From NCBI GenBank assembly GCA_902592935.1, contig CACJGD010000002.1, forward strand, positions 29,889 to 93,888: a stretch of 64,000 nt of DNA, given 5' to 3'. A program made the translations under genes and the position numbers. Of this stretch, positions 1-64,000 are shown in pieces. This stretch comes from an uncultured Pelagibacteraceae bacterium (lineage in GTDB: Bacteria; Pseudomonadota; Alphaproteobacteria; Pelagibacterales; Pelagibacteraceae). The notes under the pieces are model-generated. The model worked only from the letters and a program-made list of their open reading frames with translations. It searched no databases and was not told the DNA's origin. The first letter of the stretch is position 1; each line of letters opens with the position of its first letter.

Positions 1-2
1 AA

Positions 3-437
3 AAATATAAACATGCCCATTTAGCAATTGGATTTATCAAGAATTATAAGTTGAGGCTTAAAATTTTGAAAAAATTAAAAAATTTAAAATATATAATGCC
101 TACAATTATTTCAAATAACTCAATTGTATCTAAAAACTCAAAAATTGGGGCAGGAACAATTGTAATGAATTATTGCATAGTAAATTATGATGCTCAAATT
201 GGTGATAATACAATAATAAACAATAGAGCTTTGATTGAGCATGACGTTGTTATTGGTTCAAACTGTCATATATCTACATCCGTTACAGTTAATGGGAACT
301 GTAAAATTGGAAATAATACTTTTATTGGAAGTGGCACAGTTATAGATAACGGAGTTAGCATTGGTAAAAATTGCATTATTGGGTCAGGCTTAATAATAAA
401 AAAAAATATAAAAGATAATGAGATCAAAAAAAAATAA
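3..437 (+). CDS. neuD: Sugar O/N-acetyltransferase, NeuD/PglD-like left-handed beta-helix (5' truncated by window edge)
   Basis: Hexapeptide repeats (IGAGTIVMNYCIV.., IGDNTIINNRALIEHDVVIGSNCHIS, IGNNTFIGSGTVI). The frame is open to the window start (KYKHAHLAIGFIKNYK...), so the TTG at 51 is not the real start. Adjacent to neuB. Confidence 0.8.
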   Translation, partial: KYKHAHLAIGFIKNYKLRLKILKKLKNLKYIMPTIISNNSIVSKNSKIGAGTIVMNYCIVNYDAQIGDNTIINNRALIEHDVVIGSNCHISTSVTVNGNCKIGNNTFIGSGTVIDNGVSIGKNCIIGSGLIIKKNIKDNEIKKK

Positions 438-1440
438 TATTTACATCATTGCCGAAATAGGCGTTAATCACAATGGAAGTCTAAGCAAAGCAAAAGAGAT
501 GATTTTAAAATCAAAAGAAGCTGGAGCAAATGCTGTAAAAATTCAATCGTATGTTGCTAGCGAGGTTGTAATTAAGACAGCTCAAATTGCAAAATATCAA
601 AAAATAAATATTAAAAACAGAATTTTAAAACAATACGATCTATTAAAAAAATATGAGCTTAATTTTAATCAGCAAAAAAAATTATATAGGTTTTCAAAGT
701 TACATAAGATAGATTTTTTATCCTCAGCCTTTGATCTAGATAGTCTAAATTTCATTAAAAAATTAAATTTAAGATATTTCAAAATCCCCTCAGGTGAAAT
801 TACAAATTTTCAGCTTTTAAGCAAATATTCAGAAATGAAAAAAAAAATTATTCTTTCTACTGGCATGTCAAATCTTAATGAGATTAGGAATGCATTAAAA
901 GTTTTGCTTAAGAAAAAAAATGTCCTAAAAAATATTACTCTTCTTGCCTGCAACACTGATTATCCAACGAAAATTTCAGACTTAAACCTACGCTCTATAA
1001 AATTTTTAAAGAAAAAATTTAAATGTAATGTTGGTTATTCAGATCACTCTATAAGTATAGAGGCTCCTGCTCTTGCTGTAGCCTTAGGCGCAAAAGTAAT
1101 TGAAAAACACGTTACACTAGATAGAAAACTTAGTGGACCAGATCATAAGGCAAGTTTAAATTTTAAAGAATTTAAGAGAATGATAGATTTAATCAGAAAA
1201 ACTGAAATAATGCTTGGACGTGAAGATAAAAAAGTTAGTAAAAGTGAAAATAAAAATATATTTTTTTCTAGAAGATCCATTTTTGCAAAAACAAAAATAA
1301 TAAAGGGTGATATTTTCACGCATAATAATTTAGTATGTAAAAGACCATTAGAAGGAGTTCCAGCAAGTAAATATTTAGTTTACTTGGGAAAAAAGTCAAA
1401 ATATAACTACTCCACTGATGATATTATAAAGAAGCAATAA
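418..1440 (+). CDS. neuB: N-acetylneuraminate/legionaminate synthase family (NeuB)
   Basis: IAEIGVNHNGSLSKAKEMI, KIPSGEITNFQLL, ILSTGMSNLNEI, VGYSDHS, VIEKHVTLDRKLSGPDHKASL; C-terminal SAF-like domain. Confidence 0.93.
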   Translation: MRSKKNNIYIIAEIGVNHNGSLSKAKEMILKSKEAGANAVKIQSYVASEVVIKTAQIAKYQKINIKNRILKQYDLLKKYELNFNQQKKLYRFSKLHKIDFLSSAFDLDSLNFIKKLNLRYFKIPSGEITNFQLLSKYSEMKKKIILSTGMSNLNEIRNALKVLLKKKNVLKNITLLACNTDYPTKISDLNLRSIKFLKKKFKCNVGYSDHSISIEAPALAVALGAKVIEKHVTLDRKLSGPDHKASLNFKEFKRMIDLIRKTEIMLGREDKKVSKSENKNIFFSRRSIFAKTKIIKGDIFTHNNLVCKRPLEGVPASKYLVYLGKKSKYNYSTDDIIKKQ

Positions 1441-1446
1441 ATAGAT

Positions 1447-3546
1447 ATGAAAAAAAAAATTTTTTTATGTGATTTAACATACGATACTATAATTTTAGTT
1501 TCAGATACCATTCCAATTAATATTGGATTTATTGGGTCTTATCTTTTAAAACACCTAAAGGATGAAGTCGAAGTCGAATTATTTAAATATCCAAAAGATG
1601 CAATTGAAAAAATTAAAAAAGAAAAACCAGATGTTGTTGCTTTAAGCAATTATTCCTGGAATAGTAATCTATCTGATTTTGTCTCAAAAATTGCTTTGGA
1701 AGTTAATCCAAACTGTATCACAGTACAAGGTGGAACAAATTTCCCCCATGATAAAACTCAACAAGAATTATTTTTAAAACAAAAAAAATATGTAGATATT
1801 TATACTTTGCTAGAGGGTGAAAAATCTTTTTTAAATATAATTAAAAAATTAATTGATGTTAATGGGGATAAATCTAAAATGTTTGATAATCCTATTGATG
1901 GATGTGTATTTATTCATCCCAAGTCAAAAAAGTTTACATCAGGTAATTATTTAGAGAGAATTAATGATTTGGATGAAATTCCATCTCCATATTTAAATGG
2001 TATGCTTGATAAATTTTTTGATGGCATGCTAACACCATTTATAGAAACAAATAGGGGATGTCCTTTTACATGTTCTTTTTGCCATACTGGAAATGATTAT
2101 TTTCATAAACTTAAAAAATTTTCTGCAGATAGGGTTAGAGATGAAATAGAATATATTGGAAAAAAATGTCATAAACTTGGTATCACTAATTTGCATTTAG
2201 CTGATGTTAATTTTGGCATGTATCCTACAGATAAACTTACATGTGAGTACCTTTTGGAATCAAAAAACAAATATAGCTGGCCATTACAAATTATGGCTAC
2301 CACTGGAAAAAATAGTAAAAAAAGAGTGATGGAAATCACAAGTATTCTTGGAAATATGTTTTCAGTAAATATGTCGATGCAATCAATGGATCCTGTTGTT
2401 TTAAAAAATATTAAGCGTGAAAATATTAAAAATTCTCACATTATTGAAGTCAACCAGCATTTACGTGATCAAGGTAGATCAACAAAAGCAGAACTAATTG
2501 TTCCATTGCCAGGAGAATCTAAAGATACATTTGTTAATGGATTAAATACTGCTTTAGAGGCGGGTGCATCTACAGTAACTATTTATACATTAATGATGCT
2601 TCAAGGAACCGAGTTTAAGTTACCATCTTATAGAAAACAATTTGATTATATAACGAAGTTTAGAATAGTTCCTTTAAATTTTGGTGAATATGATAATGAA
2701 AGAATATTTGATTATGAGGAAGTTGGAGTTGGTACAAAAGACTTATCTTTTGACGACTATTTATACATTCGTTCCCTTGCGCTAATGGTGGAATCTTTGT
2801 TTAATGGAAAACCTTTTGATGAATTTTTTATGTATGCTAACCAAAATGGTATTAGACCAGGATATTTATTGAAGTATTTATTAGATAATATCGAAAAATC
2901 AGATAAACAAATAAGAGAATTATTCTCTGATTTTACTGAGGAGACAAGAACAGAATTATGGGATTCAGAAGAAAAGCTAGTAAGTCATTACAAAAAAGAT
3001 GAAAACTACAAACTTCTAAAAGAAGGAAAAGTTGGTGGAAATCTTATTTATAAATATAAGTCTAGAAGTGTAATAGCTGCTAAAAAAAATTGGATAGACT
3101 TTATTTCTAATCAGATACAAGATATTTTAACAAAAAGATCTGAGAAAAATAATTTTGTGGGTGAAATTAGAAACTTAAATGTATTTTGCAACCAAAAACT
3201 AAAAGGTATGTTGGATGTAGAGGCTAACACAAGTACCTCTCAAGATGAATTTCAATATGATGTTTTAAAATGGATACATGATGGTTATTCAAAAAAACTA
3301 TCTTTTTATAAATTAGCAAAACCTAAAAAATATGTATTTGAATATACTGAGGAGCAATTAAAAAATAGAGTCGATTTATTTAAAAGATACGGAACTGATA
3401 TAAATGCATTGTCTAAAATTATGACTAGAGTTTCAAATCTTGAGAGTCAATTCAGAAAAGTTAGAAATGAGGGAGAAGATACTTTGATCGATATTTATCC
3501 TCAAAAAATTGGTGATAGCTTTGTCAGGTATGCTATCGCAAATTAA
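1447..3546 (+). CDS. B12-binding-domain radical SAM protein
   Basis: N-terminal B12-binding-like Rossmann region (KPDVVALSNYSWN..VQGGTNFP), then radical SAM CPFTCSFC (CxxxCxxC) and GITNLHLADVNFGM; 699 aa. Confidence 0.85.
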   Translation: MKKKIFLCDLTYDTIILVSDTIPINIGFIGSYLLKHLKDEVEVELFKYPKDAIEKIKKEKPDVVALSNYSWNSNLSDFVSKIALEVNPNCITVQGGTNFPHDKTQQELFLKQKKYVDIYTLLEGEKSFLNIIKKLIDVNGDKSKMFDNPIDGCVFIHPKSKKFTSGNYLERINDLDEIPSPYLNGMLDKFFDGMLTPFIETNRGCPFTCSFCHTGNDYFHKLKKFSADRVRDEIEYIGKKCHKLGITNLHLADVNFGMYPTDKLTCEYLLESKNKYSWPLQIMATTGKNSKKRVMEITSILGNMFSVNMSMQSMDPVVLKNIKRENIKNSHIIEVNQHLRDQGRSTKAELIVPLPGESKDTFVNGLNTALEAGASTVTIYTLMMLQGTEFKLPSYRKQFDYITKFRIVPLNFGEYDNERIFDYEEVGVGTKDLSFDDYLYIRSLALMVESLFNGKPFDEFFMYANQNGIRPGYLLKYLLDNIEKSDKQIRELFSDFTEETRTELWDSEEKLVSHYKKDENYKLLKEGKVGGNLIYKYKSRSVIAAKKNWIDFISNQIQDILTKRSEKNNFVGEIRNLNVFCNQKLKGMLDVEANTSTSQDEFQYDVLKWIHDGYSKKLSFYKLAKPKKYVFEYTEEQLKNRVDLFKRYGTDINALSKIMTRVSNLESQFRKVRNEGEDTLIDIYPQKIGDSFVRYAIAN

Positions 3547-3585
3547 TTTATAGAAAAATTATAATTTTTTGATAAATTCTAATAA

Positions 3586-3750
3586 TACCGAATCTTGGTG
3601 GGGAATCAGTGCGTAATTCATTGGCTCTTCCTGGAACCGTAAAGTCGGAGTACCACCCGGTAAAGTCCACTGTTGAATGATGGCCAGGAAAAGTCTAATT
3701 CTACAATGAAAAATTAACAGAGGCATTAACTTAACGCCACGAAAGGGGCA
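3586..3750 (+). promoter_or_regulatory. Cobalamin-class riboswitch (RF00174 / AdoCbl-variant clan)
   Basis: GGGAAtCAGTGcgtAATTCattGGCTcttCCtGgAACCGTAAAGTCGGAGTACCACCC resembles the conserved cobalamin aptamer core including a B12-box-like AGTCgGAgtACC. Closing helices TACCG/CGGTA (3586-3590/3658-3662) and GGTGG/CCACC (3597-3601/3653-3657). Lies directly upstream of a BtuB-like TonB receptor. Confidence 0.82.
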
Positions 3751-3760
3751 AAATAGTGCT

Positions 3761-5629
3761 ATGTTAAAATTTCTTATTATCCTGACTATAAATACTTTAC
3801 TTATTAATATCTCATTTGCTGATAGTTTGAATGAACTTTATGATTGCTCTTGGGACAACAGGTCAAATACACCATGTTTAGAAATAAGCAAAAACTTATC
3901 AAATTCATCCAAATTTTCTAAAACGGGAATAAATAAAATTGTTATATCAAAAGAAGAAATAGACCGTAGTGGAGCTGTAGATGTTATTGATCTTCTTAAA
4001 AATATTCCAGATATCAATATTACGCAAAGTGGTCCAAAAGGACAGCAAGCCTCAATTTTTTCACGGGGAACAGGATCAAATCATACTATTGTAATGATAA
4101 ATGGTGTACCAATTAATGACCAATCAACTACCCAAGGATTACATGATTTTGGTGTAGATTTTATTCAAACTATTCATCAAATTGAGATTTATCCCGGTTC
4201 ATCAGCAACACATTTTGGAACCAATTCAATTGGTGGAGCAATAAATATAATTCTTACAGGAGATTTTAAAGATAATTTTAAAGTTAACACCGATAAGAAT
4301 GCAAATTACGAATTAGCATTAAACAAAAATTATATATACGATAATTCTTCCCTCAACATGAAATTTGGTAGTGTTAAAAATAAAACCATAAGCGCCAGAG
4401 GTAATAGTGATGATGAAAAAGATGGACTAGAAAATTATTCAGTAAATATAAATTATGAAAAATTTTTAAGAGATAACAATAGATTATACAATACAACGTA
4501 TATCAGACAAACGGTAGCTGCATACGATAATTCATCTACCAATCAAACTGGTTATGAAGGTGACAATAAGTTTGGTTCGTTTCAAATTGGATTAGAGAAA
4601 AAAGATAAAACAAAGAAAAAAAACTATATAATTTATTATAATATTTATGATAGGGAATATGATGAAAGAGGAACTATTGATACATATGAAAGTGAGGTCA
4701 TAGGTATAAAGTATGATTTTTCAAATATTTTAAATAATAGTTTTTCATATGGTTTAGGTTCGGAATATAAATATGATTGGGGTTATTTTGATAATAGAGG
4801 AAGTTATCAGGCATCAACAAAAGGTAATTCGAATAATTTTTCACTTTATGGAAATGCTGGGATCAATTTAGGAAATAATTTTACCTTTTCTCTGTTTACA
4901 AGATCAGATATTCATAAACAGACAGGGTTAAATTCAACTTATAAAGTTAATTTAGATAAAAGATTTGAAAATTTTAATTTTGGAACAGCATTTATGACTG
5001 GTTTACGAAACCCTACTTTATACGAAATGTTTGGAACCGATAATTTTGGATATTCAGGAAATAGAGATTTAAAACCAGAAAAAAGCAACACAGCAGAAAT
5101 ATATTCAAATATATCTGTAAACGAAAATTTAAATTTTAAGGCAAGAGCATTTAGATCGAATATTGAAAATAATATAGAGTATATAAATAATAAATATTCT
5201 AATGATAATGATGATGTAAATTTAAACCAATCTGGTATTAATTTTTTAATAGGTCTAAAAACTGATGATATTTCAGCAAATATATCATCCTCATTTTTAA
5301 GCACAAAAAAAGAAAATGGCTCTAGCCAAACAAGAAGACCAAAAAAGACACATAGTTTAAATCTTTATAAGACCTTAAATAATAAAATATTTGGTAATTA
5401 TAATATCAATTTATCTTATAAACATTATGGTAAGCATTATGACGTACATAGTTCTACATTTAATACTATTGAGATGGATAGTACCGATATATTAGATTTG
5501 ATCATTACAAAAAAAATAAATCAGACAAATTATTTCTTAAAAGTTAGCAATTTATTAGATGAAAGTTATCAAAGACCTCATGGTTATAATCAGGAAAACA
5601 GAATAATCAAATTTGGCTTTAAATACTAA
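3761..5629 (+). CDS. btuB: TonB-dependent receptor, BtuB-like (vitamin B12 uptake)
   Basis: Signal peptide; plug domain (VISKEEIDRSGAVDVIDLLKNIPDINITQSG...SIFSRGTGSNHTIVMINGVPINDQST...VEIYPGSSATHFGTNSIGGAINII-like); beta-barrel ending in GFKY; preceded by a cobalamin riboswitch. Confidence 0.88.
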   Translation: MLKFLIILTINTLLINISFADSLNELYDCSWDNRSNTPCLEISKNLSNSSKFSKTGINKIVISKEEIDRSGAVDVIDLLKNIPDINITQSGPKGQQASIFSRGTGSNHTIVMINGVPINDQSTTQGLHDFGVDFIQTIHQIEIYPGSSATHFGTNSIGGAINIILTGDFKDNFKVNTDKNANYELALNKNYIYDNSSLNMKFGSVKNKTISARGNSDDEKDGLENYSVNINYEKFLRDNNRLYNTTYIRQTVAAYDNSSTNQTGYEGDNKFGSFQIGLEKKDKTKKKNYIIYYNIYDREYDERGTIDTYESEVIGIKYDFSNILNNSFSYGLGSEYKYDWGYFDNRGSYQASTKGNSNNFSLYGNAGINLGNNFTFSLFTRSDIHKQTGLNSTYKVNLDKRFENFNFGTAFMTGLRNPTLYEMFGTDNFGYSGNRDLKPEKSNTAEIYSNISVNENLNFKARAFRSNIENNIEYINNKYSNDNDDVNLNQSGINFLIGLKTDDISANISSSFLSTKKENGSSQTRRPKKTHSLNLYKTLNNKIFGNYNINLSYKHYGKHYDVHSSTFNTIEMDSTDILDLIITKKINQTNYFLKVSNLLDESYQRPHGYNQENRIIKFGFKY

Positions 5630-5678
5630 TAATTTAATTTGTTTAATTACATATATTTTATTATAAAACTCTAATTAA

Positions 5679-6188
5679 ATGTATAGTTACATAAAAATAT
5701 CAATAGGAATTCTGGCATTACTATCTTTAACAAGATTTATTCCACATCCACCAAACTTTACTAGTTTAATTGCATTAAGCTTTTATGTTCCAATAATTTT
5801 TGGAATAAAATTTTTGCCAATTTTATTACTTAGTTTTGTTTTTACTGACTTATTTATTGGATTCCATACATTAACATTTTTTACTTGGGGTAGCATTTGT
5901 GTGATAGCACTAATTTCAAAATATTTTTCAAAAACTTTAATTTCAAGGTTTACAGGTGCAATCTCTGGGGCATTAATTTTTTTTATTATATCAAACCTAG
6001 GTGTGTGGTTAATGGGTTCCTATGGTTATACTTTAAATGGTTTCATAAAATGCTATATTCTAGCAATTCCATTTTTTGGAAATACTTTGGTTTCAACAAT
6101 AATTTATTCTTTTATTTTTGAAATTTTATACAAATATTCTAAAACAAATAATTTTAATAATTTTCTTATAAATTTATTTTCTAAATGA
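5679..6188 (+). CDS. Small integral membrane protein, DUF6580-like / ECF S-component-like; putative cobalamin-associated transport
   Basis: About 5-6 hydrophobic segments; LTRFIPHPPNFTSLIALSFYVPIIFG motif; immediately downstream of the riboswitch-led btuB. Confidence 0.65.
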   Translation: MYSYIKISIGILALLSLTRFIPHPPNFTSLIALSFYVPIIFGIKFLPILLLSFVFTDLFIGFHTLTFFTWGSICVIALISKYFSKTLISRFTGAISGALIFFIISNLGVWLMGSYGYTLNGFIKCYILAIPFFGNTLVSTIIYSFIFEILYKYSKTNNFNNFLINLFSK

Positions 6189-6811
6189 AAATAGGAATAG
6201 TTGATTATGAGTTAAATAATATTAACTCAGTTAAAAATGCATTGGATAGACTAGATTGTGAAAATCTTGTTATCAAAAAATTAAAAGATTTTAAATTAGT
6301 TGATGCCATAATTTTACCAGGTGTAGGATCATATGGTGAAGCTATTTCCAAACTGAATAATTCTAAAATGTCTGAAAAAATTTATAACGAGGTTATAATT
6401 AAAAAAAAACCTTTTTTAGGTATCTGTTTAGGTATGCAGTTAATGTCAACAAATGGATATGAAGGAGGATTTTTTAAAGGACTAAATTTAATAAAAGGAG
6501 ATGTAAAAAAAATAAATGTAAAAAAAAAACTAAAGCTTCCCCATGTAGGATGGAATAATATTAAAATCATAAAAGAAAATCCTCTGTTTGAAGATATCAA
6601 AAATAACTCATGCTTTTATTTTGTGCATTCTTATAGTTATAATTGTAATAAGAGTAATATAACTTCGACAACAGATTATAGTACATCTGTTATATCTTCT
6701 ATACAAAAAAAAAAAATATTTGGAGTTCAATTTCATCCAGAAAGAAGTCAAAAAAATGGAGAAATTTTAATTTCTAATTTTATAAAATTCTGTAATAAAT
6801 CTCATGCTTAA
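6185..6811 (+). CDS. hisH: HisH-like glutamine amidotransferase subunit (surface-sugar paralog)
   Basis: MKIGIVDYELNNINSVKNAL, ILPGVGSYGEA, FLGICLGMQLM (nucleophile Cys), FGVQFHPERS; partnered with hisF and wbpG-like genes. Confidence 0.9.
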   Translation: MKIGIVDYELNNINSVKNALDRLDCENLVIKKLKDFKLVDAIILPGVGSYGEAISKLNNSKMSEKIYNEVIIKKKPFLGICLGMQLMSTNGYEGGFFKGLNLIKGDVKKINVKKKLKLPHVGWNNIKIIKENPLFEDIKNNSCFYFVHSYSYNCNKSNITSTTDYSTSVISSIQKKKIFGVQFHPERSQKNGEILISNFIKFCNKSHA

Positions 6812-7664
6812 AAAAAGATTAATAGCTTCATTAATAATAAAAGATGGAATGTTAGTCCAAAGTATCAATTTTAAAAATTATTTACCTATTGGAAACCCAA
6901 AATATACAATAGAACTTATTTCTAAGTGGGATGTTGATGAAATTATTTTAATTGATATAGATTGCACGCCCAAAAATAAAAAATTTGATTTAAAAAAATT
7001 ATCTGAATTTGCAAAGTTTACTTCTGTTCCATTGACAGTTGGAGGAGGAATAAAAGATATAAATGATGTAAAAAAAATAATTTCTGCAGGAGCAGATAAA
7101 GTTTGTATAAATAGTATAATTTTTAAAAATTTTAATTTTATAAGCGAAATATCTAATTCTTTTGGCTCCCAATGTGTTGTTGTATGCCTAGATATTAAAA
7201 AAAAAAATTCTGAGTATAAGATTTATACCAACCAGGGAAAAACTTTAATTAATGAAAATATATATCTTTTTATAAAGAAAATTACTAATGCAGGTGCTGG
7301 AGAAATTTTACTTAATTTTATAGATAGAGATGGAAAAAGGAATGGTTTCGATACAAATTTTTTAAAAAAAATATGTATTGAGTCAAAAATTCCTATTATT
7401 GCAATGGGGGGTGCTGGAAAATATTCAGATTTTGTAAAACCTTTTATTAAAACGGAAGTATCTGCTCTAGCAGCTGCAAATATATTTCATTTTACTGAAC
7501 ACAGTACAATTTTAGCAAAAGCTCATATGTATAGAAATGGAATTGATGTAAGATTGAATAATGATGCTAGTTATAAATATAGAAATTTTGATAAAATGGG
7601 TAGATTATTAGCATTAAATGCAAAAAATTTATCAAAACTTTTACTAAAACCTTATTCAAAATAA
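6804..7664 (+). CDS. hisF: HisF-like cyclase subunit (surface-sugar paralog)
   Basis: TIM-barrel motifs PLTVGGGIKDINDVKKIISAGADKVCINS, IPIIAMGGAG; overlaps the hisH stop. Confidence 0.9.
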   Translation: MLKKRLIASLIIKDGMLVQSINFKNYLPIGNPKYTIELISKWDVDEIILIDIDCTPKNKKFDLKKLSEFAKFTSVPLTVGGGIKDINDVKKIISAGADKVCINSIIFKNFNFISEISNSFGSQCVVVCLDIKKKNSEYKIYTNQGKTLINENIYLFIKKITNAGAGEILLNFIDRDGKRNGFDTNFLKKICIESKIPIIAMGGAGKYSDFVKPFIKTEVSALAAANIFHFTEHSTILAKAHMYRNGIDVRLNNDASYKYRNFDKMGRLLALNAKNLSKLLLKPYSK

Positions 7665-7666
7665 AT

Positions 7667-8953
7667 ATGAACTATTGTTCTAGATGTTTATATCCTTCGA
7701 ATCATCCCTATGGAATTATTTTTAATGAAAATAATTTGTGTTCTGGATGTATAATTCATGAAGAAAAAAATGTAATAGATTGGAAAAAAAAATTTAAAAT
7801 TTTAAAAAAATTAGTTTGGGAATATAAAAAAAGAAATAGTGGTCAAAATTTTGATTGTATTGTTCCTGTAACAGGAGGTTCAGATAGTTTTTTTATTCTT
7901 CATACCGTAAAAAAGGTTTTGGGTCTAAATCCATTATTAGTTAATTATAACTCGCATTTTAACACAAAAATTGGAATTAGAAATTTATCAAGATTAGTTA
8001 CTTCTTTTGATTGTGATATGGTTACTTCTACATTATCTCCTGATTTATTAAAAAAAATAACGAGACATACACTAAAAAAATATGGCACAATGTACTGGCA
8101 AGTTCTTTCTGGATTTACAACTTTTCCTGTTCAAACTGCTGTAAAGTATAAAATTCCGTTAATAATATGGGGTGTTCATGGCTGGTCGGAGCAAACAGGA
8201 ATGTTTTCACATCATGATCAAGCTGAAATGACACAAAGATGCAGAAGAGAACACGCTCTATTAGGCATAAAAGCTGAAGATTTAATTGATAAAAAATCAA
8301 AAATATCAAGACGTGATATCCAACCTTTTATTTACCCTTACGATAACGAGTTAGAAGCAGTTGGTGTAAGAGGGTTATATTTAAGTAATTTCATAAGATG
8401 GGACTCGAAAAAGCAACATGAAAAAATGATTAAGATTTATCATTATGAAACTGAGGAACAACAAAGAACATTTAATACTTATGAAGACGTACATTGTATG
8501 CATTCTGCTGGGATTCATGATTATATTAAATTTCTTAAATTAGGTTATTCAAAAGTTCATGACCACGCAACACGAGAAATAAGACTTCAAAGAATGACTA
8601 GATCGGAGGGGATCAGAATGGTTAAAAAGTATATGTATAAAAAGCCAAAAGATATTAATATTTTTTCAGAATGGATAGAATTACCAGAAAAAAAAATTTT
8701 TGATCAAATAAATAAATTCAGAGACAAAAAAATTTGGCGGTATCAAAATAATAAGTGGAAACTTTTAGATTGTGTTTCTAAACATAAGGAAAACAAGTTT
8801 AATGCAAAAGTTAAATTGAGAATCAAAGAAGATTGTAAATTTATTCAAACAAAATTAAATGAAGAAAAAACATTTAATGAAAAAAACTATACATTAATGG
8901 GAAGAAGTTATTACGATAAAAATAATTATGGAGCTGTTAAAGATAAACCCTAA
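7667..8953 (+). CDS. N-acetyl sugar amidotransferase (PseA/WbpG family), copy 1
   Basis: N-terminal CSRCLYP..CSGC zinc-like motif; PP-loop PVTGGSDSFF; follows hisH/hisF. Confidence 0.85.
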   Translation: MNYCSRCLYPSNHPYGIIFNENNLCSGCIIHEEKNVIDWKKKFKILKKLVWEYKKRNSGQNFDCIVPVTGGSDSFFILHTVKKVLGLNPLLVNYNSHFNTKIGIRNLSRLVTSFDCDMVTSTLSPDLLKKITRHTLKKYGTMYWQVLSGFTTFPVQTAVKYKIPLIIWGVHGWSEQTGMFSHHDQAEMTQRCRREHALLGIKAEDLIDKKSKISRRDIQPFIYPYDNELEAVGVRGLYLSNFIRWDSKKQHEKMIKIYHYETEEQQRTFNTYEDVHCMHSAGIHDYIKFLKLGYSKVHDHATREIRLQRMTRSEGIRMVKKYMYKKPKDINIFSEWIELPEKKIFDQINKFRDKKIWRYQNNKWKLLDCVSKHKENKFNAKVKLRIKEDCKFIQTKLNEEKTFNEKNYTLMGRSYYDKNNYGAVKDKP

Positions 8954-8961
8954 ATAAAATT

Positions 8962-10074
8962 ATGAATTATTGTAAAAAATGTGTAATGCCTGATACAAAA
9001 CCAGGTTTAAAATTTGATACGTCAGGAGTTTGTTTTGCATGCATAAATGCAGAGAAAAAAACTAAAATAAATTGGCAAAAAAGGAATAAGCTTCTTCATA
9101 AAATATGCAATGAAATAAGAGGCAAAAATAAAAATGGCTATGATTGTGTTGTACCAGTTAGTGGCGGAAAAGATAGTATGTATCAGACTTATATGATGAG
9201 TAAAATTTATAATTTAAAAGTACTTGCTGTCAGTGTTCCACAACATTGTCAAACTGAGGAAGGCATTGAAAATTTAAATTCACTGGTCACAAATTTAAAT
9301 GTAGATTTAATTAAGGTAACTATAAGACACAAAACCCATAAAAAATTAAGACTTATAGGCTTGAAAGAAATGGGAAACCCAAGTTATTCAGAGCATAAAT
9401 CAGTTTTTGCTGGTGTAACAAGAGTAGCTTTAAATTTTAAAGTTCCATTAGTAGTTTGGGGGGAAGATATAGGAGTTGAATTTGGAGGTAATGTTGATAA
9501 AAAATCTTCTAAAGAAGGTTTAGCAGATGACCTTATAAATAACGATTTGTTTGCTGATGTTTCTTTTTCGGAGTTTGTTAAAAATAGAATTCCTAAAAAT
9601 GAATTATATTTTTATAATCATCCAGATATAAAAGAATTTAAAAATCATAAAGTAAAAACTATATATCTAAGTCATTTTCATAATTGGGATGGTTACAAAA
9701 ATTTTAAACTCGCCATGAAATTTGGATTTACTGGAAGAAAAAAGGGTCCTTTATCAGGAAATATTTTAAACTATGACAATATAGATGAAAAATTATGTGA
9801 AATGCACATATGGATTAAGATGCTTAAGTATGGCTTTTGGAGACCAACAGACCAATCTTGTTACCATATATGGAATAGAAGAATGACTAGAGAGGAAGGA
9901 GTAGAAAATGTTTTGAAAAAACAATATGAATTTCCTTATGAGTATCTTAAAGATTTTTTAGACTACCACTCATTAAAAGAGGGAGAATTTATGGATGAAT
10001 TAGAGAATTGGAGAAATAAAGATATTTGGGTAAAAAAAAATAGAAAATGGAGATTAAAAAACGAAATTTCGTAA
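8962..10074 (+). CDS. N-acetyl sugar amidotransferase (PseA/WbpG family), copy 2
   Basis: MNYCKKCVMPDTKPGLKFD..GVCFAC; PP-loop VPVSGGKDSMYQ; paralogous to the preceding gene. Confidence 0.9.
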   Translation: MNYCKKCVMPDTKPGLKFDTSGVCFACINAEKKTKINWQKRNKLLHKICNEIRGKNKNGYDCVVPVSGGKDSMYQTYMMSKIYNLKVLAVSVPQHCQTEEGIENLNSLVTNLNVDLIKVTIRHKTHKKLRLIGLKEMGNPSYSEHKSVFAGVTRVALNFKVPLVVWGEDIGVEFGGNVDKKSSKEGLADDLINNDLFADVSFSEFVKNRIPKNELYFYNHPDIKEFKNHKVKTIYLSHFHNWDGYKNFKLAMKFGFTGRKKGPLSGNILNYDNIDEKLCEMHIWIKMLKYGFWRPTDQSCYHIWNRRMTREEGVENVLKKQYEFPYEYLKDFLDYHSLKEGEFMDELENWRNKDIWVKKNRKWRLKNEIS

Positions 10075-10078
10075 GAAA

Positions 10079-10942
10079 ATATTAATAACTGGTGGAACAG
10101 GGTTTGTAGGAAAAAATCTAATTAAAAAATTGGATTTAAATAAAAATTATAAAATCTTTGTAGTCTCAAGAAAAAAATTAAGATCAAAAAATAAAAATAT
10201 AGAGTATATACAGCATGATTTAACTAAAGGAGTTATTCATAAAATCAAAGAAATAGAGATAGATTTTATAATTCATCTTGCAGGAAAAACATATAGCGTA
10301 GATTCTTCTAATAGAGAGTATATTGAGAAAAATTTTATAACTACACTTAATTTACTCAAAAGTATTAACAAGAAAATTGAAAAACTGATATTTATTTCAT
10401 CGCAATATGTTTATGGAAATAATAACTCTACAAATTTACTTGAAAAAACTAGACTTGATGCAAAACACAGTTTTTATGGAAAAAGCAAAATAAATTGTGA
10501 AAAAATAATAAAAAAATATTCTAAAAAAATTGAAAAAATAATTATTTTAAGATCATGTGGATTTATTGAGGGGGGAGGTATAATTGACTATATACAAAAA
10601 CAAATTAAAGCTAATAAAGAAATATTGTTATACCGAAATGGAAAAGTTGTTAGAGATTATATTTCTGTGAATGATATTATTGATTTAATATTAATTATTC
10701 TAAAAAAAAAAATAATAAAGTCAATCACTACAATCAATGTAGGATCGAAAAATTTAATTAATACAAAGAAAATTGTATTAATAATATCGAAAATTTTGAA
10801 TAAAAAATTTAAGTTGATTTTATCTGATAAAAAAATTGGACTTCCAAATACTAAATTAAATATAAAATTGGCGAAAAAAATGTTTAATTACAACCCTAAA
10901 TCTTTTAATCATAATCTAAAAGTATATTTAAAAAAATTATAA
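10079..10942 (+). CDS. NAD-dependent epimerase/dehydratase (start uncertain)
   Basis: ILITGGTGFVGKN is encoded upstream of the track's TTG start (10130). YGKSKINCE active site. No ATG/GTG/TTG in the open frame before the Rossmann motif; an ATA lies at 10079. Confidence 0.75.
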   Translation: MLITGGTGFVGKNLIKKLDLNKNYKIFVVSRKKLRSKNKNIEYIQHDLTKGVIHKIKEIEIDFIIHLAGKTYSVDSSNREYIEKNFITTLNLLKSINKKIEKLIFISSQYVYGNNNSTNLLEKTRLDAKHSFYGKSKINCEKIIKKYSKKIEKIIILRSCGFIEGGGIIDYIQKQIKANKEILLYRNGKVVRDYISVNDIIDLILIILKKKIIKSITTINVGSKNLINTKKIVLIISKILNKKFKLILSDKKIGLPNTKLNIKLAKKMFNYNPKSFNHNLKVYLKKL

Positions 10943-10943
10943 A

Positions 10944-12065
10944 ATGACAAAAAAAATTACAATGGCTGACCCTAGCTTTTCGCCACAAGATAAAAAAATA
11001 ATAATTAAAGAAACAAAAAAAATTTTAAAAAAATCTTTGAGTATGGGTCCAAATGTTTTTGAGTTTGAAAAAAAATTTAAAGCTAAATTTAAATCTAAAT
11101 ACGCAGTAGCTATGAACTCATGTACATCTACTTTAGAAGCCGCGTTGATGAGTATTAAAAATAAAAAAAAAGAAGTAATTTTATCGCCACAAACATTTAT
11201 TGCAAATGCAACTGCTGTATATAATAACAATTTAAAACCTGTTTTCTCTGAAATTTCAGAAAAAAATTTGTGTCTTGATTTAAAAGATTTAGAGGAAAAA
11301 ATAAATAAAAAAACAGCAGCTGTAATATTGGTTAACATGTTTGGTACAATCAGTGAAGATATTTTTAAAATAAAAAAATTATGTAAAAAAAAAAATATTT
11401 TGTTGGTTGAGGATTGTGCACATTCAATTGGTGCCAAGATTAAGAATAAATATTCTGGAACTATAGGTGATGTAGGATGTTTTTCTTTTTATCCAACAAA
11501 AATAATTACATCAGGCGAGGGAGGAATGTTAATTACAAATAATCAAAAGATTTATAATATAGCTCGTTCATATCAAAATAGAGGAAGAAATATAAAAAAA
11601 ATAGAAGAGGAATACATTTTTCCTGGAAGAAATGTAAGGATGCCAGAATTTTCAGCTTTAATAGGAAAAATACAATTAAAAAATTTAGAAAAATTTTTAA
11701 AGTTTAGACGGTTAAACGTGAATTTTTACACAACTTATCTTAAATCCAATGATAACATAAAAATCTTAAAACCAAAAAAATTAACAGAGTCCTCATTCTG
11801 GAAATTACCTATTATATTAAAAAATAAAAAAATAAGAGATGCTTTATTAAAATATTTAATTTCTCAAAATATTTTTGCAGATAAATCTTATTATCCATTA
11901 TTACATCTTCAGCCAGCCTTAAAAATGAGAAATAAAAATAATAATAATCTTAAAAATAGTGAAAAAATATCAGATAAACATTTATTGCTTCCTTGTCATC
12001 AAAGTTTAAGAAAGCGAGATATAAAAACTATTTGCGATAAAATTAACAAATTTTTTAAGACATGA
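10944..12065 (+). CDS. DegT/DnrJ/EryC1/StrS-family PLP aminotransferase
   Basis: AVAMNSCTSTLEAALM, LVEDCAHSIGAKI, CFSFYPTKIITSGEGGMLIT (PLP Lys). Confidence 0.93.
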   Translation: MTKKITMADPSFSPQDKKIIIKETKKILKKSLSMGPNVFEFEKKFKAKFKSKYAVAMNSCTSTLEAALMSIKNKKKEVILSPQTFIANATAVYNNNLKPVFSEISEKNLCLDLKDLEEKINKKTAAVILVNMFGTISEDIFKIKKLCKKKNILLVEDCAHSIGAKIKNKYSGTIGDVGCFSFYPTKIITSGEGGMLITNNQKIYNIARSYQNRGRNIKKIEEEYIFPGRNVRMPEFSALIGKIQLKNLEKFLKFRRLNVNFYTTYLKSNDNIKILKPKKLTESSFWKLPIILKNKKIRDALLKYLISQNIFADKSYYPLLHLQPALKMRNKNNNNLKNSEKISDKHLLLPCHQSLRKRDIKTICDKINKFFKT

Positions 12066-12733
12066 TTGTTTCAATACATCAACCCCAATATTTACCTTGG
12101 GATAACTTTTTTAGAAAAATAAAAAAATCTGATTATTTTATTTATTTAGATAATGTTGAGTTTCAAAAAAATGGGCTACAAAATAGGAATCAAATCAAGA
12201 CTGCATCGGGCTCTACTTGGCTTACAGTTCCAGTAAAGCATAATTTAGGTCAAAAAATATGTGATGTTGAAATAGATAATTCAAAAAATTGGAGACGTAA
12301 GCACTGGAAAACAATATGTGAAAATTATAGCAAAAGTTCATATTTTAACGAGTTTTTCTTAGTATTTGAAAATATTTTTAAATCGAGTTGGATTAATTTA
12401 TCTGAATTAAATATTAAATTAATTTCAGAAATTTTAAGCATATTAAATATTAAAACTAAAATGTTAAAAGCCAGTTCATTAAATGTTGACGGTAATTCCT
12501 CAGAATTACTAATTAATTTATGCAAAGAAGTTGATTGTAAAATATATTTATCAGGAGAAGGGGGAAAAAATTATCTAGAACTTGATAAATTCGAAACGGC
12601 AGGCATTAAAGTAATTTTTGAGAAAAATACTGAGCAAAAACCTTATAAACAAAATCATGCTAATCTAGGATTTGTTCAAAATCTTTCTGTCATCGATAAC
12701 ATTTTCAACAATGGTAACAAGGTATTGGATTAA
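12062..12733 (+). CDS. WbqC-like family protein
   Basis: MIVSIHQPQYLPWDNFFRKIKKSDYFIYLDNVEFQKNGLQNRNQI signature. Confidence 0.88.
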   Translation: MIVSIHQPQYLPWDNFFRKIKKSDYFIYLDNVEFQKNGLQNRNQIKTASGSTWLTVPVKHNLGQKICDVEIDNSKNWRRKHWKTICENYSKSSYFNEFFLVFENIFKSSWINLSELNIKLISEILSILNIKTKMLKASSLNVDGNSSELLINLCKEVDCKIYLSGEGGKNYLELDKFETAGIKVIFEKNTEQKPYKQNHANLGFVQNLSVIDNIFNNGNKVLD

Positions 12734-13893
12734 TGACTAAAAAGAGAAAAATTTTAGCTATCACAGGTATAAGATCAGATTATGATCTAATGTCAAATTT
12801 ATTTATTAAATTGAGTAATGATCTAAATATTGATTTTGGATTAATTGTTACAGGAGCTCATTTAGAAAAAAAATACGGTTACTCTTATAAAGAAATTAAA
12901 AAAGACAAAATTAAAATTATTGGAAAAGTAAAAAGCTATATTGATGGAAATGGACTCTCACCAAGAGTGTTAAGCTTGTTTAAACAAGGATCTAAAATGG
13001 TAAATATTGTTAAAAAATTTAATCCAGATATTGTTTTAACAATGGGTGATAGAGAAGAGTCAATTGTTATTTCATTGATTGCGACTTATCTCAATATACC
13101 AATAGCTCATATAAGTGGTGGCGATAAAGTAGTAGGAAATATTGATGATCATATAAGGCATGCTGTATCTAAATTAGCTCATATTCACTTTCCAACAAGT
13201 TTAGACAGTAAAATGAGACTTATTATGATGGGCGAAAATAAAAAAAATATATTTAATTTTGGAAACCCAGGCTTAGATAGACTGAGAAATGAAAAAAAAA
13301 TTACATTAAGTGATCTTAGTAAAAAAATACAATTTAATATAAATAAAAATGAAAAATATTTTGTATGCATACAACATTCATTGTCTTCTGAATTTAAAAA
13401 ATCTTATGATCAAATGTATTTAACACTAAATTGTTTGAAAAAAATGAAAATCAAAACAATTATAATTTATCCCAATAGTGATGCCGGCAGTTCAGGTGTA
13501 ATTTCTGCGATTAGTCGTTTTAAAAATGTAAAGTATTTCTGTATTAAAAAAAATTTACCAAGGAATATTTTTGTAAATTTGCTTAGAAATGCCAGGTGTT
13601 TAATTGGAAATTCAAGTGCGGGTATCTTAGAAACGCCATTTTTAGGTTTGCCATCAATTAATGTTGGAAATAGACAATTAAAAAGAAACCATGCTAATAA
13701 TACCATTTTTATTCCAAGTGAAAAAAAAATATTAATTAAAACTATAAGCATGATAAATAATGACAAGTATTATAAAAAAATTGCTAAAAAAAGTAATATT
13801 TTTGGTTTAGGAAATTCGTCCAATAAAATTATTAAAGTTTTAAAATCTATAAAAATAAATAAAAAGTTGTTTAATAAAGAAATAATATATTAA
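12733..13893 (+). CDS. neuC: UDP-N-acetylglucosamine 2-epimerase (hydrolysing), NeuC/LegG-like
   Basis: AITGIRSDYDLM, VTGAHLEKKYG, MGDREESIVISLIA, HISGGDKVVGNIDDHIRHAVSKLAHIHFP, IGNSSAGILE. Confidence 0.93.
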   Translation: MTKKRKILAITGIRSDYDLMSNLFIKLSNDLNIDFGLIVTGAHLEKKYGYSYKEIKKDKIKIIGKVKSYIDGNGLSPRVLSLFKQGSKMVNIVKKFNPDIVLTMGDREESIVISLIATYLNIPIAHISGGDKVVGNIDDHIRHAVSKLAHIHFPTSLDSKMRLIMMGENKKNIFNFGNPGLDRLRNEKKITLSDLSKKIQFNINKNEKYFVCIQHSLSSEFKKSYDQMYLTLNCLKKMKIKTIIIYPNSDAGSSGVISAISRFKNVKYFCIKKNLPRNIFVNLLRNARCLIGNSSAGILETPFLGLPSINVGNRQLKRNHANNTIFIPSEKKILIKTISMINNDKYYKKIAKKSNIFGLGNSSNKIIKVLKSIKINKKLFNKEIIY

Positions 13894-13895
13894 TA

Positions 13896-14570
13896 ATGAT
13901 TAAATCAAATGTACTAGTTATAGCACCTCATCCAGATGATGAGACACTTGGATGTGGTGGTACAATATTAAAACATGTCGGAAAAAAAGATAAAGTTCAT
14001 TGGTTGATTATGACTAATTTTGAATTATTAAAAAATATTAAAAAAAAATTGATTATTAAAAAAAACAAAGAAATTTTACAGGTTAAAAAAAGTTATAATT
14101 TTAAGAGTTTGACACGTTTGAACTTTGAACCAGCTAAATTAGATTTAATTCCTAAAAAAAATATAATTGAAGAGATTCAAAAAGTAGTTAATAAGTTAAA
14201 ACCAAATATATTATATATACCTTATGGTGGTGATGCTCATTCAGATCATAAGATAACTTTTGAAGCATCATGTGCAATCTCTAAATCATTCAGAAATAAG
14301 TCAATTAAAAAAGTTATAGTTTATGAAACACCATCCGAAACGGACTTTAATTTAAATCCAAAAGTTAAAAATTTTAAACCCAATCTTTGGGTAGATATAA
14401 CTAAGCACATAAGCAAAAAGCTAAATATTTTAAGAAAATATAAATCTGAGATTGGAAAACATCCTTTTCCAAGAAGTTTGGAAAATATCAAGTCTTATGC
14501 AAAAATTAGAGGTTCAGTGAGCGGTCATAAATTTGCAGAGTCATTTCAGATAATTAAGGAAATTTTATAA
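13896..14570 (+). CDS. PIG-L family deacetylase
   Basis: VLVIAPHPDDETLGCGGTI and HSDHK motifs. Confidence 0.92.
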   Translation: MIKSNVLVIAPHPDDETLGCGGTILKHVGKKDKVHWLIMTNFELLKNIKKKLIIKKNKEILQVKKSYNFKSLTRLNFEPAKLDLIPKKNIIEEIQKVVNKLKPNILYIPYGGDAHSDHKITFEASCAISKSFRNKSIKKVIVYETPSETDFNLNPKVKNFKPNLWVDITKHISKKLNILRKYKSEIGKHPFPRSLENIKSYAKIRGSVSGHKFAESFQIIKEIL

Positions 14571-15616
14571 TGGATGATCAAATTTGGAAAAAGGCAATTC
14601 TTTCAGTTAATAGTAGAGTCAAAGATGTTATTAGATCTTTGGAATTAAGTGGCACAAAGATATCTTTAATAGTAAATCCAAAAGACAAATTTATAGGAAC
14701 AATTACTGATGGAGATATTAGAAGATTTATAATTAAAAAGACAAACATTAACGAACCAATAAAAAGTCTTGTTAAAAAAAAATGTCTGACAATTCCTAAT
14801 GGCCTCAATAAAAATCAAATTTTAAAACTAATGGAAAAACACAAAGTGAATCAAATTCCAATTGTTGATAAATATAAAAATATTCATGGATTGGTTACGC
14901 TTGAGGAAATACTTTCAATTGAGAGAAAAAAAAATATTTTTTTTATTATGGCTGGAGGAAAAGGACTGAGACTTGGAGACCTTACGAAAGACACACCTAA
15001 GCCAATGCTTAAAGTTGGTAATAAACCAATGATAGAAAGAGTTATATCAAACGCAAAAAAAAATGGATTCAGTAATTTTTTATTAAGTGTGAATTACAAA
15101 AAAAATAAAATTATAAACTATTTTAAAAATGGATCAAAATTCGATATCAAAATAAATTATATTAAAGAGGATAATAATAAACCCTTAGGAACAGCTGGAT
15201 CTCTCGCTTATTTGCCCAAAACAGAATTTCCGGTCATAGTTTCAAATGCAGATGTAATAAGTGATATTGATTATGATGATTTGCTAAATTTTCATTATGA
15301 AAATAAGTCTGATTTTACAGTTGTTACTGCATCTAATGAAATAGAAACACTTTTTGGTCAAGTAGAATTAAAAAAAAATAAAATTGTAGGTATTAAAGAA
15401 AAGCCTATTATTAAAATTCAGGTTGCCGCAGGTATTTACGTTATTAATTCAAATTTAACAAAATATGTTAAAAGGGGCGTTTATTTAAATATGAATGAGT
15501 TGATCTTAAAATTACTTAGAAAAAACAAAAAAATTTTTTCTTATTCTATTAACGGAAGCTGGTCTGATTTAGGTAGTAAAGAGGATTTTATAAGTATTCA
15601 AAATAAATATAATTAA
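14570..15616 (+). CDS. CBS-domain sugar nucleotidyltransferase (PtmE-like)
   Basis: N-terminal tandem CBS region (GTITDGDIRRFI, IPIVDKYKNIHGLVTLEEIL) fused to FIMAGGKGLRLGDLTKDTPKPMLKVGNKPMIE. Confidence 0.9.
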   Translation: MDDQIWKKAILSVNSRVKDVIRSLELSGTKISLIVNPKDKFIGTITDGDIRRFIIKKTNINEPIKSLVKKKCLTIPNGLNKNQILKLMEKHKVNQIPIVDKYKNIHGLVTLEEILSIERKKNIFFIMAGGKGLRLGDLTKDTPKPMLKVGNKPMIERVISNAKKNGFSNFLLSVNYKKNKIINYFKNGSKFDIKINYIKEDNNKPLGTAGSLAYLPKTEFPVIVSNADVISDIDYDDLLNFHYENKSDFTVVTASNEIETLFGQVELKKNKIVGIKEKPIIKIQVAAGIYVINSNLTKYVKRGVYLNMNELILKLLRKNKKIFSYSINGSWSDLGSKEDFISIQNKYN

Positions 15617-16318
15617 GTGAAAATTAAATATTGCATCATTTGTGCTAGAGCAGGATCAAAAGGACTCAAAAATAAAAATATACTAAAATTGTCCAATAAG
15701 TTATTGTTAGAACATACATTAGATCAGGCGCTTAAATCCAAAATATTTGATAGAGTTATAATTACTACAAACATTATTAAAGTATTAAGGAAATTTAAAA
15801 ATTCAAAAAATATTTACTTGGTAAAAAGAAAAAAAAATCTTAGTAGTGATAAATCTGAAAAAATTCTTTCAATTAGAGATGCAGTTTTAAAAATCGAAAA
15901 ATTATATAATGAAAAAAGTTCATTCGTTTTTGATCTAGATGTTACTTCTCCTTTAAGAAATGTAGTGGATATTAAAAAAGCTTTTAATATTTTTAAAAAT
16001 AATAAATTAGATAATTTATTTTCGGTCAACAAATCCAGAAAAAATCCGTATTTTAATATGATTGAAATATCAAAAAATAAAGTAGTTAAAAAAATTAAAA
16101 ACATAAATTCAAAAACTGTTGTTAGAAGACAGGATGCACCTAAAGTTTATGATATGAATGCATCTATATATATTTGGAAAAGAAATATTTTATTTAAAAA
16201 AAATTATTTATTTAGAAAAAAATCTGGTATTTATTTAATGCCTTATAAAAGATCTATTGATATAGATAGTAAAGATGATTTAAATTTAGTTAAATATTTT
16301 AAAAAAATTAATGATTAA
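15617..16318 (+). CDS. neuA: CMP-N-acetylneuraminic acid synthetase family (NeuA/LegF-like)
   Basis: CIICARAGSKGLKNKNI, SSDKSEKI, FVFDLDVTSPLRNV; GTG start. Confidence 0.9.
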   Translation: MKIKYCIICARAGSKGLKNKNILKLSNKLLLEHTLDQALKSKIFDRVIITTNIIKVLRKFKNSKNIYLVKRKKNLSSDKSEKILSIRDAVLKIEKLYNEKSSFVFDLDVTSPLRNVVDIKKAFNIFKNNKLDNLFSVNKSRKNPYFNMIEISKNKVVKKIKNINSKTVVRRQDAPKVYDMNASIYIWKRNILFKKNYLFRKKSGIYLMPYKRSIDIDSKDDLNLVKYFKKIND

Positions 16319-17081
16319 TTTTAAAAATAAAATAGTGTTTATTGTTGGTGGAAGCGGTCTCGTTGGTAAAAAAATTATATCTAAATTAAATAAGCTTGGT
16401 TGTAAAAAAATACATAATTTTGATTTAAAAACACATAAATTTAATAACTCAAATCGAGTTATGAATCATAAAATAGATATTACAAATATTGAGAATTTTA
16501 ATTCTTTTTTAAAAAAAAAAGTAAATAAAAAACAGTTATGTCCAGATATATTTATTAATTGCAGCTACCCTCATTCAAAAGATTGGATTAGAAATAATTT
16601 TAAATCTGTAGACCATGAAGATTATGAAAAAAACATTAATCTTCATCTAAATTCTTATATTTGGACAACAAAATTAATAATTGAAAAAATGAAAATTTTT
16701 AAAAAAAAAGGATCAGTTTTATTATTTAGCTCCATATACGGTGTTGTAGCTCAAAATAATAATCTATATAAAAACAACAAGCTTAATGAGAATTTTTCAT
16801 ATCCAATAATCAAAAATGGAATTAATGGAGGTGTTAAGCAATTTGCTGCATATTATGGAAAATTTAACATTAGAGTAAATGCGATATGCCCTGGTGGGAT
16901 AATAAATAATAATTTAAAAAAAAATATAAAATTTATAAATAATTACTCAAAAATTTGTCCGATGGGACGCTTAGCAACGCCTGAAGAAGTAGCAAATACA
17001 GCAATATTTTTAGTTTCAGATTTAGCATCCTATACAACAGGAACGCTGGCAATGGTTGATGGGGGATGGTCTATAATTTAA
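16311..17081 (+). CDS. SDR-family oxidoreductase
   Basis: FIVGGSGLVGKKI, VLLFSSIYGVV, YPIIKNGINGGVKQFAAYYG, VNAICPGGI, SYTTGTLAMVDGGWS. Confidence 0.9.
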   Translation: MINFKNKIVFIVGGSGLVGKKIISKLNKLGCKKIHNFDLKTHKFNNSNRVMNHKIDITNIENFNSFLKKKVNKKQLCPDIFINCSYPHSKDWIRNNFKSVDHEDYEKNINLHLNSYIWTTKLIIEKMKIFKKKGSVLLFSSIYGVVAQNNNLYKNNKLNENFSYPIIKNGINGGVKQFAAYYGKFNIRVNAICPGGIINNNLKKNIKFINNYSKICPMGRLATPEEVANTAIFLVSDLASYTTGTLAMVDGGWSII

Positions 17082-17863
17082 TAATTTACTTTAAGCCACT
17101 GAGAAGAAAAAAGAATTCTTAATAATTTAAGAATAAAAACATGAAAAGGTACTTTGCTTCTATATCTAAAACATATTTTAATAAGAGATAAAATTTTTTT
17201 GAAATAATATCTATTAGTAATATTATCTTTTCTGTCTATGTAGCTTCCTAAGGATAATGGTATAATTTGTAATTTGATTTTTTTAGAAATCTTCAACCAT
17301 AGATCATAATCTTGCGCATTTGGTAAAGAGATGTCAAATTTTAACTTTCCTTTAAATGATTTTTTTTTACAAGTAACAGCTGATGTTGAAAAAAAATTTT
17401 TTTTATATAGTTGTAAAAACAAATCTTTTTTATAATTTATTTTTTGTCCATGCTTTAATTTCTTTTTATTATTTTTTTTAATAAAAGTTTCCCAATGAAT
17501 AAAAAAATTTTTTTTGGGGGAACTTCTTATATATTTTTTTAAAATATATATTTTATTTTTATTCCAAGTGTCATCAGAGTCTAAAAAACATATATATTCA
17601 GAACTTACTTGATTTAAAGCTTTATTACGTGCGCTTCCAGGACCTTTGTGCTGAGATTTAATTAGTTTAAATCTAACTTTTTTTTTTTTAAAAATATTTG
17701 AATATATATTAAGAATTTTTAATGTATTATCATTAGAACCATCATCACAAAATATAACTTCATTTGGTAATTTTTTTTGCTTTAGCAGCATTTCTAGTGT
17801 TCGTTTTATATATCTTTCGGAATTATATGTGGGACAAACCACAGAAATACTAATTTTTCCCAT
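17078..17863 (-). CDS. Family 2 glycosyltransferase
   Basis: SISVVCPTYNSERYIKRTLEMLLKQ..FCDDGSNDNTLKI..CFLDSDDTW. Confidence 0.92.
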   Translation of the reverse strand: MGKISISVVCPTYNSERYIKRTLEMLLKQKKLPNEVIFCDDGSNDNTLKILNIYSNIFKKKKVRFKLIKSQHKGPGSARNKALNQVSSEYICFLDSDDTWNKNKIYILKKYIRSSPKKNFFIHWETFIKKNNKKKLKHGQKINYKKDLFLQLYKKNFFSTSAVTCKKKSFKGKLKFDISLPNAQDYDLWLKISKKIKLQIIPLSLGSYIDRKDNITNRYYFKKILSLIKICFRYRSKVPFHVFILKLLRILFSSQWLKVNY

Positions 17864-19718
17864 GAAATTGATACCATTTAATTAGTGTATAAATCATAAA
17901 TATATCATTTGAATATTTATTAATTAATTTTTTTGACTCCAAAATTTTTTTTATTTCATTGAAATCAAATACACCCCAAATTTCAGATTTATTCTCATTT
18001 AAAATAAAATTTTTAAAATATTCGTATTCTTTTTTTACCCACTGATTTGATGGAACATTAAAACCAACTTTCTTAGTATTAAGACTCTCTAACGAAATAT
18101 ATTTTTTTAAAATTTGTCTTAGTAACCTTTTTGAATTTTTGAAGGATTTACTAATGATAAGTTTTTTGGGAAAAGAAAATATTTTTTCAATAATTCTATG
18201 ATCTAAAAACGGAACTCTTACTTCTACACTATTATCCATGCTTGTTTGATCAGCAATAAAGAGCAAATTATCAGGGACATAATACTTTAAATCCTGAAAC
18301 ATTCCTGCATAAACTGGACCATATTTTTCATAATTAAAGTTATAGTCAATAAATTTTTTATTAATTAATTCACATCCTTTTTCAAAAAAATTATTTTTAA
18401 GAGTTTTACTTAAAAAACCCAAGTTAGTTCCTGAAGAATTAGAAACAAAACGTATAATTGGATCAGTAAGTTTAATCTCATAATGTAGCAAATTTTTATT
18501 AAAATAAAATAAGTTACCTTTTACATTGATTTTTTTTTTTATTTTTGAAATAAAGTTTCCAATTATAAATCTATTTTTAATATAGTGTCTGTCATAACCA
18601 CCAAATATTTCATCTCCGCCACATCCATTCAATATAACTTTATCATTATTTTTTTTGGAATTTTTAGCCAATAAATAACTTGGTATTGACGCACTATCAG
18701 AATTTGGTTCATCTAAAGATTTTATTACTTCGTAAAAAATTTTTTTATTGTCTTCGAAATTAATAATTTCATAATTAATTCTGGTATTTAAATCTTTTGA
18801 AAAGTTTTTAACATTTTCAATTTCTTTAATCTTTTTTCCTTCAAAATCTACAGTATAAGTATTAAAAGTTTTTTTGTAATTTAGAGTAAGAATTTTAGTA
18901 ATAAAAGAGCTATCTAGTCCACCACTCAAAAAAACTCCAATATTTGCATCACTCCTACTTTGGATTTCATTAGAGTCTAAAATTATATTTTCTAGTTCAT
19001 CGGTGTGAGTTTGAACATTTTTTTCATTAATTTTCTCATTTATATTAATTTTTAATTCCCAATATTTTGTGATTGAAAATTTATTATTTTCAATTTCGAT
19101 ATAACTACCTGGCTCTAGTTTATGAAAATTTTTCCATATAGTTTTGGGCGATGGTATATATCCTAGGAAGCTATAATAAATTAAACTTTCAGAATCTATA
19201 ATTTTTTCAATATCAGTGTTTTTAACTATTGAATTAAGAGTTGATGAAAAAATTAAATTTTTTTTATCATAATAAAAATATAATGGTTTTACTCCTAATC
19301 TATCTCTTGCTATAAACAATTTTTTTTTATTTCTATCCCATATTGAAAAAGCAAACATACCGTTGAGTTTATTAAGCATTTTCTTTCCATATGCTTGATA
19401 ACATTTTAGCACGACTTCAGTATCAGACTCTGTCTTAAACTTATATCCTTCTTTAATTAAATCTTCTCTTAATTCGATATAATTATAAATTTCTCCGTTA
19501 AATACTAAGATAATGTTTTTATCTTCACTCTCAAAAGGCTGTTCTCCTCCTAGAAAATCTATGATTTTAAGCCTTCTATTTCCAAGACCGATTGATTTAT
19601 TGTTATAGATACCACCAGAATCAGGACCTCTTTTATAGAGATTTTCATTAATTATTTTTAATAATTTTAAATTTATTTCTGTACCATCAAAATTGTAAAT
19701 CCCACAAATTCCACACAC
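17850..19718 (-). CDS. asnB: Asparagine synthase (glutamine-hydrolysing)
   Basis: MCGICGIYNFDG, LVFNGEIYNYIELR, GVFLSGGLDSSFI, CGGDEIFGGYDRH. Confidence 0.95.
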   Translation of the reverse strand: MCGICGIYNFDGTEINLKLLKIINENLYKRGPDSGGIYNNKSIGLGNRRLKIIDFLGGEQPFESEDKNIILVFNGEIYNYIELREDLIKEGYKFKTESDTEVVLKCYQAYGKKMLNKLNGMFAFSIWDRNKKKLFIARDRLGVKPLYFYYDKKNLIFSSTLNSIVKNTDIEKIIDSESLIYYSFLGYIPSPKTIWKNFHKLEPGSYIEIENNKFSITKYWELKININEKINEKNVQTHTDELENIILDSNEIQSRSDANIGVFLSGGLDSSFITKILTLNYKKTFNTYTVDFEGKKIKEIENVKNFSKDLNTRINYEIINFEDNKKIFYEVIKSLDEPNSDSASIPSYLLAKNSKKNNDKVILNGCGGDEIFGGYDRHYIKNRFIIGNFISKIKKKINVKGNLFYFNKNLLHYEIKLTDPIIRFVSNSSGTNLGFLSKTLKNNFFEKGCELINKKFIDYNFNYEKYGPVYAGMFQDLKYYVPDNLLFIADQTSMDNSVEVRVPFLDHRIIEKIFSFPKKLIISKSFKNSKRLLRQILKKYISLESLNTKKVGFNVPSNQWVKKEYEYFKNFILNENKSEIWGVFDFNEIKKILESKKLINKYSNDIFMIYTLIKWYQFHGKN

Positions 19719-19720
19719 TT

Positions 19721-21448
19721 TTATTTATTCCAATCTATAACGAATTGATTTTTAATATTACTTATATCCTTTGTAACAGAATTTTCAAAAATAAGCTTTG
19801 TCATTAGTTTTTTTTCACCATAATTATCCGGTGAAAAATAACATTCTTTTTTTATAAAACTCAGATTATTTGAGGAGGATAATTTTCCTTTAATATTTTT
19901 TGATTTTATTTCAAATTTATTTGATTTACTTAGTATATTCTTTTTAGTGTGAAAATATGATTTTACTATAATATTTGAGGGACAATTTATGATTTGATCT
20001 ATTATCTCTATCTTTTTATTGTAAAGAAAAATTCTTCTAATCCAATTAATATTTTTATTAATTCTGTTAAAACCACTCATTTCTAATCTTATTTCTAAAT
20101 AATTTTTTTTGTTAAAAATTTTTATTTTATTTTTTGAAATTAGATATTTAAAAGGTAATTGACTTTTATTAGGTATTAATCCCAAATCATTTAAAGTAAT
20201 TGAATTATGATTTTCTGCAAAAATATAATTTAAATTTAAATAGTTTAACCTGCCGGTATCACTGAAAACTTCATTGTCTTTGTACAAATATATAAAATGG
20301 CCCTGATCATAATGAAAGTGACCTGGATAATTTTTAGGTTCTATTTCTGATAATTTAAAAAAGATTTTATGATTAAACTTTTTAATTTTATACCAACCAG
20401 AATTTGGAAAAAGTTCTATATTTTTTTTTAATTTTGAGTAATTTTTAAGTATTAATTTATTATTTTTGTTTTTAGTAAAGAGATTTGACCAACATTCAAT
20501 ATTTTTTTTCTCTCTATTAAAGGATAAAATACTATTAATCCATTCTGATTTAAAATCAGGCGAAACATCACCAAAATTAACTACTTTAATTTTTTTTTCA
20601 TCATAAAGAAAAAAGTTGGAACCAATAAATAACTTCTTTGATATATTACTTAACAACCTATGAAAATTGATATCTTCATTTTTCGTAAAGTACGTAAGCT
20701 CTATAATCCACCTATGGAAGATTAATTGATAATTTGAACTACCTTCTCTTAAAAAACCATCTTGAGATATGAGTTTTTTATAATTTAATAAAAAAATTTT
20801 TTTTGCTTTTATTAAAAAGTTCTTTTTTTTTAACATTAATCCTGAGAAATAAATTGCTCTGGAATTATTTATAATGTGATTATTAATTGAGGTTTTAAAG
20901 TATTCTAAATTATTTATTAAAAACAAAGTTTCTTGTTCAATTTTAGGTTTAATACTTTCAGGAATATTTATATTTAATAATTTATAAAATAAATAAATGT
21001 TAGATATTCTTTCAGAGACTGTATAAGGGGTCCATTTACTATCTTTAACATTTTGAAAATTGATTTCCGAAAAAAACTTATTGTACCAATCTAAAATTTG
21101 AGATTCACACCATTCAATTTTATTCTTCGATATTTTCTTGCTTGAAATTAAATCAATTATCCAAGATAATCTATGTAATCTTTCTTCAGATTCTGGATCC
21201 AAAAATTTTTTATGCCAATTAATTTTATTTCTTACTTTTAATTTATAACCTGCCAGATCAATCGTAATATTAATTTTTTTTTTTTTAGTAATTACAGGTT
21301 TTTTTAAAAATAAGTAATATTTATCTGAGTAATTAATTTTTCTTTTGATATAACTACGACAAATATCAAAAACTTTTTTACAAAAATATAAAAAAATATA
21401 ATAAGGATTTTTTATGCTCCATTTTGTAAATAGAATATATTCATTCAT
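19721..21448 (-). CDS. Heparinase II/III family protein
   Basis: N-terminal alpha/alpha toroid with NHIINNSRAIYFSGL; C-terminal FPNSGWYKI...GHFHYDQGHFIYLYKDNEVFSDTGRLNY. Confidence 0.85.
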   Translation of the reverse strand: MNEYILFTKWSIKNPYYIFLYFCKKVFDICRSYIKRKINYSDKYYLFLKKPVITKKKKINITIDLAGYKLKVRNKINWHKKFLDPESEERLHRLSWIIDLISSKKISKNKIEWCESQILDWYNKFFSEINFQNVKDSKWTPYTVSERISNIYLFYKLLNINIPESIKPKIEQETLFLINNLEYFKTSINNHIINNSRAIYFSGLMLKKKNFLIKAKKIFLLNYKKLISQDGFLREGSSNYQLIFHRWIIELTYFTKNEDINFHRLLSNISKKLFIGSNFFLYDEKKIKVVNFGDVSPDFKSEWINSILSFNREKKNIECWSNLFTKNKNNKLILKNYSKLKKNIELFPNSGWYKIKKFNHKIFFKLSEIEPKNYPGHFHYDQGHFIYLYKDNEVFSDTGRLNYLNLNYIFAENHNSITLNDLGLIPNKSQLPFKYLISKNKIKIFNKKNYLEIRLEMSGFNRINKNINWIRRIFLYNKKIEIIDQIINCPSNIIVKSYFHTKKNILSKSNKFEIKSKNIKGKLSSSNNLSFIKKECYFSPDNYGEKKLMTKLIFENSVTKDISNIKNQFVIDWNK

Positions 21449-21460
21449 CGTTTAACAAAA

Positions 21461-22603
21461 TTATAAAAGTTTTATTTTTTTTATTTTATTAATAAAAATA
21501 TCTCTCGAACTTATTCCTTCTTTATTCTTTGAAACTATATAATTGTACTTATATTTATTATATAAAGTTTTATTAACTTTTAATTTTAAACTATTTTTAG
21601 GTTTAAATTTATCAATATTTAAAAATTCACAACCTAAGTAATTAGATAAAATCTTTGCAATTCTTACATCTTCTCCGTTGTCTGAATAATCATTAAAAAT
21701 TTTTGAATTTAGGAATATTAAGGGTTTTAAATTCAAAATTGCATAACTAATCGATAGGCTTGTATGAGCAAAGACAAATTTAGATTCTCTTACTAGCTTT
21801 GCTGTACTACCCAAATAAGTCGATCTTCCAAAAAAATATTTTTGAGGTAAATAATTTTTTGGATGTAAAGCAATTTTAACTTTTAATTTGAACTTTTTTT
21901 CAATTTTAGAAAAAAAGATATCTAAAGATTTATAATAATCCATATGTATTTTTTTTTTATCTAATTGTAAATCATCACTATGGCATGTATATGCTTGATC
22001 TAAAAAAACACAGTAATTTTTTTTTTTATTTTTTTTAAATTCTAAGTAGTTATCATAATCTATGAGGTGTGTTTCAAATAAATTATCAGATAGTTTTTTT
22101 GCTCGCTCAATACTTTTTTTACCAGCTACAAAAACTAGATTAAATATTTTTGAAGATACAATTCCAGTTTTTAGGAAAATTTTTTCAAAAATTCTTTTAA
22201 TTGATAAATCAAAAGTCATTTTAAGTGAAATTTTTTTTAATAATTTTAAATAATCTTGAGGCATAAAGCCCCAAAGGATAAGAATTAAATAAGTATTTTT
22301 ATTGTTAAAATTATTTAAAATTTTATATGTATCAAAATTTAAATTTACTATTGATAAAATGATCTTTTTAACATTTTCATTTTTTTTAATATTTTTTTTT
22401 AACTCTTTTATATTTTTAAATTTTTTTACATATGGTCCTTTCACTTTATTGGGATCTTTGTTGTTGTGATTATGTAATTTTGATATATCCCAAAATTCAA
22501 AATCTTTTCTAAAGAGCTTCAATAGATCACCAATATACCAACTTTGGTAAATTTTTTTAGTCAATGGTACAACTGAAAATACAATTAATTTCTTTTTACT
22601 CAT
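21461..22603 (-). CDS. Putative surface-carbohydrate biosynthesis protein / glycosyltransferase-like, unassigned
   Basis: 380-aa ORF with native-looking composition and tight packing in the glycan cluster; VFLDQAYTCHSDD..KIALHPKNYLPQKYFFGRSTYL..FVFAHTSLSISYAI suggests a GT-B/polysialyltransferase-like fold. Confidence 0.5.
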   Translation of the reverse strand: MSKKKLIVFSVVPLTKKIYQSWYIGDLLKLFRKDFEFWDISKLHNHNNKDPNKVKGPYVKKFKNIKELKKNIKKNENVKKIILSIVNLNFDTYKILNNFNNKNTYLILILWGFMPQDYLKLLKKISLKMTFDLSIKRIFEKIFLKTGIVSSKIFNLVFVAGKKSIERAKKLSDNLFETHLIDYDNYLEFKKNKKKNYCVFLDQAYTCHSDDLQLDKKKIHMDYYKSLDIFFSKIEKKFKLKVKIALHPKNYLPQKYFFGRSTYLGSTAKLVRESKFVFAHTSLSISYAILNLKPLIFLNSKIFNDYSDNGEDVRIAKILSNYLGCEFLNIDKFKPKNSLKLKVNKTLYNKYKYNYIVSKNKEGISSRDIFINKIKKIKLL

Positions 22604-23792
22604 TTATGATTAAATTAAAATATTTCTTGGTCATAAGTTCTGCCGTGTATTTCTTTTTATAATCTTCATAACCGTTTTTAATAAATTTATTTCGTAATTT
22701 ATGATTTTTTAATAAGTGTATTATTTTTTTTGCAAATAATTTTGTGTCAAATTTTTTTACGAGATAACCATTGTAGTTATTTTTTATTATTTCATTCAGT
22801 GATTTTATTCTATAAGCCAAAACAGGTATTTTGTAGAAAAATGATTCTACTACTACGTATCCAAATGCTTCTTTAAAAGATGGAATAACTATCAAATCAG
22901 AGGTAGAATATATTTTTTCAATATTTGGTGTAAACTTTTTCAAAGTTATAATATCATTTAATCCATATTTATTTATGTCTGTTTTTATAATTTTTTTTTC
23001 AAATTTATTCCCATCTCCATAAATAAAAAGCTTAAGGTTTTTATTCAGTTTTTTAAGGTAAAACATAGTTTTTATAATATTTTGAAATCCCTTGTTTGGT
23101 TCATAAACTGCGAGCATTGAAATTTTTTTAAATTTATTTTTCTTATATAAAAAATTACTTTTCTTTTCCAAATTACAACCGTTAAAAATAAATTTTTTTT
23201 TCGAATTTTTTAATATTGGTCTTAATTTTAAGGAATTTATACAAGCTTTACTTACACTGATAAAACCTTTTGAACTTAATAAAACTTTTTTATCAATTAT
23301 ATTTCTTAAATAGTTTTCAACAAAATGAATTTTTGATTTTTTATATTTACAATGACTATGAAAATTATACCATGGTAAGTCATTGGGTTTGTATCTTTTC
23401 CATCCAAATAAAGCAGAGTTACATGCTTCTCCCCCATAGTAGCCACCGTTAATTATCAATATTTTGTCTATTTTATTTTTTCTATAAATTTTTTCAAAGT
23501 AATTTGGTTTAAAATATATTGAATTAAATAATAAAATATACTTCATAATTTTAATTAAAAATTTTAAAAAAAAGTTAGAGGTAAATTTAAAATTTTGAGT
23601 TAAAAAATAATCATATTTTATGTATTTTATGTTTCTCTTTATTTTTTTTTTATAGTCAATTATTCCTTTATGATTTTTATTATAAATTATAAATAAATTA
23701 TCTTTTTTTCTTGGCCAAAAATTAATGAGATTTATTACAAAAGTATCTAAACCGCCTCTCTTATCATTTTGAATAAAAAAACCGATTTTCAT
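22596..23792 (-). CDS. Family 4 (GT-B) glycosyltransferase
   Basis: MKIGFFIQNDKRGGLDTFVINL..KKISMLAVYEPNKGFQNIIKTM..DLIVIPSFKEAFGYVVVESFFYKIPVLAY. Confidence 0.9.
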   Translation of the reverse strand: MKIGFFIQNDKRGGLDTFVINLINFWPRKKDNLFIIYNKNHKGIIDYKKKIKRNIKYIKYDYFLTQNFKFTSNFFLKFLIKIMKYILLFNSIYFKPNYFEKIYRKNKIDKILIINGGYYGGEACNSALFGWKRYKPNDLPWYNFHSHCKYKKSKIHFVENYLRNIIDKKVLLSSKGFISVSKACINSLKLRPILKNSKKKFIFNGCNLEKKSNFLYKKNKFKKISMLAVYEPNKGFQNIIKTMFYLKKLNKNLKLFIYGDGNKFEKKIIKTDINKYGLNDIITLKKFTPNIEKIYSTSDLIVIPSFKEAFGYVVVESFFYKIPVLAYRIKSLNEIIKNNYNGYLVKKFDTKLFAKKIIHLLKNHKLRNKFIKNGYEDYKKKYTAELMTKKYFNLIINE

Positions 23793-23796
23793 TTTA

Positions 23797-25434
23797 TTAT
23801 TTTTGATATTTTACAAAATCGATCGCTAAAACATTAGAATTAAAGCAAAAACTATGAGTTCCTCTAATATTTTTGAAAAATTTTGGTTCTATATTTGTTA
23901 AAATTTCTTCTTCATAATCATTTTCATTTAAGGTTTTAATTATAGAAATACCCGATGATTTACCATACATATCAAAGTCTTGTCTTTGAAAGACTCTGTA
24001 AATTTTATCGCTCTGAGGATAGATCATGCCACCATTTCTTGCTTGATTTGAATCAAAGATAACTGGGTTATTTTTGTGAGGTATCCAATCTTTAGAAATT
24101 AGATTGTCAGAGTAAAAAATATGAAGTTCTGATGAATGATCGCCAGTCTTTGAGGAGTCTATATTTGTGAACATCCAGTACTTATTATTAAATTTAATGA
24201 TATTCGTATCTGCTGCACTTACGTTTTTCATTAATATTTCCTTGAGTTCCCATTTAAGTGGAAATTCTAAACACTTGTAAATTCTTATATCTTTTGCTTG
24301 ATGACTTTCAGGTATTAAAAAAATATCATTTTCACTTTTAATTATAAATGGGTAAGAAAGATGGAATTTTTCTTCAATAGCTATCCCAATTTCTTTATAT
24401 CCGTTTTTGTTTATTTCATAAGCTGAAATTACACCTTTATTTAATTGAATATCAAAGTTTTCGGCAAATAAAATTGTTTTACCATTATAATTTACAACAA
24501 AAGGATCTGCTAAAAACCTATTAGTAGGATTTTTAATAATTTTAGATTTTCTCAAAACTGAGTTTTCCCAATCATCTGTAAACTGATAAGCAATATGCCA
24601 CTTATACTTAAAACCTAAAAGCTTACTAAAAATTTTTTTTAATCCAAGCACAAACGATCTTAACAAATATATTGCAGACTCATAATAATTTGGAAATTTA
24701 TATAATGGATATGAATAAGGAGTTTTTGAAAAAAAATTTATTTTTCCATTTTTGTAAGAAAGTTTTTCAATAGTATGATGTAAAAAAATATTCGATTTTA
24801 CACATAGATTACAATAGTTAAGCATATATAAAAATGATGTTCCTATTTTGCCTTTAAAAATTACATCACCTCCATCAAGTTCTTCGGTCAAACGTTGAAT
24901 AATAAAACCAGTTGAAGGCTCTTTATTAAAAACTTCCCAAAAGCCTGCAGGACCACCTCTATTGATATTATTATCACCATGATGAAAAGAAATAATACCC
25001 AACCGACATATGTTTAAAACATTACCTTTTAAAATTCCACTTCCTGCTCTAACTAGTAAATCTAAATTTAAATCTTTAATTTTTTCTAAATCGGTTTCTT
25101 TGTATCTATAAAATATTCCAGATCTTGAAATATCAGGAATTACGTGAACTTTCTGAACATCAAATTTTGAAATGGGATGTTTTAAAAAAATCTCTTTGAA
25201 AGAATTTTTTTTTTTTACTAAATAAGTCTCTATTTTTGTAATAATTTTAAAAAAAAAACGGTCTAGCAATCTGTCATTATGTTTTTTATCTAAATTATTT
25301 GTTTTTTGAATTATTAGAGCATCAATAGAATAATATTTACTATCAAGGCTTTTTTCATATAAATCATTGGTGAAGTAAGTTTGATTTCCATCATCCACTA
25401 TTATTCCCACTTTAAGTTTCTGAAAATTATTCAT
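23797..25434 (-). CDS. Formyltransferase domain fused to a glucosamine-inositolphosphorylceramide-transferase-like five-bladed propeller domain
   Basis: N-terminal half GIISFHHGDNNINRGGPAGFWEVFNKEPSTGFIIQRLTEELDGGDVI (formyl-transferase fold); C-terminal half FLADPFVVNYNGKTILFAENFD..LSYPFIIKSENDIFLIPES..NIIKFNNKYWMFTN..ARNGG. Confidence 0.75.
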   Translation of the reverse strand: MNNFQKLKVGIIVDDGNQTYFTNDLYEKSLDSKYYSIDALIIQKTNNLDKKHNDRLLDRFFFKIITKIETYLVKKKNSFKEIFLKHPISKFDVQKVHVIPDISRSGIFYRYKETDLEKIKDLNLDLLVRAGSGILKGNVLNICRLGIISFHHGDNNINRGGPAGFWEVFNKEPSTGFIIQRLTEELDGGDVIFKGKIGTSFLYMLNYCNLCVKSNIFLHHTIEKLSYKNGKINFFSKTPYSYPLYKFPNYYESAIYLLRSFVLGLKKIFSKLLGFKYKWHIAYQFTDDWENSVLRKSKIIKNPTNRFLADPFVVNYNGKTILFAENFDIQLNKGVISAYEINKNGYKEIGIAIEEKFHLSYPFIIKSENDIFLIPESHQAKDIRIYKCLEFPLKWELKEILMKNVSAADTNIIKFNNKYWMFTNIDSSKTGDHSSELHIFYSDNLISKDWIPHKNNPVIFDSNQARNGGMIYPQSDKIYRVFQRQDFDMYGKSSGISIIKTLNENDYEEEILTNIEPKFFKNIRGTHSFCFNSNVLAIDFVKYQK

Positions 25435-25634
25435 AAGATTTATTAATTAATTTAATACTAATTCTTACTAAAAAAAAATATATAAATTTTTGAAATTAAT
25501 TTCGACTTAAAAACGTTAAAATCTGTATTATTTATAAAATTAGTAAATCTCATTTTTTTAATCTTCAATTAAATCAGATTTATGAGAAAAGTTTATAAGA
25601 TTTTTTTTATTATGTTTTAAAGAATTGCTTTAAT

Positions 25635-26321
25635 TTACAAATCTTTAATTTTCCATATCGCAAAAAATTTATTACTATCAAACTCACCTTCATAATTATC
25701 ATTTAAAATTATATAAGGTTTAGGTAGATTAAATGGATCTTTGGTTAAATTTATAGGCCTCCATTTATCTGGTTTCTTACTTAAATCGTTACTATATTTT
25801 TCTGAAAATATTGTACTGCCAAAAAAAGTAGAATTAGACTTTTTAATGTTATTTAATGTTTCAATAATTTCATTATTATCAAAATGTACCAAACAATCTC
25901 TATTTATAATTAAATCATATTTCTTTAAGCTATCTTTAATAATGTCAATTTTAATAAATTTTAAATTTTTCTTTCCATATTTTTTTTTATTATCTTCAAT
26001 AATTTCATCAACTATGTCTGCACCCGTATAATCTAAATGGTCAAGTTTCATCTGAGACATCCAATAATAATCACCACAAGGTGCGTCTAAAATGGTATTT
26101 ATATTTTCTCTTTTTATGAATTCAAACAAGTCCCTTCTTATATTTTGGGTTGCGCTCATTTCTGAGCCAGATCCAGAAAAAGATATTGAAGTACTACTTT
26201 TCCAGTATGAAAATTTATAAATAAGTTTAAATTTTTCTTCCCTGTTCTTAGATCTTATGTAAATACCAATTAAGAAGTCTTTAAAATATTTAAAAATGCT
26301 TGTAATTTTTTTAAGTAACAT
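25635..26321 (-). CDS. Class I SAM-dependent methyltransferase
   Basis: INTILDAPCGDYYWMSQMKLDHLDYTGADIVDEII..DLIINRDCLVHF. Confidence 0.85.
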   Translation of the reverse strand: MLLKKITSIFKYFKDFLIGIYIRSKNREEKFKLIYKFSYWKSSTSISFSGSGSEMSATQNIRRDLFEFIKRENINTILDAPCGDYYWMSQMKLDHLDYTGADIVDEIIEDNKKKYGKKNLKFIKIDIIKDSLKKYDLIINRDCLVHFDNNEIIETLNNIKKSNSTFFGSTIFSEKYSNDLSKKPDKWRPINLTKDPFNLPKPYIILNDNYEGEFDSNKFFAIWKIKDL

Positions 26322-26367
26322 TGTACTTCTATTAACATATTTATTATTAACAATATAAGTATAAATT

Positions 26368-27321
26368 GTGGATAAAAACTTATTTTTTTTAAATGGAAGA
26401 TCAGCTCTGATGGCTGGCTTGATGTTATTACAACTTCAAAAAGATGATGAAGTATTAATACCTCAATTTATATGTGACTCAGTGCTTTATCCTTTTAAAG
26501 ATTTAAAAATAAAAACAAATTTTTACAAAGTAAAAAAAAATTTGAATCCAGATTGGATTGATATTAATAAAAAATTTTCAAAAAAAACAAAAGCCATTAT
26601 GATGATACATTATTTTGGTTTTCCAACAGAAATAAAAAAATTTTTAAAATTTAAAAAAAAAAATAAAATTTATTTAATTGAAGATTATTGCCACGGATAT
26701 ACTGGTAAAAAAAATAAAATTGAATTGGGTAATATTGGCGATTTCTCTTTTTCATCATTAAAAAAAATATTTCCAGATACTATCTCTGGTGGAATATTAA
26801 AAATTAACAACAAGAAACTATCAAACATTAATTTAATTAGAAATTTTAAAAATTATAAAAATTATAAATTATTTTTTGAAATTTTTAAAAAAATTAAATA
26901 TATAAAAAGTAAAATTGAAAAAACAAAATTTTTTTTATCTAAAAACTCAAGATATGCTTCTTATCAGTCAAACACATCAAAAAACAAGAAAAATTATTTT
27001 TATGGAGATTTAGAGTCTTTTAAATTTTTATCAAAAAAAAATTTTGTTTATGAAAAAAAAAAAAGATTTTTAAAATATAAGAAAATAGAAAAATTATTAA
27101 AACGAGAAAAAATTTATCCACTTCTAGATTTAAAAAATAATTCATTATTACCATGGTATTTTGTAGCAAAAGTAAAAGAGGATAAAAGAAAACATATATT
27201 TAGAAAATTAAGTAAGATCGGCTTGAAAGTATTTTCTTGGCCAAATTTTCCAAAAGAACTTGAAAAAAATAAATTAAATATGAAATTATGGAATAGTATT
27301 ATTTGTGTGAATTTAATTTGA
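26368..27321 (+). CDS. DegT/DnrJ/EryC1-like aminotransferase (GTG start)
   Basis: NGRSALMAGLMLLQLQKDDEVLIPQFICDSV, LIEDYCHGYTG, IGDFSFSSLKKIFPDTISGGIL. Confidence 0.8.
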   Translation: MDKNLFFLNGRSALMAGLMLLQLQKDDEVLIPQFICDSVLYPFKDLKIKTNFYKVKKNLNPDWIDINKKFSKKTKAIMMIHYFGFPTEIKKFLKFKKKNKIYLIEDYCHGYTGKKNKIELGNIGDFSFSSLKKIFPDTISGGILKINNKKLSNINLIRNFKNYKNYKLFFEIFKKIKYIKSKIEKTKFFLSKNSRYASYQSNTSKNKKNYFYGDLESFKFLSKKNFVYEKKKRFLKYKKIEKLLKREKIYPLLDLKNNSLLPWYFVAKVKEDKRKHIFRKLSKIGLKVFSWPNFPKELEKNKLNMKLWNSIICVNLI

Positions 27322-27325
27322 AAAG

Positions 27326-28405
27326 ATGAGTATGAAATTTTATTTTAAAATTGATAATTATATTAATCAAGAGCTTAGATTAAAGTGGGTAGAGTTAGAA
27401 AAAAATAGTTATTTAAATTTTTTTCAATCTATTGAATGGATTGAATATTGGAATAAAATTTTTATAGAAACTAAAAATGTTCACTACAAACCTTTTTATG
27501 TATCAGTTTATCACAATGAAGCCCTAGTTCTTGTTCTTCCACTATGTATAGAAATAAAAAAATTTAATGTTAAAGTTCTTAAATTTATTGGTGAACCTTA
27601 TAATGACATTTGTTTTCCAATAATTAAAAAAAATTACGAGTTTGATTTTAAAAATTTTAATTTATGTTTTGAAGAATTTTTAAAAAAAAATAAAAATAAG
27701 TTTGATTTAATTTATTTAAAAAATTTATTAAATCATAATAAGTTTTGTGAAAACCCCCTTCTCCAAAATAAAAGAATATTTAAGTCTGATATCAATTATT
27801 ATATTCATCTTAAAGATTGGCAGAGTTATTTAAATGAAATAGGCTCTGGAAAAAATAATGAAGTAAATAAAAAAATAAAAAATTTAAAAAAAGAAGGTGA
27901 ATTAAAATATGAATTTGATAACAAGTCAAAAAAGACTGAAATTTTAAGCTTTATTATTCATCACAAAAATAAACAATTTAATTTAAAAAAAAAAAGAAAT
28001 ATTTTTTATTTTCAACAAAACAAGAAATATATAGAAAATTTAAATAAATTTGAGCCGGCAATATTTAGTTATTTATCATTAAACGATGAAATTATAAGTG
28101 CTCATGTTGGATATCTACATAATCATAATTTTTATCATATAATGCCAACACATAACATAGATTATAATAAATTTTCACCAGGAACTTTGCTGTTATCGAA
28201 TATGATAAAAAGTTCTTGTGAAGAAAAAGAAATTAAAAATTTTGATTTTACAATTGGATCTGAAATTTACAAAATGAAATGGAGCAATAATAAAAATATT
28301 TTATATACATATTTGTATTATACAAGTTTAAAAGGTTTTATTTATAATTTATTCTTAAAATTTAAAATTAAATTCATTAAAAAATATTTAATAAGAAAAA
28401 AATGA
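27326..28405 (+). CDS. GNAT/FemAB-like acyltransferase (BioF2-like domain)
   Basis: LNFFQSIEWIEYWNKIF..VLKFIGEPYNDICFPI..EIISAHVGYLHNHNFYHIMPTHNIDYNKFSPGTLLLSNMIK..NFDFTIGSEIYKMKWS. Confidence 0.8.
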   Translation: MSMKFYFKIDNYINQELRLKWVELEKNSYLNFFQSIEWIEYWNKIFIETKNVHYKPFYVSVYHNEALVLVLPLCIEIKKFNVKVLKFIGEPYNDICFPIIKKNYEFDFKNFNLCFEEFLKKNKNKFDLIYLKNLLNHNKFCENPLLQNKRIFKSDINYYIHLKDWQSYLNEIGSGKNNEVNKKIKNLKKEGELKYEFDNKSKKTEILSFIIHHKNKQFNLKKKRNIFYFQQNKKYIENLNKFEPAIFSYLSLNDEIISAHVGYLHNHNFYHIMPTHNIDYNKFSPGTLLLSNMIKSSCEEKEIKNFDFTIGSEIYKMKWSNNKNILYTYLYYTSLKGFIYNLFLKFKIKFIKKYLIRKK

Positions 28406-29613
28406 AAAAACTTGGAGTATTAAATTTAAAATTGATTAATATTCAAAGTTTCACTCAATCAAAATTTTTTTTAATTATATTATTTTTATTGCTTCTTATA
28501 AGTAGCTACAGTTTTATAAATTCTATGATACCGGTTTATTTAGTTTGTTCTTTTGCAATAATAATAAATTTAAACAAATTAAAATTAAGTAAAAAAAATA
28601 TAATTGGTTATCTGTTATTTATATTATTTATAGGTATAACTTTATTAAATTCCGATAATTTTATTTTTAGTTTAAGAGTATTCAGGTATTATTTTGGATT
28701 TTTAATATTTTACTTATATTTAAATTTGATAGATATTAAAAATCTTAATTATAAAAATATTATAATTTTTTTAATTTATTGGGTAATTATAGAGTCATTA
28801 TTGATCAATACAATTATTGATCCTGGCCTAATTCAACCAGATTTTAGAGATACGACGTTTTTAGGTTTTTATTATAGACCATGGTCTTTTAACTCAAATC
28901 CAACAGCAACAGCTTGTATTTTAATTTTTATGTATTACTTCATTGAAACCTCACTTAGAGTAAACTTAGGAATTAAAAATCTTTTTTTACTTTGTATAGC
29001 TATACTTCTTTTATTTAGTACTACTGGTTTTGCATTATTAGCCATTTTTTTATTCTTAAAATTCATTATTGATGATAAATATAAAATTATTAATTTTTTT
29101 ATATTAAGTGTATTTACAATAATTCTATTAAGTATTGAAAATTTATATCCAAGTAATTATTATAGTATAACTGATAAATATATTAATTTTGAAAAAATTT
29201 CTTCTAAATATCTTCTAGAAATTTATGATTACAAATTAAAACAATCTATTGATTTTATTTTTCAATTTATAAACAGGCCTATTTCTAATTTAATTTTGGG
29301 AGCCAACATTTACAATTTTTCATCGTGTGAAAAAATTTATATAACTGCTCAGGATATTTGTCATTTATTAAAACAAAAAGGTATTGGCGGAGATTTTTCT
29401 ATTCTAAATATCTTATCTCAAATAGGCTTATTAGGAACTTTTACTTTTGTATTAATGTTTATTTTACTTAAAAATAACAATTTAAAATTATATAAATTAT
29501 ACATTTTAATAATTGTTTCATTTTTGCATTATTCAACTATTTTTATGCCATTAGGACAATTATTTTTAGCTTTTATTTTATCTAATAATTTTCGCAATGA
29601 ACCAAAATTATAA
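28402..29613 (+). CDS. Wzy-like polytopic membrane protein (O-antigen polymerase candidate)
   Basis: About 10 or more hydrophobic segments; FYYRPWSFNSNPTATACILIF; located among glycosyltransferases. Confidence 0.6.
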   Translation: MKKLGVLNLKLINIQSFTQSKFFLIILFLLLLISSYSFINSMIPVYLVCSFAIIINLNKLKLSKKNIIGYLLFILFIGITLLNSDNFIFSLRVFRYYFGFLIFYLYLNLIDIKNLNYKNIIIFLIYWVIIESLLINTIIDPGLIQPDFRDTTFLGFYYRPWSFNSNPTATACILIFMYYFIETSLRVNLGIKNLFLLCIAILLLFSTTGFALLAIFLFLKFIIDDKYKIINFFILSVFTIILLSIENLYPSNYYSITDKYINFEKISSKYLLEIYDYKLKQSIDFIFQFINRPISNLILGANIYNFSSCEKIYITAQDICHLLKQKGIGGDFSILNILSQIGLLGTFTFVLMFILLKNNNLKLYKLYILIIVSFLHYSTIFMPLGQLFLAFILSNNFRNEPKL

Positions 29614-30520
29614 AATTTCAGTTATTGTTCCTTATTTTAATGAGCAAAGAAAAATTATTAAAACTTTAAACGCTTTAAGAAAACAAACATATAAAAAATT
29701 TGAGGTTATAATGATTAATTCAAATTCTACAGACAATAGTTTTAAAATCGTAAATAACTGGATTGCTAAAAAAAAAGGTAAAATCAAATTTAAAAATTAT
29801 AACAAAAAAACTTCTTATCCATCTTCCTCTAAAAATGCTGGTATCAAGTGTTCAAATAATGATTGGATTGCTTTCATGGATTGCGATTTAAAGTTTTCAA
29901 AAAATTGGCTTCAAACTCAAGTTGAATTTTTGAAAAAAAATAAAACTTCGCATGTAATGGGATTATGTCATTTCACTGGTTTTGATATGATGGATAAAGT
30001 TTATGTTTCACAAACTTGGGGTTATAATTCAAAAATTGCGGTAATACCCTCATCTATATTTCATAAATCATTATTTAAAAAAATAGGTTATTTTCAGAAA
30101 ACAAGAGCTGGATATGATAGAATTTGGAAAAATAAATTAAAAAAATACAATAAAAATTTAGAAGTTAATAATAAATGTTTAATTAAATATCAAACATATA
30201 ATCATGCAAATAGTTACATAAATTTCCTTAAAAAAATATTCAATTACTCAATTTCTTCTTTCAAAGTAAAAGGTAATAATCAACCAAAAATTTACTTGTT
30301 AGTTTTTATGTTATTTGTGTTTATATCTTTAAAAGGATTTAAATATGTTGTTTTTATTTCACTTTTATACTTAATAATTAGATCTTATTTATACCCTTTA
30401 ATTAAATCTAAGAAAATAGATTTAAGAATTTCTTCAATATTTTTTTTGCCAATAGTAGGTTTATCAATCGATTTTATAAGATTTCTCGCTTATTGTTTAT
30501 GTATTTTAAGACTTAAGTGA
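29597..30520 (+). CDS. Family 2 glycosyltransferase with C-terminal TM segments
   Basis: ISVIVPYFNEQRKIIKTLNALRKQTYKKFEVIMINSNSTDNSFKIV..IAFMDCDLKFSKNWL. Confidence 0.9.
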   Translation: MNQNYKISVIVPYFNEQRKIIKTLNALRKQTYKKFEVIMINSNSTDNSFKIVNNWIAKKKGKIKFKNYNKKTSYPSSSKNAGIKCSNNDWIAFMDCDLKFSKNWLQTQVEFLKKNKTSHVMGLCHFTGFDMMDKVYVSQTWGYNSKIAVIPSSIFHKSLFKKIGYFQKTRAGYDRIWKNKLKKYNKNLEVNNKCLIKYQTYNHANSYINFLKKIFNYSISSFKVKGNNQPKIYLLVFMLFVFISLKGFKYVVFISLLYLIIRSYLYPLIKSKKIDLRISSIFFLPIVGLSIDFIRFLAYCLCILRLK

Positions 30521-31424
30521 ATTTTCTGTACCACTCTAAAGTTTTGTAAATACCTTTATTTAATGGAGTAAAAAAACTACTTTTTATTTTCAAAAATTTT
30601 TTTATTTTAGCATTATTTATCTTAACATCTTTAACTTCTGTTGGATTTTTTTTTGCATAAGCATACTTTAAATTTACATCAATATTTTTCATAATATTTA
30701 AAATTTGATTTACAGAAAATGACTCACCAGATGCAATATTGTAAGATCCATGCTTTAATTTAAAACTTTTGTATATCAATTTTACTAAGTCTTGAACATA
30801 AATAAAATCTCTAGTTTGTTTACCATCTCCAAATATTAAAATTTTTTTATTTAATAAAATATTTTTAATACAATTATGAATAAAACTTTTTTTGTGTACA
30901 GAGTATTCTCCATATACATTAGAAAATCTTAAATTAACTGTTTCTACTTTGTATAACTTAAAAAACACATTAGATATTTCTTCATTAAATTTTTTTGTTA
31001 GTCCATAATATGAAATAGGAAATTTATGACTATCTTCTCTAGAGGCATTAATGTTATCCCCGTATATTGCTCCACCTGTAGAAGCGTTTATTATTTTTAC
31101 TTTTTTTTTATTTCTTCTAACAATGTTTAATATGTTAGAAAATCCAACAATGTTTTGTGAAATACAGTAGTTTGGTCTTTTGTCAGACTCCAATACCCCA
31201 GTTTGACCAGCTAAATTTATAATAATGTCAAAACTAATTAATTTTTTTTTAAGAAGTGATAAGTTTCTAGTATCACAATAAATTATATCTCTTTTATTAA
31301 AATACTTATAATTAATTTTAACTTTGAAATTATCTAAAATTTTTACATTTAGTTTTTTTTCTTTTAAATATTTATAAAGGTTTGTTCCAATAAAACCTAG
31401 GCCACCAATAATTGCAATTTTCAT
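30513..31424 (-). CDS. NAD-dependent epimerase/dehydratase
   Basis: MKIAIIGGLGFIGTNLYKYL..INASTGGAIYGD..YYGLTKKFNEE..FGDGKQTRDFIYVQDLV. Confidence 0.93.
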   Translation of the reverse strand: MKIAIIGGLGFIGTNLYKYLKEKKLNVKILDNFKVKINYKYFNKRDIIYCDTRNLSLLKKKLISFDIIINLAGQTGVLESDKRPNYCISQNIVGFSNILNIVRRNKKKVKIINASTGGAIYGDNINASREDSHKFPISYYGLTKKFNEEISNVFFKLYKVETVNLRFSNVYGEYSVHKKSFIHNCIKNILLNKKILIFGDGKQTRDFIYVQDLVKLIYKSFKLKHGSYNIASGESFSVNQILNIMKNIDVNLKYAYAKKNPTEVKDVKINNAKIKKFLKIKSSFFTPLNKGIYKTLEWYRKFT

Positions 31425-31472
31425 CGCAAAATGTATAACAGATATAATCCTAAATTAAATTAAATTGATTTA

Positions 31473-32762
31473 ATGAATCAAAAAATAATTAATTACTCCT
31501 CAATTTTACTTTATATACTTCCTTACTCCTTTATAGTGGGACCACTAGTATCAGAATCTCTTATTTTAATTTGTAATATTTCTGTTGTTTACATTATAAT
31601 TAAACATAAAGAGTTTCATTTTTTTAAAAAAAAATTAATAATTTTTTTAACAATAATTAATTTATATTTAATTTTTTCATCCTTATTATCTGAACATATT
31701 CTTTTTTCATTAAAATCCTCTTTTTTTTATTTTAGGTGGATATTACTTGTAGTATCAATTTATTATATAGCATCAAATAATAAAAATTTTTTAAAATATC
31801 TTTGTTTGAATTTTTTTGTTTCTTTTCTAATATTTTTTTTAGACAGTCATTTTCAGTTAATTTTTGAAAAAAATATTTTAGGATATAAAATTTTAGTTCC
31901 CCATAGAATTTCAAGTTTTTTTGCTGATGAACTTATATTAGGAGGCTTCGTCTTAAAAATACTTCCATTGTTGTTAGTTTGTTTTTTTATGTACAAAAAA
32001 TACTTTAAATATCCAAAAGCTTTATTTACAATTCTAGTTGCATTAGTTTTTTCCACAATAATAATAAGTGGTGAAAGATCTGCGATATATTTATTTTTAA
32101 TTTTTTTCTTAATATTTTTTGTAATAAATTTACATAAGTTCAATAAGGAATTTATTAACTTCTTCTTAGTTGTTTTTATATTTTTTGGCTCGGTTTATTT
32201 TTTTAGTGACACTTATAAGTTGAGAATATTTACAAATTTTTATAATTCAATTTCAAACAAAGTGTTTCATAATGAAATTGGCAGATCAAAATTTAAGAAT
32301 TTTTCATTATTCTCATACGAACATGAAAAACATATCACTAGTGCTTATCTAATTTTTAAAAAGAGTGACTTTAAAACAAAATTAATAGGAATCGGACCTA
32401 AAAATTTTAGAAATTTTTGTGACATAAAAAAGTATTGTGATTATGAAAATTGTTGTAGCTCACACCCACACAATATACCGATTCAGATTTTGGCTGAAAC
32501 TGGATTAATTGGATTAGCTTTGCTAATTTTTGTTTATTTAAAATTAATTCAAATTTTATGGAAAATTTTTCTATCTAATTTTAAAAACAAAAACACTCGG
32601 ACAAATTTTATCGAAAATTCTTTAGTCTTAGGAATTTTTATTTTATTGTTTCCTCTTTCAACATCGGGTAATTTTTTTCACAATAAATTTAATATTATTT
32701 TGTTTACTTTAATAGGTTTTTGGCATGCTACAAAAATAAAAAAACAACACAAAAGTCTTTAA
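31473..32762 (+). CDS. O-antigen ligase/polymerase family protein (paralog A)
   Basis: Polytopic; RISSFFADELILGGFVLKILPLLL, ISGERSAIYLFLIFFLI, SSHPHNIPIQILAETGLIGL. Confidence 0.82.
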   Translation: MNQKIINYSSILLYILPYSFIVGPLVSESLILICNISVVYIIIKHKEFHFFKKKLIIFLTIINLYLIFSSLLSEHILFSLKSSFFYFRWILLVVSIYYIASNNKNFLKYLCLNFFVSFLIFFLDSHFQLIFEKNILGYKILVPHRISSFFADELILGGFVLKILPLLLVCFFMYKKYFKYPKALFTILVALVFSTIIISGERSAIYLFLIFFLIFFVINLHKFNKEFINFFLVVFIFFGSVYFFSDTYKLRIFTNFYNSISNKVFHNEIGRSKFKNFSLFSYEHEKHITSAYLIFKKSDFKTKLIGIGPKNFRNFCDIKKYCDYENCCSSHPHNIPIQILAETGLIGLALLIFVYLKLIQILWKIFLSNFKNKNTRTNFIENSLVLGIFILLFPLSTSGNFFHNKFNIILFTLIGFWHATKIKKQHKSL

Positions 32763-33550
32763 TTTTTATTTGGCATAAAGAGCACCAATCCAATTGATAT
32801 AATAAATCCAACAAATATTGACAAAATTACAATTTTAAATTTACTAATTCTATTGTCAGTTATCTGCATGGTACTTAGATTAATTGAAACAAACTCTATA
32901 CTATTGCTTTTATTTAATAAACTTTCCAAATTTACAATTGTGCTTCTAAGTTCTGATATTTCTCTTAATTGCTCTAATGAGTCAGTAGATAGAATATCAA
33001 TTTTTTTAGATGTACTTTCTAGCTTATGTTTAACGGTAGTATTAAAATTCTCTTTAAAGTTTTCATTAGTTATACTTAATATTTTTTCTAAAAAAATATT
33101 TACATTCTGATTTTGTTTAAGCTTGAGAATATCTATTAGTAAAGAATGTTGGTTGGCAGAATTATCCTTAATTATTCTTGTATTTTTCTTTAAATCTTCA
33201 AAATTTAACAATTGTTCATTTTTACTTAATATTGTGGTGATCAGCTCTTGTTCGTAACTACGTAAAAAACTTAAAGGTGAATAGTATAATGAATATAAGC
33301 TATCAATGTTTTTCTTATTAGTTTGTCTAGTCTTCGGATTAAAATTATAGGAAAATTCTGGAAAATTTTTTTCAAATTCGATGACTGAAATTGGGTGAAT
33401 TCTTAATTTATAATTTTCAATTATTTTTTTGTTTGTTTCCCATAAATATGCACAAATTGGAATCACAATAACTAAAAATAGAGGAATAAATTTATATTTG
33501 TAAATTTTAACTACTAGATCACTTAAATTTTCTACTTCATTTGAATTCAT
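32759..33550 (-). CDS. Wzz-like chain-length determinant protein
   Basis: Two TM segments flanking a coiled-coil periplasmic domain (FIPLFLVIVIPICAYLW ... ISELRSTIVNLESLL ... FKIVILSIFVGFIISIGLVLFMPNKN). Confidence 0.75.
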   Translation of the reverse strand: MNSNEVENLSDLVVKIYKYKFIPLFLVIVIPICAYLWETNKKIIENYKLRIHPISVIEFEKNFPEFSYNFNPKTRQTNKKNIDSLYSLYYSPLSFLRSYEQELITTILSKNEQLLNFEDLKKNTRIIKDNSANQHSLLIDILKLKQNQNVNIFLEKILSITNENFKENFNTTVKHKLESTSKKIDILSTDSLEQLREISELRSTIVNLESLLNKSNSIEFVSINLSTMQITDNRISKFKIVILSIFVGFIISIGLVLFMPNKN

Positions 33551-33605
33551 TATTATTATTTATATTTTGTTTGTAATAATATCAATATAACTTTTTTTGT
33601 TAAAT

Positions 33606-34739
33606 TTATGATGATTTATGTTCTATTTTAAAAAAAGATAATAAGATGGAAACGTAGAATGCTACATATGAATACCTAAAATATGAAGTAAATGTATTTG
33701 TATAAATACCAATTAATATAAGAATAATTAGTAAATTAATTGTTATCAAGGATTTTCTAAAAAAATAATAAAATACAATTTGAACAAATAATATTTCAAA
33801 TGCCAAATAGTAGAATAAATAGCTTTTAGTAAAAAAAGAAAAACTCCCACTTATAAAAATAATAGGCCAAAGTCCTGCTCTTATTAATGATCCAGCTTTG
33901 TATTCTGCAAAACTAGGTACTTGATCAAATCCTCTACCTCCGAGATCTGCTACATTTCTAGATTTTAAAAATTCTTTAATTGATATAACGAAATCTTGGT
34001 GAGTATAATCATAGTCGTTATAAATAATCCTAAAAAATAATATTAATAAAAATATTATGATAAGAGACAAAAGTGAGACAAAAATTTTTTTGTTGAATCT
34101 TTTATAGTCTAAAAATAAAATATAATAAATTATTGCTCCAAATCTTAACGGCGTGGCAAGTAAAAAACTGACAATTAATGAATATATATTTTGATAAGTA
34201 AAAAAAATAATTAAAGTAAATAATACAAGACTGTCTTTAAGTATATTGATTGTTAAATGACATCTATAAGGCAAAAATAGAACCAAAGATAAAAAAATTA
34301 AATTTTTATGATCAAAAGCTCTTTTTTTAAAATTTTTAAAATAGTAATTAATAATTAGTATATTTAGAATTAAATGAATAATAATGTTAAACTGAATAAC
34401 ATATCTATAAAAAGTATTATGAAAAAAAGTAAGAGATTTAATTGAATTTATTTTTTCATGGAACTCAAAAATTAAGTTGATAATTGAGGGATATAATGCA
34501 TTAGAAAAGAATTTAGTATAAAATATTTTAATATTTTCAAATAAACCTAATTTGAAAGATAAGTTTGTATATCTTGAAAAATTTTCAAAGTAATATACGG
34601 AATCAGGGTGATATTGTGGTGAAATTCCAATTATTCTTCTTTCAAAATATAAAAAAAAATAAATATAAATCGTTGATAAAATAGTTATAAAAATAAAAAT
34701 TATGTATTTTTTTATTTTTTTATTTTCATCTAAAAACAT
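33606..34739 (-). CDS. Polytopic membrane protein (EpsG/Wzy-like), hypothetical
   Basis: Many TM segments. The ATG giving MFLDENKKIKKYI (34739) is preferred over the track start at 34805, which would overlap the divergent gene starting at 34763. Confidence 0.6.
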   Translation of the reverse strand: MFLDENKKIKKYIIFIFITILSTIYIYFFLYFERRIIGISPQYHPDSVYYFENFSRYTNLSFKLGLFENIKIFYTKFFSNALYPSIINLIFEFHEKINSIKSLTFFHNTFYRYVIQFNIIIHLILNILIINYYFKNFKKRAFDHKNLIFLSLVLFLPYRCHLTINILKDSLVLFTLIIFFTYQNIYSLIVSFLLATPLRFGAIIYYILFLDYKRFNKKIFVSLLSLIIIFLLILFFRIIYNDYDYTHQDFVISIKEFLKSRNVADLGGRGFDQVPSFAEYKAGSLIRAGLWPIIFISGSFSFFTKSYLFYYLAFEILFVQIVFYYFFRKSLITINLLIILILIGIYTNTFTSYFRYSYVAFYVSILLSFFKIEHKSS

Positions 34740-34762
34740 AATAGAATTTATTAAATATATTA

Positions 34763-36058
34763 ATGGATAGTAAAATTCTATTAATAAATAGGTATTTAGT
34801 ATCACTTTTGCCTATAACATTAATTTTTAGTATTTTTTTAGCAGATTTAATTGTTGTATGTACTTCAATTATTTTTTTATTATTTATTTTTAAAAATAAA
34901 AAATTTGACTTATTTAACAATCTTGAATTTAAAATTTTTCTTATATTATATTCATCGGTACTTCTAAGCCTAATATTATCTGATTTAAAACCTGATAATT
35001 TTATAAAAGGAATTGGTTATTTTAGATTTGGAATATTAATATTATTAATAAAATATTTGATCGATTATGATAAAAAATTCTTAAATCTTTTTGTAAGAAT
35101 TACGATTTATTCAATAATAATATTATTTTTTGGAGTTTTGCTGCAAGTTTTAGATTTTGAACCTATTTCTGAGTTAAAACCATATTCAAGATTTACAAGT
35201 TTTTTTCATGATGAAGCTGTATTAGGATCATATTTAATTAAAATTTTACCCCTTATAATCGGAATCCTTGTTTATCTAAAAAAAGAGAAACTAGCATACT
35301 TTGTTCTATTTCTTGTTTGTGTTATGATATTTCTTTCCGGAGAAAGATCAGCTATTTTTTTATTATTATTTTTTTTATTTTCTTTATTTTTTTTAACAAA
35401 AATTTATTCAATATTTATAAAAGGTATTCTGATAGCATTAATAATAATATCCTCTTATTCTGTTTTAAAATTATTTCCAGAAACTAAATTTAGAGTTTAC
35501 AATAAAACCTTATATCAACTTGGTATCATAGAGCCTGAGAGAAAGTATGTTGAATTTGAAGTATCAAAAGATAAGTGGATTGGCGTTATAAAGGAAGATT
35601 ATTTTATTCCTTTAAAATATTATTTAATGTTTAAAACTTCTATAAATATTTTTAAAGATAATTATTTTTTTGGTACTGGGGTAAAATCATTTAGAGAACA
35701 ATGTAAAAAAAATAAATATTATATAATTGAAAATTATTCAGCATTTGAAGATAAACCACATGATTATTATCCTGGTTATACTGGTATAGATGGTTGTTCT
35801 ACACATCCACATAATTATTATTTTCAACTTTTATCAGAAACAGGAATTTTTTCCTTTATAGTTGTTATTTTTACTTTTTTTTACTCTTTCTATAACTTTT
35901 TTAGTCGAGAAGAAATTTATCTAAAAATATTATATTTAAGTCTAGTAATGAATTTGTTCCCTTTTGTTTTTACCGGTTCTTTTTATAATAATTTTTTATC
36001 CATACTAATTTACTTGCCTATTGGTTTTTTACATGTAAAAAATATGAAAGAGGTTTAA
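34763..36058 (+). CDS. O-antigen ligase/polymerase family protein (paralog B)
   Basis: RFTSFFHDEAVLGSYLIKILPLII, LSGERSAIFLLLFFLF, GCSTHPHNYYFQLLSETGIFSF; visibly paralogous to 31473-32762. Confidence 0.82.
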   Translation: MDSKILLINRYLVSLLPITLIFSIFLADLIVVCTSIIFLLFIFKNKKFDLFNNLEFKIFLILYSSVLLSLILSDLKPDNFIKGIGYFRFGILILLIKYLIDYDKKFLNLFVRITIYSIIILFFGVLLQVLDFEPISELKPYSRFTSFFHDEAVLGSYLIKILPLIIGILVYLKKEKLAYFVLFLVCVMIFLSGERSAIFLLLFFLFSLFFLTKIYSIFIKGILIALIIISSYSVLKLFPETKFRVYNKTLYQLGIIEPERKYVEFEVSKDKWIGVIKEDYFIPLKYYLMFKTSINIFKDNYFFGTGVKSFREQCKKNKYYIIENYSAFEDKPHDYYPGYTGIDGCSTHPHNYYFQLLSETGIFSFIVVIFTFFYSFYNFFSREEIYLKILYLSLVMNLFPFVFTGSFYNNFLSILIYLPIGFLHVKNMKEV

Positions 36059-36102
36059 ATTTTTTTTAAATACCAAATTAATTATATTTATTTTTTATTG
36101 AT

Positions 36103-37260
36103 ATGAGAATTATTGTTTTAGGGGGTGATGGTTTTTGTGGGTGGGCTTCAGCTTTGAGACTTTCAAGGAAGGGGCATGATGTTTATATATTTGACAACCT
36201 TTCTAGAAGAAAAATAGATAAAGAACTGAACGCCTCCTCTTTAACACCCATCAAATCAATTTATCAAAGAATTAAAGTTTGGAACAAAATTAATAAAAAA
36301 AAAATAAAATTTTATAAAATTGATATTTCAAAAGAAATATTAAAATTAGAAAGCCTTATAAAGAAAATTAGGCCAGATACGATTGTTCATTTTGCAGAAC
36401 AACGATCCGCTCCCTATAGTATGATAAATCTTAAAACTAGAAATTATACTTTATCAAACAATATTCTTACTAATAATAACATTCTTTATTTAATTGCTAA
36501 ATTGAAGAGAAATATTCACTTAATTCACCTAGGTACCATGGGAGTTTATGGTTATGATTTTAGTAAATTTTTGTTACCAGAGGGATATTATAAAGCAAAA
36601 CTTTTTATAAAAAAAAATATAATTAATACAAAAATTCTGCATCCTGCTAATCCTGGTAGTATTTATCATTTGACAAAAGCACAAGACGAACTTTTATTTC
36701 AATTTTACCAAAAAATGTATGGCTTAAAAATAACTGACTTACACCAAGGTGTTGTTTGGGGAACAAACACTAAGGAGACGTTGTTACATCCTGATTTAAT
36801 AAATAGGTATGACTATGATGGAGATTATGGAACAGTATTAAATAGATTTATTATGCAAGCTGCACTTAATTATCCCTTAACTTTGCATGGTAGTGGAAAT
36901 CAAGTTAGACCTTTTATTAATATTAATAATACAGCTGATTGCATTCTTTTAGCAGCACAAAACAAGAAAAAGTTTAACGAAGTTAAAATTTTTAATCAAT
37001 TAACCGAAACCTTTAGATTAAAAAATCTTGCAAAAAAAATTCAAAAATTAACTAATTGTAAAATAATGCATCACAAAAATCCTAGAATAGAAAATGAGAA
37101 TAATACTTTGGTAGCTAAACCGATGGGTCTCATTGAATTAGGTCTAAAGCCAATAAAATTAAGTGATAATTTAATTAAAAATGAACTGGCTGTTTCTAAG
37201 AGATACTCTTTTAGAGCAGATTTAAATAAAATAAGAGCTAAAAGCCAATGGAGAATTTAA
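36103..37260 (+). CDS. UDP-sulfoquinovose synthase-like (SqdB/SQD1) NAD-dependent epimerase
   Basis: LGGDGFCGWASALRLSRKGHDV, FAEQRSAPYSMI, HLGTMGVYGYD, NPGSIYHLTKAQDELLFQFY, DLHQGVVWGT, NRYDYDGDYGTVLNRFIMQAALNYPLTLHGSGNQVRPFI match SqdB/SQD1 signatures. Confidence 0.88.
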   Translation: MRIIVLGGDGFCGWASALRLSRKGHDVYIFDNLSRRKIDKELNASSLTPIKSIYQRIKVWNKINKKKIKFYKIDISKEILKLESLIKKIRPDTIVHFAEQRSAPYSMINLKTRNYTLSNNILTNNNILYLIAKLKRNIHLIHLGTMGVYGYDFSKFLLPEGYYKAKLFIKKNIINTKILHPANPGSIYHLTKAQDELLFQFYQKMYGLKITDLHQGVVWGTNTKETLLHPDLINRYDYDGDYGTVLNRFIMQAALNYPLTLHGSGNQVRPFININNTADCILLAAQNKKKFNEVKIFNQLTETFRLKNLAKKIQKLTNCKIMHHKNPRIENENNTLVAKPMGLIELGLKPIKLSDNLIKNELAVSKRYSFRADLNKIRAKSQWRI

Positions 37261-37275
37261 TTTTTTTCCAATTTT

Positions 37276-38373
37276 ATGAATTTTTATTTAATATCTAATT
37301 CATTCAAGTCCTTTTATTTGTTTAGAAAAGATATTATTCGTAAGTTATCAAAAAAATATAATATAATTTTAATAGCAAATTCAGACTCTTATTCAAATTA
37401 TTTTGAAAAAAAAAATAAAATTACATGTGTAAAATTAAATAATGTTTTTAATAATAAAAGCATATTTAAAAATATTATTTTTTCTGTAAGATTAATCTAC
37501 TTATTTTCACTAAAAAAACCCTATATAGTTCAAACTTATACAATTCATCCAAATATTTTATGTATACCAATTGCAAAACTATTCTTTGCTAAAACTTCTG
37601 CAATGATAACTGGAATGGGGGCAACCTCAATCACGAGAAACTCTGTTGTAAAAAATCTGATTAATTTTTTTTATAAGCTGTCCTTTTCTTTCTGTGATCA
37701 TTTATTTTTTGTGAACTCTGATAATGAAAAATTTTTTAAATTAAAATTAGGTTTAAAGAAAAAATCAACAAGAATCTTTGGTGCAGGTGTATCAAAAAAA
37801 AAATTAATCTTAAAACAAAATTTTATTAAAAATAAATATAATTTATATAATACGTTTAATATTCTTTTTTTAGGTAGGATTATAAAAGAAAAAGGTGTGA
37901 TAGATTTAATAAAAATCTTTAAATTATTAAAAATAAAAAATAAGAAATTAATTTTCATAGGAGATATCGACAGATCAGGATTTTCTCAAAATATAAACAA
38001 AAAAATATTTAATTACCCGAATATCATTTTTTTGGGTCATATTAAAGATGCAGAAAATTATTATGATTTAGCAAATTTATTTATTTTACCTTCATATACA
38101 GAGGGTATGCCCACAACTTTGATGGAAGCAATCAAATATAAAGTCCCAACACTAACTTATAAAATACCAGGTGTTATTGATGTTATAAAAGATAACATGA
38201 ATGGATGTACGGTTAATCCTGGAGAAATTAATCAGATGATAAACAAAATTTATAAAATTTATAATAATAAAAGTTATAGATTAAATTTGATAAATAACTC
38301 AAACAAAACACTTATTAAATTTGATAGAAATAAAATAATTGATAAAGTTTATAATGTTTACGAAAATCTTTAA
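37276..38373 (+). CDS. Family 4 glycosyltransferase
   Basis: ILFLGRIIKEKGVIDLIKIFKLLK..FILPSYTEGMPTTLMEAIKYKVPTLTYKIPGVIDVI. Confidence 0.92.
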   Translation: MNFYLISNSFKSFYLFRKDIIRKLSKKYNIILIANSDSYSNYFEKKNKITCVKLNNVFNNKSIFKNIIFSVRLIYLFSLKKPYIVQTYTIHPNILCIPIAKLFFAKTSAMITGMGATSITRNSVVKNLINFFYKLSFSFCDHLFFVNSDNEKFFKLKLGLKKKSTRIFGAGVSKKKLILKQNFIKNKYNLYNTFNILFLGRIIKEKGVIDLIKIFKLLKIKNKKLIFIGDIDRSGFSQNINKKIFNYPNIIFLGHIKDAENYYDLANLFILPSYTEGMPTTLMEAIKYKVPTLTYKIPGVIDVIKDNMNGCTVNPGEINQMINKIYKIYNNKSYRLNLINNSNKTLIKFDRNKIIDKVYNVYENL

Positions 38374-38384
38374 AAATAAAAATT

Positions 38385-39374
38385 ATGTTAATTATTTTTT
38401 TACTCTTTAATTTTATATTATTTTTATTGTTTAATAAATTTTATAAAGTTATTGCAATTTACGATAGTCCAAATTCAATATTAAAAAAACATGATAAGAA
38501 AATGCCAGTCTATGGTGGAATAATTTTTTTTTTAAATTTTATTTTATTTTTCTTTTTAGATTTATTTTATTTTAATTCTTTTTTTGAAATATTTAGCAGA
38601 ACTAATATAGTTTTATTAATATCATCATCAGCTATTTTTTTAATGGGATTATTAGATGATAAATTTGAGTTAGATGCAAAAAACAAAACTTTACAAATAA
38701 TCTTTTTCTCAATTTTGCTTATAATATCAAGTGAGGTTTTTCATGTCAGATCAATTTATCTTGAAAATTTAGGAAATATTAATTTAAATAATTTTTCAAT
38801 TATATTCACAATTTTATGTGTGTTTACGTTTGTTAACTCCTACAACATGCTTGATGGGGCAGACTTAAATATAGCTTTGTATAATTTTTTTATATTAGCT
38901 GTTTTGTTCTATAAAACTAATTATAACGAATTAATCCTAGTTTTTTTAATTTCAAATACACTATTTTTCTTTCTTAATTTAAGAAATAAGACTTTTTTTG
39001 GTAATAATGGCTCTTACTTTTTTAGTTTTCTGATCGGTTTTTTAATAATTTATTTTTACAACACAGAAGTACTTTATGAAAAAAATATTATTTTAATAAT
39101 GCTTTGCCCTGTAGTTGAATTAATAAGATTGTTTTTAACTAGAATAATAAGTAATAAAAATCCATTTATTGGAGATAGGAATCATTTACATCACATTTCA
39201 CAAGATTTTTATGGAAAAAAGATTGGAATTGTTGTTTGCAATTTACTCGTAGTATTACCCTTGGCTTTAGACCAATTATTAAATTTAAATCTTTGGTTTA
39301 TAATTTTAGTATTTTTAATACTATATAGTTTTTTTATTATCATATTAAAAAAAAAAAATAAACTTGCAAAATAA
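38385..39374 (+). CDS. WecA/MraY-family polyprenyl-phosphate sugar-1-phosphate transferase
   Basis: KKMPVYGGIIFFL, FLMGLLDDKFELDAKNKTL, NSYNMLDGADLN, FFGNNGSYFFSFLIGFL, NHLHHIS. Confidence 0.9.
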   Translation: MLIIFLLFNFILFLLFNKFYKVIAIYDSPNSILKKHDKKMPVYGGIIFFLNFILFFFLDLFYFNSFFEIFSRTNIVLLISSSAIFLMGLLDDKFELDAKNKTLQIIFFSILLIISSEVFHVRSIYLENLGNINLNNFSIIFTILCVFTFVNSYNMLDGADLNIALYNFFILAVLFYKTNYNELILVFLISNTLFFFLNLRNKTFFGNNGSYFFSFLIGFLIIYFYNTEVLYEKNIILIMLCPVVELIRLFLTRIISNKNPFIGDRNHLHHISQDFYGKKIGIVVCNLLVVLPLALDQLLNLNLWFIILVFLILYSFFIIILKKKNKLAK

Positions 39375-40116
39375 ATTTAAAAAAAAATTAGCAGAAATAA
39401 TTTCATCATTATATTTTAAAGATGAAAAAAACTCATTTGCTCTGACATATCATTCTGTAAATAATACAAAAAATGATTTAACTTCAAAAATTTATCAGTT
39501 AGATGAACAAGAATTTAAAAACCAAATAAATTTTTTGATAAATAAAAATATTCAATTTAAAAAGCCTTCAAATTTATTTAAAGAGGATAGAGGATGTTTA
39601 ATCACTTTTGACGATGGTTACAAAAGTATAATTAAAAATGCTTTAGATTTTCTTAATCAAAAAAAAATTCCATATATCCTATTTGTTTGTCCTTCTCAAC
39701 TTTTGTCAAATTCAAAAGACTATATGAGTTTAATCGAATTAAAAGAGTTAGTTAATATGGAAAATGTTTACGTAGGTTCCCACTCCTTTAATCATATTAA
39801 GCTTAATGAACTAGAGGAAAAAAAAATAATTTCTGAACTTAAAGATAGTAAAAATTTTTTAGAACAAAAATTATCTGTCGAAGTAAACACAATATCTTAT
39901 CCTTTTGGTGCTATTGATGACAGAGTGTTAAAAATTGCTGAAGAAATAGGTTATAAATCAGGATTTTCGACAAAATTTGATTTTATTAAACAAGGATATA
40001 ATAAATTAAATTTGCCAAGAGTAGATATCTGGGATGGAGATAATTCAAAGATTTTTGAAAATAAAGTAATTGGTAAATGGAATTGGATGAGGTTTTTTTC
40101 AAAATATAAAATTTAA
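39364..40116 (+). CDS. Polysaccharide deacetylase (NodB-like), TTG start
   Basis: CLITFDDGYKSIIKNALDFL, VGSHSFNHIKLNEL, ISYPFGAIDDRVL. Confidence 0.9.
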   Translation: MQNKFKKKLAEIISSLYFKDEKNSFALTYHSVNNTKNDLTSKIYQLDEQEFKNQINFLINKNIQFKKPSNLFKEDRGCLITFDDGYKSIIKNALDFLNQKKIPYILFVCPSQLLSNSKDYMSLIELKELVNMENVYVGSHSFNHIKLNELEEKKIISELKDSKNFLEQKLSVEVNTISYPFGAIDDRVLKIAEEIGYKSGFSTKFDFIKQGYNKLNLPRVDIWDGDNSKIFENKVIGKWNWMRFFSKYKI

Positions 40117-40163
40117 AATAATTATTTCTTTAATTTTATTATTTATCTTATATTAGAGTATTC

Positions 40164-41168
40164 ATGAAAGTATTTATCTCAGGAATAGCAGGTTTTTTAG
40201 GATCTCATCTTGCAGAAATTTGTATTAAAAAAAAATACAAAGTTGTTGGTTGTGATACACTTATTGGTGGCACATTAGATAATTTAAGTGATCTTGATGT
40301 AGAATTCCACAAGGTGGATTGCAGTGATTTAGATAAAATGACTGAAATTATGAGAGGAGTAGATGTTTTATGTCATGCTGCAGCTTTTGCACATGAAGGA
40401 CTGTCCAATGTATCACCAAAGTTAGTTTCTGAAAATAATGTAGTTGGATCTGTATCTACGTTCACAGCAGCAATAAAAAATAAAGTTAAAAGAATAGTTT
40501 TTTGTTCTTCAATGGCCAGATATGGAAATGCACCAACACCTTATGTTGAGGATACGAAACCTTTGCCTATGGATCCATATGGTATTTCCAAGGTAGCTGC
40601 AGAAGATATACTTAAGATTCTTTCTAAAACTTATGGTTTTGAATATAATATAGCAGTACCCCATAACATAATAGGTCCAAAGCAAAAATATGACGATGCA
40701 TTTAGAAATGTAGCTTCAATAATGATAAATTTAATATTACAAAATCGTAGACCAACAATTTATGGAGATGGAAATCAGAAAAGATGTTTTTCTGATATTA
40801 ATGATTGCATTCAGTGTTTAGAAAAGCTGATGTTTGATCCTGAGGTAAAATCCCAAATTGTTAACATTGGTCCGGATGAAGAGTTTATATCGATAAATGA
40901 TTTATATGAAATGATATCAAATAAATTAAAATTTAATAAGGAACCTATATATGATAAAGCTAGACCAAATGAAGTATATCACGCTTTTTGTTCATCTGAT
41001 AAAGCAAGAAAAATTTTATCGTATGAAACCAAAGTGCACCTTACTGAGTCGTTAGATAAAATGATCGATTACATAAAGCTTAAAGGTCCAAAAAAATTTG
41101 AGTATAATTATGATATTGAGGTAGAGACTGATATCACACCTAAAACTTGGACAAAAAAATTATTTTAA
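40164..41168 (+). CDS. NAD-dependent epimerase/dehydratase (UDP-glucose 4-epimerase-like)
   Basis: VFISGIAGFLGSHLAEICI, VDVLCHAAAFAHEG, CSSMARYG, PYGISKVAAEDIL, IYGDGNQKRCFSDINDCI. Confidence 0.92.
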   Translation: MKVFISGIAGFLGSHLAEICIKKKYKVVGCDTLIGGTLDNLSDLDVEFHKVDCSDLDKMTEIMRGVDVLCHAAAFAHEGLSNVSPKLVSENNVVGSVSTFTAAIKNKVKRIVFCSSMARYGNAPTPYVEDTKPLPMDPYGISKVAAEDILKILSKTYGFEYNIAVPHNIIGPKQKYDDAFRNVASIMINLILQNRRPTIYGDGNQKRCFSDINDCIQCLEKLMFDPEVKSQIVNIGPDEEFISINDLYEMISNKLKFNKEPIYDKARPNEVYHAFCSSDKARKILSYETKVHLTESLDKMIDYIKLKGPKKFEYNYDIEVETDITPKTWTKKLF

Positions 41169-41170
41169 TA

Positions 41171-41872
41171 ATGCAGAAAAAGATTTTGAAGGATAATCTT
41201 ACTACAATTATTTTGTGTGGTGGAAAAGGAAAAAGACTTTTTCCACTAACTAAAAGTTTACCAAAGCCACTTGTCAAAATAAATGGCACTGAGATACTTA
41301 CATATATTTTAAAAAATCAGTTAAAATATAATTTAAAAGATATAATTATAGCAACTGGTTATAAACACAAATATTTTAAAAATTATCAAAAAAAAAATAA
41401 TAAAAAATTTAAAATTAAACTAGTAAATACAAATGTTAAAGCTGATATTATTCAGAGAATTATTAAATGTGAAAAATATTGCAAGGACTACGTGATGGTA
41501 TGTTATGGAGATACAATTGTAGATATAAATATAGATAAACTTATCAAGTTTTTTTTAATTAATAAAAAAAACATAGTATTGTCCTCATATAATTTAAAAT
41601 CCCAATTTGGCTTAATGAAAATAACAAGATCAGGAAAAGTAAAATCCTTTGAGGAAAAACCAAATCTTAATCTTTTTTTTAATATAGGATATTTTCTTTT
41701 TAAAAGAGATAAATTTAAATATATAAAAAATTTTAGTAGTTTTAAAAAATTTTTAGAAAATAAAAATTCTTTAAAAATGTTAAGAAGCTTTATACATAAA
41801 GGAAATCATATTACAGTTAATACCCTCAATGAATTAAATGATGCAAAGAAAAAATTAAAAAATTTAAATTAA
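41171..41872 (+). CDS. Sugar nucleotidyltransferase
   Basis: TTIILCGGKGKRLFPLTKSLPKPLVKINGTEILTYIL; ATG at 41171 preferred over the track start at 41147. Confidence 0.9.
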   Translation: MQKKILKDNLTTIILCGGKGKRLFPLTKSLPKPLVKINGTEILTYILKNQLKYNLKDIIIATGYKHKYFKNYQKKNNKKFKIKLVNTNVKADIIQRIIKCEKYCKDYVMVCYGDTIVDINIDKLIKFFLINKKNIVLSSYNLKSQFGLMKITRSGKVKSFEEKPNLNLFFNIGYFLFKRDKFKYIKNFSSFKKFLENKNSLKMLRSFIHKGNHITVNTLNELNDAKKKLKNLN

Positions 41873-42882
41873 TGAAAAAAAAATTTTGGAAAAACAAAAA
41901 AGTATTAATTACTGGTATAGATGGTTTTGTAGGTTCTAATTTATCAAAAAAATTAATTAAATTAGGATCAAATGTATCAGGTATAATTCTTAAGAATAAT
42001 AAAAAATCTTTACTTTATTATGAAAAAATTAATAGAGATTGCAAATTATATAAGGGTGATTTAACAAATAAAAGTTTTGTAGAAAAAATTTTTAAGAAAA
42101 ATTTTGAAATAGTTTTTCATCTTGCTGCTCAAGTTGAAGTTGGTATTGCTAATAAAAGTCCATACAATACATGGGAAAGTAATATCAGAGGTACCTACAC
42201 AATATTAGATTCCATGTTAAAGAGTAAAAAAATTAAATCTATAATAGTCGCATCCTCAGATAAATCTTATGGAACATATCCAAAAAATAAACTTCCTTAC
42301 AAAGAAGATTATCCATCAAAAGCAATATACCCATATGATGTTTCAAAAGCATGTGCTGATATGATTACCAGATCTTACTCTTCAGATTTATTTAAACTCC
42401 CGATAATAGTAACAAGATTTTCTAATATTTATGGACCAGGACAGCTTCACTTCAGCGCTTTAATCCCAGACATTGTTAGATCTTTAGTCCTAAAAAAAAA
42501 ATTTATTCCTCGTGGAGATGGCAAGGATTTAAGAGATTATGTTTACATTGATGATATTGTTGATTTATATCTTTTATTATCTAGAAAATTATACTTTAAA
42601 CCTAGTCTCACTGGTCAAATATTCAATGCTGGTATTAATAAACCAATAAAAGTAAAAGAAGTAGTAAAGAAATTTTATTTTTATAGGAAAGAATTAAAAA
42701 AGTATAAAGATATTGTTAATTTAATGAAATTAAAAAAAACAAAAGGTGAAATACCTTTTCAATATATGGATTACAAGAAATTAAATAAATATTTTGGTTG
42801 GTCGCCTAAATTTGAATTTGATGATACAATTCCTCATGTTTATGACTGGTATGAAAAATACCTAAGAAAAAAAAATGCATAA
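41872..42882 (+). CDS. NAD-dependent sugar dehydratase/epimerase (CDP-glucose 4,6-dehydratase-like)
   Basis: VLITGIDGFVGSNLSKKLI, VFHLAAQVEVGIANKSPYNTWESNIRGTYTILD, YPYDVSKACADMITRSY, RFSNIYGPGQLHFSALIPDI. Confidence 0.9.
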   Translation: MKKKFWKNKKVLITGIDGFVGSNLSKKLIKLGSNVSGIILKNNKKSLLYYEKINRDCKLYKGDLTNKSFVEKIFKKNFEIVFHLAAQVEVGIANKSPYNTWESNIRGTYTILDSMLKSKKIKSIIVASSDKSYGTYPKNKLPYKEDYPSKAIYPYDVSKACADMITRSYSSDLFKLPIIVTRFSNIYGPGQLHFSALIPDIVRSLVLKKKFIPRGDGKDLRDYVYIDDIVDLYLLLSRKLYFKPSLTGQIFNAGINKPIKVKEVVKKFYFYRKELKKYKDIVNLMKLKKTKGEIPFQYMDYKKLNKYFGWSPKFEFDDTIPHVYDWYEKYLRKKNA

Positions 42883-43708
42883 GTGCAATTTTTGCAGAAA
42901 AAAAATACCTTCGATAAAGGTTTCAAACTATTTTAATAAATTTGAAGAGGGTAAATTTTTTAAATGCTCAAGTTGCAAAATATATATAAATAATAAAATT
43001 ACAAAAAAAATTTATACATCGTCTAAAAAAAATATTAATTCTTATTTAAATAAAAATATTTTATACTTTTTAAAATCATTATTTTTATATTTATATTTTT
43101 TGAAACTAAAAAAGTTCTTTCCAAACAAGGAAAATATAATTCTCGATTTTGGATCAGGATCTGGAGAGTTTTCAAATATTATATCGAAATCAAAAAATAG
43201 AATATTTTCATCAGACTATACATTTAATAAATCTTTATATAGTAAAAAAGTAACATTTATAAAGATTGAAAACTTATTTAAAAAAAAAAATAAAAACAAA
43301 TTTAATGTTATTTTTTTAAGACATGTGTTGGAACATATTTACGATTTCAACAAATTAATTCCAAAACTCAAATTATTATTAAAGAAAAATGGAAAAATTA
43401 TCATTGAAATTCCAAATTACCACAGTTTTTGGAGAGAAGTATTGAAAGGTAAATGGCCAGGTTTCTTTTATCCATATCATCATTATGTGTTTTCAAAACA
43501 ATTTTTAATTAAACAATTTAAAAGCCATAAATTAAAAATAGTAAAAGTAAACTTTGTAGAACCTCCTATATTTGGAAGTTATTTTTCATCTATAGGTATT
43601 AACAGATCATTAAGTAAGTTTTTGTCTATAATTTTGTATCCAGTACAATTTATGATCTCTAAATTTAATTCTTCATCAGAAGGTATACTTTTTATTTTAA
43701 AAAAATGA
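42875..43708 (+). CDS. Class I SAM-dependent methyltransferase with N-terminal zinc-ribbon-like Cys motif
   Basis: MHKCNFCRKKI..FKCSSCKIY; IILDFGSGSGEFSNII; FNVIFLRHVLEHIYDFNKLI. Confidence 0.85.
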   Translation: MHKCNFCRKKIPSIKVSNYFNKFEEGKFFKCSSCKIYINNKITKKIYTSSKKNINSYLNKNILYFLKSLFLYLYFLKLKKFFPNKENIILDFGSGSGEFSNIISKSKNRIFSSDYTFNKSLYSKKVTFIKIENLFKKKNKNKFNVIFLRHVLEHIYDFNKLIPKLKLLLKKNGKIIIEIPNYHSFWREVLKGKWPGFFYPYHHYVFSKQFLIKQFKSHKLKIVKVNFVEPPIFGSYFSSIGINRSLSKFLSIILYPVQFMISKFNSSSEGILFILKK

Positions 43709-44499
43709 TTAATATAATTAGTTATATATTATTTTTTTTTGGAAATTTTTTATTTATATTATTTATACCTGACTTAAAAGTCCAAAGCTTTTTATATATT
43801 TATACATTAAGTAGTTTAATAGTTGGACCAACATCATTTATTTTTTTTTCAAAGTTTTTGAATCAGTATAACAAAATTAAAATTTTAATATTGATTTTGA
43901 GTTTATTAATTATTTTTTATAATAATAATAATTATCTTTATTTCGTTTATACTCTAAATATTTTTTTTTCAGATTTGTTTTCTTCTCAGATAAAAGGTAA
44001 AAAAATAAACTTTTTATTCAAAAGTTTATTATTCTTGTCTGTTACTCCTTTAATATTTAATTTTTATTCTTTTGAATTTACATTATTATTAAGGATAATC
44101 TTATGTATTGGTTTAATAGTTTTATTATTAATTATAAAGCCACTATATATTAAACTTGATATTGTTAATCCGCTTTTATATCAAACCATAACAAATATTA
44201 ATTATTATGGTTCATTATTTATTTTAACATTAATTTTAGAAAAATTTACACTTAAAATAACTTATATAACTTTTCAAATTGGGTTTTCAATAATTCTTAA
44301 ATATTATGACTTGAGAATAAGAAATATTATAGATAACCAAAAATTTAAAAATAATTTAAAATACATTGTATTAATTATTTTTTCTTTACCTTTAATCTTT
44401 TTTTTCAGAAATCCTTTTTTATCTGTATTTATTTTATATTATCTAAGTATTATTTTTTTCTTTTTAATGAAGTATAAGTTTTTAAATAAAAATGATTAA
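43705..44499 (+). CDS. Polytopic membrane protein, unknown
   Basis: 264 aa, almost entirely hydrophobic (about 8-9 TM); overlaps the preceding and following genes in the glycan operon. Confidence 0.6.
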   Translation: MINIISYILFFFGNFLFILFIPDLKVQSFLYIYTLSSLIVGPTSFIFFSKFLNQYNKIKILILILSLLIIFYNNNNYLYFVYTLNIFFSDLFSSQIKGKKINFLFKSLLFLSVTPLIFNFYSFEFTLLLRIILCIGLIVLLLIIKPLYIKLDIVNPLLYQTITNINYYGSLFILTLILEKFTLKITYITFQIGFSIILKYYDLRIRNIIDNQKFKNNLKYIVLIIFSLPLIFFFRNPFLSVFILYYLSIIFFFLMKYKFLNKND

Positions 44500-45550
44500 A
44501 GTTGGAATAATAGGTATAAGAGGTTTGCCTGCACGATACGGGGCATTTGATCAATTTGTAAACCAATTCGTAAATTATACAAATTTAAATAAAAAAGAAA
44601 TTAAATTTTATATTTCTGCTGAACATACTCGCGAAAAAATTACTATTGAAAATGTTCATCAATTTTATTTTTATCGAGGAAAAAGTATTTTTATCTTATT
44701 AAATAACTTCATATCAATGGTGTATTTTTATTTAAGAGGTGTAAGAACTTTTTTATTTTTTGGTTACGGTCCAGTTATTTTTTTCCCATTATTAAATTTG
44801 TTAGGGTGTAAAATAATTTGTAATGTTGATGGAATTGAATGGAGGAGAGTAAACTCTAAGATAAAAAAAAATTATTTTAAGTTTTGTGAAAAGTTTCTTT
44901 CAAGAGTAAAAGTAAATTTAATTTTTGATTCTTTAGTAATAAAGAGATACTATGGCATTATACATCAATTGAGCGGTAAATTGTTATATTATCCATCTGA
45001 TTTTGAATTAAAAGAAATTAACAAAAAGAAAAAAAACTATTCACGAAATTATAAAGTTATAGCAGTAATGAGGTTTTTACCTGAAAATAACATTGAAACT
45101 ATTGTTAATACTTTTGTTGAATTAAACAAACAAAATATAAGTAATCATACATTATATTTAGTGGGTAATGAAAATGAATATTTTAGAGAAACTATAAAAC
45201 CTAAAATGGTAGACATAAAAAATATTGTATTCTTGGGTCCAATTTATAATAGAAACAAACTTTATGATTTGTGGAGTTCATCAGATTATTATATCCATGG
45301 TCATAGTGTTGGTGGAACTAACCCAACTTTAATAGAAGCAATTAGCTTAAAATTGCCAATCATAGCATATAATTGCAGTTTCAATAAAAAAGTTTTGGGT
45401 GTTGGTGGCTTATTTTTTAAAGATTCAAAAGAATTATTAGAGATGATTAAAAGTGAAAAATTTGTAGATCAAAATTTAAACATTGATTTTAACCTCTTTA
45501 AAAAGGATTTTATTAACGAACAATATATCGAATTAATAAAAAGCCCATAA
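44492..45550 (+). CDS. Glycosyltransferase (DUF1972/rhamnosyltransferase-like GT4)
   Basis: IKVGIIGIRGLPARYGAFDQFVNQFVNY..FGYGPVIFFPLLNLLGCKIICNVDGIEWRR..YYIHGHSVGGTNPTLIEAISLKLPIIAYN. Confidence 0.9.
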   Translation: MIKVGIIGIRGLPARYGAFDQFVNQFVNYTNLNKKEIKFYISAEHTREKITIENVHQFYFYRGKSIFILLNNFISMVYFYLRGVRTFLFFGYGPVIFFPLLNLLGCKIICNVDGIEWRRVNSKIKKNYFKFCEKFLSRVKVNLIFDSLVIKRYYGIIHQLSGKLLYYPSDFELKEINKKKKNYSRNYKVIAVMRFLPENNIETIVNTFVELNKQNISNHTLYLVGNENEYFRETIKPKMVDIKNIVFLGPIYNRNKLYDLWSSSDYYIHGHSVGGTNPTLIEAISLKLPIIAYNCSFNKKVLGVGGLFFKDSKELLEMIKSEKFVDQNLNIDFNLFKKDFINEQYIELIKSP

Positions 45551-45568
45551 ATTAGCGTCTAATTTATG
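45546..45568. repeat. Perfect 10-bp inverted repeat (hairpin), possible terminator/processing site
   Basis: CATAAATTAG-CGT-CTAATTTATG, overlapping the stop codon of the last island gene and just upstream of 5S rRNA. Confidence 0.75.
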
Positions 45569-45597
45569 TTTACAAATATTTTTTGTGATATATAAGG

Positions 45598-45717
45598 TGC
45601 CAGCCGGTGGTTATAGCGAAAGGGTTATACCCGATCCCATTCCGAACTCGGAAGTCAAGCCTTTCTGCGCCGATGGTACTTTGTCTTAAGATACGGGAGA
45701 GTAGGTCATTGCCGGCA
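45598..45717 (+). rRNA. rrf: 5S ribosomal RNA
   Basis: TGCCAGCCGGTGGTTATAGCGAAAGGGTTATACCCGATCCCATTCCGAACTCGGAAGTCAAGCC...GATGGTACTTTGTCTTAAGATACGGGAGAGTAGGTCATTGCCGGCA; conserved 5S motifs and a terminal helix. Confidence 0.96.
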
Positions 45718-45726
45718 TTTAAAACT

Positions 45727-45852
45727 ATGAAAATAAAAAGCTCATTAAAATCTATAAAAAAAAGAGACCTAAACTCGAAACTAGTTAGAAGAAGAGGTAG
45801 AGTTTATGTGATTAACAAAACTAATCCAAAATTTAAAGCAAGACAGAAATAA
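45727..45852 (+). CDS. rpmJ: 50S ribosomal protein L36
   Basis: [41 protein letters not shown]. The track ORF 45607-45852 wrongly reads through 5S. Confidence 0.93.
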
Positions 45853-45857
45853 ATTTT

Positions 45858-45968
45858 ATGGATAATGAAAACCATAAAAATACATGGAATAATTTTACCA
45901 AGTTTGTTCTGTGGGGAACTGTCGCTGTCATAGTAGTTTTAGTTTTAATGGCATTATTCTTATTATAG
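45858..45968 (+). CDS. aa3-type cytochrome c oxidase subunit IV-like small protein (absent from ORF track)
   Basis: MDNENHKNTWNNFTKFVLWGTVAVIVVLVLMALFLL*; 36 aa, single TM, directly upstream of pntA. Confidence 0.75.
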   Translation: MDNENHKNTWNNFTKFVLWGTVAVIVVLVLMALFLL

Positions 45969-45979
45969 ACTTTTTTTAA

Positions 45980-47068
45980 ATGAAAATCGGGTCTATATCA
46001 GAAAATCAAAATCTAGAGAAAAGAATTGCAATTACTCCAGAGATGGTAAAAAAATATACTTCTCTAGGATTACAGATATGTTTGAGTGAAAATTATGGTT
46101 CTCATCTGGGTATTAAAGATGAACAATATATAGAAATGGGAGTAAAAATTTCTAAAGATGAAATAGAAATTTTAAAATCATCAGACATTATTGTTCAGCT
46201 TGGTATGTTACCTGATGATAAAAGTTTAAATATAAACGAAAACCAGACACTAATTGGAGTTTTAAACCCTTATAATAATAAAGAAAAATTAGATAGGTTA
46301 GCTAAAAAAAAAATTAATCTTTTTTCATTGGAATTGCTTCCAAGAATTACAAGGGCCCAATCTATGGATATTTTATCGTCACAAGCAAATTTAGCAGGTT
46401 ATAAAGCAGTCTTAGAATCGTTTGCAAATTTTGAGAAAGCTATACCAATGATGATGACTGCAGCGGGCACAGTTCCAGCTGCTAAGGTTTTAATTGTTGG
46501 TGCGGGAGTCGCTGGACTTCAGGCAATTGCAACAGCGAAGAGAATGGGTGCAATAGTTTTTGCTACAGATGTAAGAATGGCCTCTAAGGAGCAAGTTGAA
46601 AGTTTAGGTGGAAAATTCCTTACAGTTGAAGGTTCAGAAAATTTAGAAACTGAGGGCGGTTATGCAAAAGAAGCTTCAGATGATTTTAAAAAAAAACAGG
46701 AAGATCTTTTATCCGAAACTTTAAAGAAAATTGATATTGTAATTTGTACAGCTTTAATTCCAGGAAAAAAAGCACCATTAATTATCAAAGACAATATGAT
46801 AGATAATATGCAAGCTGGCTCGGTTATTTATGACCTTGCTGCAATTCAAGGGGGGAATACAGCTTTTACAAAAGTAGACAAAATTATAGAGAGAAATGGA
46901 GTAAAAATAATGGGTGAAAGCAACATACTGAATAAGTTACCCATTTCAGCTTCAAGTTTGTATGCAAAAAATATGTTTAATTTTGTTGAGAATTTAATCG
47001 ACAAAGAGACTAAAAAAATAAATATTAATTTAGAAGATGAAATTATAGAAAAAACATTAATTAGATAA
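45980..47068 (+). CDS. pntAA: NAD(P) transhydrogenase subunit alpha, part 1
   Basis: EKRIAITPEMVKKYTSLG, RAQSMDILSSQANLAGYKAV, VLIVGAGVAGLQAIATAKRMGAIVFATDVR. Confidence 0.96.
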   Translation: MKIGSISENQNLEKRIAITPEMVKKYTSLGLQICLSENYGSHLGIKDEQYIEMGVKISKDEIEILKSSDIIVQLGMLPDDKSLNINENQTLIGVLNPYNNKEKLDRLAKKKINLFSLELLPRITRAQSMDILSSQANLAGYKAVLESFANFEKAIPMMMTAAGTVPAAKVLIVGAGVAGLQAIATAKRMGAIVFATDVRMASKEQVESLGGKFLTVEGSENLETEGGYAKEASDDFKKKQEDLLSETLKKIDIVICTALIPGKKAPLIIKDNMIDNMQAGSVIYDLAAIQGGNTAFTKVDKIIERNGVKIMGESNILNKLPISASSLYAKNMFNFVENLIDKETKKININLEDEIIEKTLIR

Positions 47069-47071
47069 ATT

Positions 47072-47380
47072 ATGGAAATAGATCCTTTAATATTTAGACT
47101 AAGTATTTTTATCCTTTCAATATTTGTAGGTTATTATGTGGTATGGAGTGTTACTCCCTCTTTACATACACCATTAATGTCTGTTACTAACGCAATTTCG
47201 TCAGTAATTATTGTTGGAGCTATCATAGCAGGTCTATCAGGAAATTCTGAGAGTGTTTTTAACACGTCGAGTATTTTTGGCTTTTTAGCAATATCCTTAG
47301 CGGCAGTTAATATTTTTGGGGGATTTCTCGTTACTCAAAGGATGCTAGCAATGTATAAAAAAAAGAAAAAAGATAAATAA
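47072..47380 (+). CDS. pntAB: NAD(P) transhydrogenase subunit alpha, part 2
   Basis: FVGYYVVWSVTPSLHTPLMSVTNAISSVIIVGAI; between pntAA and pntB. Confidence 0.95.
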   Translation: MEIDPLIFRLSIFILSIFVGYYVVWSVTPSLHTPLMSVTNAISSVIIVGAIIAGLSGNSESVFNTSSIFGFLAISLAAVNIFGGFLVTQRMLAMYKKKKKDK

Positions 47381-48777
47381 TGATTTCAGCAAATCTATCT
47401 GCAATTTTTTATTTAGTTTCAGGAGTACTGTTCATACTTGCCCTAAGAGGTTTGTCTTCACCTGAAACATCAAGACAGGGTAATTTCTTTGGAATTTTAG
47501 GAATGATTATTGCCATAACAGTTACATTTTTATCCACAGATAATTTTTCTACTGGATTTATCTTTGTACTAATTTTTATTTTAGTAGGAGGATCGATTGG
47601 TGCTTTTATAGCGTATAGGATACCAATGACTGCTATGCCAGAGTTAGTCGCTGGTTTTCATAGTTTAGTTGGTCTATCAGCTGTTTTTGTTGCAATTTCT
47701 GCTTTTTTAAATCCTGAAGCATTTAATCTGGGAGTACCTGGAAATATAAAACTTGGTAGCTTAATTGAAATGTCTATTGGAGCTGCAGTTGGAGCTGTTA
47801 CATTCTCAGGTTCTGTAATTGCTTTTTTGAAATTGCAAGGAATTATGTCAGGTTCCCCAATTACATTTAAGGGTCAACATCCACTTAATGCTATAATTTT
47901 AGTTTCTATAGTTGTTTTGATTTATTTATTATGCTCATCACAATCATCTAATTTATTTTGGATACTCTTGGCTGTTTCTTTCTTAATCGGCTTTCTTTTA
48001 ATTATCCCAATTGGCGGAGCAGACATGCCCGTTGTTATATCTATGCTTAACTCTTATTCAGGTTGGGCTGCAGCAGGAATTGGATTTACTTTAGAAAATA
48101 CAGCTTTAATAATTACTGGAGCACTTGTTGGATCTTCTGGAGCAATCTTATCTTATATCATGTGCAAAGGAATGAATCGTTCATTCTTTAATGTCATTCT
48201 AGGAGGATTTGGAGCAACGGAAGACACCGCAAGTAATTCAAGCAAAGAACAAAGACCAGTAAAAAGTGGAAATGCTGATGATGCTGCATTTTTAATGAAA
48301 AATGCTTCATCAGTTATCATAGTTCCAGGTTATGGTATGGCTGTTGCTCAAGCTCAACATGCTCTAAGAGAAATGGTAGATACGCTTAAAAAAAATGATA
48401 TTAAAGTATCTTATGCTATTCATCCAGTTGCGGGAAGAATGCCAGGTCATATGAATGTTTTATTGGCGGAAGCAAATGTTCCATATGATGAAGTTTTTGA
48501 ATTAGAAGAAATAAACAATGATTTTGCTAATGCAGATGTTGCTTTTGTTATTGGTGCTAATGATGTCACAAATCCAGTAGCAAAGACGGATCCACAAAGT
48601 CCAATTTATGGTATGCCTGTTCTTGATGTTGAAAAATGTAAATCAGTTTTATTTGTAAAAAGAAGTTTATCTCCAGGGTATGCAGGCATTGATAATGACT
48701 TATTTTATAAAGAAAATACCTTAATGTTGTTTGCAGACGCAAAAAAAATGACAGAAGATATAACAAAAAATTTATAG
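47380..48777 (+). CDS. pntB: NAD(P) transhydrogenase subunit beta
   Basis: VSMLNSYSGWAAAGIGFTL, IVPGYGMAVAQAQHALREM, HPVAGRMPGHMNVLLAEANVPYD. Confidence 0.97.
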   Translation: MISANLSAIFYLVSGVLFILALRGLSSPETSRQGNFFGILGMIIAITVTFLSTDNFSTGFIFVLIFILVGGSIGAFIAYRIPMTAMPELVAGFHSLVGLSAVFVAISAFLNPEAFNLGVPGNIKLGSLIEMSIGAAVGAVTFSGSVIAFLKLQGIMSGSPITFKGQHPLNAIILVSIVVLIYLLCSSQSSNLFWILLAVSFLIGFLLIIPIGGADMPVVISMLNSYSGWAAAGIGFTLENTALIITGALVGSSGAILSYIMCKGMNRSFFNVILGGFGATEDTASNSSKEQRPVKSGNADDAAFLMKNASSVIIVPGYGMAVAQAQHALREMVDTLKKNDIKVSYAIHPVAGRMPGHMNVLLAEANVPYDEVFELEEINNDFANADVAFVIGANDVTNPVAKTDPQSPIYGMPVLDVEKCKSVLFVKRSLSPGYAGIDNDLFYKENTLMLFADAKKMTEDITKNL

Positions 48778-48785
48778 GTAATCAT

Positions 48786-49484
48786 TTGAAAACAAAAATA
48801 TTTTGCGACATTGCAGAACTTAATTTAATTAAAAAATATAATAAAAAAAGAATTGTAAAAGGTTTTACCACCAATCCAAGCTTGATGAGAAAAGCAGGCG
48901 CTAAAGACTATCAAGTATATTCGAAAAAAATTCTAGAAAATTGTTCAAATAAACCTGTTTCACTTGAAGTATTTGCAGACAACAACAAAGATATGATTAA
49001 GCAAGGAATAAAAATTAATAATTGGGGAAAAAATGTTTATGTAAAAGTACCAGTTGTAAATTCAAAAAATAAGTTTACTGGGAAAGTTATTGAGGAATTA
49101 AATAAACAGGGTATTAAATTAAATATAACTGCAGTTTATAGTGCTACTCAAACAAAAAAAATTTTAAAAGTAATTAATAAAAAAACTAAAATTATAATTT
49201 CAATTTTTGCAGGTAGGGCTGGTGACGCAGGAAAAGACCCAATACCAGAAATTATAAAAAGCATTAAATTATCTAAAAAATATAAAAATGTTGAAATTTT
49301 ATGGGCAAGCGTAAGAGAGCCATATAATTATCTACAAGCAAAACAATTAGGTTGTAATATAATCACGATACCCCCAGCAATTATTGAGAAAATAGAAAGA
49401 TTTGGAAAATCTTTTGAACAATTAACAGTAGAAACAGTAAAGGCATTTGTCAAAGATAGTGTAAAATCAAAATTTAAACTTTAA
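48786..49484 (+). CDS. Transaldolase family (Fsa/TalC-like)
   Basis: IFCDIAELNLIKKYNKKRIVKGFTTNPSLMRKAG, YVKVPVVN, INITAVYSATQTKK-like, SIFAGRAGDAGKDP; TTG start. Confidence 0.9.
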   Translation: MKTKIFCDIAELNLIKKYNKKRIVKGFTTNPSLMRKAGAKDYQVYSKKILENCSNKPVSLEVFADNNKDMIKQGIKINNWGKNVYVKVPVVNSKNKFTGKVIEELNKQGIKLNITAVYSATQTKKILKVINKKTKIIISIFAGRAGDAGKDPIPEIIKSIKLSKKYKNVEILWASVREPYNYLQAKQLGCNIITIPPAIIEKIERFGKSFEQLTVETVKAFVKDSVKSKFKL

Positions 49485-49615
49485 AAATTGTTTATTTACA
49501 ATGCCAAAAAAAAATAATTTTTTTTTTAGATTCTCTAGATTCTTAAAAAATATCAAACAAGATGGTATTATTTGGACTACAACGAGAATTATTTTGAAAA
49601 TATTTAAATTCAAAT

Positions 49616-49692
<77 letters not shown>

Positions 49693-49699
49693 GTATTTT

Positions 49700-49906
49700 C
49701 TAAATTCTATTTTTAAGTTTGTTTAATTTCTTAACTCTTTTAATGTTTTCTTGAAGAATTCTTTTTTTCTTTTCAGAAGGTTTTTCGTATGTATTTTTAA
49801 GCTTTATAACTTTAAAGAAACCATCTCTTTGTAGTTTTCTTTTTAAAACCCTCAAAGCTTGTTCAACATTATTATCTTTTACTTCTATTTTAATAACTAC
49901 CTCCAA
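49700..49906 (-). CDS. rpsU: 30S ribosomal protein S21
   Basis: VVIKIEVKDNNVEQALRVLKRKLQRDGFFKVIKLKNTYEKPSEKKKR. Confidence 0.95.
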   Translation of the reverse strand: MEVVIKIEVKDNNVEQALRVLKRKLQRDGFFKVIKLKNTYEKPSEKKKRILQENIKRVKKLNKLKNRI

Positions 49907-49958
49907 AAAAAGTGGTTAAATATCACTTTTATAAATTTATGTCTATTTAATTTATTCA

Positions 49959-50540
49959 TCATATCGTTGCTTGATTAGCTTTATTTTGTTTTTCTTTTTC
50001 TTTTTTTTCCCTTTTTATTCTTCTTTCAGCTTTTTCAATTGCTTCAACTAGATCTTTTTGTGTAAATAAATTAAGCGCTACAGGATCTTTTGGATTAAGA
50101 TTGTTGTAGTTCCAGTAACTTTTATTTCTGATCGATGTAACAGAATTTTTAGTAATTCCAACTAATTTTGCTATTTGAGAATCTTTTAAAATATTATGCT
50201 GTCTAATTAGCCATAAAGCAGAATCTGGTTTATCTTGCCTTTTTGACAGAGGAATATATTTTTTTATTTTTTTTTCGTTGTTTGAAATTTCAATATCATT
50301 ACTTTTTATTTGTAAGGGTCTATTTTCATCTTTAGAAGATAAATTAATCTCTTCTCTTGAAAGTTGACCCGATATAATTGGATTATAAGCTTTAATACCT
50401 TTTGCAACTTCACCATCTGCAATTCCTTGAATTTCGACTTCATGTAATTTACAAAAATCTGCAATTTGCTTAAATGTTAGAGTTGTATTTTCAACTAACC
50501 AAACGGCAGTAGCCATTGGCATCAAGGGTGCATTCGACAT
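49959..50540 (-). CDS. DUF1013 family protein (TrcR-like cell-cycle regulator)
   Basis: LMPMATAVWLVENTTLTFKQIADFCKLHEVEIQGIADGEVAKGIKAYNPI...SALWLIRQHNILKDSQIAKLVGITKNSV. Confidence 0.9.
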   Translation of the reverse strand: MSNAPLMPMATAVWLVENTTLTFKQIADFCKLHEVEIQGIADGEVAKGIKAYNPIISGQLSREEINLSSKDENRPLQIKSNDIEISNNEKKIKKYIPLSKRQDKPDSALWLIRQHNILKDSQIAKLVGITKNSVTSIRNKSYWNYNNLNPKDPVALNLFTQKDLVEAIEKAERRIKREKKEKEKQNKANQATI

Positions 50541-50771
50541 TTAATTTTTCTTTTCTGATTTAAAATTTTGAAATTTTTTATTAAATTTACTTATTCTACC
50601 CTTATCCATTAACTTCTGTTTTCCACCTGTCCAAGCCGCATGAGATTTTGGATCAATCTCTAATTTTAGTATATCACCTTCAGATCCCCAAGTAGATTTA
50701 GTTTCAAATTGAGTCCCATCGGTCATTTCAACTTTTATCATGTGATAGTTAGGGTGAATATCTTTTTTCAT
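50541..50771 (-). CDS. rpmE: 50S ribosomal protein L31
   Basis: [67 protein letters not shown]. Confidence 0.94.
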
Positions 50772-50806
50772 ATCGAGACTTATAGCAAAAGAAACTTAGA
50801 ACACAA

Positions 50807-51547
50807 TTAAAAGTTCTTTAAATTTTCAAGCATTTTATCGTTAATTGCCCCACTTGATGCTCGAATATCTATATTATTATGATCGAATTTATTTAAATCA
50901 TTAACTATCCCACCTGCCTCCTCTACCAATAAGGCTCCTGCTGCCACGTCCCAAATATTAATTTTATTATGAAAAAAACCATCTAATCTACCTGAAGCCA
51001 CATAAGCCATGTCTAAAGCTGCACATCCGCTGTATCTCATATTTAAACTGCTGAATTTGACTCCTTCATGATTACTTGAAAATAAACATTCATCTATTAA
51101 ATTTTTGTTTGATACTCGTAATCTTTGATTATTTAGATATGCTCCTTTGTTTTTTTCTGCATAAAACATTTCATCTTTAATAGGATCATAAATTAAACCA
51201 CTAATTATCTCTTTTTTAGACTCTAGAGCAATACAAATTGCAAAATGAGGAATGCCGTGAAGAAAATTTGTTGTACCATCTATTGGATCGATAATCCAAA
51301 TATTATCTTTATCTTTGTTTTCAATTGAACCAACTTCTTCTGATAAAATAGAATAATTTTTTTTTGTTTTAGAAAGTTCTTCAATTAGAATTTTTTCTAC
51401 ATGTTTGTCAGTTTTTGTAACAAAATCCCGGGGTCCTTTTTTAGATACTTGTAATTTCTCAACCTCTCCAAAATCTCTTATCGCAGACTTTGAGGCTTTT
51501 TCGGCTGCTTTGATCATAATATTTAAATTTGAAGATATAGAGATCAT
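50807..51547 (-). CDS. suhB: Inositol monophosphatase family (SuhB)
   Basis: YSILSEEVGSIENKDKDNIWIIDPIDGTTNFLHGIPHFAI, NIWDVAAGALLVEEAGG. Confidence 0.94.
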   Translation of the reverse strand: MISISSNLNIMIKAAEKASKSAIRDFGEVEKLQVSKKGPRDFVTKTDKHVEKILIEELSKTKKNYSILSEEVGSIENKDKDNIWIIDPIDGTTNFLHGIPHFAICIALESKKEIISGLIYDPIKDEMFYAEKNKGAYLNNQRLRVSNKNLIDECLFSSNHEGVKFSSLNMRYSGCAALDMAYVASGRLDGFFHNKINIWDVAAGALLVEEAGGIVNDLNKFDHNNIDIRASSGAINDKMLENLKNF

Positions 51548-51548
51548 T

Positions 51549-52109
51549 TTAGATTTTTTTAATGTATTCTAAATTTCTTGTATCAATTATGATTTCATCA
51601 CCTGCTTCAATAAACGGAGGAACCTGAATATTTAAACCATTATTAAGAGTTGCAGGTTTATAAGATGATGACACAGTTTGTCCTTTGAGAGCTGCATCAG
51701 TGGTTTCAATTTTACACTGTACTTGGTTAGGTAATTCAATTGATAGTGGGTTTTCATTATAAAAACTAACAGAAACTTGAAGGTTTTCTGTTAAAAGTTT
51801 ACCCTTATCACCTACAGTTTCTTTTTTTATTTCAATTTGTTCAAATGTTTTTGGATCCATAAAAAAATAATTAGCTTCATCACTATAAAGATAATTAAAA
51901 GTCGTTTCCTCCAATGATGCTTTTTCTACTGTTTCACTTGATCTAAATCTTTCATTTAACTTTGTATTTTTGTTTAAGCTTTTCATTTCAACTTGAGCAA
52001 AAGCACCACCTTTTCCTGGTTTTACATGTTGGGTTTTTAAAACTTGCCATAAATCATTTTTATATTCTAGGAGCATTCCAACTCTAATTTCTCCAGCATT
52101 AATTTTCAT
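51549..52109 (-). CDS. efp: Elongation factor P
   Basis: AGEIRVGMLLEYKNDLWQVLKTQHVKPGKGGAFAQVEMKSL..RFRSSETVEKA. Confidence 0.96.
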   Translation of the reverse strand: MKINAGEIRVGMLLEYKNDLWQVLKTQHVKPGKGGAFAQVEMKSLNKNTKLNERFRSSETVEKASLEETTFNYLYSDEANYFFMDPKTFEQIEIKKETVGDKGKLLTENLQVSVSFYNENPLSIELPNQVQCKIETTDAALKGQTVSSSYKPATLNNGLNIQVPPFIEAGDEIIIDTRNLEYIKKI

Positions 52110-52720
52110 TTTAATCTTTCTATAGCTTGTAACGGTTTATATTTTTTATTTTTCCAAATGTAGCTTGAAATAGCTAAAAAATTAGCATTATTCAATAATA
52201 GATTTTTATAATTAACAGCATTAATTCCACCAATAGCTACTATTGGAGTTTTTGTAAATTTTTTAACTTTATTTAAAATCTTTACAGAGGCTACATACTT
52301 AGTTTTTTTAGTTTTAGATAGATTAAAAGCACCAAAGGCAATGTAATCAGCTTTAGCTTTAATTGCTTTTTTTGCTAAATACATAGAATTATGACAAGTA
52401 ATTCCTATAATTTTTTTACCAAGTATTTTTTTTGCTATCTTAATATTCATATCTTTTTGACCTAGATGGCAACCATCTGCATCTAATTTAAAAGCAAGGA
52501 AAGGGTCATCATTAATTATAAATTTTACTTTATTTTTTTTACAAATATTTTTAATTTTTTTTCCAATTATTATTTTCTTATTCTTAGAATATCTTTTAAG
52601 TCTGAGCTGAAAAAAACTTACTTTTCCAGTTTTTAAAACTAACTTTAGATTGTTATAAAAAGAATTAGTTATTTTGTTAGGAGAAATAAGATAAATAAAT
52701 TTTTTTTTATTTATTTTCAA
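52106..52720 (-). CDS. thiE: Thiamine-phosphate synthase family (ThiE)
   Basis: FFQLRLKRYSKNKK, FIINDDPFLAFKLDADGCHLGQKD, IIGITCHNS, ADYIAFGAF, PIVAIGGIN. Confidence 0.88.
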   Translation of the reverse strand: MKINKKKFIYLISPNKITNSFYNNLKLVLKTGKVSFFQLRLKRYSKNKKIIIGKKIKNICKKNKVKFIINDDPFLAFKLDADGCHLGQKDMNIKIAKKILGKKIIGITCHNSMYLAKKAIKAKADYIAFGAFNLSKTKKTKYVASVKILNKVKKFTKTPIVAIGGINAVNYKNLLLNNANFLAISSYIWKNKKYKPLQAIERLK

Positions 52721-53717
52721 GTTCGCTCGACCATTTTCCTTGAGCAGCTAAAGTACACATTTTAGCTCTATGATTAAAAGTAGTTTGAGTTGCATCTACA
52801 TTTTTAATATCATTAGACCAAACTTTTAAAGCACTTTGTTGAAGAGCTCTTCCATATGAGTAGGTCATTATAAAATTTGTATTATTATTTTTATTAATTA
52901 AATTTAAATTTTCTGTAGCTTCAATTTCAGATTGCCCTCCAGATAAGAAAGCTATTCCAGGAACTTCATTGGGTACAGAACTTTTAAGGCATTCTAGAGT
53001 TTTGATGGAAACTTCTTCACTAGAAATTTTATTTTCTGATTGGCTACCAGACACAATCATATTTGGTTTTAATATTATTCCCGAAAGATCAACTTTGTGT
53101 AAAATTAGTTCCTCAAAACACTTTTTAATTACCTCTGATGTTTTACTTAAACAAACTTCAGCAGAATGGTTTCCATCCATCAATACCTCAGGTTCTACTA
53201 TTGGAACCATACCAATTTCTTGAACTAGTGCAGAGTACCTAGCAAGTGCATGAGCATTGCTACTAATTGCCAGCTTGCTTGGATATTTTTCAGTAATAGA
53301 ATAGACACCTCTCCATTTTGTAAATCTTGCTCCAAGATCATAATATTTTTTTAATCTATCTCTAAGACCATCTAATCCTTCTGTAATTTTTTCTTCAGGG
53401 GAATTTGCTAAATCTTTTGTACCAGTATCAACTTTAATTCCAGGAACTGCACCTGAATTAGATATTAAATCAGGTATTGATTTTCCTGTGCTAGAAATTT
53501 GATTTATTGTTTCGTCGTAAAGAATAACACCACCTATGCAATCCTTCATTCCAGCTGATGAAAAAAGAATTTCTCTGAATGAAAGCCTATTTTCTTGAGT
53601 TGATTTGACATTTACTGCTTCAAGTCTTTTTGTCATAGTTCCATTGCTCTCATCAGCCGCAAGTATACCCTTACCACTGGAAATTATTTTAAGTGCAATT
53701 TTATTTAATTCTGACAT
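52707..53717 (-). CDS. fba: Class I fructose-bisphosphate aldolase
   Basis: GKGILAADESNGTMTKRLEAV, FTKWRGVYSI, VPIVEPEVLMDGNHS, GIILKPNMI, PGIAFLSGGQSEIEATENL. Confidence 0.96.
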   Translation of the reverse strand: MSELNKIALKIISSGKGILAADESNGTMTKRLEAVNVKSTQENRLSFREILFSSAGMKDCIGGVILYDETINQISSTGKSIPDLISNSGAVPGIKVDTGTKDLANSPEEKITEGLDGLRDRLKKYYDLGARFTKWRGVYSITEKYPSKLAISSNAHALARYSALVQEIGMVPIVEPEVLMDGNHSAEVCLSKTSEVIKKCFEELILHKVDLSGIILKPNMIVSGSQSENKISSEEVSIKTLECLKSSVPNEVPGIAFLSGGQSEIEATENLNLINKNNNTNFIMTYSYGRALQQSALKVWSNDIKNVDATQTTFNHRAKMCTLAAQGKWSSELENK

Positions 53718-53718
53718 C

Positions 53719-54897
53719 TTAATTTAATGCGGTTATACCAGGAAGCTTTTTACCTTCAAGATATTCTAAAAACGCTCCACCTGCGGTTGAAACAAAATTA
53801 AACTTATTAACAGCGTTTAAATTATTTAATAAAGAAACTGTATCTCCACCACCAGCAACTGAAAAAATTTTGTTTGCTTTATTATTTTCAATTATTTTTT
53901 TTGCTATTTGAATACTTCCATAAGCAAAATTTGGATTTTCAAAATATCCTGCGGGCCCATTCCAAAGTATAGTTTTACTGTTAGCAATAATTTTTCTTAT
54001 TTTTTCAATAGTTTTTGGACCAATATCTAATATCATTTCATCAGATAATATTTCGCTCAATTCTTTTTTTTGAGGAGATCCATTTAAATCTTTAGATACA
54101 ATCACATCTTCTGGATAGATCATGTTACATTTTTCTTTTTTTGAAAGAGAGATGATTTCTTCAATTATTTTATCACAATTTTTTTCTTTAATAGATTTTC
54201 CAACACTGTTTCCAAAATATTTTATAAAATTATTAGCCATGCCTCCAACAATTATAATATTATCAAATTTAGGAATTAAATTTTTTATAACATTAATTTT
54301 ACTTGAAATTTTAGACCCCCCAACAATACAAGTAATTGGTCTTGTAATTTCAGAAGTTATTTTATTAAGCGCATTTACCTCTAAGTCTAGCTGTAATCCA
54401 GAAAACGAGGGCAAGAATTTTGGAATCTTATAAATTGAAGTATGAGCTCTATGTGAACAAGAAAAAGCTTCATTCACATATATATCTCCAAAATTTGATA
54501 GAAGTTTAGCAAATTTATTATCATTTTGTTCTTCTTCAGAATAAAATCTAATATTTTCTAAAATTAAAATTTCATCATTATAATTATTTAAGAAATTTTT
54601 ATTTTTTATTTCTTTAATATTTTCAGTAATAAGTTTTACTTTTTTTCCTAATTTATTTTGTAATTCTTTACAAATTGGTTCTAGTGAGAGTTCCTTAACA
54701 AATTTACCTTTTGGTCTCCCCACATGTGATAAAATTATAATTTTTGCATTTTCCTTAATCAAAAAATTTAAAGTAGGAAGAATTTTATCTATTCTTGTTG
54801 TGTCTGTTATTTTACCTTTTTCCAAAGGAACATTTAAGTCTAATCTTAACAATATTTTTTTATTGTTTAGATTTTTTTCGTTTATAATACTCCTCAT
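53719..54897 (-). CDS. pgk: Phosphoglycerate kinase
   Basis: LLRLDLNVPLEKGKITDTTRI, ILSHVGRPKG, VNEAFSCSHRAHTS, ILWNGPAGYFE, SVAGGGDTVSLL. Confidence 0.97.
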   Translation of the reverse strand: MRSIINEKNLNNKKILLRLDLNVPLEKGKITDTTRIDKILPTLNFLIKENAKIIILSHVGRPKGKFVKELSLEPICKELQNKLGKKVKLITENIKEIKNKNFLNNYNDEILILENIRFYSEEEQNDNKFAKLLSNFGDIYVNEAFSCSHRAHTSIYKIPKFLPSFSGLQLDLEVNALNKITSEITRPITCIVGGSKISSKINVIKNLIPKFDNIIIVGGMANNFIKYFGNSVGKSIKEKNCDKIIEEIISLSKKEKCNMIYPEDVIVSKDLNGSPQKKELSEILSDEMILDIGPKTIEKIRKIIANSKTILWNGPAGYFENPNFAYGSIQIAKKIIENNKANKIFSVAGGGDTVSLLNNLNAVNKFNFVSTAGGAFLEYLEGKKLPGITALN

Positions 54898-55904
54898 TAA
54901 GAGATTTTATGCAAAGTTTCAGCAATATCACACATTCTGTTAGAAAAGCCCCATTCATTATCATACCAGGCTGATATTTTACCCATATTATTTCCAACTA
55001 CATTTGTTAAAGAAGCATCTATTATTGCAGAAGCAGGATGATGATTAAAATCTATAGATACTAATTTTTCATGAGTAACTTCTAAGATATTTTTTAATTT
55101 ATCTTTTGACGCTTGATCAAAGGCATCATTAATTTTTTTTATATTAATATCTTTTTTTGTACAAAAAACTAATTCAATAAGAGAAACATTAGGGGTAGGT
55201 ACTCTCATCGCAACACCTTCTAGTTTCCCTTTGAGGTTTGGTATTATTTCTTCTATTGCTTTCGAAGCTCCTGTTGAGGTAGGAACTATTGATTGACTAG
55301 CCGATCTTGCTCTTCTCGGGTCTTTGTGAGAATTATCTAAAATTCTTTGATCGCTAGTAAATGCATGAATTGTAGTCATAAAACCTTTTTCAATTTCAAA
55401 ATTCTCATCAAGAACACTCATTACTGGTGCTAGACAATTGGTGGTGCATGACGCAGCAGATATTATTTTGTCCTCTTTGGTAATTATATTTTCATTAACA
55501 CCGAATACTATTGTTTTGTCTGCATTTTTACATGGAGCGGAAACAATCAATTTTTTTGCACCATTTTCTATATGAGCAAAAAGTTTTTCTTTCGAATTAA
55601 ATTTTCCTGTACATTCAAAAACATAATCAACATCATATTTTTTCCAATTAATATCTTCAATTTTTGTTTCTTGAGAAAAGGTAATTTTTTTTTTATTAAT
55701 TATTAAATGACTTTGATCAAAATCTAGATCAGCATTTAATTTTCCATGTATAGAGTCGTATTTGATTAATTTAGATGTTGCTTCTGAATTTGACCTATTG
55801 TTTATATGATTAACTTTTAAATTTGTATTTTTACTTTCGATAATTGACCTTAATACCATACGACCAATTCTTCCCATTCCATTAATTCCAATTTTGATTG
55901 TCAT
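54897..55904 (-). CDS. gap: Glyceraldehyde-3-phosphate dehydrogenase
   Basis: IKIGINGMGRIGRMVLRSI, ISAASCTTNCLAPVM, TIHAFTSDQRILDNSHKDPRRARSASQSIVPTSTGASKAI. Confidence 0.97.
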   Translation of the reverse strand: MTIKIGINGMGRIGRMVLRSIIESKNTNLKVNHINNRSNSEATSKLIKYDSIHGKLNADLDFDQSHLIINKKKITFSQETKIEDINWKKYDVDYVFECTGKFNSKEKLFAHIENGAKKLIVSAPCKNADKTIVFGVNENIITKEDKIISAASCTTNCLAPVMSVLDENFEIEKGFMTTIHAFTSDQRILDNSHKDPRRARSASQSIVPTSTGASKAIEEIIPNLKGKLEGVAMRVPTPNVSLIELVFCTKKDINIKKINDAFDQASKDKLKNILEVTHEKLVSIDFNHHPASAIIDASLTNVVGNNMGKISAWYDNEWGFSNRMCDIAETLHKIS

Positions 55905-55905
55905 T

Positions 55906-57864
55906 TTATTTTTTTAATAATTTTTTTGTAATATTTTTAATGTTTGTACTCTCTAGTCCAAAATATTTATAAATATCTTTGTAAGGTGCGCTTTTGCCGA
56001 ACTCATTTACTCCAAAAGCAATACCATTATTATCTACATATTTTTTCCAACAATCACTTGATCCAGCTTCAATCGATATTTTAAATTTTGTTTCTTCTAA
56101 AATTTTATTTTTATAAGATTTTGATTGTAAGTCAAAAAGCTCCATGCAAGGCATTGATATTACTTTAGAATATATTTTATCTTTGGCTAATTTATGGCCA
56201 ACCTCTATCGCCAGATTAACTTCGGATCCACTAGCTAATATTGTTAGATTAATTTTTTTATTTGTTCTTAAAACTTCGTAAGCTCCTAATGAGCATTTGT
56301 TTTTATCAGAGTATTTTGTTCTTACTGGATTTAAGTTTTGTCTTGTTAAAGATAGCACACTTGGTGTTTTTGAAGTTTTTAAGGCATGTTCCCAACATTC
56401 AATTGTCTCAATTCTATCAGCTGGCCTAAATACATTTAAGTTAGGTATTGCACGTAAACCTGAAAGCTGTTCAATAGGTTGATGCGTAGGGCCGTCTTCA
56501 CCGAGTCCAATAGAATCATGAGTCATTACATAAATGACTCTTTTTTTCATTAATGCCGATAATCTAATTGAAGGTTTGCAATAATCAGAAAATATTAAAA
56601 AAGTACCTCCATAAGGAATAAGATTACTGTGAAGTGCAATACCATTCATAACCCCACTCATTGCATGTTCTCTCACCCCGTAGTGAATGTAGTCACCAGT
56701 AAAATCTCCAGGTTTAATTATTTTATGGTTTTTAGTTTTTGTATTATTTGATCCTGCTAAATCAGCAGAGCCGCCAATTAAATTATTCTTTTGTTTTGTT
56801 AATGCATTCAATGTCATTTCTGAACATTTTCTAGTTGCTAAACTTTTAGGTTCCTTTATTGCATTTTCTCTTTCTCTCTTAAGCGCTGTAGTAAAATTAT
56901 TTCTTAAAATTTGATGAAATTTTATTTTTTTTCTTTTTAATTTTTTGTTCCATTTTTTTTCTAAAATTTCACCTCTTTGGCCAATTTTTCTCCAATCTTT
57001 TAAAATTTTATTTGGAATATAAAAAGGTTTATTTTTCCAATTTAAAGCTTTTCTTACTAGTTTGATTTCATCTGCTCCTAATGGACTTCCATGGGATGAT
57101 GCTTTTCCTGATTTATTTGGTGAACCATATCCAATTTTTGTTTTACAAGAAATTACTGTAGGTTTTTTAGCTTTCTGGACTTTTTTAAGTGCTTTAAAAA
57201 TTTCCTTTTCATTATGACCATTTATAGAAATATAATCCCATCCATATCCTTCAAATCTTTTTTTAAAATTATCTGAAACTGCAAGACTAGTTGGGCCATC
57301 AATTGAAATTGAATTGTTGTCAAATAGCATAACTAAATTTTTAAGTTTTAAATGTCCTGCTAAACTCATTGCTTCATGACTTATACCTTCCATTAAGCAG
57401 CCATCTCCAGCTAAAACATAAGTTTTATGATTAATTAAATCTTTTCCTAACTTATTTTTTAAAATTTCTTCAGCAATAGCAAAACCAACCGCATTAGATA
57501 TTCCTTGCCCAAGGGGACCTGTTGTTGTTTCAATACCTGTTTTTGGATGATATTCAGGATGTCCAGCACAAATTGAATTAAGCTGCCTAAACTTTTTGAT
57601 ACTATTAATTGATATGCTTTTATATCCAGTTAGGTATAGCAAAGAATATAGAAGCATAGAACCATGACCAGCAGACAAAATAAATCTATCTCTATTTAAC
57701 CAATCTGGATTCTTTGGATTAAATCTCAAAAAATTTTTAAATAACACTGTTGCAACATCTGCCATACCCATAGGCATTCCTGGGTGACCTGAATTTGCCT
57801 TTTGAACAGCATCAATTGATAAAAATCTGATGGAATTAGCTAAATCGTTGTGTTGTTTGCTCAA
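55906..57864 (-). CDS. tkt: Transketolase
   Basis: [75 protein letters not shown]. Confidence 0.97.
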
Positions 57865-57917
57865 AATTATCCTGACTAGACTAAGAAGAATCTATTTAAT
57901 AATATAAACATATATAT

Positions 57918-58241
57918 ATGAATTCTATAGACGAAAAAGAAAAAAAATTAAACATTGCATTGGAAGAATTAAAAAATTTAGATCTAACAAATCCTGAATT
58001 ACAAAAAAATATTGAAAATTTAAGCACAAAACAAAATCAATTAGAAATTGAAAAAACACAAATTGAAGAAAAATATAAAACTTTGCTCGAGGAACATGAA
58101 AATCTTTCAAAAAAACTTGAGGATTTAAAAAGCAAAGAAAAGCTGGAAGAAAGAAAACAAATTGAATTTTCTGAGAAAATTGATGAACTTAACCAAGAAA
58201 CTGACACACTATTGGATGAGATAGATAAATGGCAAATGTAA
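57918..58241 (+). CDS. Coiled-coil protein (DUF4164-like) upstream of zapA
   Basis: Heptad-rich 107-aa protein overlapping the zapA start. Confidence 0.6.
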   Translation: MNSIDEKEKKLNIALEELKNLDLTNPELQKNIENLSTKQNQLEIEKTQIEEKYKTLLEEHENLSKKLEDLKSKEKLEERKQIEFSEKIDELNQETDTLLDEIDKWQM

Positions 58242-58675
58242 GTATAAAATTTAACAACAAAGAGTTTTTGCTCGCTTGTGAAGATGGACAAGAGGAGCAT
58301 TTAGAAGAACTGTTAATTCAGATTAATAAGAAGTTTAATAGTTTAAAAAATGATTTAGGTAATCTGGGTGAAAATAAACTTTTGTTAATTACAGCCATTA
58401 AAATAATGGATGAATATTATGAAACAAAGAAGAAAGTAGATCAAAAAAAGGACGAATTAAACGATCTATCAAAAAAATTTAAAGAACTAAAATCTTTAAT
58501 TTATAATTATAGGGACACAAAAGAATCTGAAGTTGAAAAACTAAATCTTGATCATGAAAATTTAAAACAAGAAATTGAGGATAACAAAAAAAAATACGAA
58601 AATTTAATTGATGAAGCCGCTGATCAAATATCAAATTTTGTAAAAAAATCAAAATTAGAAAACATATCAAAGTAG
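58229..58675 (+). CDS. zapA: Cell division protein ZapA
   Basis: MANVSIKFNNKEFLLACEDGQEEHLEELLIQINKKF..LLLITAIKIMDEYYE. Confidence 0.88.
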   Translation: MANVSIKFNNKEFLLACEDGQEEHLEELLIQINKKFNSLKNDLGNLGENKLLLITAIKIMDEYYETKKKVDQKKDELNDLSKKFKELKSLIYNYRDTKESEVEKLNLDHENLKQEIEDNKKKYENLIDEAADQISNFVKKSKLENISK

Positions 58676-58678
58676 TCT

Positions 58679-59224
58679 GTGAGTAAATCTAAGCTAAGAA
58701 GTAAAATTTTAAATCTTAGAAAAAAAAATTCACATAAAAAACTTAGTCTATATCCTTTCAAAATTTATCGATTTTTAAAAAAAAATAAAATTAATTTCAA
58801 AAATGTAGGAGGGTATTATCCGTGCAATAATGAGATTGATGACTTAGATATGCTAAATTTTTTAAGAAACAAAAAAATAAATATTTCCTTACCAATAATA
58901 AAAGAGAATAACCAAATGGATTTTTTTGAATGGACAAATAAAGATCCTTTAAAAATTAATAAGTTTGGAATTGCCGAGCCAATTTCATCAAAGAAAATAT
59001 ACCCAGATGTAATATTTGTTCCTTTAGTAGCTTATGATGATGATTTGAATAGATTAGGCTATGGTGGAGGATTTTATGATCGTTATTTGGAAAAAATATC
59101 TAAAATTAAAAAAATTTTTAAAATTGGATTAGGATTTTCATACCAGAAAATTAAAAAAATACCTATTAATAAGTATGATAAGAAACTTGATTTAATAGTA
59201 ACCGAGAAAAAAATTATACAATGA
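58679..59224 (+). CDS. fau: 5-formyltetrahydrofolate cyclo-ligase
   Basis: YYPCNNEIDDLDML, FGIAEPIS, VPLVAYDDDLNRLGYGGGFYDRYL; GTG start; zapA-fau synteny. Confidence 0.93.
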   Translation: MSKSKLRSKILNLRKKNSHKKLSLYPFKIYRFLKKNKINFKNVGGYYPCNNEIDDLDMLNFLRNKKINISLPIIKENNQMDFFEWTNKDPLKINKFGIAEPISSKKIYPDVIFVPLVAYDDDLNRLGYGGGFYDRYLEKISKIKKIFKIGLGFSYQKIKKIPINKYDKKLDLIVTEKKIIQ

Positions 59225-60024
59225 GAATTTTATTTTTAGGAGATGTTGTTGGAATTTCTGGATGTTCTAAATTAACAAGCAATTTGTTAAATGAAATTGA
59301 TAAAAAGAAAATCGATTTTGTAATTGTAAATGGTGAAAATGCAGCAGCTCAAGGTGTTGGGTTAACTAAAGAAATATGTAAGGATTTTTTTAATTGTGGA
59401 GTTAATGTAATCACAACTGGCAATCATGTTTGGGATCAAAAAGAAATAATGGAATTTATTGATAAAGAAGAAAGATTATTAAGACCTAAAAATTTAATTG
59501 AACCTGCACCAGGAAAGGGTTTTCAGATTTATAACACAAAGAATGATATTAAAATTGGAGTTCTTAATTTAATGGGCAATGTTTTTATGAAAAAGTGTGA
59601 AGATGTTTTTGAAGCTTCTGAAAAATTTTTAAAAGAAAATAAAATTAAAAAGGATTTTGATTTACTTGTAGTTGATTTCCATGGTGAAATTACGAGCGAA
59701 AAAAATGCTATAGGACATTTATTTGATGGAAAGGCAACTCTCGTGGTTGGAACACATACTCATATTCCAACAAATGATGCTAGAATACTTAACAATGGCA
59801 CTGGATATCAAACCGATGCAGGTATGTGTGGGGATTATGATTCAGTGATTGGAATGAATAAGGAAAATTCTTTAAATAGATTTTTAAAAAAGAATTCGGT
59901 GAAACACTTTCCTGCTACTGGAGATGCTACTTTATGTGGTGTTATAGTAGATTGTGATATAAAAACAGGTTTAGCAATAGACATCAAAAGCTATGTATAC
60001 GGAGATCAACTAAAAAATATTTAA
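59221..60024 (+). CDS. YmdB-family metallophosphoesterase (TIGR00282-like)
   Basis: MRILFLGDVVGISGCSKL, VIVNGENAAAQGVGLT, ITTGNHVWDQKEI, DFHGEITSEKNAIGHLFDGKATLVVGTHTHIPTND, TDAGMCGDYDSVIGM. Confidence 0.93.
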   Translation: MRILFLGDVVGISGCSKLTSNLLNEIDKKKIDFVIVNGENAAAQGVGLTKEICKDFFNCGVNVITTGNHVWDQKEIMEFIDKEERLLRPKNLIEPAPGKGFQIYNTKNDIKIGVLNLMGNVFMKKCEDVFEASEKFLKENKIKKDFDLLVVDFHGEITSEKNAIGHLFDGKATLVVGTHTHIPTNDARILNNGTGYQTDAGMCGDYDSVIGMNKENSLNRFLKKNSVKHFPATGDATLCGVIVDCDIKTGLAIDIKSYVYGDQLKNI

Positions 60025-60029
60025 AGATC

Positions 60030-60755
60030 ATGGCAGGACATTCACATTGGGCAGGTATAAAACATAAAAAAGGTAAGGCTGATAAGCAAAGATCAAAGAT
60101 ATTTTCAAAATTATCTAAAGAGATTACTGTTGCGGCAAAACTTGGTGACAAAGATCCAGCAATGAACCCTAGACTAAGATCTGCAGTACAGGCTGCTAGA
60201 TCTGCAAATATGCCTAAAGATAATATTGAAAGAGCAATAGATAAATCTTCTGCAGCGACAGGAGCAAATTTTGAAAATTTAAGATACGAGGGATTTGGAC
60301 CAGAAAAGATTGCTGTTATAGTTGAAACTTTAACAGATAACAAAAATAGGACTGCATCAAATATTAGAACTATTTTTCAAAAGAGTGGAGGGAGCTTAGG
60401 AACCCAAGGTTCCGCCTCTCATAATTTTCAACAATTGGGTATAATCAAAATTGATAAAAAAGAGATATCTGATGAAAAAATTTTAGATTTAGCGATTGAG
60501 TCCGGAGCTGATGAATGTTTGTCTTATGAGGATTATCATGAGGTTCAGTGTCAAATAAGTGAAATATATAATGTAAAAAAAAATCTTGAGAAAATTATTG
60601 TGAATTTTATTTCTACAGAAATTGAATGGGTCCCGTTAAACAGTGTTGAGGTAAATAAGGATAATAAAGATAGCGTTGTAGATTTTTTAGAAACTCTTGA
60701 TGAAGATGACGATGTTCAAAACGTTTATTCAAACGTTAATTTAGGCGGTATTTAA
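60030..60755 (+). CDS. yebC: YebC/PmpR-family transcriptional regulator
   Basis: MAGHSHWAGIKHKKGKADKQRSKIFSKLSKEITVAAKLGD. Confidence 0.96.
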   Translation: MAGHSHWAGIKHKKGKADKQRSKIFSKLSKEITVAAKLGDKDPAMNPRLRSAVQAARSANMPKDNIERAIDKSSAATGANFENLRYEGFGPEKIAVIVETLTDNKNRTASNIRTIFQKSGGSLGTQGSASHNFQQLGIIKIDKKEISDEKILDLAIESGADECLSYEDYHEVQCQISEIYNVKKNLEKIIVNFISTEIEWVPLNSVEVNKDNKDSVVDFLETLDEDDDVQNVYSNVNLGGI

Positions 60756-61249
60756 TGATGATTATTGGAATTGATCCAGGTATCTCAGGCTCAATCTGTT
60801 TTTTTCAGGACGGTATAATAAAAGACGTAATTGAAATGCCAACCATGACAGATGGCAAGAAGAATAAGCGACAAGTAAATGGTGCTCAAATATTTAATGA
60901 AATTAGTGGAAGGATAAACAAACTTGATAAAAAAAATATAAAGGTTGTAATTGAACAAGTTTCTGCAATGCCTGGTCAAGGTGTTACTAGTATGTTTAAT
61001 TTTGGTCAATCTTTTGGTATTTTAAAAGGGATATGCAGCGCAATGCATTTGCCTGTTTATTATGTTAGGCCTGCTAAGTGGAAAAAATATTTTAACCTTA
61101 TTAATTCAGAAAAAGATGCGAGCAGAACAAGAGCTATTGAAATTTTTCCATATTTTTCATCACAATTGTCAAAAAAGAAAGATAATAACAAGGCAGATGC
61201 TATTCTAATAGCTAGTTTTTTCTACGAAACTTATAAAAAAGAAGAATAA
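60755..61249 (+). CDS. RuvC-like Holliday-junction endonuclease (divergent, phage/mitochondrial-like type)
   Basis: IIGIDPGISGSICFF, VVIEQVSAMPGQGVTSMFNFGQSFGILKGI, KADAILIASFF; yebC-adjacent position. Confidence 0.75.
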   Translation: MMIIGIDPGISGSICFFQDGIIKDVIEMPTMTDGKKNKRQVNGAQIFNEISGRINKLDKKNIKVVIEQVSAMPGQGVTSMFNFGQSFGILKGICSAMHLPVYYVRPAKWKKYFNLINSEKDASRTRAIEIFPYFSSQLSKKKDNNKADAILIASFFYETYKKEE

Positions 61250-61302
61250 TCAATTTAAATTAATAGACAAAATCATGACACATTTACGTGTGATGAGTAA
61301 GC

Positions 61303-61977
61303 ATGGAAGCAGATATAGCAGCAAAAGCAGTTGAATTGGGAACAAATACTGATTTTTCACTATTCAGTTTATTTTATAGAGCAGACATAATCGTTAAGTC
61401 TGTAATGATTATATTAATATTGTGCTCAATTTATTCTTGGGCCGTAATTATTGAAAAGTTTCGTTTATTTAAAAAAATAACTAAATCTTCAGAAGAATTT
61501 GAAGAAAAATTCTGGAATTCTAAATCTGCTGAAACTTTTTATAATAGTCTACCTAGTAAACTTGAGGATCCAATGTCACTTGTGTTTCAAGATGCTATGG
61601 AAGGATTACTTAAAAAAAAATCAAGAACTAACATAAGTGAAAGAATGAGTGCATCTCTAGAATATGGAATTGAAAAACAAATGACAAAAATTGAAAAAGG
61701 TTTTACTTTTTTGGCAACAGTAGGTTCAACAGCACCATTTATAGGTTTGTTTGGAACTGTTTGGGGAATTATGAATTCTTTTCAATCTATAGCTATTTCA
61801 AGAAACACAAGTCTTGCGATAGTTGCGCCGGGAATAGCCGAAGCTTTATTTGCAACTGCACTTGGTCTATTGGCTGCAATACCAGCAGTAGTGGCATACA
61901 ATAAATTTAATAATGATGCCAAAAAATATTTAGAAAAATTAGAAAATTTTTCAAAAAGATTTTTAACAATTATTTAG
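61303..61977 (+). CDS. tolQ: Tol-Pal system protein TolQ
   Basis: MotA/TolQ/ExbB domain: GFTFLATVGSTAPFIGLFGTVWGIMNSFQSIA..APGIAEALFATALGLLAAIPAVVAYN. Confidence 0.96.
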   Translation: MEADIAAKAVELGTNTDFSLFSLFYRADIIVKSVMIILILCSIYSWAVIIEKFRLFKKITKSSEEFEEKFWNSKSAETFYNSLPSKLEDPMSLVFQDAMEGLLKKKSRTNISERMSASLEYGIEKQMTKIEKGFTFLATVGSTAPFIGLFGTVWGIMNSFQSIAISRNTSLAIVAPGIAEALFATALGLLAAIPAVVAYNKFNNDAKKYLEKLENFSKRFLTII

Positions 61978-62394
61978 ATGGCATTTAAATTAAATCGTTC
62001 TTCTAAAGAACCAATGAGTGAAATAAATGTTACTCCTTTTGTGGATGTAATGCTTGTATTGTTGATAATTTTTATGGTTACAGCACCATTGTTAACTGTT
62101 GGTGTCCAAGTTGATTTACCAGAAAGTTCAGCTGACTCTTTACCAGAGGAGACAGAACCTTTAACACTTTCAATTAATGCAAAAGGTGAAATTTTTATTC
62201 AAGAAACAAAAGTTGAATATGATAATATTATTGCAAAGGTTTTAGCGGTTTCAAAAAATAGAACTGATACCAGAATTTATGTTAGAGGTGATAAAACTAT
62301 AAATTATGGAAGAGTTTTAGAAATAATGGGATTACTATCAGGATCTGGTTTTACTAAAGTAGCATTGATTTCAGAACCGTATAAACAAAGGTAA
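61978..62394 (+). CDS. tolR: Tol-Pal system protein TolR
   Basis: MSEINVTPFVDVMLVLLIIFMVTAPLLTVGVQVDLP. Confidence 0.96.
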   Translation: MAFKLNRSSKEPMSEINVTPFVDVMLVLLIIFMVTAPLLTVGVQVDLPESSADSLPEETEPLTLSINAKGEIFIQETKVEYDNIIAKVLAVSKNRTDTRIYVRGDKTINYGRVLEIMGLLSGSGFTKVALISEPYKQR

Positions 62395-62399
62395 TTAAA

Positions 62400-63263
62400 G
62401 TGAATAGAAGTTTAATTATTTCTTCTGTTTTACACGCTTTGTTAATTTTCATTACAGCTATGAGTTTACCTTTTTTGGCAAAGAAACCACTTGATATTCC
62501 ACCAATTGTATCAGTTGAGTTAATTCAAATAGCAGAAAAAACTAATATTCCATTTGCACCTAAGGCAAAAAAAATAATTGAGAAAGTAAAAGAGAAAGAA
62601 AAAAAACTTGTTTCAGAACAAGCTCCACCAAAAAAAGTAGAAAAAACGAAAACAAAAACTGTTCTGGCCCCTGATCAAAATAATAAAAAAATAGAAAATG
62701 AAATACCTGAAGCAATTCCACTTCCAGATAAAACTTTAAAAAGGGTTGAGACAAAAGAGGAAAAAAAACAAAATCCTGAAAAAGTAGATGATGAAGTTAA
62801 ACAGGTATCAGAATTTGAAAAAAAAGATTTGTTTGATCCAAATAATATTGCTGCTTTAATTGATAAATCAAAAGAAGAGAGCGCAGAAGTATTAAAAACA
62901 AATGACGACATTACTCAAGATCAAGAAAGAAATGTAGAAAACACAGGTCTTACACTAAGCGAAGAAGATGCTCTTAAGGCACAAATATTTGGGTGTTGGA
63001 GTATTCCATTAGGATTACCATATAATGAAAATCTTTTAGTAAGAATAAAGTTAAAATTAAAACCTGATGGAACAGTATCAAAAACTGAAATTTTGGACCA
63101 TGCAAGGATGAATAAACCAGGACAAGGATTTTATAAGGTATTAGCAGAAAGTGCTTTGAGAGCTGTCAAGTTATGCCAACCACTAAGAGTTCCAACGACT
63201 GGATATGAAAGATGGAAAGAATTGCAATTAAATTTTGATGCAAGAGAGATGTTAGAAGGGTAG
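62400..63263 (+). CDS. tolA: Tol-Pal system protein TolA-like
   Basis: N-terminal TM, Lys/Glu-rich central region, C-terminal TonB_C/TolA-like CWSIPLGLPYNENLLVRIKLKLKPDGTVSKTEI; between tolR and tolB. GTG start. Confidence 0.88.
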   Translation: MNRSLIISSVLHALLIFITAMSLPFLAKKPLDIPPIVSVELIQIAEKTNIPFAPKAKKIIEKVKEKEKKLVSEQAPPKKVEKTKTKTVLAPDQNNKKIENEIPEAIPLPDKTLKRVETKEEKKQNPEKVDDEVKQVSEFEKKDLFDPNNIAALIDKSKEESAEVLKTNDDITQDQERNVENTGLTLSEEDALKAQIFGCWSIPLGLPYNENLLVRIKLKLKPDGTVSKTEILDHARMNKPGQGFYKVLAESALRAVKLCQPLRVPTTGYERWKELQLNFDAREMLEG

Positions 63264-63272
63264 TATATTTAA

Positions 63273-64000
63273 ATGACAAAAAAAATTTTGATTTTATTAT
63301 TTATATTAATACCTATTAATGCAAATGCTTTAATAGAAGTTGATATAACTCGGGGAAATTTAAATCCACTTCCATTAGCAGTTTCTCCTCTATCAATTGA
63401 CGAGGAGTCTAGAAAAGGTTTCGAAAAAATACTTAAAAAAGAAAATATTGGCTCTGAAATATCAAATATTGTTGAGAACAATTTAAGGACTTCAGGATTA
63501 TTTAACCCTCTTGACAAAAAGGCTTTTTTACAAGCCCCTGATATTGCAAATTTAAAACCAAGATTTGAAGATTGGAATTTAATTAAAGCTCAAGCACTTA
63601 TTACTGGTAAAGTAAATTATGTCGAGGGTAAATTAAGAGTTGAATTTAGATTATGGGACGTTCTAGCTGCCAAAGAAATGATGGCTTTAGCTTTTACCAC
63701 AGTCCCTAATAATTGGAGAAGAGTAGGGCATATTATTTCTGATAAAGTTTATGAAAGGCTGACGGGTGAAAAAGGTTATTTTGATACAAGAATAATTTAT
63801 GTCTCAGAAGAGGGACCAAAAACACAAAGAATAAAAAAATTAGCAATCATGGATCAAGACGGAGCTAATAATAAATTTTTGACATTAGGGAATGAGTTAG
63901 TTTTAACACCACGATTTAATCCAGCAAGTCAAATGGTAACCTATTTGTCTTACTTTAAAAATATGCCAAGGGTTTATTTGTTAGATATTGAAACTGGTAC
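63273..64000 (+). CDS. tolB: Tol-Pal system protein TolB (3' truncated by window edge; absent from ORF track)
   Basis: ATG at 63273: MTKKILILLFILIPINANALIEVDITRGNLNPLPLAVSPLSIDEESRKGFEKIL..GLFNPLDKKAF; signal peptide; frame open to window end; follows tolA. Confidence 0.9.
   Translation, partial: MTKKILILLFILIPINANALIEVDITRGNLNPLPLAVSPLSIDEESRKGFEKILKKENIGSEISNIVENNLRTSGLFNPLDKKAFLQAPDIANLKPRFEDWNLIKAQALITGKVNYVEGKLRVEFRLWDVLAAKEMMALAFTTVPNNWRRVGHIISDKVYERLTGEKGYFDTRIIYVSEEGPKTQRIKKLAIMDQDGANNKFLTLGNELVLTPRFNPASQMVTYLSYFKNMPRVYLLDIETG

Follow-up and report, generated by a model that had tools for sequence, protein, structure and literature searches.

The DNA analysed here, called the window throughout, is a 64,000-nucleotide stretch from an uncultured Pelagibacteraceae genome of 935 kb that is 75% complete. 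From position 1 to 45.6 kb the window is low in GC (20-29%); this part ends at the 5S gene at 45603, and genes of glycan type are annotated within the first 15 kb of the window. In HTCC1062, HVR2 is a 48-kb region between the 23S and 5S genes (PMC2217521). The low-GC stretch matches an HVR2-like, rRNA-flanked hypervariable surface-polysaccharide island. RF01810 (pntA sRNA) is matched at 45854-45915 (77.2 bits), just past the 5S gene, where the variable island ends.

The gene order in the island is NeuB-like gene, B12-binding/radical-SAM gene, riboswitch, TonB receptor gene and DUF6580 gene; HisH/HisF-like, epimerase, DegT, WbqC and PIG-L genes follow. Beside the HisH/HisF-like genes, 7667-8953 and 8962-10074 are neighbouring genes for two related proteins that have cysteine motifs near the N-terminus (CSRC.../CKKC...) and match no Pfam family; they resemble N-acetyl sugar amidotransferases of acetamidino-sugar pathways. 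The features of the locus are as follows.

1447..3546, + strand: B12-binding/radical-SAM protein, 699 aa, candidate TokK/CysS-like cobalamin-dependent methyltransferase
3585..3663, + strand: aptamer core of an AdoCbl-II (class II cobalamin) riboswitch, from an RF01689 match and covariation in 98 leaders
3586-3590/3658-3662, 3597-3601/3653-3657 and 3607-3611/3619-3623, + strand: core helices P1, P3 and P4
3626-3628/3633-3635 and 3637-3639/3646-3648, + strand: core helices P5 and P6
3629..3632, + strand: L5 loop UCCU, 5' half of the kissing loop, with compensatory UCUC/GAGA in locus L075
3665..3724, + strand: conserved 3' domain outside the RF01689 model, conserved in 98 leaders
3665 and 3667-3672 with 3718-3724, + strand: outer helix Pa
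3685..3692, + strand: L13 loop CAGGAAAA on stem P13 (3681-3684/3693-3696); AGGA at 3686-3689 pairs with L5
3697-3700/3712-3715, + strand: hairpin Pb, or alternatively a GGAA/UUCU pairing at 3687-3690/3699-3702
3714..3767, + strand: predicted start-codon-sequestering helix Pseq (3714-3719/3762-3767 and 3722-3728/3754-3760)
3741..3748, + strand: Shine-Dalgarno-like sequence GAAAGGGG, 12 nt upstream of the ATG
3761..5629, + strand: BtuB-like TonB-dependent receptor, 622 aa, with a signal-peptide-like N-terminus and Pfam Plug and barrel domains
5679..6188, + strand: DUF6580 membrane protein, 169 aa, candidate inner-membrane cobalamin transporter (PF20221, 96.1 bits)

The aptamer core begins 38 bp after the radical-SAM gene. 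When the whole window was scanned with all Rfam models (cmscan), four matches were found, among them RF01689 (AdoCbl-II) at 3585-3663 on the + strand, with 83.9 bits, an E-value of 1.3e-19 and coverage of model positions 1-81 of 81; the gathering score is 36.5 bits. The 79-nt core fits RF01689 end to end with no insertion and has no long peripheral extension of the class I (RF00174) type, although clan filtering in the scan would hide a weaker class I score. A first-pass annotation made from the sequence had proposed a cobalamin riboswitch closed by two helices, TACCG/CGGTA (3586-3590/3658-3662) and GGTGG/CCACC (3597-3601/3653-3657), and had suggested a covariance-model search; both helices are present, as P1 and P3, and the search returned a score well above the gathering score.

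The claim is also borne out by covariation. In an alignment of 98 distinct homologous leaders, 94.5% of the paired cells are pairable and 18 pairs show changes on both sides. Doubly changed cells number 181; shuffles give 54.7 +/- 5.4 and slid controls 5-27. P1, P3, P4, P5 and P6 are all backed by many compensatory changes: C-G and G-C occur 58:40 in P6, G-C and C-G 84:14 in P5, and pairs of P1 have up to 25 doubly changed cells each. The plain minimum free energy (MFE) fold of the leader is no better than that of shuffles (z -0.98), as expected of a pseudoknotted, ligand-dependent RNA; the evidence for a riboswitch therefore rests on covariation and not on folding energy. Its identity is near certain. 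The class is already known, and the leader is a well-supported further member of it.

TTCCTGG at 3628-3634 and CCAGGAA at 3684-3690 had been singled out as perfectly complementary, and CCAGGAA as a candidate for a tertiary contact linked to the expression platform. The tertiary role is supported: CCAGGAA supplies the L13 side of the canonical L5-L13 kissing loop. The seven-nucleotide match is present in the window; the conserved contact is the four-nucleotide UCCU/AGGA kissing loop, and the longer match arises in part from a G-C to C-G swap in P5 that is found in 14 of the 98 leaders. Kissing pairs 2-4 are intact in all 98, and the first pair is broken in 36. In L075 the loops read UCUC/GAGA, so that two of the four pairs are replaced by compensatory changes. 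An extended UUCCUGG/CCAGGAA helix was rejected as the main structure: its covariation score is 0.052 compared with 0.048 in shuffles (59 of 500 as high), and its outer pair (columns 53-125) is broken in 84 of 98 leaders. It is a possible alternative for the ligand-free state.

The first-pass annotation did not include the 3' domain, the pairing at the start codon, the gene for DUF6580 or the B12-binding radical-SAM enzymes encoded next to the cassette. The 3' domain is about 60 nt long and has the consensus AGUCCnnUGUUGAAUGAnGGCCAGGAAAAGUCUARUUCU..AAUUARCAnnGGC in the 98 leaders. When 264 Gb of genomes were scanned with a pattern for this domain, 82 loci matched; all of the 80 listed belong to Pelagibacteraceae/Pelagibacterales. 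For the Pelagibacteraceae lineage, RF01689 appears to leave out a conserved 3' domain that looks functional. Most pairs of Pa, P13 and Pb are invariant or vary on one side only, and the support for these helices is consequently one of conservation more than covariation. The Pa pair in columns 110-167 does vary (G-C, G-U, U-A), and the divergent L078 has an 8-bp P13, AAUUGUAG/CUACAAUU, as read off the alignment. RNAalifold favours an extended Pa with the GGAA/UUCU pairing, which is possibly the ligand-free form.

A three-codon frame, ATG AAA AAT TAA, lies at 3706-3717 within the conserved 3' domain. Short frames of this kind occur in many leaders (often ATGAAAAATTAG, sometimes ATGTAA) and are absent in others; this is possibly due to chance.

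The 3' strand of Pa in the window can also pair with UAGUGCU-A-UGUUAA, which spans the receptor start codon, so that the GGC strand is common to Pa and Pseq. The start codon of each leader was taken as the first ATG in frame that lies 14 nt or more downstream and has a Shine-Dalgarno-like motif; pairing played no part in the choice. Across 86 distinct leaders, the duplex between the Pa strand and the leader's own start region (-16..+8) has a mean energy of -9.15 kcal/mol, against -7.49 kcal/mol (sd 0.20) for permuted start regions (z = -8.3; 0 of 2000 permutations as low). Control regions at -40..-16, +8..+32, +32..+56 and +60..+84 are flat (z +1.8, -1.4, +1.1 and +0.5), and shared ancestry is therefore an unlikely cause. 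Coevolution of the 3' strand with the start region points to sequestration of the start codon.

Folding calculations fit a co-transcriptional exchange of this strand. In transcripts ending before the start region, Pa has a mean probability of 0.75 (98 sequences); once the start region is present the GGC strand moves there (0.66 vs 0.14, 47 leaders). With the core enforced, Pa and P13 can coexist in the shorter transcript, while the full-length window gives an MFE of -39.2 kcal/mol for P13 with Pseq compared with -30.5 kcal/mol for core, P13 and Pa.

The first-pass annotation had placed the riboswitch ahead of a TonB receptor, and the next gene indeed encodes a protein with Plug and beta-barrel domains above the Pfam cut-offs (68.5 and 49.9 bits). 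In the PDB, the best match to the family profile is E. coli BtuB, nearly full length (E 2e-64; next kind 1e-41). For the single sequence, TIGR01779 (TonB-B12) is the best model at 154.8 bits; this is below the equivalog cut-off of 599.7, and the receptor is for this reason named BtuB-like only. Two receptor types, found at 27 and 18 loci, are 24% identical, and both occur with this riboswitch and DUF6580. The DUF6580 proteins are as similar between receptor types (51.0% identity) as within them (50.8%), which suggests that receptors have been exchanged. In L171, L172 and L174 a receptor of the same family lies close behind the upstream gene with no riboswitch; in L171 its start is about 100 bp or less from the end of that gene, apparently a radical-SAM gene.

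DUF6580 is present in 44 of 48 riboswitch-positive and 8 of approximately 296 riboswitch-negative Pelagibacteraceae genomes. The four positive genomes in which it is missing have N-masked sequence or a contig end at this point. Among the eight negative genomes that carry it, L175 has a contig end that interrupts the riboswitch, and L171, L172 and L174 have the receptor but no riboswitch. Giant ORFs in L056, L061 and L066 were rejected as fusions; they are due to N runs in the public assemblies, in which the DUF6580 gene is hidden. In L178 (G111:C1:98115-98570) a second DUF6580 gene lies near the second B12-binding-domain match of the same genome, and no receptor homologue was found in the 12-kb stretch around it.

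The AlphaFold2 model of DUF6580 (pLDDT 90) has six long membrane-type helices, and R19, H23, D57, N106 and W110 are invariant. Its sequence has no match in the PDB. Foldseek gives weak fold matches (E 0.4-4, all above 0.1) to CbiM (probability 0.94) and to the S-component in 4hzu (TM 0.58-0.60); DUF6580 is a candidate for the inner-membrane transporter. BtuCDF was rejected as the inner-membrane route, as FecCD/BtuC-type permease matches are weak (22-30 bits) and mostly 267-276 aa long, a ZnuB-like size. ExbD is present in nearly all genomes tested.

The upstream 699-aa protein has a PF04055 (radical-SAM) domain above cut-off; its PF02310 (B12-binding) score of 29.1 is just below the cut-off of 32.1. 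Its profile matches TokK (E 1e-87) and CysS (2e-74) in the PDB, and its fold matches TokK (E 2e-35, TM 0.74-0.78) over both the cobalamin-binding Rossmann and radical-SAM domains. The CxxxCxxC motif is invariant. A homologue is immediately adjacent to the cassette in 27 of 48 loci.

Of 398 Pelagibacterales genomes sampled, 48 score above cut-off for RF01689, all in the window's own family (48 of approximately 344 Pelagibacteraceae), and at these loci the receptor and then DUF6580 follow the riboswitch; HIMB114 is an isolate that has the cassette. This distribution agrees with the earlier description of the receptor as accessory, as does the reported lack of TonB-dependent transporters in HTCC1062 and HTCC1002 (PMC3400609). 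The cassette is close to the rRNA operon in eight other loci. It had also been called mobile, which is supported in part. Its patchy distribution, its variable flanks and the swapped receptors are compatible with recombination within an rRNA-flanked hypervariable island; however, no mobility gene was recognised in the cassette or among the annotated genes around it in the window, flank genes at other loci having been clustered and being mostly without annotation.

Weak RF01689 matches in a sister family (25-36 bits) were rejected as class II; all four examined by cmscan are class I riboswitches (RF00174, 109-122 bits), and the other six sequences fetched resemble them. Two families thus have different riboswitch classes ahead of what looks like one cassette.

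Strong PF02310 hits were defined by an E-value of at most 1e-7; they are domain-level, with the radical-SAM nature checked for part of them. Such hits occur in 41 of 48 riboswitch-positive and 20 of approximately 296 riboswitch-negative Pelagibacteraceae genomes (P 1e-30), a contrast that incomplete assembly of the island could inflate; this does not apply to gene slots, where radical-SAM homologues fill 27 of 94 adjacent slots and 14 of 543 other flank slots (P 7e-15). Among genomes at least 90% complete, the hits are found in 9 of 12 with the cassette and 9 of approximately 127 others (P 2e-7).

Other cobalamin enzymes were sought in the same family. Neither MetH (activation domain) nor QueG was found in 70 genomes, and PduO adenosyltransferase was not found in 56; ribonucleotide reductases fall well short of the NrdJ cut-off, and 25 of 28 genomes tested have NrdB. 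Two sister-family genomes are also without MetH; the sister-family genomes tested carry NrdJ, QueG and PduO. Given the co-occurrence of B12-binding domains and the failure to detect MetH, NrdJ, QueG and PduO, the cassette most likely feeds the radical-SAM enzymes. With no adenosyltransferase of the PduO type found, AdoCbl may not be made; methyl- or hydroxocobalamin is then the more likely ligand. The Rfam name AdoCbl-II does not fix the ligand, which we infer is probably one of these two.

The most probable reading is that the class II switch controls translation of the BtuB-like receptor and DUF6580, and that these scavenge cobalamin for the adjacent cobalamin-dependent radical-SAM enzymes of HVR2; the latter may methylate a glycan or another small molecule. 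The switch mechanism and the purpose of the cassette are strong hypotheses drawn from sequence; they build on the computed aptamer, covarying core, kissing loop, 3' domain, start-codon coevolution, gene order and genomic association. Without cobalamin, the 3' domain would fold on itself (Pa) and hide its ..CAnnGGC.. strand, so that the start codon of the receptor stays accessible (ON). In the presence of cobalamin, the core would fold, L5 would kiss L13, P13 would be stabilised and Pa would open; the freed GGC strand would pair with the start codon (Pseq) and translation would stop (OFF). How the kissing loop would open Pa is a guess from geometry. In the published env8 and btuB riboswitches, P13 is stabilised by this loop-loop contact, which also favours formation of a ribosome-binding-site (RBS) hairpin (PMC10653944); by analogy, the ligand would favour Pseq. 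The ON state would require kinetic, co-transcriptional control, as Pseq is favoured in the full-length RNA even without ligand.

Sequence is compatible with either sign of regulation, and repression is the sign we infer. Cobalamin could instead activate by stabilising Pa and P13 and freeing the start codon. An activating corrinoid riboswitch has been published (PMC10653944), and the coexistence of Pa and P13 in the shorter core-enforced transcript would suit this. Activation is nevertheless improbable: cobalamin normally represses uptake genes, the kissing loops of env8 and btuB act in favour of the RBS hairpin, and the core-enforced full-length window folds with its start codon paired. Still less probable is a receptor for other cargo, such as a siderophore or heme, under a borrowed riboswitch leader. 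The sub-equivalog TIGR01779 score and the low identity between receptor types would allow this; against it stand the nearly full-length BtuB match, far ahead of the next kind, and the presence of cobalamin riboswitches of class II in Pelagibacteraceae and class I in the sister family before the same DUF6580 at a similar distance.

An alternative that is unlikely, yet deserves some weight, accepts the riboswitch but assigns the cassette to another cobalamin use (e.g. an unrecognised core B12 enzyme); B12-binding radical-SAM genes would be common in polysaccharide islands and their proximity coincidental. In keeping with this, 21 of 48 loci are without an immediately adjacent radical-SAM homologue, and 14 riboswitch-negative genomes have a strong B12-binding hit with no detected cassette; 7 genomes have the cassette without a strong hit. 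However, the co-occurrence is strong also in genomes at least 90% complete, and the positional enrichment is seen inside the island itself. Moreover, the core enzymes sought in the Pelagibacteraceae tested were not found or, for NrdJ, fell below cut-off, whereas the class I relatives have NrdJ, QueG and PduO. Supply of the radical-SAM enzymes remains the preferred reading.

SAR11 is among the most abundant bacteria of the sea and has been called a B12 auxotroph. The locus offers it candidates for three roles, namely a regulator, a two-protein import route and a consumer of B12, and suggests how and why supposedly B12-free SAR11 cells take up vitamin B12. SAR11 is reported to lack MetE, MetH and MtgBCDE (PMC12478193), and B12 regulation of its btuB has been explicitly stated to be unknown (PMC9296465). 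A wider reading, on which we are evenly divided, is that an exchangeable cassette sensing methyl- or hydroxocobalamin solely supplies glycan-modifying TokK-like radical-SAM enzymes through a new strand-exchange platform, B12 thereby tuning a hypervariable surface trait. From the locus one can predict which SAR11 genomes would respond to B12, with the effect expected in surface chemistry and not in methionine. As far as found in open-licence papers, there is no earlier description of the expression platform, of the gene context or of the proposed B12 consumer.

Compared with known systems, the leader resembles class II riboswitches such as env8HyCbl in its full-length RF01689 match, its P1-P3-P4-P5-P6 core and its L5-L13 kissing loop; the source is marine in both cases, the motif being so listed in PMC2864571. 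It differs in the added lineage-specific Pa/P13/Pb domain of about 60 nt, followed usually some 20-60 nt on by the predicted start-codon-sequestering helix. In env8 the RBS hairpin is coupled directly to P13. In the sister family, the class I riboswitch (RF00174) also precedes a DUF6580-bearing cassette, with the DUF6580 gene about 2.5 kb downstream (L079-L088).

The receptor shares with E. coli BtuB the Plug and barrel, the best PDB match and an upstream riboswitch; it differs in its sub-equivalog score and in having two divergent types behind a single kind of riboswitch. The radical-SAM protein is like the TokK/CysS/KedN5 family in fold, domain order, CxxxCxxC and best sequence and structure matches. 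Its identity to TokK is 22-23% in the fold alignment and it scores below the NF033712 cut-off; another difference is its location in a polysaccharide island of SAR11. BtuM, a solitary ECF-type cobalamin transporter, is encoded beside BtuB in bacteria without BtuCDF (PMC6072759). DUF6580 is similarly a small membrane protein beside a BtuB-like receptor; it belongs to another family, and its listed fold matches, all weak, are CbiM and other S-components.
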